Shown: positions 1 to 32,086 of the stretch, in pieces
Layout of the letters: the number at the start of each line of letters is the position of its first letter
Position numbering within the stretch: position 1 is the stretch's first letter
Notes under the pieces: generated by a model
The model's input: only the letters and a program-made list of their open reading frames with translations
What the model was told of the DNA's origin: nothing
Database searches by the model: none
Source: Gammaproteobacteria bacterium
Lineage (GTDB): Bacteria > Pseudomonadota > Gammaproteobacteria > Immundisolibacterales > Immundisolibacteraceae
DNA: 32,086 nt
NCBI GenBank assembly: GCA_003645395.1
Contig: QNFC01000002.1
Location: forward strand, 1-32,086
Direction: 5' to 3'
Position numbers and translations under genes: made by a program

Positions 1-2
1 AA

Positions 3-1181
3 CCCGAACCCGAACCCGAACCCGAACCAAAGATAGAACCAGAAAGAAAAACCTCGGCACTTATTAATGCAATTACCGACTCTCCACCCTGGCGAGCTGA
101 GCGCATCCAGCCAGGCGATAGCTTTGCCACTATCATGAAAAGGCTTGGCTATTCACCAGCTGTTGTCGTGCAAGTCATGAATAGCGGTCCTCACGCACAG
201 CAGCTCATCCATTTAAAGCCGGACCATCATTTACAGTTACTTGACCGCGAAGATGAATTACACAAGCTTCGTTATGAAATCAACAAGACTACGCGCCTGG
301 ACATTGACCTCACAACAACGCCACCACAGGCTCTTACTGTTGAACTGCCGGTTGAAGTCAGATTCCAGCACACTAATGGCCAAATCAATTCTTCTCTCTA
401 CCTGGCTGGGCAAACCGCAGGATTAAGTGACGCTTTAATTATGGAGTTGGCCAATATTTTTGGCTGGGATGTCGATTTCACGCTAGACCTACGCAAGGGT
501 GATCGCTTCACTGTGATCTACTCTGGACTATTTCTCGACGGCGAGAAGATCGACGACGGGCAAATATACGCCGCAGAGTTAACGGCGAACGGACGCCCTT
601 TCAGAGCAATCCGCTATAAAAACAAAGCTGGGAAAGTTGATTATTTCACCCCGCAAGGCATTAGCATGCGCAAGGCTTTTTCGCGGAACCCTTTACCAAT
701 AACCCGTATCACCTCAAGATTTAATCCTAATCGACTTCACCCAATCTTTAAGACTCGTCGACCACACCGGGGCGTCGATTATGGGGCGGCGAGCGGCACA
801 CCAGTGCGCGCAACCGGTGACGGCAAAGTTATTTTTAAAGGCCAGAAGAGTGGTTATGGCAACACCGTCATCATCCAACACGGCCAGCGTTACACCACTC
901 TATTTGCACACCTCAAAAATTTCGCCCGATCGACAAAAAAAGGCAGGACAGTGCGGCAGAGCCAGACCATCGCTTATGTTGGGCAGAGCGGATGGGCAAC
1001 AGGGCCCCATTTGCATTATGAATTTCGCGTAAATGGCGTCCACAAAAACCCCCTCACTGTAAAACTTCCACCAGCAGAACCGGTTAACAGCAAAGAAAAA
1101 CAGCGGTTTTTGGCAGAGACCCAATCCTATGTTAAACAGCTCGACTCACTCGTCGAGCAACAGCTAGCTGCCACCCAATAA
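3..1181 (+). CDS. M23-family (LytM) murein DD-endopeptidase-like protein, 5' end outside window
   Basis: The frame of the 135..1181 ORF stays open to base 3 (PEPEPEPEPKIEPERKTSALINAITDSPPWRAERIQPGDSFATIMKRLGYS...), so the listed Met is internal. M23 motifs: HRGVDYGAASGTPVRATGDG and HLHYEFRVNG. Confidence 0.93.
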   Translation, partial: PEPEPEPEPKIEPERKTSALINAITDSPPWRAERIQPGDSFATIMKRLGYSPAVVVQVMNSGPHAQQLIHLKPDHHLQLLDREDELHKLRYEINKTTRLDIDLTTTPPQALTVELPVEVRFQHTNGQINSSLYLAGQTAGLSDALIMELANIFGWDVDFTLDLRKGDRFTVIYSGLFLDGEKIDDGQIYAAELTANGRPFRAIRYKNKAGKVDYFTPQGISMRKAFSRNPLPITRITSRFNPNRLHPIFKTRRPHRGVDYGAASGTPVRATGDGKVIFKGQKSGYGNTVIIQHGQRYTTLFAHLKNFARSTKKGRTVRQSQTIAYVGQSGWATGPHLHYEFRVNGVHKNPLTVKLPPAEPVNSKEKQRFLAETQSYVKQLDSLVEQQLAATQ

Positions 1182-1183
1182 TT

Positions 1184-2299
1184 ATGAATGACACAAGGAG
1201 CGACCTTTATATAGGTGTAATGTCAGGTACCAGCCATGACGGGATCGATGCCGCATTGATCGAGTTTCACGGCTCAACCCTAAGGTTGGTGGCCACTGCC
1301 TACTCTCCATTCACGCACGAACTGCGGACGAAATTACTGAAATTCAACCGAACGGACACCCCTTGTCTTTTAGATGAAGTGCTGCCCGCTGGCAGGGAGT
1401 TTTCGGCTGCTGTTGCCAACACAGTCCAATCTTTATTAAGTGGCACTGAACTGCAACCAGACTCCATCACTGCCATCGGTTGCCACGGACACACTCTTCG
1501 ACACCAACCTGATGGGGAATACGGGTATAGCTACCAACTGATCGATGGAGCGGCCCTTGCCGTAAGCAGTAACATCCCCGTTGTTTGTGATTTTCGCAGC
1601 GCCGATATCGCGTTAGGAGGAACCGGCGCGCCTTTAGCGCCTGCATTTCATCAATTTTTGTTCCATTCCCCTGACGAGAACCGCGTTATTCTCAATATCG
1701 GCGGGATTTCTAACATCACTCTGCTCGGTGCAGCCAAGGATACTATTCGCGGATTCGATACCGGACCAGGCAACCTGTTAATGGATTTCTGGATGGAACG
1801 CCATTTTGGCCAACGATACGATAACCTGGGCAATATCGCTCGCCAGGGAACCGTCAACAAAGCACTGCTACAGCAGCTGCTAACGCATCCTTTTTTCAGC
1901 ACGCCACCACCAAAAAGTACCGGCAGGGAGGCGTTTAACGGAACGTGGCTGTTAGAGCAGGGCGTCTCGGATTTCGACCGCCACGACATCATGGCAACTT
2001 TGGTTGAATTGACGGCCACAACAGTAGCCACGGCAATTAGCTGGTCAGAGCTAACGCCGGGCACGATCCTGGTGTGTGGCGGAGGCAGCCACAACAACTA
2101 CCTAATAGATCGCATTGCCGCTCTGGCTACTCCGTGGAAATTGGAAACTACCGCAGTTTTGGGATTGGATGCTGACTGGGTCGAGGCTGCTGCCTTTGCC
2201 TGGCTAGCACAGCAACGTTGGCAGCAACAGCCGGGGAATCTACCAAACGTAACCGGCGCCCGTCGCGATGCGATTCTAGGCGCAGTTTACCTACCTTAA
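1184..2299 (+). CDS. anmK: anhydro-N-acetylmuramic acid kinase
   Basis: IGVMSGTSHDGIDAALIEF N-terminus; GCHGHTLRHQP, NIGGISNITLL, FDTGPGN and CGGGSHN motifs. Confidence 0.96.
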   Translation: MNDTRSDLYIGVMSGTSHDGIDAALIEFHGSTLRLVATAYSPFTHELRTKLLKFNRTDTPCLLDEVLPAGREFSAAVANTVQSLLSGTELQPDSITAIGCHGHTLRHQPDGEYGYSYQLIDGAALAVSSNIPVVCDFRSADIALGGTGAPLAPAFHQFLFHSPDENRVILNIGGISNITLLGAAKDTIRGFDTGPGNLLMDFWMERHFGQRYDNLGNIARQGTVNKALLQQLLTHPFFSTPPPKSTGREAFNGTWLLEQGVSDFDRHDIMATLVELTATTVATAISWSELTPGTILVCGGGSHNNYLIDRIAALATPWKLETTAVLGLDADWVEAAAFAWLAQQRWQQQPGNLPNVTGARRDAILGAVYLP

Positions 2300-2310
2300 T
2301 TAGATTAAAA

Positions 2311-2649
2311 TCAAACGCTGAATGAAGAACCACACCCACAGGTGGTGGCGGCATTAGGATTGCGAATCACAAATTGCGCCCCCTGGAAATCATCTTTATA
2401 GTCGATTTCTGCACCGCCCAGATATTGCATACTCATCGCATCAATCAGTAACGTCACACCGTCCGTCTGCACCTGAGCATCCTCACTATCTACATCTTCG
2501 TCAAAGGTAAACCCATATTGGAACCCTGAACAACCGCCGCCGGTAATAAACACCCTAAGCTTTAGGGCATCACTCTCTTCTTCATCCATCAATTCACGGA
2601 CTCGACCCGCGGCAGTACTGGTAAAAACAAGCTCGGTATTGGCTTCCAT
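2311..2649 (-). CDS. erpA: iron-sulfur cluster insertion protein ErpA
   Basis: A-type carrier fold with [11 protein letters not shown] and C-terminal CGCGSSFSV; start MEANTELVF preferred over the upstream listed start. Confidence 0.94.
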
Positions 2650-2679
2650 AATTTCATCCTGATTATTCAATAAGTGATT

Positions 2680-3060
2680 TCAATTTTTAACTTCTACATG
2701 CAGGCTCGTTACATCAGCCGTTATGTCCGGCGATGGAGCCACCTCGTCGCTAACGTGGACTAGTTGACCATTTACCTCAGCACCCACCGCCATTTCTAAA
2801 AAACTGTAACGGACACTGCCGGTAACCCGTGCATGCTCCTGCAGAGCAACATATTCAGTGGCAACCACATCACCGATCACCGTTCCATCCAAAACCTGAT
2901 GTGCGATCTCTACGTTTCCCTCGATCACCCCATCCTTGCTCAACGTTAACACCCCCTGATCACCTTCTCGACAGATCAAATTACCAAGGACTCTACCTTC
3001 AACTACCAACCCTCCGCTAAAAACTAAATCACCATTGATTTCGCTATTAGCGCCAATCAA
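2680..3060 (-). CDS. bactofilin / polymer-forming cytoskeletal protein (N-terminus uncertain)
   Basis: LIGANSEINGDLVFSGGLVVEGRVLGNL... bactofilin beta-helix repeat. Listed start is TTG; a better start (ATG 3113, SD GGGGGA) lies in another frame, see findings. Confidence 0.85.
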   Translation of the reverse strand: MIGANSEINGDLVFSGGLVVEGRVLGNLICREGDQGVLTLSKDGVIEGNVEIAHQVLDGTVIGDVVATEYVALQEHARVTGSVRYSFLEMAVGAEVNGQLVHVSDEVAPSPDITADVTSLHVEVKN

Positions 3061-3099
3061 AGTCTCTAGCGGCTCTTTTAGCGCTCGCCGACCGGCCTT

Positions 3100-3804
3100 T
3101 TACGACTCTTCATCGACTTGTTCCCCCAAGAGCTCTCGCCAGGAAAATTCGAGCACAGTATCTACCTCACCGTTGATAGTAATCTTCAAACGCACCTTTA
3201 TCTGATCAAACTCAGTTTTTGGCGGGCCTATTATGACACCAGTAAATTTCTGGAACACCCGAAACTCAAAAGCACGCTCCTCTACCAAAGTCACCCCTGC
3301 CAAGTCGACTAACGCTATCTCGACTTCCCCAACTACTTTCTGAGTTGACGTCAATGCCTGGGCTAGCACCAGGTCATAGCTATATTGATCGGCAGTCTTG
3401 GTAACAGCAACGCTAAACTGATGGAGTACAACTCCTTCTTCTATTGAGTTTTGACCCACAAGCCGGGAATAAAGTTCCAGCTCCTTTCGCAGGACTATCG
3501 ACTCTCGGCGCAAACGGATTAGCTCAGCGCCAATATTTCTATTGGTCTGCTGATCCAGTTCCCGACGCAGCCGCAACGCGGCTAACTCACCCCGCAACTC
3601 AGCCACTTCGCCACGCAGTCCATGCAAATCACCGTATGCATTGGCCAGTTGTAGCTGCAACTCGTGATACGCCCCAACCCGTACATTCCCGCCGAGCTGA
3701 AAAATACCATAGCCAACTACAGTTGCAACGGCCAACCACAGCCACCAGTAGCGAATTGCGCCCAAACGAACTGTTCGGGAATCCGAGTCTAGCTTATCCA
3801 ACAA
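3100..3804 (-). CDS. DUF6776-like membrane-anchored coiled-coil protein
   Basis: Single N-terminal TM (YWWLWLAVATVVGYGIF), coiled coil, beta-rich C-terminus; position next to bactofilin/erpA as in Pseudomonas-type genomes. Confidence 0.7.
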   Translation of the reverse strand: MLDKLDSDSRTVRLGAIRYWWLWLAVATVVGYGIFQLGGNVRVGAYHELQLQLANAYGDLHGLRGEVAELRGELAALRLRRELDQQTNRNIGAELIRLRRESIVLRKELELYSRLVGQNSIEEGVVLHQFSVAVTKTADQYSYDLVLAQALTSTQKVVGEVEIALVDLAGVTLVEERAFEFRVFQKFTGVIIGPPKTEFDQIKVRLKITINGEVDTVLEFSWRELLGEQVDEES

Positions 3805-3813
3805 ACAAATTGA

Positions 3814-4839
3814 TCACGGCAATTGAGCCACGGCAGCCAGACCTAACGACTCGTCAAGACCGAACATTAGATTCATGCACTGCACCGCCTGCCCTGCCGC
3901 ACCCTTCATCAGATTATCAATCACCGACAGGACAATGACCTGACTACCTTGCTGATGCACGGCAATCTGATTCAAATTACTACCCCTGACATTTCGAGTG
4001 CGCGGATGAGCACCGCTGGGCAGCAAATCGACAAAAGGCTCACTACGATAACGCTGTTCGTACAACCCACGAACCATTTCAGAGCCATCACCAACCCGCA
4101 GATAGAGCGTTGCGTGAATGCCGCGCAACATGGGTACCAAATGAGGTACAAATACCAACTCCTCTACGCTATCCGAGAGGCTAGCCAGAGTTTGGGAAAT
4201 TTCCGGTTGATGACGGTGCCCAAAAACGTTGTAAGCATGCAGACTTTCAGTGACTTCGCAGAACAGTAGATCAACACTGGCATTACGCCCTGCACCACTT
4301 ACCCCGGATTTGGTATCTGCAATCACCGGGCCCATCAAGTCTAGCCCCGCTTCCACAATTGGTAACAACCCAAGTGTCACCGCAGTCGGGTAACACCCGG
4401 GTGCCGCCACCAATCTCGCCGCACTAATAGCGACGCGGTTCAGTTCGGGCAGACCATAAACTGCTTCTTCGAGCAATTCCGGACATGTATGAGCTTGCCC
4501 GTACCACTTTTCCCAAACAGCTGGGTCCTTCAATCTGAAATCCGCAGCCAGGTCAACAACCTTGACGCCTGCCTCCAGTAATTCGGGAACCAGTTTCATT
4601 GCCACACCATTTGGAGTAGCAAAAAAAACTACGTCACATTTGCCCAACAGAGTTAAGTCAACCGACGCAAACTCAAGGTCGGTGACGCCACGCAGGTTAG
4701 GAAAGCTTTCGCTTATTAAAGTACCGGCCAGCGTTCGAGATGTGACCGCACTTAATTTAACTGAAGGGTGTTTTAACAGTAGACGGAGGAGTTCACCACC
4801 CGTGTAACCAGACCCACCGACAACACCAACTGAAATCAT
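3814..4839 (-). CDS. argC: N-acetyl-gamma-glutamyl-phosphate reductase
   Basis: [21 protein letters not shown] and catalytic [16 protein letters not shown] at 4839 preceded by GGGAAGA SD. Confidence 0.96.
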
Positions 4840-4916
4840 CGATGATCTTCCCATGGATGCAGGTTCTCTCTGGACATTCCAAAGACGGCGAAAAAGGGAC
4901 TAGCTACGGGCTAAAA

Positions 4917-4990
4917 TGGCTGGGAGACTAGGATTCGAACCTAGGTTGGCGGAGTCAGAGTCCGCAGTCCTACCACTAGACGATCCCCCA
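4917..4990 (-). tRNA. tRNA-Gln (anticodon CTG), CCA encoded
   Basis: Reverse complement TGGGGGATCGTCTAGTGGTAGGACTGCGGACTCTGACTCCGCCAACCTAGGTTCGAATCCTAGTCTCCCAGCCA; 7-bp acceptor stem, anticodon loop CTCTGAC, GGTTCGAATCC T-arm. Confidence 0.95.
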
Positions 4991-5002
4991 AAACAAATAG
5001 AT

Positions 5003-5395
5003 TTAGCGTTTGGAAAATTGCTGCGCGCGGCGGGCTTTATGTAACCCAACCTTTTTTCGCTCTACTTCACGAGAATCACGAGTTACAAAGCCTGCACGAC
5101 GCAGCGGCACCCGCATCGCTTCGTCATAATCGATCAACGCACGAGTAATCCCATGGCGAATCGCTCCAGCCTGACCACTTGGGCCACCACCGGAGACATT
5201 AACGCTTATATCAAAACTACCTGTCCGTTCAACAGTTTCTAACGGCTGACGTACAACCATTCGCGCTGTTTCCCGGCCAAAATACTCATCGAGACTGCGA
5301 TTATTAACCGTAATCTTACCGCTGCCCATAATCATAGTGACCCGCGCCACCGAAGACTTACGCCGACCTACACACTGATGCGTATCTGTTGCCAT
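5003..5395 (-). CDS. rpsI: 30S ribosomal protein S9 (uS9)
   Basis: [10 protein letters not shown]...[19 protein letters not shown]...[17 protein letters not shown]. Confidence 0.98.
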
Positions 5396-5456
5396 TTAAT
5401 TTATGCCTACCATAGCTAGTACGTTCTGTTTTAAAGAGGAATGCCCAAACAGGCGT

Positions 5457-5888
5457 TTAGGTCAGAATTACCGTCTCAGGTTGCTGCGCCTGATGGGTGT
5501 GCTCTGGCCCAGCAAACACTTTTAGTTTGCGATACATCGCCCGACCTAACGGATTTTTTGGCAACATGCCTTTAACCGCAATCTCAATTACACGAGTCGG
5601 GTGGGTGTCGATCATTTTATTGAACGGAGTAGATTTCAATCCGCCAATATGTCCACTGAAACGGTGATACATCTTGCCAGCCGCTTTATTACCAGTAACC
5701 CGGATTTTCTCAGCATTGATCACCACCACGTAATCACCCGTATCCACGTGCGGGGTAAAGACGGGCTTATGTTTACCACGCAACCGTTTGGCGATCTCAG
5801 ATGAGAGGCGACCGAGCGTTTGCCCTTCTGCATCAACTAGCAACCAGTTGCGACTAACTGTTTCGGCTTTAGCACTAAATGTTTTCAT
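5457..5888 (-). CDS. rplM: 50S ribosomal protein L13 (uL13)
   Basis: [42 protein letters not shown]...[32 protein letters not shown]. Confidence 0.98.
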
Positions 5889-5963
5889 AAGGTTTTTATA
5901 GCTTCTGGCTTTCGATACACGCGACGCAAAATATTGTCTTGCGCCGAAGAAAAATGACCGCGA

Positions 5964-5992
5964 ATGCTACGAATCCGCTACCCCCTTGTCAA
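5964..5992 (-). promoter_or_regulatory. sigma70-type promoter of rplM-rpsI
   Basis: On minus strand TTGACA - 17 nt - TAGCAT, about 70-75 nt upstream of the rplM ATG. Confidence 0.75.
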
Positions 5993-6057
5993 GTTAAAAC
6001 TCCCTAAGCTATAAAGTTCTCCTCTTTACCATGAAACTCAAACAATAAATGCCAGAC

Positions 6058-6087
6058 AAAAAAAAGGCGCAACTGGGAAGTTGCGCC
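6058..6087 (-). terminator. Rho-independent terminator
   Basis: Minus strand GGCGCAACT-TCCC-AGTTGCGCC (perfect 9-bp stem, 4-nt loop) followed by T8. Confidence 0.93.
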
Positions 6088-6142
6088 TAATAAGGATGGA
6101 GGAATTAAAGAGGAGGATATGACCGGCCCTCCAGCCGACCAT
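6058..6142 (-). ncRNA. candidate ~85-nt small regulatory RNA with anti-SD-like CCUCC motifs
   Basis: Predicted RNA AUGGUCGGCUGGAGGGCCGGUCAUAUCCUCCUCUUUAAUUCCUCCAUCCUUAUUAGGCGCAACUUCCCAGUUGCGCCUUUUUUUU: 5' stem-loop, C/U-rich linker, perfect terminator; promoter immediately upstream. Confidence 0.62.
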
Positions 6143-6148
6143 GGATCA

Positions 6149-6177
6149 AGTATAATCAAGCGCATTGTGCAGTGCAA
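6149..6177 (-). promoter_or_regulatory. sigma70-type promoter for the sRNA candidate
   Basis: Minus strand TTGCAC (6177-6172) - 17 nt - TATACT (6154-6149); expected +1 near A6142. Confidence 0.65.
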
Positions 6178-6248
6178 CATTATTTTTATAAATAACATCA
6201 TGCGCCGCCGCATAACGTTTGCCATCAGGCATCACTGCCCTGAGGGCA

Positions 6249-6899
6249 TCATCCATCGAGAAGCCAGTTCTCAGCATACTTTTTAACTAACTGACGTAAC
6301 TCGTTAAGCTTGCCATGAAAAAAGTGGTCCGCCCCTTGAACCTGTTCGTAACTAATTGGCCCAAGTTGCCGCGTGGTCCATGCTTTAACCGCACACGGTT
6401 CGATAAGCTGATCCTCGCTGCCATGAATTAACAATCCGGGACACTCGACACTGGCTTCAACATCAAAATAGTCACGCGTCACCGCAGGAGCGACCAACAT
6501 TAAATGTTGCGCCGCACACTCGGCACTGACCCGCGCTGCGACATAGCCGCCAAAAGAAAACCCGACCAACCAAAGCGGACGACCGGGAAACTGCTGCCCC
6601 ATCGCTCCAATGACTGCTACCAGGTCATCTGCCTCACCATTACCCTCACCATATTGCCCCTCACTTGCCCCCACTCCGCGAAAATTGAACCGGGCAACCG
6701 CTAAATTTAGCGCCGCTAACTCCCGCGCAAGGCAATAGACCACCTTATTGTCCATCGTGCCGCCATGTTGAGGGTGCGGATGGCAAATTACCGCTATTGG
6801 CCGCGTTATCTGCGCCATATCCGGCACATCAATTCGGACCTCCAGCTTACCGACCGCACCATCTATTAGTTGGCTGGTTCCGTTTTTCTTCTGACTCAT
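6249..6899 (-). CDS. alpha/beta hydrolase
   Basis: CHPHPQHGGTMDNKVV, GFSFGG nucleophile elbow, HGSEDQLIEP, GADHFF. Confidence 0.88.
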   Translation of the reverse strand: MSQKKNGTSQLIDGAVGKLEVRIDVPDMAQITRPIAVICHPHPQHGGTMDNKVVYCLARELAALNLAVARFNFRGVGASEGQYGEGNGEADDLVAVIGAMGQQFPGRPLWLVGFSFGGYVAARVSAECAAQHLMLVAPAVTRDYFDVEASVECPGLLIHGSEDQLIEPCAVKAWTTRQLGPISYEQVQGADHFFHGKLNELRQLVKKYAENWLLDG

Positions 6900-6995
6900 T
6901 AATCGCTCCAGTTAACCGTTAAACATCACCGTCATAATTTCTATAATCTATAGGCCACACCCAATCATCGACAATACATTTCCGTAGGCCCCCTT

Positions 6996-7634
6996 ATGAA
7001 CCCCGACCCCCGTCGTCACTCAACAGTCGATCAACTGCTTATTGGCATACAGCAACTTGGCCAATCAAGGTCGGTAACAACAACGCCTTCGCCGGCTGAA
7101 CAGTGGCCCGAAACGCTCTTGACCGACCCTGAAAAACGCCACGTCACTGGGCTAATGCGGGTCAACCATGCCGGTGAGATTGCGGCACAGGGACTCTATA
7201 TCGGCCAGGCAGCAACCGCCCGAGGCGAAACTACACGCAACTTGCTGCGCAACGCTGGACAAGAAGAGCAGAACCACCTGCACTGGTGCCACCAGCGACT
7301 TACCGAACTCTCGGCGAAACCCAGTGCGCTAACACCAATATGGCATGCCGGTTCGATATTGATCGGCGGGTTAAATGGATTACGCGGTGACCGCTGGAGC
7401 CTGGGGTTTGTTGCAGAAACGGAACATCAGGTTGAAAAACACCTATCAAAACACCTAAGCCGCTTACCGCCAGGGGATCAACGTAGCCGCGCGATTATCG
7501 AGCAGATGATCAGCGATGAAGTTCACCACCGTGCTAGCGCCATCGAAGCAGGCAGCAGAGCCCTCCCCTGGCCCGTGCGGATAGCAATGAGAATTAGCGC
7601 CCGAGTAATGACAATAACCGCCTATCGTTTTTAG
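6996..7634 (+). CDS. coq7: 2-polyprenyl-3-methyl-6-methoxy-1,4-benzoquinone monooxygenase (Coq7)
   Basis: MRVNHAGEIAAQGLYIGQ, EEQNHLHWC, ETEHQVEKHL, DEVHHR: di-iron ligand motifs of the Coq7 family. Confidence 0.94.
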   Translation: MNPDPRRHSTVDQLLIGIQQLGQSRSVTTTPSPAEQWPETLLTDPEKRHVTGLMRVNHAGEIAAQGLYIGQAATARGETTRNLLRNAGQEEQNHLHWCHQRLTELSAKPSALTPIWHAGSILIGGLNGLRGDRWSLGFVAETEHQVEKHLSKHLSRLPPGDQRSRAIIEQMISDEVHHRASAIEAGSRALPWPVRIAMRISARVMTITAYRF

Positions 7635-7715
7635 GTGGGGTTACGCACCCCTCCCGAAGCAATTCTACGACTCAACAGATCGCCAACAAAGGCAGCCGGG
7701 GCCCCTGCAATCGAA

Positions 7716-8114
7716 CTAGCCGGCCAAAGGGGGATGCCAGATCATCTGCACGCGTGTTCCTGCAGGATCAACACAATAGAAACTACGAGCGCCATCTCGA
7801 TGAGTGCGTGGCTCAGCAATAATCACTACATCAGCAGCGACCAGAAAGTCGTGCCAACTATCTACGTGCTCAATTTTTGCGAGAATAAACCCAATGTGGT
7901 CCAACCGCTGAGAACGATCATCACCAACCGGCGCTAACGCCCGGTGCAGGGCAAGGTTATCGTTCCCACCGGTGAGATAGACATTGTCTGCATCGGGGCG
8001 CCACTCGACCTCCATACCCAGCAGCTGCACATAAAACTGCTCACAGGCTTCCAGCGAGTCAACGAACAGCGCCACATGACGCATGCCCGTCGTTGCCGGT
8101 GGGCGATTACTCAT
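7716..8114 (-). CDS. VOC family (glyoxalase-fold) protein
   Basis: MRHVALFVDSLEACEQFYVQLLGMEVEWRP ... LDHIGFIL ... FYCVDPAGTRVQMIW; ATG 8114 overlaps the trpC stop. Confidence 0.85.
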   Translation of the reverse strand: MSNRPPATTGMRHVALFVDSLEACEQFYVQLLGMEVEWRPDADNVYLTGGNDNLALHRALAPVGDDRSQRLDHIGFILAKIEHVDSWHDFLVAADVVIIAEPRTHRDGARSFYCVDPAGTRVQMIWHPPLAG

Positions 8115-8919
8115 GTTCGTTTTCTCCGTCAAAAATCTCGCCAATACGTTTCCCTGGGTTCTCAGCCTTCATAAACGCTTCACCGATCAAAAATGCATTC
8201 ACCCCCAAACTTTGAATATAGGCGACATCCGCTGACGTATGAATTCCACTTTCCGAAACCAGCAAAGATTCCTCTGGCGCGATTCGAGCTATTCGCCCAG
8301 TCGTCTCCAATTGCGTTTCAAACGTATTCAAATCGCGGTTATTCACCCCAAGCAGCCTCGGTTGAATCTGCAGCGCCCGTTCCAGCTCCTGTTCATCGTG
8401 AACTTCTACCAGCACATCCAGACCCAGCTCCTGCGCCTGTGCGTTAAGCTCTCGCAACTGCACATCATCAAGGGCAGCGACAATCAACAGCAGCGCGTCT
8501 GCACCCATTGCCCGGGCTTCAAAAACCTGAAATTCACTAATAACAAAATCTTTTCTGATCACCGGCAAACTGCAAGCATCTCGGGCAGCCTGTAAATACT
8601 CAGGACCACCCTGAAAAAAACTGCGATCCGTCAGAACTGACAGGCAGGCAGCCCCGCCAGCCTCGTATGATTGGGCGATCCAGGCAGCGTCAAAATCTTC
8701 TCTAATCAATCCCTTACTCGGCGACGCCCGTTTAATCTCGGCAATGATGCCTGGTCGCCCGTCGTTAACCCGACTTTCGAGTGCAGCCGCAAAGCCTCGA
8801 GCCGGCGGCGCAGCAGCGGCTTGCGCTGCCATCGATGCAAGCCCCGGCGCTTTTAAACCGTCAGCAATCTCAACCGCCTTAACCCTGAGAATTTTCTGCA
8901 ACACATCTGCAACCGTCAC
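8107..8919 (-). CDS. trpC: indole-3-glycerol phosphate synthase
   Basis: VLQKILRVKAVEIAD, IIAEIKRASPSKGLIREDFD, IRKDFVI, LLGVNNRDLNTF, SESGI. GTG at 8919 sits just after the trpD TGA with SD GGGAGAGAGG, so it is a better start than 8991. Confidence 0.95.
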   Translation of the reverse strand: MTVADVLQKILRVKAVEIADGLKAPGLASMAAQAAAAPPARGFAAALESRVNDGRPGIIAEIKRASPSKGLIREDFDAAWIAQSYEAGGAACLSVLTDRSFFQGGPEYLQAARDACSLPVIRKDFVISEFQVFEARAMGADALLLIVAALDDVQLRELNAQAQELGLDVLVEVHDEQELERALQIQPRLLGVNNRDLNTFETQLETTGRIARIAPEESLLVSESGIHTSADVAYIQSLGVNAFLIGEAFMKAENPGKRIGEIFDGENEHE

Positions 8920-8920
8920 C

Positions 8921-9946
8921 TCACCTCTCTCCCAGCTGGGAGGTGAAATCAACCAGCGCAGCAAGCTTGTCAGCGGCAGCACCGCTATCAATTATCTCAC
9001 CTGCTTGCGCCACACCATTTATCAAGGTCTCACTGAGACCAGCCAGATAAATCGCGGCGCCGGCGTTAGCCAGCACAATGTCACGAGCCGGCCCGGACTG
9101 GCCTGCCAGCACCTGCTGAATAACGGCTGCGCTCTGATCAGCACTATCGACCACCAATGCGGTCAACGCAGAACTTTCCAATCCAAGTTGTTCCGGCGTG
9201 AGCAGGTAGCTGCGCACCACACCATCATTAAGTTCTGCCACTTGAGTTGGCCCACTAAGACTGATTTCATCGAGCCCATCCTCACCGCGCACCACCATCA
9301 CCCGTTCGCTACCCAGCCGCTGCAGCACCTGCGCCACCGGCTCGATAAGCGCCGCATCGTAAACACCAATCAACTGACTCTTTGCCCCGGCCGGGTTAGT
9401 TAACGGACCAAGCAAATTAAAAATAGTGCGGGCGCCCAGTTCCCGCCGCGGCCCAATTGCGTACTTCATGGCACCGTGGTGGGCTGGGGCAAACAGAAAG
9501 CCGATACCCAGCTTGCCAATACACTCGCCCACCAGGTCCGCTGACAGGTCAATTCTGACGCCAAGTTTTTCGAGCACATCGGCACTGCCGGAGCTACTCG
9601 ACACCGAACGGTTACCGTGCTTAGCCACCTGCGCGCCGGCCGCCGCCACCACAATCGCCGCGGCAGTAGAGATATTAAACGTGTGCGCGCCATCACCGCC
9701 CGTGCCGCAGGTATCAATGAGATGCGGCCCTTGCACCTGCACAGGGGTTGCAAGGTCACGCATTACCTGAGCTGCCTCGGCAATCTCGGTAATGGTTTCG
9801 CCTTTCACCCGCAGCCCAACCAGAAATCCGCCGATCTGCGCCGGAGAGGCATCTCCGCCCATAATCAACCCCATGACGTCAGCCATATCAGTTGCGGTAA
9901 GGTCCTTTCCGGCAATTACCTGAGCAATCGCTTGCTGCATATCCAT
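8921..9946 (-). CDS. trpD: anthranilate phosphoribosyltransferase
   Basis: DTCGTGGDGAHTFNISTAAAIVVAAAGAQVAKHGNRSVSSSSGSADVLEKLG; FNLLGPLTNPA. Confidence 0.97.
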   Translation of the reverse strand: MDMQQAIAQVIAGKDLTATDMADVMGLIMGGDASPAQIGGFLVGLRVKGETITEIAEAAQVMRDLATPVQVQGPHLIDTCGTGGDGAHTFNISTAAAIVVAAAGAQVAKHGNRSVSSSSGSADVLEKLGVRIDLSADLVGECIGKLGIGFLFAPAHHGAMKYAIGPRRELGARTIFNLLGPLTNPAGAKSQLIGVYDAALIEPVAQVLQRLGSERVMVVRGEDGLDEISLSGPTQVAELNDGVVRSYLLTPEQLGLESSALTALVVDSADQSAAVIQQVLAGQSGPARDIVLANAGAAIYLAGLSETLINGVAQAGEIIDSGAAADKLAALVDFTSQLGER

Positions 9947-9965
9947 TCAGTTCAACATCCCTGAG

Positions 9966-10562
9966 CTAAGATCTATCTGATTTCGCTTGCTGTAAAAAAT
10001 TGCGCAGCAACTCGTGACCATATTCGGACTTAATTGATTCAGGGTGAAACTGCACCCCTTCGACCGGCCGCGTTTTATGCCGCAGACCCATAATTTCGTC
10101 ACGACTGCCGTCCTCGAACTGGGTCCAGGCGCTAATCTCAAAGCAATCGGGTAGTGTTGATTCTTCCACCACCAACGAGTGGTACCGGGTGGCGGTAAAC
10201 GGGGTTGGCAAGCCGGCGAACACACCTTTGCCATCGTGATAAATAGGCGACACCTTGCCGTGCATCACCTGACGAGCATGCACCACCCTGCCGCCAAACA
10301 CCTGACCCAGACACTGGTGCCCTAAACAGACGCCCAGCAACGGGATTTTACCGGCCACCGCCGCAATCAGTTCCATCGACACGCCGGCCTGATCCGGCGC
10401 ACAGGGACCGGGGGAAATCATCACCTGACCCGGCGCTTTAGCCAGCAGTTCAGCAACAGTCGCAGCGTCATTACGGACCACTTCAACTTGCTCTCCCAGC
10501 TCACCAAGGTACTGCACCAGGTTGTAGGTAAAAGAATCGTAATTATCGATCATTAACAACAT
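9966..10562 (-). CDS. trpG: anthranilate synthase glutamine amidotransferase component
   Basis: [53 protein letters not shown]. Confidence 0.97.
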
Positions 10563-10564
10563 GG

Positions 10565-12073
10565 TCAGCCCCGCTCCTGTTCCACAGCTGGATCTGACTT
10601 CAGTCCCGCCTCTACCATGGCGACCGCTCTAAATAATGCCCGACGTTTGTTCAGCGTCTCTTCCCACTCCGTAGCTGGCACCGAATCGGCAACGATGCCG
10701 CCACCGGCTTGCACATGCAGCGTGTCGTCTTTAATCACGGCGGTGCGAATGGCAATCGCCGTGTCCATGTTGCCGCTCCAGCCGATGTAGCCTACTGCTC
10801 CGGAGTAGACCCCCCGTTTTACTGGCTCCAGCTCATCAATAATTTCCATAGCCCGCACCTTGGGCGCACCTGTCAATGTTCCCGCGGGAAAGGTCGCCCG
10901 CAATGCATCAATCGCCGTCATGCCGTCCCTGACCTTGCCTTCAACGTTGGAAACGATGTGCATCACGTGGGAATAGCGCTCCACCACCATGGTCTCGGTC
11001 ACCTCCACGCTGCCGATCTCGGCCACCCGGCCGACATCGTTGCGACCCAGGTCAATCAACATCAAATGCTCGGCCAGCTCTTTGGGGTCTTCCATTAATT
11101 CTCGTTCATAGAGCAAATCCTGCTCAGTATCCTGCCCGCGCGGTCGGGTTCCGGCTATCGGCCGCACCGTTAGCACCCCATCTTCCAGACGCGTTAGCAC
11201 TTCCGGCGAGGCACCCACGACGGCAAAATCGTCCAGCTGCAGATGAAACATATACGGCGATGGGTTGAGGTAACGAAGCGCCCGATAGAGATCAATAGGC
11301 GGCGCGGTGAAATCGATAGACATGCGCTGCGAAGGCACCACCTGCATCACATCACCATCAACGATATAACGCTTAACCCTTTCGACGGCGTCCTCAAACC
11401 CCTGCTGGGTAAAGCTGGCGTTAAAATTGCTGTGCGCATCCGTGAGCCCCGACACCGGCAACGACTGTGGATATTCTTTTAACGGTTGCTCCAGCTGTTC
11501 GATGAGCTGGTCGAGCCGTGCTTCCGCCCAGGCAAGTGTTTTTGGTCCCTCTGCGTGGGCATGAACGATCGCGTAGAGACTGCCGCTGAGGTTATCGAAA
11601 ACAACCACCTCTTCGGCGAGCATCAACAATATATCGGGCACCCCAATAGGGTCGGGTTTGGTATTCGGCCCAAGCCGAGGTTCCACATAACGAATGGTGT
11701 CGTAACCAAAGTAGCCGACCAGCCCACCGCTAAACCGCGGTAACCCGTCAGCCGGGGCCACTCGAAACTGCGTCTGGTACTCATCGATCCAGGCCAGCGG
11801 GTCTTCAACCTGCCAGTGCTCTATCTCGCCATCGCGCTCCAACGTTACCTGGTGGCCGCTAACCTTAATACGCGTATCACTGGGCAGGCCGATCATCGAA
11901 TAGCGGCCCCATTTCTCGCCACCCTGAACCGATTCCAGCAGAAAGCTGTAGGGTTGGGCGGCAAGTTTCAGGTAAGTGCTCAGCGGCGTGTCGACGTCCG
12001 CCAGCACCTGTCGAAAGACAGGCACGCTGTTGTAGCCTGCTCGCAAAGCGCTTTGAAAATTTTCTTGATTCAT
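10565..12073 (-). CDS. trpE: anthranilate synthase component I
   Basis: [90 protein letters not shown]. Confidence 0.97.
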
Positions 12074-12136
12074 TGCTTTCGTGGGTTATCCACTTGATTG
12101 AAGAAAAGAGCGATTAAGGGAAGTAGCGGGGCGCAG

Positions 12137-12808
12137 TCAAATAGCCGCCAGCTCATTGCGCATCTGCTCAATGGTTGCCCGGTAGTCATTACTGCCGAAT
12201 ATCGCCGACCCGGCAACAAAAGTATCTGCCCCGGCTACGGCTACCTGTGCGATGTTGTCAACTTTTATGCCGCCATCAACCTGCAAACGAATATCTCCAC
12301 CGTGACCATCCAGCAAGCTACGGGTGTCGGCTATTTTCTGCAGCGTCGCGGGAATAAAAGATTGTCCTCCAAAGCCTGGGTTCACCGACATTAGCAGCAC
12401 CATATCAAGCCGGTCCATCACGTGGCGAAGGCAATCCGTAGTAGTCGCCGGGTTAAGCACTAAACCTGCCTTGCAACCACTTTCGCGGATCAACGCCAAA
12501 GTACGATCGACATGCTGGCTAGCCTCCGGGTGAAAAGTAATATAGTCGGCTCCTGCCTCGGCAAAAGCCGTTACCAGACTATCCACCGGGCTAACCATCA
12601 AATGGACATCCACCGTTGCCGTGATACCGTAATTACGCAGCGCGTCACACACCATCGGCCCAACGGTAAGGTTGGGCACATAGTGATTATCCATCACGTC
12701 AACATGAACCACGTCCGCCCCGGCCGCTAAAACAGCGGCGACATCTTCGCCCAAACGGGCAAAGTCAGCGGAAAGAATGGAAGGTGCAATCCAGTCAGGT
12801 TGGCGCAA
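12137..12808 (-). CDS. rpe: ribulose-phosphate 3-epimerase (TTG start)
   Basis: [53 protein letters not shown]. Confidence 0.96.
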
Positions 12809-12932
12809 TTCAGATAATCTCTGGTGATGGAGGTAGAACCCTAATTTTCCTTCGACAACCTGCAGAAAGAAACCTTTTTCATTTCAGATAATAAATCTCG
12901 AAGCGACCAGCAAGCGTCAGGACCTCCAGAAA

Positions 12933-14021
12933 ATGCAGCTCGACACCCCTTCCTCGACCCTTAAAACCGAGCTCATACCGCTCGAATTGCAGGACATTCT
13001 TCGGGTAAGTCACGAACCCCTTCGCCAGTTTAGCGACTTTGAGGTTCATCAATTGCTCTGCGCAGACCTCTACGCTTATCTGAATTACCTTGACCAGGGC
13101 CTCCGCGAGATTGGTCTTGGGGCTGCGCAAATATCGATGCCGCCCAAACAGCTGTTTCAGCAGCCTGGCGAGCTGGGGGATTTTCGAGTTATGCCGTGCG
13201 TGCGCGCCACGGCAGCGGGCAAACTACACAAGACCATAAAACTAGTGGGCACTAACCGAATTGGGCGGCTAGTGCCCGACCAGATCAGCGTCGGCAAAGC
13301 CTGCTATCTGGATCCGCAAGAAAACTTCGTCAGCCATCAGTTTGATGCCTGCCTGCTGTCGTCAATTCGCACCGGCGCCTGCGCAGCACTGGCAACCCGG
13401 CACCTGCAAACCGCAGATCGACCCATTCGCACTGTTACGGTAGTCGGTGCGGGGCGCGTCGGTTTTTATGCTGCAATGTGCCTGCTCAATAATGGTGAAA
13501 TAGACACTCTGACAATCGTCGACCATCTACCCGAACGAGCCGTGACCCTGGCCGCTGGGCTGCAAAGAATAGCGCCCGATTGCCAAATCACGACCACTGA
13601 ATATGCTGACCTAAGTAATTGCGACCTGTTACTGCTCGCCACCAGCAGCAACACAGCGATTTACCACCCCGACCACTTCTCTGCGCAAATTATTATCACC
13701 CTGGGGGCTGATTGCATCGAGCAACGAGAACTACACGACCACCCGCAATGGCATAGCCGAGCCATCTACGTCGACACCCTTGACAGCCTGCGGTTTGGCG
13801 ATCTCGCTGCGTGGACCGTAGAATCAGAGTTCGACTCCCGGCGGCTGATAGAAATAACCCATTTAGCGGCCAACCACACGCGGCCGCCAGACTACCCAGC
13901 ACTATTTATTGCCACCGGGTCTGCTTTGTTCGACAACCTCACCATGAGCTATCTGGTAGAGATTACAACGGAAACTGGACCTGTGGCGCCACCCGCTGAA
14001 ACAGCGCTCGGAACTGACTAA
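12933..14021 (+). CDS. ornithine cyclodeaminase / mu-crystallin family protein
   Basis: SSIRTGACAALATRHL and Rossmann TVTVVGAGRVGFYAAMCLL; family-type N-terminal region with KLVGTNR. Confidence 0.72.
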   Translation: MQLDTPSSTLKTELIPLELQDILRVSHEPLRQFSDFEVHQLLCADLYAYLNYLDQGLREIGLGAAQISMPPKQLFQQPGELGDFRVMPCVRATAAGKLHKTIKLVGTNRIGRLVPDQISVGKACYLDPQENFVSHQFDACLLSSIRTGACAALATRHLQTADRPIRTVTVVGAGRVGFYAAMCLLNNGEIDTLTIVDHLPERAVTLAAGLQRIAPDCQITTTEYADLSNCDLLLLATSSNTAIYHPDHFSAQIIITLGADCIEQRELHDHPQWHSRAIYVDTLDSLRFGDLAAWTVESEFDSRRLIEITHLAANHTRPPDYPALFIATGSALFDNLTMSYLVEITTETGPVAPPAETALGTD

Positions 14022-15336
14022 TAATTTGGTCCAGCGCAGCCTGATCATCACCCTCAAACCGCAGCACCATCACCGGTGTCGTATTTGATGCGCGGGCAAG
14101 GCCAAACCCGTCGGCAAATTCAACGCGAATTCCGTCCAGCGTAGAAACCTCCGCGTCCACAAAATCAGCCGCTTCCACCAGTTTGGGAATCAATGCGTGA
14201 GGCTCACCTTCAGCCATTTCAATATGCAATTCCGGCGTATTGACAGCGTCTGGCAACTCGTCAAACAGTGCCTGCACCGGACGAGGGTCTTTGCTAATAA
14301 TTTCCAGCAACCTACTAGCCCCGTAGAGGCCATCGTCAAACCCATACCAGCGTTCGCCGAAAAAAATATGACCACTCATTTCACCAGCTAACTCAGCGTT
14401 GCGCGCTTTCATCTCGGCTTTCACCAGTGAATGACCGGTGCGACACATCACTGGTTGGCCACCGGCCGCCTTGATCACCCTCGGCAAATGACGAGTGCAC
14501 TTCACGTCATAAAGAATGGTCGCGCCAGGGTTGCGCTGCAGAAGATCTCTGGCAAACAGCATCATCAATCGATCCGGCCAAATCACATCGCCAGTAAGCG
14601 TAACGACCCCAACGCGGTCACCATCGCCGTCAAACGCCAGCCCTAAATCAGCCTGGTGCTCCGCCACACTAGCAATCAAATCAACCAGGTTTTCCGGCTT
14701 GCTGGGATCCGGGTGATGATTAGGAAAATTGCCATCAACCTCGGTGAATAATTCCACTACTTCACAACCGAGTTCACGCAGTAATGCGGGTGCTACGTCA
14801 CCGGTCACACCGTTGCCACAATCCACCACAACCTTCAACGAACGATTAATCGCAATGTCGTCAGTGATTCGTCGCAAATAAGCAGGCATTACATCTTTGC
14901 TGATTACCTTTCCTGCACCCAGGGGTAGACGGTTATTTTCAATATCGATGCGTAACTGCTGAATCGCCGACTCCGCCAAAGTTGTACCGTTGACCACCAT
15001 TTTCAGACCGTTGTAATTCGGTGGGTTATGACTGCCGGTGACCACTACCCCGCAACCTGTTTCTAGAAAGTGGGTAGCAAAATAAAGCACTGGCGTCGGC
15101 ACCTGGCCCACATCAACAACGTCGCAGCCACCAGCGACAAAACCGTCCATCAATGCCCGTTGTAACCTTGGCCCCGAAAGCCTTCCGTCACGGCCCACCG
15201 CCATTTGTTTCAAGCCCGCCGCTAACACCTGGCCGGCCAGCGCCTGACCAATTAATTGCGCCGCCTCTTCGGTTAAATCGTGGTCAACCACGCCACGTAT
15301 ATCGTAAGCGCGAAAAATATTCGGGTTAATCAACAA
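13963..15336 (-). CDS. algC: phosphomannomutase/phosphoglucomutase (TTG start)
   Basis: NIFRAYDIRGVV, VVTGSHNPPNYNGLKMV (catalytic serine loop), FDGDGDRVGVV (metal loop), GEMSGHIFF, RASNTTPVMVLRFE. Confidence 0.93.
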   Translation of the reverse strand: MLINPNIFRAYDIRGVVDHDLTEEAAQLIGQALAGQVLAAGLKQMAVGRDGRLSGPRLQRALMDGFVAGGCDVVDVGQVPTPVLYFATHFLETGCGVVVTGSHNPPNYNGLKMVVNGTTLAESAIQQLRIDIENNRLPLGAGKVISKDVMPAYLRRITDDIAINRSLKVVVDCGNGVTGDVAPALLRELGCEVVELFTEVDGNFPNHHPDPSKPENLVDLIASVAEHQADLGLAFDGDGDRVGVVTLTGDVIWPDRLMMLFARDLLQRNPGATILYDVKCTRHLPRVIKAAGGQPVMCRTGHSLVKAEMKARNAELAGEMSGHIFFGERWYGFDDGLYGASRLLEIISKDPRPVQALFDELPDAVNTPELHIEMAEGEPHALIPKLVEAADFVDAEVSTLDGIRVEFADGFGLARASNTTPVMVLRFEGDDQAALDQIISQFRALFQRVAPQVQFPL

Positions 15337-15355
15337 AAACTCTCCTTTGCCGAAG

Positions 15356-15400
15356 AAAAAAGCGGTTCGAATAACTACTGACGAGCGTGCGTAGGAACCG
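15356..15400 (-). terminator. terminator-like hairpin between the TM ORF and algC
   Basis: Minus strand CGGTTC-CTAC-gcacgctcgtca-GTAG-ttattc-GAACCG-C-TTTTTT: 6-bp outer stem, 4-bp inner stem, U6. Confidence 0.42.
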
Positions 15401-15414
15401 ATAAAGTTGGCAGA

Positions 15415-16461
15415 TCAATCACTGCCCAGGTCAATATCCGGCGTATTGGCAGCCGCCCTGGAAGGGCTCCCCGGAGCGAGCTTCGGTTTAGAGGGGCGTA
15501 GCTGCGAATCAGATAGTTCATGATGAACTGTATGGATGGTGCCAACACTTTCCGCCGCCATTGAGCGGTAGGTTCGCTTTAACTCGCCAACCTTGGCATC
15601 TCGCACAATGGTCACCAAAGTCGCCAAATCCGCCGATATCAACTTTTTAAAGCGCTGACCAAAAAGCAGCAGCGAGATACCTGCCACTAACACGATAAAC
15701 ACGGCAAGACCCGCAAATAATAGCGCCAACGAATCGTCACCCTGCGCAGGCCAATAGGCCACCTGCCACTCACTACCCTTAACGCGCGCCGTGTAAGCCA
15801 TGGTCGCAGCTAACGACTGCTGACCAACCGCCGCAAGTACCAGAGGTTCGCCATTTAAACGAGGTTGTTGCAACTGCATATAACTACCGTCCAAAGCGAG
15901 TTGGTCCACCAGCTCTGAAATCAGGCTAAAGTGCAGCGCCAACAGAAGGTGTCCTACCACCCGCTCACTATTAGTAGCGAATACTGGCTCCACCAGCAAA
16001 ATCCTGGCCTGGGGGGTTCCATTCTCGCCGACCACCGCAGCCGGAGCCTCCCCATGGGAGGCTGAATAATTCATCAGGTCAAGGTCTGCATAGCCAATCG
16101 GCGGCCGGGCGTCAGGCGTTGTCGACCTGTACTTTACGGATACAAGTCGCAGCTTCCAGGCGTGGGGAAGAAATCGCTGAAACTGGTCCGCTAACTGCTC
16201 TCGGCGTTGGCGATTTTCGTCCACTACCGCACCCTTCACTTCATCAGTCTGCGCAAGCTGAGCCAGGGTCTGTTGCTGAAATCGGAGTTTCGCAGCTACC
16301 TGCTGCGCCAGCTGCTGCGCCGCTAACTGATGACGGGCACTGCGTTCGGCAGAAATTTCAGCACTCGTCAACAGATAGACCACGCCAACTGCCTGCAGTG
16401 TGGCAACACCGACGATAGCCGTCACAATTAGCGTTAATCGTGCAATTGACGGCGTTTTCAA
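15415..16461 (-). CDS. membrane protein: TM - extracytoplasmic cache-like domain - TM; resembles the N-terminal extension of long Pseudomonas AlgC proteins
   Basis: Two hydrophobic segments (LTLIVTAIVGVATLQAVGVVYLL; LALLFAGLAVFIVLVAGISLLLF) flanking a ~200-aa domain; directly upstream of algC and downstream of dut. Confidence 0.65.
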   Translation of the reverse strand: MKTPSIARLTLIVTAIVGVATLQAVGVVYLLTSAEISAERSARHQLAAQQLAQQVAAKLRFQQQTLAQLAQTDEVKGAVVDENRQRREQLADQFQRFLPHAWKLRLVSVKYRSTTPDARPPIGYADLDLMNYSASHGEAPAAVVGENGTPQARILLVEPVFATNSERVVGHLLLALHFSLISELVDQLALDGSYMQLQQPRLNGEPLVLAAVGQQSLAATMAYTARVKGSEWQVAYWPAQGDDSLALLFAGLAVFIVLVAGISLLLFGQRFKKLISADLATLVTIVRDAKVGELKRTYRSMAAESVGTIHTVHHELSDSQLRPSKPKLAPGSPSRAAANTPDIDLGSD

Positions 16462-16492
16462 TATCGGCCTCCAACCGAATTCTGCCTATTTT

Positions 16493-16960
16493 TCAATGTC
16501 GACCGGTGTGGCCGAAACCACCCTCGCCACGATCACTACTCGCAAAGTCGGTCACCACTTCAAACTCTACCTGCTGGATCGGCACAAAAACCATCTGCGC
16601 CAGCCGCTCTCCCGGTTCCATCGTAAAAGCCTTAGAACCTCGATTCCAGCACGAGACCATTACCTGACCCTGATAATCGGAGTCGATCAGACCAACCAGA
16701 TTACCCAGTACGATGCCATGCTTGTGCCCCAACCCAGACCGGGGCAGTAACACCGCCGCCAAACCGGGATCTGCGATATGCACTGCGATGCCCGTCGGTA
16801 CCAGCTCGGTCTGTCCCGGTTCAAGCACCATGGGAGCCTCGAGCATGGCACGCAGATCGACGCCGGCCGACCCGTTGGTGGCATAACCGGGCAACGGGAA
16901 TTCATCACCAAGGCGTGGATCAATAATTTTTAACTGAATAGGTTGCACTTCATCCCTCAT
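16493..16960 (-). CDS. dut: dUTP diphosphatase
   Basis: [57 protein letters not shown] 16960 overlaps the coaBC end. Confidence 0.96.
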
Positions 16961-18131
16961 GTTTAACGTTGTCCTGACAATTCCAAACCTCAAACCGCTC
17001 GGCGATCGTTTCAATTAGCTGGCGGGCCTGCTCGGTTTTGCTCGACCATGGCAACCGCCTATCACCCCCTGGCCAAAACAAGTGCAACCGGTTCTGGTCG
17101 GACTCAAACCCGCCAACCTCGGCACCCACCTGATTAGCCGCAATCATCTGCAGGTTTTTACTAACCAGTTTGCCACGCGCGTACTCCTCAACACGCTCCG
17201 TCTCCGCAGCAAAACCAACACAAAACGGTGGCGATTGTCGACCCGCCACCTGCTTCAACAGGTCAGGATTGGCCACTAACTGCAAGTTAAATTGCTCTTC
17301 ACCTTTTTTGATTTTTGCCTCTGCCACCTGTGCCGGCCGGTAATCGGCCACCGCCGCGCTACTTATATAAACGTCCTGATCACCAATCACCGCCTCAACA
17401 GCCAAAAGCATGTCTGACGCCGAACGCACCCACGTAGTAGCCATCCCATGAGGTGCAGACAAAGATACAGGGCCGGTAATCAAGATGACCTCGGCACCGG
17501 CCTGCCAGGCCGCGACTGCCACCGCAAACCCCATTTTTCCCGAACTACGATTACCAATAAAACGAACTGGATCAATATCTTCAAACGTCGGCCCCGCAGT
17601 AACTAACACCCGCTTACCCGCTAGCGCAGGCTTAGTGCCCCCCCTGACAATCGCCGCGATAACCGCTATCGGGTCAAACCTTGGTAGCTGGTTATCACCT
17701 ACCAACAGAGTAACCACTCCGCCAGTTTGTTTGATCCGGCTGCTGAGGTTACTCAAAGCGACCTGTTCGGCTGCGACCTCACTACCCAGACAAACTACCG
17801 CCGGTCGGTCATCTTCTGCCATCCCTTCAGCCATGTGCTGAAGTGCCGCTATCAACCAGGTTCGAGCAGGTTCACTAAGGTCATTGCTCAATAAAAGAAC
17901 CCAGGAGCTGAACCCATTTGAGTTATCAGCCAGTTCGGCAGGGTCAGCAACCAACTTAACAACTAATCTTTCCAGCAACCTTAAAGAGACCCAGTCACTT
18001 ACATCCGGCGTTGCTAACGCGGTCACCTCAGCACCTTCGGCATTTAGCGATGCAACTAATTCTGGCGCCTGATACGCCGCAGCGCCGCCACAGACGCAAA
18101 AAAGAATTTTTTTGTTTTTGAGACTGTCCAT
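16950..18131 (-). CDS. coaBC: CoaBC-type protein: intact CoaB domain, degenerate CoaC domain
   Basis: Coa[50 protein letters not shown]-terminal half begins [13 protein letters not shown] (CoaC-like) but lacks the remaining CoaC motifs. Confidence 0.88.
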
Positions 18132-18177
18132 GTTGGGCACAAGTGTACTGCCTTACTTTTCCGGCGGAGGAGCAAAA

Positions 18178-18852
18178 ATGTCGATCAATGAATGGCATGA
18201 ACAAGATCGACCGCGGGAACGCCTGTTCGCCCACGGGGCCTCCAGGCTTAGCGACTCTGAACTACTAGCGATTACGCTACGCACCGGCACCCGGGGTAAA
18301 AATGCCGTTGAGCTCGCCCGGGAGCTGCTGCAGGAATTCGGCAGTCTGCGTCAACTGCTCAACGCCGAACAGCACCAGTTAAGCCATATCAACGGCTTCG
18401 GCCCAGTAAAATTCGCGCAGTTCAAAGCTATTGCCGAGCTCGGCCAACGCTACGCCCGGGAAAGCCTGCAACGCGGAGACGCTCTGACTTCACCAGAACA
18501 AACCGAAAATTACCTGCGCACCCGCATGCGCGACTACCAACAGGAAGTCTTTGCCTGTCTCTGGCTGGATAATCGCCACCGCATCATTCAGTTCGATGAA
18601 CTGTTTTACGGCACGGTAAACGGCGCCAGCGTCTATTCAAGAGAGGTCGTCCGCTCAGCCCTGCGCCATAACGCTGCGGCGACCATCCTTTGCCACAACC
18701 ACCCATCAGGCATTGCCGAACCAAGCGCAGCCGACCGCCAGATCACACAGCGCTTGCAGCAGGCGCTGGAATTGATAGACGTGACTGTGCTTGACCACAT
18801 AATTGTTGGTGACCAGACCTGCACGTCGCTGGCTAAAAGGGGCCTCATTTAA
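18178..18852 (+). CDS. radC: RadC family protein (JAMM/MPN+ domain)
   Basis: MSINEWHEQDRPRERLFAHGASRLSDSELLAI; JAMM motif HNHPSGIAEPSAAD; ATG 18178 with GGAGGAG SD. Confidence 0.95.
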   Translation: MSINEWHEQDRPRERLFAHGASRLSDSELLAITLRTGTRGKNAVELARELLQEFGSLRQLLNAEQHQLSHINGFGPVKFAQFKAIAELGQRYARESLQRGDALTSPEQTENYLRTRMRDYQQEVFACLWLDNRHRIIQFDELFYGTVNGASVYSREVVRSALRHNAAATILCHNHPSGIAEPSAADRQITQRLQQALELIDVTVLDHIIVGDQTCTSLAKRGLI

Positions 18853-18924
18853 GTACGACCCAAAGGGTATTACCGGGGACGATTAAGCACGATCCATTTT
18901 GCACTACCCATTAGCAGGTGAATC

Positions 18925-18933
18925 TGGTATAAA
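18925..18933 (+). promoter_or_regulatory. possible extended -10 promoter element upstream of rpmB
   Basis: TGGTATAAA (TGn-TATAAA) ~86 nt upstream of the rpmB ATG; no well-spaced -35 consensus. Confidence 0.4.
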
Positions 18934-19018
18934 TCCGCGCCCTGCATACGCGCCCCGAGTTAACCAGTCATAGCTAGCGCGAAATCCTCTGCAGCCGATC
19001 AATTGGAGAACAGTAGTC

Positions 19019-19258
19019 ATGTCACGAGTTTGTGAAGTTACCGGCAAGCGCCCCATGTCCGGCAACAATGTATCCCACGCCAACAACAAGACCCGTCGGC
19101 GTTTTTTACCTAATCTGCATACCCACCGTTTCTGGGTGGCGGCAGAAAAGCGGTTTGTCAAATTACGCGTCTCCCACGCGGGCATGCGTACCATCGACAA
19201 ATTGGGCATTGATGCGGTACTAGCCGATATTCGCTCACGCAAAGGGGATAAAAAATGA
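19019..19258 (+). CDS. rpmB: 50S ribosomal protein L28 (bL28)
   Basis: [39 protein letters not shown]. Confidence 0.98.
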
Positions 19259-19410
19259 GAGACAAAATCAAACTAGTCTCGTCAGCTGGCACTGGCCATT
19301 TTTACACCACGACCAAGAACAAGCGCCTGCATCCGGAAAAAGTAGAGATGCGCAAGTTTGACCCGAAAATCCGCCAATACGTAATGTACAAAGAAGCCAA
19401 AATAAAATAG
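19255..19410 (+). CDS. rpmG: 50S ribosomal protein L33 (bL33), cysteine-free form
   Basis: Read directly; below the ORF track length cutoff: [55 protein letters not shown] overlap with the rpmB stop. Confidence 0.97.
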
Positions 19411-19429
19411 GCTGGCGAAATTTCTGTAG

Positions 19430-19466
19430 AAAAAGCGTCTGCTCATTTAAAGCCGGCGCTTTTTTT
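19430..19466 (+). terminator. Rho-independent terminator after rpmG
   Basis: AAAAAGCGTC...GGCGCTTTTTTT: stem with A-tract/U-tract, 20 nt past the rpmG stop. Confidence 0.6.
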
Positions 19467-19542
19467 ATGCCTGCGATCTGCGCAGAATATACTTGCTTGT
19501 GATACTTGATTTGCCGCGCCATTGCCGCCTACCCTGCACTCC

Positions 19543-20505
19543 ATGCCGACAGCCAAACTAATTGAAGTTGAAAACGTACACCGTTATTTCGGTGCGGTTG
19601 CTGCAGTTCGCGATTTAAGCTTTTCGCTGCATAGCGGTGAAGTGCTGGGGTTTCTTGGCCCTAATGGCGCGGGCAAATCTACTACGATGCGCATCATCAC
19701 CGGCAACCTTGCGGCCAGCGCTGGTAGTGTCACCATTGGCGGTTACGACCTCCATCGTGACCCGATAGCAGCACGACGACTGCTGGGTTATCTGCCCGAT
19801 ACCCCCCCGCTATACCATGACTGCACGGTTGAAGAATTTCTGCGCTACTGCGGTCGCCTGCACGCCATTAACGGTAGCCAGTTATCTGCCGCTGTAGATC
19901 GCGGCATAGACCGCTGCGGACTCGGCGATGTCCGTTCACGGTTGATCGCTCATCTGTCCAAAGGTTATCAACAGCGGGTGGGCATTGCTCAGGCCATCAT
20001 CCATGACCCGGAACTGGTCATTCTCGATGAACCCACCGTCGGCCTTGATCCACGCCAAATCGAAGAAATTCGCCAGCTAATCAGTGAGCTTGGTCACAGC
20101 CACAGCGTTATCCTCTCTACCCATATCCTCAGCGAAGTGCAGGCGGTATGCAGCCATGTACAAATCATCAACCGTGGCGAGCTGGTGCTGCACAGCCCTC
20201 TGGCTGAGCTTGACCCAGTGCTGGCAAAGCAACCTCACCAGGTGGAATTCCAGACCCCACCGAGCATAGAGCAACTCCGTCAGCTCGTCGGCATTAATGA
20301 CGTATCGGTAAAAGAAGATGGTTATTTCCACATTAATTTCACTGAAAACACTTCCGGCATCGACACCCTGCTAGCAGCGAGCCTTGAGAATGGCTGGGGA
20401 CTGCGTCAGCTAACTGCCCCACAACTGTCGCTGGAGCAACTGTTCATGCAACTGACTGATACATCGGCATTACCCACTCCAGCCCCTGCTGAGGAAACGA
20501 CATAA
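19543..20505 (+). CDS. ABC transporter ATP-binding protein (GldA-like)
   Basis: Walker A GPNGAGKST, signature LSKGYQQRVGIAQA, Walker B LVILDEPTVGLDP; ATG 19543 preferred over TTG 19522. Confidence 0.92.
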   Translation: MPTAKLIEVENVHRYFGAVAAVRDLSFSLHSGEVLGFLGPNGAGKSTTMRIITGNLAASAGSVTIGGYDLHRDPIAARRLLGYLPDTPPLYHDCTVEEFLRYCGRLHAINGSQLSAAVDRGIDRCGLGDVRSRLIAHLSKGYQQRVGIAQAIIHDPELVILDEPTVGLDPRQIEEIRQLISELGHSHSVILSTHILSEVQAVCSHVQIINRGELVLHSPLAELDPVLAKQPHQVEFQTPPSIEQLRQLVGINDVSVKEDGYFHINFTENTSGIDTLLAASLENGWGLRQLTAPQLSLEQLFMQLTDTSALPTPAPAEETT

Positions 20506-21257
20506 TGACCGCGGCAGTAATCGCCCGCACCGAGCTACGCATATTGCTGCGCTCACCGATCGCGTGGGCAACCCTGTCATCGGTCTGTGCATTGCTGGCA
20601 TGGCTGTTTTTGCTGCAGATCGATCAATACACCCTTTACCAATCACAGCTACTAGCACTTGCTAACCCGCCGGGGGTCACCGAGCTGGTGGCCGCGCCGC
20701 TGTTTGGCAATGCCGGGTTAATATTAATGATGGTGCTACCGCTGATAACCATGCGCAGCTTTGCCGAACAGGAGCGCAACCAGACTTTAACCCTGCTCAC
20801 TACCGCACCGATCTCGTTGACCGCCATTGTCGTCGGCAAATTCTTCGGCATCTGCGGATTCCTCGCGCTGTTGCTGACGCTGTTACTAGCCATGCCACTA
20901 AGCCTGATAGGAGCAGCCGAGCTAGATTTTGGGCTGCTCGCAGCGAACAGCCTCGGAGTAATACTGCTGGTTACCAGTTTTACCGCAATCGGCCTCTGGG
21001 CATCATCGCTAACCAGCCACCCCGGTGCGGCAGCCATGCTCACATTTGGACTACTGCTAATTCTGTGGCTGCTGGAATCCGCCCGCGGCGAGCAGGGAAC
21101 CACTGCTTCGCTGGCTCAGTTTTCTACCCTGTTTCATTATCAAGGCTTTTTGAACGGCCTGGTCAGCAGTGGTGACATCGCTTATTTCGTAATTCTCACC
21201 CTGCTCGCGCTTGGCCTTACTGTGTTACGGCTGCACAGCAAGCGTTATTACACCTAG
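20505..21257 (+). CDS. ABC-2 type permease (GldF-like)
   Basis: Six-TM ABC-2 permease pattern, MRSFAEQERNQTLTLLTTAPIS; overlaps the ATPase stop. Confidence 0.85.
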   Translation: MTAAVIARTELRILLRSPIAWATLSSVCALLAWLFLLQIDQYTLYQSQLLALANPPGVTELVAAPLFGNAGLILMMVLPLITMRSFAEQERNQTLTLLTTAPISLTAIVVGKFFGICGFLALLLTLLLAMPLSLIGAAELDFGLLAANSLGVILLVTSFTAIGLWASSLTSHPGAAAMLTFGLLLILWLLESARGEQGTTASLAQFSTLFHYQGFLNGLVSSGDIAYFVILTLLALGLTVLRLHSKRYYT

Positions 21258-21263
21258 AAACCA

Positions 21264-22649
21264 ATGACACAGTCGTCACAAACAGGCCATCATTCAGCCC
21301 ATCGCCGCTGGCCTCCGCGCATCACCCTGGTATTAGTAATTATTGTTGCGGTGCTGGCAGGAGGCCTGGCCAATCGTCATTCGTTTGAAAGTGACTGGAC
21401 CGCCGCCAGTCGCCACACGCTCACCGCTGGTAGTATCGAAATACTAAATCAGCTCGACCAACCCCTGATCGTGATCGCCTTCACTCGTGACCAGCAACTT
21501 GCCAAAACCATGGCCGACCGGATCGCCCGCTACCAGCGCCACAGTAATTTAATCAGTTTTGAAACGGTCAACCCTGACCAGCACCCAAACCGGGCAGAGG
21601 CCGCCGGCATTGACCAGGACGGTGTCCTTTTTTTAACGCTAGGTGAGCGCCATGAATCTCTCCGCCAGCTCGACGAACAGTCGATCAGCAACGCCATCTT
21701 GCGTTTAAGCCGAGGAGCAGGGATTGAAATCCTGGTGCTCACCGGTCACGGTGAACGATCGGCAAAAGGCCAGGCCAATCGCGACATCAGCCATTTTGCC
21801 AACACCCTCCTCGACCAGGGATTCCAGATCAGCCTCTATCAGATAGATCCGACCGCTGCCATCCCCACCGCAAATACACTTTTGGTGATCAGCGCTCCCC
21901 AAACCCGTCTCAGCGGCGGCGAGATCGCCCGTCTACTGGCCTTTATCCAGGACGGTGGTCGACTACTCTGGCTCGGTGACCCGGGTGACTTACAGGGTCT
22001 CAAACCCCTGGCAATCCAGCTCGGAGTACGCTTTTTACCCGGCACACTAGTCGACCCAGCGGGGATGCAGGCGGCGGGTAGCGCAGCCTTCACGCTTGCT
22101 ACCGCTGACGCATACCGCCCCCACCCTATTACCCAGCAATTTCAATTCACCACGGTGTTCCCTCTAGCCACCGGGCTTAGTCAGAATGACAACCGATGGC
22201 AAGCGACGCCGCTTGCCATCGTCGGCGAACAAGGTTGGCTCGAACAGGGTGAGCTCGTCGAGCCGGTAGAGTTTGACAAGCAGCACGACCTGTTGGGGCC
22301 GGTAACCCTTGCGCTCGCACTGACTCGAGAACAGCAGAAAAACCGTGAAAATAATAGCGAAAACAACCCAGGCGATCAGCAAAAACCACAGCGAGTGGTG
22401 ATTGTTGGTGACGGTGACTTTGTTGCCAATGCCTACCTGGGAAACGGCGGTAACCGTCAACTCGGGTTGAACATCATCAACTGGCTCGCCGGTGATGACC
22501 AACTCATTAACCTTCAACCGATCGTCGCTGCAGACACCCGGCTTGACCTCTCCCCCACTCATGCCCTGATTGTCGGGTTGGGATTTTTATTGGTGCTACC
22601 AGCACTGCTGGCGCTAACAGGAGGAATAATCTGGTGGCGCAGATGCTGA
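21264..22649 (+). CDS. GldG-family ABC transporter auxiliary protein
   Basis: N-terminal TM, LTAGSIEILNQLDQPLIVIAF, GHGER, FIQDGGRLLWLGDP, C-terminal TM with WWRRC. Confidence 0.82.
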   Translation: MTQSSQTGHHSAHRRWPPRITLVLVIIVAVLAGGLANRHSFESDWTAASRHTLTAGSIEILNQLDQPLIVIAFTRDQQLAKTMADRIARYQRHSNLISFETVNPDQHPNRAEAAGIDQDGVLFLTLGERHESLRQLDEQSISNAILRLSRGAGIEILVLTGHGERSAKGQANRDISHFANTLLDQGFQISLYQIDPTAAIPTANTLLVISAPQTRLSGGEIARLLAFIQDGGRLLWLGDPGDLQGLKPLAIQLGVRFLPGTLVDPAGMQAAGSAAFTLATADAYRPHPITQQFQFTTVFPLATGLSQNDNRWQATPLAIVGEQGWLEQGELVEPVEFDKQHDLLGPVTLALALTREQQKNRENNSENNPGDQQKPQRVVIVGDGDFVANAYLGNGGNRQLGLNIINWLAGDDQLINLQPIVAADTRLDLSPTHALIVGLGFLLVLPALLALTGGIIWWRRC

Positions 22650-23575
22650 ACAAAATCAATGCTCTGCTGCTGATACTCGCGGTTATTCTAAGCACCCTAC
22701 TCTGGTGGCAACCACCAACAAAGAGTGGTGCAAGCAATGAACCGTTAAGCGCATTGTCATCCGAACAGATACAGACCATCACCATGCAGGGATTAGGCAA
22801 TCAGCCGTTTGAGCTGACCCGTCGCGACAAGGAGTGGTGGCTAACAGAACCCCAACAACTGCCCGCCGATCCGTTAAAAGTCGATGCGCTGCTTGCCATG
22901 ATCGATACTCGGGTTTATGAGCGATTTGCCTTACCCACTGGTGAAGCTGCTAGGCAATTTTTTACTGAAGATAACCGTCACTGGGTACGCTTCGATGATC
23001 TCCTGGTCTGGTTCGGGCAGGCTCACCCCCTGGGCCAACGCCGCTATCTGAGCCTTAATACTGACACCAGCGATGGCCAACCCACTCACGTCCAGACCGG
23101 CAGTGATATTGCACTGGTCGATGATTTTTATTATCACCACCTGCTCGGCAGCTGGGTTGATTGGGTCAACCACCAACTGCTACCACCAGACACCACCCTG
23201 ACCGGGCTGGCACTACCGGCACTCACCTTAACCCTTGAACAGAGCGATGAGCAGATAGAGAATCAGCAAATGCGCTGGCACTCCCTCCCCGCAGCGGCCG
23301 ATATCAATGAGCTACACCAGCTAGTCAACCGCTGGCAAACCCTCCAGGCAACCAAAGTCACCGCCTTACCGGAAAACCTCGACACCAGTAGTCTCCAACA
23401 TCTGCTACTTGAGTGGCAGGATGCACAGGGCACCTCCGGAACACTATCGTTTTACCTGCAACCACTTCATAGCGAAGCACAACTACACCACCCTGCCCAA
23501 AGGGTGACCTATCACCTGAACTCGGCAACCGCAAACAACTTGTTTAAGATCAAGCTCAACCGGGAAAACCCCTGA
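22634..23575 (+). CDS. DUF4340-like membrane-anchored protein
   Basis: N-terminal TM, FELTRRDKEWWLTEPQQLPADPLKVDALLAMI, typical position after a GldG-type gene; overlaps it by 16 nt. Confidence 0.75.
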   Translation: MAQMLNKINALLLILAVILSTLLWWQPPTKSGASNEPLSALSSEQIQTITMQGLGNQPFELTRRDKEWWLTEPQQLPADPLKVDALLAMIDTRVYERFALPTGEAARQFFTEDNRHWVRFDDLLVWFGQAHPLGQRRYLSLNTDTSDGQPTHVQTGSDIALVDDFYYHHLLGSWVDWVNHQLLPPDTTLTGLALPALTLTLEQSDEQIENQQMRWHSLPAAADINELHQLVNRWQTLQATKVTALPENLDTSSLQHLLLEWQDAQGTSGTLSFYLQPLHSEAQLHHPAQRVTYHLNSATANNLFKIKLNRENP

Positions 23576-24393
23576 TGCCAGAGCTACCCGAGGTAGAGAC
23601 TACTCGCCGCGCGCTGCAACCTGTCTGCGAAGGCCAGAAAATCACCGAAATCGTAATCCGCAACCGCCGTTTACGCTGGCCAATACCGACCGATATCGAT
23701 CTGCACTTTCGCGGCCAGACCATTCAGCGGCTACGTCGACGCAGCAAATATCTGCTATTTGATACTGTAGAGGGCAGCCTGATTTTGCATCTAGGCATGT
23801 CCGGTAGCCTTTGTCACGTACCCCGACAAACACCGCCACGCAAACATGATCACGTCGATATCGTGCTCGACAGCGGTCGCTGCCTACGCCTGCACGACCC
23901 ACGACGGTTTGGCTCATTACTCTGGGCAAAACAGCCCGAAGAACACAAACTACTGGCGCAATTGGGTCCGGAACCGCTCGACTGCAGCACGGATGAGTTG
24001 GCAACGCATCTATATAACCTTGGCAAAAACCGTAAAGTCGCAGTGAAAAATTTCATTATGAATGCGCAAATAGTCGTTGGCGTCGGCAACATCTACGCTA
24101 ACGAAGCGTTGTTTCTAGCAGGGATCCGACCCGCCAGGGCGGCAGGCCGATTAACTCAAAATCAGTGGCAAAAGCTAGCGGGGGCTATTCAAGACCGACT
24201 TCGGCAAGCCATCGTCGCCGGCGGCACGACATTAAGAGACTTTCAACACAGTGACGGCAAGCCCGGTTATTTTGCTCAGGAATTAGCGGTCTATAACCGG
24301 GGTGGAGAATCCTGCCCGGCCTGCGGTAGTGAAATCAAACAGCAACGTCACAACCAACGCAGTAGCTATTACTGCCCAGGCTGTCAGCACTAA
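23575..24393 (+). CDS. mutM: formamidopyrimidine-DNA glycosylase
   Basis: MPELPEVETTRRAL N-terminus, VGVGNIYANEALF, C-terminal zinc finger CPACGSEIKQQRHNQRSSYYCPGCQ. Confidence 0.98.
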   Translation: MPELPEVETTRRALQPVCEGQKITEIVIRNRRLRWPIPTDIDLHFRGQTIQRLRRRSKYLLFDTVEGSLILHLGMSGSLCHVPRQTPPRKHDHVDIVLDSGRCLRLHDPRRFGSLLWAKQPEEHKLLAQLGPEPLDCSTDELATHLYNLGKNRKVAVKNFIMNAQIVVGVGNIYANEALFLAGIRPARAAGRLTQNQWQKLAGAIQDRLRQAIVAGGTTLRDFQHSDGKPGYFAQELAVYNRGGESCPACGSEIKQQRHNQRSSYYCPGCQH

Positions 24394-24394
24394 T

Positions 24395-25423
24395 TCAGGC
24401 TGCCTGAGCAAGCATAATCTGGTTACGGCCACCATTTTTTGCCGCGTAGAGGGCGTCGTCAGACCGCTGCAACAGCGACTCTGAGCAGTCATCGTCCTGC
24501 AACTGCGCAACCCCGCCGGATAAAGTAACTGTGGCTAACCTTTCGTTATCACTGGCTTTACGTAGCACTATTTTTTCCACCGCCTTACGAATATTTTCGG
24601 CTACCACCTGGGCACCCTGATAATCTGTATTTGGCAGAATCACCGCATATTCCTCACCGCCGATGCGGGCGGCGGTGTCCTGACCGCGGGTCTGCTTCAC
24701 AATGGCTCGTGCTACCGCTTTGATCACCTTGTCTCCAAACAGGTGACCCATGGAATCATTTATTTTTTTAAAGTGGTCGATATCAAGCATCACCAGCGCC
24801 AGCGGCTGCGACGACAATCTTGCTTCCTCTATTTCAGCAGCCAGAAGGTCATCGAACGCACCACGATTTTGTAATCCAGTAAGCGAATCAACTTTGGCAG
24901 CCTTGCGGGTCGTATTAAGCTGCGCCCGCAAATCAGCAATCTGTTCAATGTGAATGGCAAGACTGCTATTCATTATTTCGTTCGACTCTCTCATCGCCCG
25001 AGTATCGGCCACCAGGATGTCAATCACCTTCTGCAGGTCCCCAGGATTCGAACATTGTTCTAGCTTTGGCCCTTCGCGCTCCAGCGAATCCTGGTATTTA
25101 CCGCCCTCAGCTGCCATCTCCTGCACCAGGCTCTGTGTCGCCCCGAGTACCCGGCCAAACTCGTCGTTCGCCTCGGCGACCTCCTCGACGCCAGGCTGAG
25201 CGATATGGGCATCAAATAATTGCTGACTCTGAACAGCAGTAAGTGTTGAGCCATCCTTTACCAGCTCGGCGAAAGCCTGGTTCAAGCCCTCATTCATCGA
25301 CGATACCATCTCGAAACCCAGTGCATAGTTGACGGGATTCGCCGGCAACTCTTTCTGAGTAAGAAACGGGATTGTTAGTCGCAGATACTCACCACATTGC
25401 GGGACAGAATCGGGATAGCGCAT
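24395..25423 (-). CDS. diguanylate cyclase (GGDEF domain)
   Basis: DSLTGLQNRGAFDDLL, MLDIDHFKKINDSMGHLFGDKVI, RGQD-TAARI-GGEEYAVIL. Confidence 0.93.
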   Translation of the reverse strand: MRYPDSVPQCGEYLRLTIPFLTQKELPANPVNYALGFEMVSSMNEGLNQAFAELVKDGSTLTAVQSQQLFDAHIAQPGVEEVAEANDEFGRVLGATQSLVQEMAAEGGKYQDSLEREGPKLEQCSNPGDLQKVIDILVADTRAMRESNEIMNSSLAIHIEQIADLRAQLNTTRKAAKVDSLTGLQNRGAFDDLLAAEIEEARLSSQPLALVMLDIDHFKKINDSMGHLFGDKVIKAVARAIVKQTRGQDTAARIGGEEYAVILPNTDYQGAQVVAENIRKAVEKIVLRKASDNERLATVTLSGGVAQLQDDDCSESLLQRSDDALYAAKNGGRNQIMLAQAA

Positions 25424-25748
25424 TGTTTTTATTTCCTACAGTAATATTGAGCATCCCACTTGACGATGCTTTTACAAATAATCTCTCGGTAATCGAAACT
25501 AACTTGCCAGTCACCAAAATCAAAGCTGAAGCACTGTCCCAAAAGTTAGCGGTCAATTCATTAGCTAACAAGATCGGCCAACGGGCGAAAACTTGAAGGT
25601 AGATTTAGAACAAATGTGAATGTTTGAAGGCTTAACACAGACGTGCAGACACCCCTTGCACTCAGAGAGGAAATTCAGAGAATGCGTTAACCGAGTGGGC
25701 CAGTCTGACTGAAGGAAGAAACCTCCTCATATCTTTATAGAGTACAGG

Positions 25749-26663
25749 CTATCCAGGCTCGATATCCCGCAAATGCCTGCTCACCGCCAGCCACGCGCCC
25801 ACCAGCCCCAGCAGCCCACCGATTAGTGGCAACAATAACAGCTCGACCCAACCGATTATCTGTAACGTAAACTGACTTTGATAAAAGCCTGCCAAACGAT
25901 CTGCCGCAGGTGCCAGCAAACCTAACGAGCCATAAACCAGCAGCAGCGCCGACGCCCCTCCGAGCGCTCCCTGCTGAAAACCGGAATAGAGAAACGGCCG
26001 TCGGATAAATGCATTGGTAGCGCCAATCAGCTTGCTGATTTCAATCTCATCGCGACGATTAAAAATTGCCAGACGAATCGTGTTACCAATAATCAGCACC
26101 ACCCCACCACCGAGCAGCAGCGACACCATCAGCGCGAGTTGCCGGCCGACCTGCACAATTCCGTGCAGCCGTTGGACCCAGGCATAATCAAACTCAGCCG
26201 CTTCGACTTCCGGTAGTGCCTTGAACTCTTCCAACCAAACAGCAATCTGCGCAGGGTCAGCCTGGTCCGTTTGCGGCCGCACCCGTAGAAGCGAAGGCAA
26301 CGGGTTAGCATCAAGTAGATCCAACGCACTACCAAATCCTGATTTTTGCCGGAATTCCTCTAATGCAGCCGTGGCAGAGACATAATCCGCCGCCGCAATG
26401 CCTGGCTGTTGCTGCAACTGACCGGCCAACTTCAGCGCCGCTGCATCACTCACCTTAGGTTTCAAAAAAAGAGATATCTCCGCCCCACCCTGCCAGTCTG
26501 CGCTGATCTGGTCAGTCAATTGCAGCACCAGGTAAAGCCCGCTTGGCAGGGTCAAACTCACCGCAATCACCGCCACCGACATCGCCGTACCCCAACGGGT
26601 GCGCCAGAGCTGGCCCAGACTGAAAAAAAACGCCTGAAGGTGGCGAATCGATAACTCCCTCAT
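25749..26663 (-). CDS. ftsX: cell division protein FtsX
   Basis: Four-TM FtsX-type permease directly downstream of ftsE; RRDEIEISKLIGATNAFIRRPFLYSG. Confidence 0.95.
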   Translation of the reverse strand: MRELSIRHLQAFFFSLGQLWRTRWGTAMSVAVIAVSLTLPSGLYLVLQLTDQISADWQGGAEISLFLKPKVSDAAALKLAGQLQQQPGIAAADYVSATAALEEFRQKSGFGSALDLLDANPLPSLLRVRPQTDQADPAQIAVWLEEFKALPEVEAAEFDYAWVQRLHGIVQVGRQLALMVSLLLGGGVVLIIGNTIRLAIFNRRDEIEISKLIGATNAFIRRPFLYSGFQQGALGGASALLLVYGSLGLLAPAADRLAGFYQSQFTLQIIGWVELLLLPLIGGLLGLVGAWLAVSRHLRDIEPG

Positions 26664-27328
26664 ACCTGCTCACCGCCAGCAACCAACTCGCCGTGATCCA
26701 GCACCATCTGCCGATAGCCCAGCTGTTTGATCAATTCCAAATCATGACTGGCGATCAGCACCGCCACTCCGACCCGGTTGAATTCAGCAAACAGGTTCAT
26801 TATTTCAAGTGAGAGCTCGGGATCAAGATTTCCAGTTGGCTCATCGGCCAGCAGCAGGGGCGGTTTGCCCGCCACTGCACGGGCGATGCCAACGCGCTGC
26901 TGCTCGCCGCCAGAAAGAGTTAGCGGGTAAGACCGCTCTTTCCCTAGCAACCCCACCTTATCCAGCGCCGCACGCACGCGGCGGCGCACCTCTGCGTGGT
27001 TAAGACCCGCTACAACTAGCGGCAGGGCAATATTGTCATACACCGTACGATCGTAAAGCAGCTTGTGATCCTGAAAAATCACGCCAATTCGCCGACGCAG
27101 GTAGGGCACTTTGCGCGGCTTTATCCTGGAAATGTTTTCGCCGCCGATCCAGACCTGACCACGGGTGGGCCGCTCTATCGCGGTGATCAGTTTCAACAGA
27201 GTACTTTTACCGGCGCCGGAGTGGCCGGTAAGAAACGCCATCTCCCCGGCTACCAGCCGGAAGTCAACATTTTTCAGCGCGTCACCACCACCAGGATAAC
27301 GCTTGAAAACTTCACTGAAACGAATCAA
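26660..27328 (-). CDS. ftsE: cell division ATP-binding protein FtsE
   Basis: [41 protein letters not shown]. Confidence 0.97.
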
Positions 27329-27390
27329 GACCTTATTTCTCTTATAAAAACTAGGGTTAGGATACGGCGACGACCTGTATTATTAGTCAC

Positions 27391-28326
27391 TTATTTAGTG
27401 AGCAGCGCGTCAACATAGTCAGCACTGGAAAACGGCCGCAAATCTTCAACACCTTCACCCACACCAATAAACTTTATCGGCAACCCGATCTGCGCGGCGA
27501 TAGCGAACACGATGCCGCCCTTGGCTGTGCCATCAAGTTTAGTCACAACCAACCCAGTAACACCGACCGCCTCGCCAAAAGCACGGGCCTGGGAGAGCGC
27601 ATTCTGACCATTCCCCGCATCCACCACTAACAAGACCTCATGCGGCGCTGATTCATCGAATTTGCCAATGACCCGGTTAATTTTTTTCAGTTCGTCCATC
27701 AACCCACCCTGGGTATGCAGCCGCCCAGAAGTATCCGCCAGCACCACGTCAATATTTCGGGATTGAGCCGCTTGCAATGCATCAAAAATAACCGCTGCTG
27801 GGTCGGCCCCCGGCTGCTGTGCGATCACCGGCACGCCAGTGCGCTCACCCCATGCCTGTAACTGTTCCGACGCAGCCGCGCGAAACGTATCGCCCGCGGC
27901 GAGCAGAACACTGTTGCCCTCTTTTAAGAAACGCTGCGACAGTTTGCCAATCGTAGTGGTTTTACCAGCACCGTTAACGCCGACCATTAGAATCACCGCC
28001 GGCGCAGCGTCCGGTAGTTGCAGAGGCACCTCACAGGGTGCAAGCATGGCAGTCATTTTTTCGTGAAGCGCCTTGTAAACTGCCTGACCATCATCAAGTT
28101 GACTACGGCCGAGCCGGTCGTGCAGATCAACAATAATCTGCTGAGTCGCCTCCACCCCCACGTCTGCGGTTAACAGCAATTCCTCCAGATCATCCAGAGT
28201 TTCAAGGTCGACCACCTTCTCACCAAAAACCAGATCGGCAAGGCCATCGGTGAAGCGCGTACGTGTTTTAGCCAACCCCTGTTTCAGGCGACCAAATAAT
28301 CCTCGAGAAGTCGATTTTTCACTCAT
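27391..28326 (-). CDS. ftsY: signal recognition particle receptor FtsY (NG domain)
   Basis: [60 protein letters not shown]. Confidence 0.97.
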
Positions 28327-28516
28327 GGGAAACTAGTAACCTTTTTACGGTGTCGATATACGGGCTAGAGGCCGGCGTTATCCCCGCCAAAGCTTTATAT
28401 ATTAAATCAGTTTAAAGCCGGCTTATAGAAAGACGCTGCAAAGATGGACAGACCATGCTCTAGCGTTTAATTTCGCCACCCACTTTTGTTTACTACCTAA
28501 TTGCTGAGAACCCTTA

Positions 28517-29926
28517 ATGATCAGACCCTTTACGTTAGTTTCGCTAGCACTAACTTTAACCCTGCTGACCCCCCATTTAGTCGCGGGCAGCGCCCAGCCA
28601 GTGACCGAATTTTCTCTCAAGAACGGTCTTAAAGTCCTGATTCGCGAAGATCATCGTGCGCCGGTGGTGGTTTCACAGGTTTGGTACAAAGTTGGCAGCA
28701 GTTACGAATATGGCGGCGTTACCGGCGTATCCCACGCCCTTGAGCACATGATGTTCCAGGGGACCAAAAAATACGGGCCGGGCAAATTCTCCGAAATCAT
28801 TGCCGCCCAGGGTGGCCGCGAAAACGCCTTCACCGGCATCGACTACACCGCCTATTTCCAAACCCTCGCCAGTGATCGGCTGGAAATTTCCCTTGAACTG
28901 GAGGCAGACCGGATGATGAATCTGCAAATTCAGGACGAGAAATTTGCCAAAGAAATTAACGTGGTGATGGAAGAGCGTCGGATGCGCACCGAAGACCGGC
29001 CCACCGCGCAACTTTACGAACGCTTTAACGCCAGTGCCTGGGTGAACCACCCTTACCATAACCCCATCATTGGCTGGATGAGCGACCTGCAATCCATGAC
29101 TACCGCCGATCTTGCCGACTGGTACCAACGCTGGTACATGCCCAATAACGCGACGCTAATCATTGTTGGTGACGTAGATAGCAAACAGGTTAAAAAATTG
29201 GTGGAAAAATATTTTGGCCCATTAAAAAAGGGTGTTTTACAACCACCAAAAATACAGAAAGAAGTCGCCCAGGCCGGCGAACGACGGATTACCGTTAAGC
29301 TACCCGCCCAGCTGCCTCACCTGATCATGGGCTACCACGTACCAAATATGGGAAACACTGCTGCCAACCTCGACAATAATGCAGCTGCAACCGCAGACGA
29401 CGCCTACGCGCTGGACGTGCTTGCTGCGATTCTTGACGGCGGCAACAGCGCACGGTTTGCCCGTGAACTGCAACGAGGCCAGGCAATTGCCGCCAGCGCC
29501 AGCGCCTCCTACCGCGGAGCAATGCGTGCGCCGGGCCTGTTCACCCTTGATGGCACCCCCGCTCAGGGGCACACCATCGCGGAGCTTGAAACCGCACTGC
29601 GAGCACAGGTTCTACGGCTAATCAACGAGCCGGTAAGCGCTGAAGAGCTGCGCCGAGTAAAGACCCAGGTGGTGGCTGACAATGTCTACACTCGTGATTC
29701 GGTGTTTTACCAGGCCATGGAGCTGGGCATGCTGGAGACGGTAGGACTAGAGTGGCAACTACTCGACGAATACGTCGGCCGCATTGAGGCGGTAACCGCC
29801 GAACAGATACAGCAAGTGGCCGAGCGTTACCTGCAGCCTGACCAACTAACCGTGGCGATTCTCGACCCGCAACCGATGGACGAAAATAAACCACATCGCG
29901 CGCCCCCACCAGGACTACGGCATTGA
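28517..29926 (+). CDS. M16 family metallopeptidase (catalytic subunit)
   Basis: Signal peptide; inverted zinc motif HALEHM (HxxEH). Confidence 0.93.
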   Translation: MIRPFTLVSLALTLTLLTPHLVAGSAQPVTEFSLKNGLKVLIREDHRAPVVVSQVWYKVGSSYEYGGVTGVSHALEHMMFQGTKKYGPGKFSEIIAAQGGRENAFTGIDYTAYFQTLASDRLEISLELEADRMMNLQIQDEKFAKEINVVMEERRMRTEDRPTAQLYERFNASAWVNHPYHNPIIGWMSDLQSMTTADLADWYQRWYMPNNATLIIVGDVDSKQVKKLVEKYFGPLKKGVLQPPKIQKEVAQAGERRITVKLPAQLPHLIMGYHVPNMGNTAANLDNNAAATADDAYALDVLAAILDGGNSARFARELQRGQAIAASASASYRGAMRAPGLFTLDGTPAQGHTIAELETALRAQVLRLINEPVSAEELRRVKTQVVADNVYTRDSVFYQAMELGMLETVGLEWQLLDEYVGRIEAVTAEQIQQVAERYLQPDQLTVAILDPQPMDENKPHRAPPPGLRH

Positions 29927-30024
29927 TTAACCCTGGCGATCAGCACCCCACCGGTTTACAACGCTTTGCGAAATCGCACAGAGTCAAAACCACCCGACAC
30001 ACGCACACCAGAAAGAACCTGATT

Positions 30025-31329
30025 ATGACTATCCCAAAGAAGTTCGCCGCCGCTCTGCTGACGACACTACTACTGCCATCAACCTTGATCGCCGGCCCAG
30101 CAATACAAGACTGGCAAACCAGTGGCGGCAGCAGAGTGCTATTTGTCACCGCACCATCACTACCCATGATCGACCTGCGCCTGGTTTGTGATGCTGGTTC
30201 AGCCAGAGATGGCAACCAGGGTAGCCTGGCATTAATGACCAACAACCTGCTGTTTTCCGGGGCCGGCAAGCTCAACGCCGACGCGATCGCTGCTGGGTTT
30301 GATGACCTCGGCGCACAGGTAGGCAGTTCGGTCGGGAACGACATGGCATCGCTGAGGCTGCGCAGCCTCAGCGATGCTGATCATCTGCAACCGGCGCTAG
30401 CACTGTTCGCTACGGTTGTGGGTGAAGCCGATTACCCAGCAGATGATTTCGAGCGAGAGCGGAAAAACTTGCTCATTGGCCTGCAGCAGGAAAAACAGAA
30501 CCCTGGGGCCCTCGCCCAGCGCGCATTTTACGGCGCCGCTTATGGCGATCACTCTTACGCAACCATGGCCAGCGGCACCCAGCAGAGTGTCGAAGCACTC
30601 ACGCGCAATGACCTGGTTGCGTTCAAACAGAAGTACTACACCAGTGCCAACTGCCTGGTCGTAATGGTCGGGGACCTTGAAAGGAGCCAGGCGGCAGCCA
30701 TCGCCGAGCGAATTACCGCAGGGCTCGCCGCTGGCGACAGGGCCGCCCCATTAGCTGCCGTTGCCAACAACTCCGCTGATTTTCAACAGATCACTCATCC
30801 ATCGCAGCAGACTCACGTTCTCATCGGCCAGCCCGCTGTCAGCCGTGGTGATGCGGACTATTTCCCGCTATTTCTGGGGAATCATGTCCTCGGTGGTAGC
30901 GGTCTGCTGTCGCGCATCAGCAAGGAGATTCGCGAAAAACGCGGCCTCGCGTACAGTGCTTATAGCTACTTTTCGCCCTTGCGTCAGCAAGGCCCCTACG
31001 TTATGGGCCTGCAGACCCGTAACGACCAGGCCGAACAGGCCGCACAACTATTGCGCGAAGAGCTGATTAAATTCCTTAAAGAGGGCCCAAACGAGAAAGA
31101 ACTGCGCGCCGCCAAGGAAAACCTGACCGGCGGCTTCCCCCTGCGCATCGACAGCAACGGCAAAATCATCGGTTACCTCGCGGTAATTGGCTATTACGAC
31201 CTGCCGCTGAACTATCTCGATACCTGGGTCGACCGCATTAATGTCATTACCAGCGAACAGGTTCGCGATGCTTTTGCCAGGCACATCGATCTCGAGCGAC
31301 TGGTAGAGATTCGCGTCGGCGGCAGCTAA
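30025..31329 (+). CDS. M16 family protein lacking HxxEH (non-catalytic partner)
   Basis: Signal peptide MTIPKKFAAALLTTLLLPSTLIAG; M16 C-terminal REKRGLAYSAYSYFSP; aligned zinc site reads NQGSLALMTNNLLFSG. ATG 30025 preferred over 29923. Confidence 0.9.
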   Translation: MTIPKKFAAALLTTLLLPSTLIAGPAIQDWQTSGGSRVLFVTAPSLPMIDLRLVCDAGSARDGNQGSLALMTNNLLFSGAGKLNADAIAAGFDDLGAQVGSSVGNDMASLRLRSLSDADHLQPALALFATVVGEADYPADDFERERKNLLIGLQQEKQNPGALAQRAFYGAAYGDHSYATMASGTQQSVEALTRNDLVAFKQKYYTSANCLVVMVGDLERSQAAAIAERITAGLAAGDRAAPLAAVANNSADFQQITHPSQQTHVLIGQPAVSRGDADYFPLFLGNHVLGGSGLLSRISKEIREKRGLAYSAYSYFSPLRQQGPYVMGLQTRNDQAEQAAQLLREELIKFLKEGPNEKELRAAKENLTGGFPLRIDSNGKIIGYLAVIGYYDLPLNYLDTWVDRINVITSEQVRDAFARHIDLERLVEIRVGGS

Positions 31330-31333
31330 CCGC

Positions 31334-31957
31334 TTGGCTCACAAGCGCGGTACGCTGCGCATCATCGGCGGCCAGTGGCGCGGCCGCCGGCTGCCAATCG
31401 TTGAAACAGAAGGGTTAAGACCCACTCCGGACCGGGTACGTGAAACCCTTTTTAACTGGCTACAACAGGAAATCGTCGGCAGCCATTGCCTCGATCTATT
31501 TGCCGGCACCGGGGCACTCGCTTTTGAAGCACTCTCACGGGGAGCAGAGCAGGTAACCGCGGTGGAGCGCAATCCCCGCGCCTGCAAACAGATGCAGCTG
31601 ACCGCCACTGACCTGGGCACTGACCGATTGACAGTGGTGTGCGCGGACGTGGGGGATTTCCTACGCCAAACGACTAACACTGACTCGGCCGCCGGCCCCA
31701 ATTCGAGCCCTGATTTTTGGCAAATTGTTTTTGTTGACCCACCCTACAGTCTCGGGTACCCACCGCCCCAATGGCCCCAGCTTAATCGACATCCCCGGCT
31801 CGCGGCCGATGCACTGGTCTACCTTGAAAGCCATGCCGATTATCGTGATACCGTGCTGAATAACACTGCAGCTAACTGGGTCGAGAAACGGAAAAAAGTG
31901 GCCGGAGAGGTCTGTTACCGATTATTACAACGGGACGACTTCGACAACAACCAATGA
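31334..31957 (+). CDS. rsmD: 16S rRNA (guanine(966)-N(2))-methyltransferase (TTG start)
   Basis: LRIIGGQWRGRRLP, RPTPDRVRETLFNWL, LDLFAGTGALAFEALSRGA, VFVDPPY. Confidence 0.96.
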   Translation: MAHKRGTLRIIGGQWRGRRLPIVETEGLRPTPDRVRETLFNWLQQEIVGSHCLDLFAGTGALAFEALSRGAEQVTAVERNPRACKQMQLTATDLGTDRLTVVCADVGDFLRQTTNTDSAAGPNSSPDFWQIVFVDPPYSLGYPPPQWPQLNRHPRLAADALVYLESHADYRDTVLNNTAANWVEKRKKVAGEVCYRLLQRDDFDNNQ

Positions 31958-32018
31958 CAAAGGGCGACCACATCCGCACAATGGCCCAGTCCGTCACCCA
32001 AATATTTGAGGAAGGAAA

Positions 32019-32086
32019 TTGATCAAAGCGGTTTATCCGGGCTCATTTGACCCCATCACCCACGGCCACCGCGACCTGGTCGAGCG
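32019..32086 (+). CDS. coaD: phosphopantetheine adenylyltransferase, 3' truncated by window (TTG start)
   Basis: MIKAVYPGSFDPITHGHRDLVE... from TTG 32019; SD GAGGAAGGA upstream. Too short for the ORF track. Confidence 0.95.
   Translation, partial: MIKAVYPGSFDPITHGHRDLVE

Follow-up and report, generated by a model that had tools for sequence, protein, structure and literature searches.

The window, by which we mean the whole 32,086-nt stretch of gammaproteobacterial DNA analysed here, carries a genuine small RNA (sRNA) gene between coq7 and rplM. Its parts and neighbours are listed in Table 1.

Table 1. Features of the sRNA locus in the window.
Feature	Position	Strand	Basis
sRNA promoter (predicted), -35 TTGCAC 6177-6172, 17 nt, -10 TATACT 6154-6149	6149..6177	-	Sequence
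sRNA gene, predicted transcript of ~85 nt	6058..6142	-	Fold z -3.65; congener identity; model R1 31.6 bits, E 1.8e-5
First hairpin (SL1), loop UGGAGG 6133-6128	6119..6142	-	Sequence and fold; stem changes in G003
Anti-SD motif 1, CCUCC	6112..6116	-	Sequence; kept in both congeners
Anti-SD motif 2, CCUCCA	6097..6102	-	Sequence; present in both congeners; placed by R1 on family core UCCUCCAUCC
Intrinsic terminator, stem 6088-6065, then U8	6058..6088	-	Scan; compensatory changes in relatives
Separate rplM promoter TTGACA-17-TAGCAT, downstream of sRNA terminator	5964..5992	-	Scan; site shared by both congeners and by sRNA-free relatives
rplM (ribosomal protein L13), syntenic neighbour	5457..5888	-	Pfam PF00572
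Alpha/beta hydrolase gene, upstream; syntenic neighbour in genus, family and order	6249..6899	-	Pfam; relatives
coq7, divergent upstream neighbour	6996..7634	+	Pfam PF03232

Sequence features

An earlier note, made from the letters of this stretch, had described a minus-strand promoter, an 85-nt unit ending in a terminator with U8, a 5' stem closing the hexaloop UGGAGG, and a linker with two CCUCC motifs resembling the anti-Shine-Dalgarno (anti-SD) sequence, the second of which (CCUCCA) is the exact reverse complement of the hexaloop. All of these are present in the sequence as it had placed them, and the promoter is conserved in the genus and in an order-level relative. The SL1 stem (6142-6134/6127-6119) has 9 bp including two G-U pairs, and the terminator scan counts 10 pairs in the terminator stem, among them an outer A-U. 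The minimum free energy (MFE) fold of the window RNA recovers both hairpins at -28.2 kcal/mol, with 0 of 200 shuffles as good; in this fold an extra U-G pair closes the SL1 loop and leaves a GGAG tetraloop. The scan tool does not list the sRNA promoter because TTGCAC has only 3 of the 6 consensus -35 bases. The genus version of this promoter is TTGCGC/TATACTT, with a matching site in G001 and G003, and TTGCA-17-TATACTT is kept in the order-level relative (G007). On the plus strand, an ORF of 55 aa, which has a perfect AGGAGG site, occupies 6119-6286; its frame is not conserved, and AGGAGG is the complement of the sRNA CCUCC.

Conservation within the genus

The sRNA gene has the same position in two other genomes of the genus. 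Their identity to the window is 79-88% over hairpin and linker and falls to about 40% in the spacer beyond the terminator, a difference that argues for conservation beyond chance. A covariance analysis of the region upstream of rplM had been proposed earlier, and compensatory changes were indeed found in both the SL1 stem and the terminator of relatives: the SL1 stem of G003 has an A-U to G-C change at the base of the hairpin and a G-U to G-C change, and the terminator stem shows several compensatory changes among the congeners. Both congeners have the linker CACAUCCUCCUCUUUAUUCCUCCAUCCU; the window departs from it by an A insertion and a C-to-U change immediately before AUCC.

The congener sequences are separated by one-base insertions and deletions that break the reading frames, so a protein on either strand is unlikely. 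Coding on either strand was rejected on these frameshifts, which also speak against conservation merely as coding sequence, the refuting outcome named in the earlier note. The conservation is of the RNA type and supports a discrete minus-strand sRNA gene with anti-SD CCUCC motifs.

In the linker of the window's genus both CCUCC motifs are open and an anti-SD hairpin of the CCAUC/GGUGG type is absent; judged by sequence, the genus has lost this hairpin. G007, the order-level relative, combines the promoter and gene order of the window with the typical family core and an AUCAUCC/GGAUGAU hairpin, and bridges the window's genus to the wider family. Since the CCAUC-[CUCCUUU]-GGUGG hairpin is absent from the genus and present in G007, the window copy is a derived variant. 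In the three genomes of the other genus of the window's family (L063, L064, L065) the sRNA is lost and the hydrolase gene extends to the rplM promoter.

The gammaproteobacterial family

A covariance model (R1) was built from 13 sequences of other genera, the window's genus being excluded. At E<=0.1 it had matches in 160 of the 291 genomes of the class, some 115 of them at E<1e-6, and it aligned with the window over the full model (Table 1). The family layout consists of a 5' hairpin, UCCUCC, a hairpin displaying CUCCUUU and a terminator; upstream of rplM in other gammaproteobacterial genera the unit reads UCCUCCAUCCUCCUUUGGUGG and ends in a GC-rich terminator with U8. The complete unit includes the 5' hairpin and an upstream promoter-like site, and sites scoring at least 10 of 12 were found in 58 of 95 members vs 6 of 95 shuffles.

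Pairing and covariation figures were taken from a 97-member, largely pattern-free set; an alignment seeded with an exact 18-mer was set aside, its hairpin statistics being circular. Across the anti-SD hairpin (CCAUC/GGUGG) and the terminator of these 97 aligned members, 97.9% of cells are paired, and both-sided changes number 106 as opposed to 15 in shuffles. Covariation falls mostly in the terminator; the anti-SD hairpin is less variable but consistent, with U-G, C-G and U-A at one pair and C-G to U-A at another. The core UCCUCC-AUC-CUCCUUU-GGUGG is invariant in the family. The exact 18-base core occurs in records that include Thiocapsa, Thiothrix, Thioalkalivibrio, Sedimenticola, Chromatium, Beggiatoa, Thiomargarita and Thiodiazotropha. 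The anti-SD hairpin loop is CUCCUUU in 68 of the 97 members and shares CUCCUU with the 16S anti-SD sequence, ACCUCCUUA.

Compared with this family, the window matches R1 through its core, a GC terminator and a U tract, has coq7 upstream and rplM downstream on the same strand as the sRNA, and is without the CCAUC-[CUCCUUU]-GGUGG hairpin. In a phylum-wide control, R1 matched a few genomes outside the class, at 26-31 bits, so the placement of the window in the family rests less on its score than on synteny, promoter and motifs; by these features the window copy is a diverged variant, placed mainly by synteny. Six genomes from several genera of one family outside the class (G299, G331, G419, G431, G455, G471) have R1 matches in this range, reflecting either composition noise or a distant branch.

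Relationship to described RNAs

The earlier note had recognised no known family. This stands insofar as the window copy passes no Rfam cut-off: a search of the window at the cut-offs returned a tRNA alone and no sRNA family, and a cut-off search of seven relatives returned no sRNA. It does not stand insofar as relatives exist. The sRNA goes with a large family of the Gammaproteobacteria whose own relatives are RF02278 (Betaproteobacteria toxic sRNA), Bordetella S17 and Burkholderia NcS27/bdhR1. Rfam has no entry for this gammaproteobacterial branch, which was found in dozens of genera.

With RF02278, which includes Burkholderia ncS03, ncS05, NcS27 and ncS62, typical gammaproteobacterial members share the core CUCCUCCA-CUCC-UGG and the terminator in colinear order. 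Most of them score 30-48 bits, below the gathering cut-off of 50, one at 41.5 bits being colinear along its length, whereas the window copy reaches only 21.1 bits. Of the two hairpins of RF02278, the first presents the second anti-SD motif; typical members have this hairpin, while the window has the terminator and no hairpin of the CCAUC/GGUGG type. All 35 RF02278 matches in the class at E<=1e-5 coincide with R1 matches. Two genomes in the class pass the RF02278 cut-off, and in three betaproteobacterial-type loci of one family (these two and a third, R1-positive) the sRNA lies within ~1.5 kb of coq7.

Bordetella pertussis S17 likewise lies beside coq7 and has a C/U-rich single-stranded Site 1, a loop Site 2 and a terminator (PMC11722255). 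It pairs with target 5'UTRs, its repression of BP2158 was proven with compensatory mutations in the pairing, and its authors likened it to RF02278 (PMC11722255). Unlike the present RNA, S17 is betaproteobacterial and has an active ~67-nt form cut from a 190-nt precursor (PMC11722255); the window copy differs further in having a GGAG(G)-loop hairpin and no Site 2 hairpin. NcS27, a member of RF02278, is described as regulating metabolic shutdown upon nutrient deprivation (PMC10987360).

The Neisseria sRNAs NmsR and NgncR_162-163 (RF02877) resemble the family in their order of hairpin, anti-SD single strand, anti-SD loop hairpin and terminator, and in being tandem siblings (PMC5362039, PMC9973317); mutation of the NmsR anti-SD motifs abolished repression of nearly all targets (PMC5362039). 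Homology is weakly indicated, however, with 28.6 bits for a typical member against the NmsRb model and one weak match (E 0.004) for this model over the class. With RF02877 (cut-off 52 bits) nothing in the window matched at E<=5, and no genome of the class passed the cut-off. The alphaproteobacterial mmgR (suhB, RF00519) and cuckoo RNAs also have a C/U-rich, anti-SD-like linker between two hairpins, but the window scores 24.5 bits against the RF00519 cut-off of 41 and the gene context is different, so that this likeness is probably an analogy.

Genomic context

Downstream of the sRNA, rplM is found on the same strand in 103 of the 160 family loci; coq7 lies upstream in 28 of the 160 and is divergent in 27. 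The coq7-sRNA-rplM locus is probably ancestral. A search of papers for an sRNA upstream of rplM found none. A second recurrent home is the tgt-queA intergenic region, with the sRNA on the opposite strand (L085, L114, L130, L144, L156, L157, L164, L166, L175, L243). Some genomes have tandem arrays of two or three sRNA copies: three are present in a Thiotrichaceae metagenome-assembled genome (L180:5771-6057), and double copies at G158:C83, G194:C27, G078:C80 and G266:C45. The loci away from rplM and the tandem copies point to action in trans.

Proposed function and alternative explanations

With gene anatomy, conservation, secondary structure from covariation in the wider family, synteny and independence from rplM observed here, the reading we favour (probability about 0.77) is a stand-alone, trans-acting sRNA that would pair with Shine-Dalgarno sequences and block ribosomes. 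It would represent, in diverged local form, the gammaproteobacterial branch of the S17/bdhR1 (RF02278) anti-SD superfamily. The sRNA would be transcribed from its own promoter and end at the strong terminator, and its exposed UCCUCC motifs would base-pair with selected mRNAs at their Shine-Dalgarno sequences, probably with the aid of Hfq, which is encoded in the window's genome, and so prevent ribosome binding. In typical members one motif is single-stranded and the second presented in the loop of the CCAUC-[CUCCUUU]-GGUGG hairpin; in the window's genus both lie in the open linker after the GGAG(G)-loop hairpin, which may partly mask them. Pairing of the CCUCC motifs with Shine-Dalgarno sequences had been suggested in the earlier note, and this idea finds support. 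By analogy with the characterised relatives, repression at ribosome-binding sites, Hfq dependence and a metabolic regulon may be expected.

Anti-SD pairing over 7-8 nt has low specificity. The ribosome-binding sites of sdhC (5 genes located) and gltA, chosen as NmsR-type targets, were no more complementary to the core than those of recA (p 0.95 and 0.80), start calls being unreliable. The characterised betaproteobacterial relatives switch genes off by covering ribosome-binding sites, and the question is raised of how an RNA that mimics the ribosomal anti-SD sequence stays selective and non-toxic. The family now ties scattered sRNAs (Bordetella S17, the Burkholderia toxic sRNAs and, perhaps, NmsR of Neisseria) to a gammaproteobacterial branch at coq7-sRNA-rplM. 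Sulfur oxidisers abound in the lineages concerned, from which the papers searched describe no such RNA; the R1 model and a core motif are now in hand for it.

For the window's genus we consider, as a doubtful extension, that the anti-SD hairpin was swapped for an SD-mimicking GGAG(G) loop that either masks the CCUCC motifs of the RNA itself, in cis or intermolecularly, or captures CsrA, making a switchable or dual-function regulator. Somewhat less probable is the self-sequestering switch or dimer of the earlier note, in which the UGGAGG loop pairs with the linker CCUCCA as a pseudoknot or between molecules and hides the anti-SD motifs until release. The complementarity is exact over 6 nt, loop and linker are unchanged in the three congeners despite the stem changes, and the window RNA has a second fold at -27.9 kcal/mol, close to the MFE. 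Nevertheless, a GGAG loop occurs in the first hairpin of only 3 of the 97 members, all three being genomes of the window's genus, and refolding is predicted for the window sequence and not for G003 and G001. Loop and linker, invariant in three sequences (too few for a test), show no covariation, and pairing of all six loop bases would leave no connecting nucleotide, so that at most five pairs are likely. The switch is not supported.

Capture of CsrA by the GGA of the first hairpin loop, with the RNA as a decoy, is very unlikely. A looped GGA is the type of site bound by CsrA, and CsrA is encoded in the window's genome; yet Csr/Rsm decoys carry several GGA-loop hairpins where the window has one, and the GGA loop is not kept in the wider family. 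A single GGA loop is weak evidence of a CsrA site.

Slightly less probable again is a role in cis, as leader or attenuator of the rplM-rpsI operon, in which the terminator would halt transcripts begun at the upstream promoter as long as no signal opened it. The sRNA does lie directly upstream of rplM on the same strand in 77 of the 97 members (the largely pattern-free set), but at a variable distance of 90 to 714 nt; it is found at loci without rplM and in tandem too, and no conserved antiterminator was seen. Attenuation of rplM was rejected on the separate rplM promoter, which follows the sRNA terminator in the window and the congeners and is present in three same-family genomes without the sRNA; with this promoter below the terminator, the sRNA is no attenuator and forms a separate unit. 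Most likely, then, it is a separate unit acting in trans.

Finally, a plain terminator of the upstream hydrolase gene with a small ORF on either strand and no sRNA function can practically be dismissed: ORFs are present on both strands, but the congener indels break their frames, the plus-strand AGGAGG merely complements CCUCC, the minus-strand ORF passes through the terminator, and the linker is conserved too, beyond the terminator alone.

As a minor observation, the window's assembly holds a second, partial rplM-like match (G000:C77:7469-7585; 67% identity over 39 aa), possibly from bin contamination.
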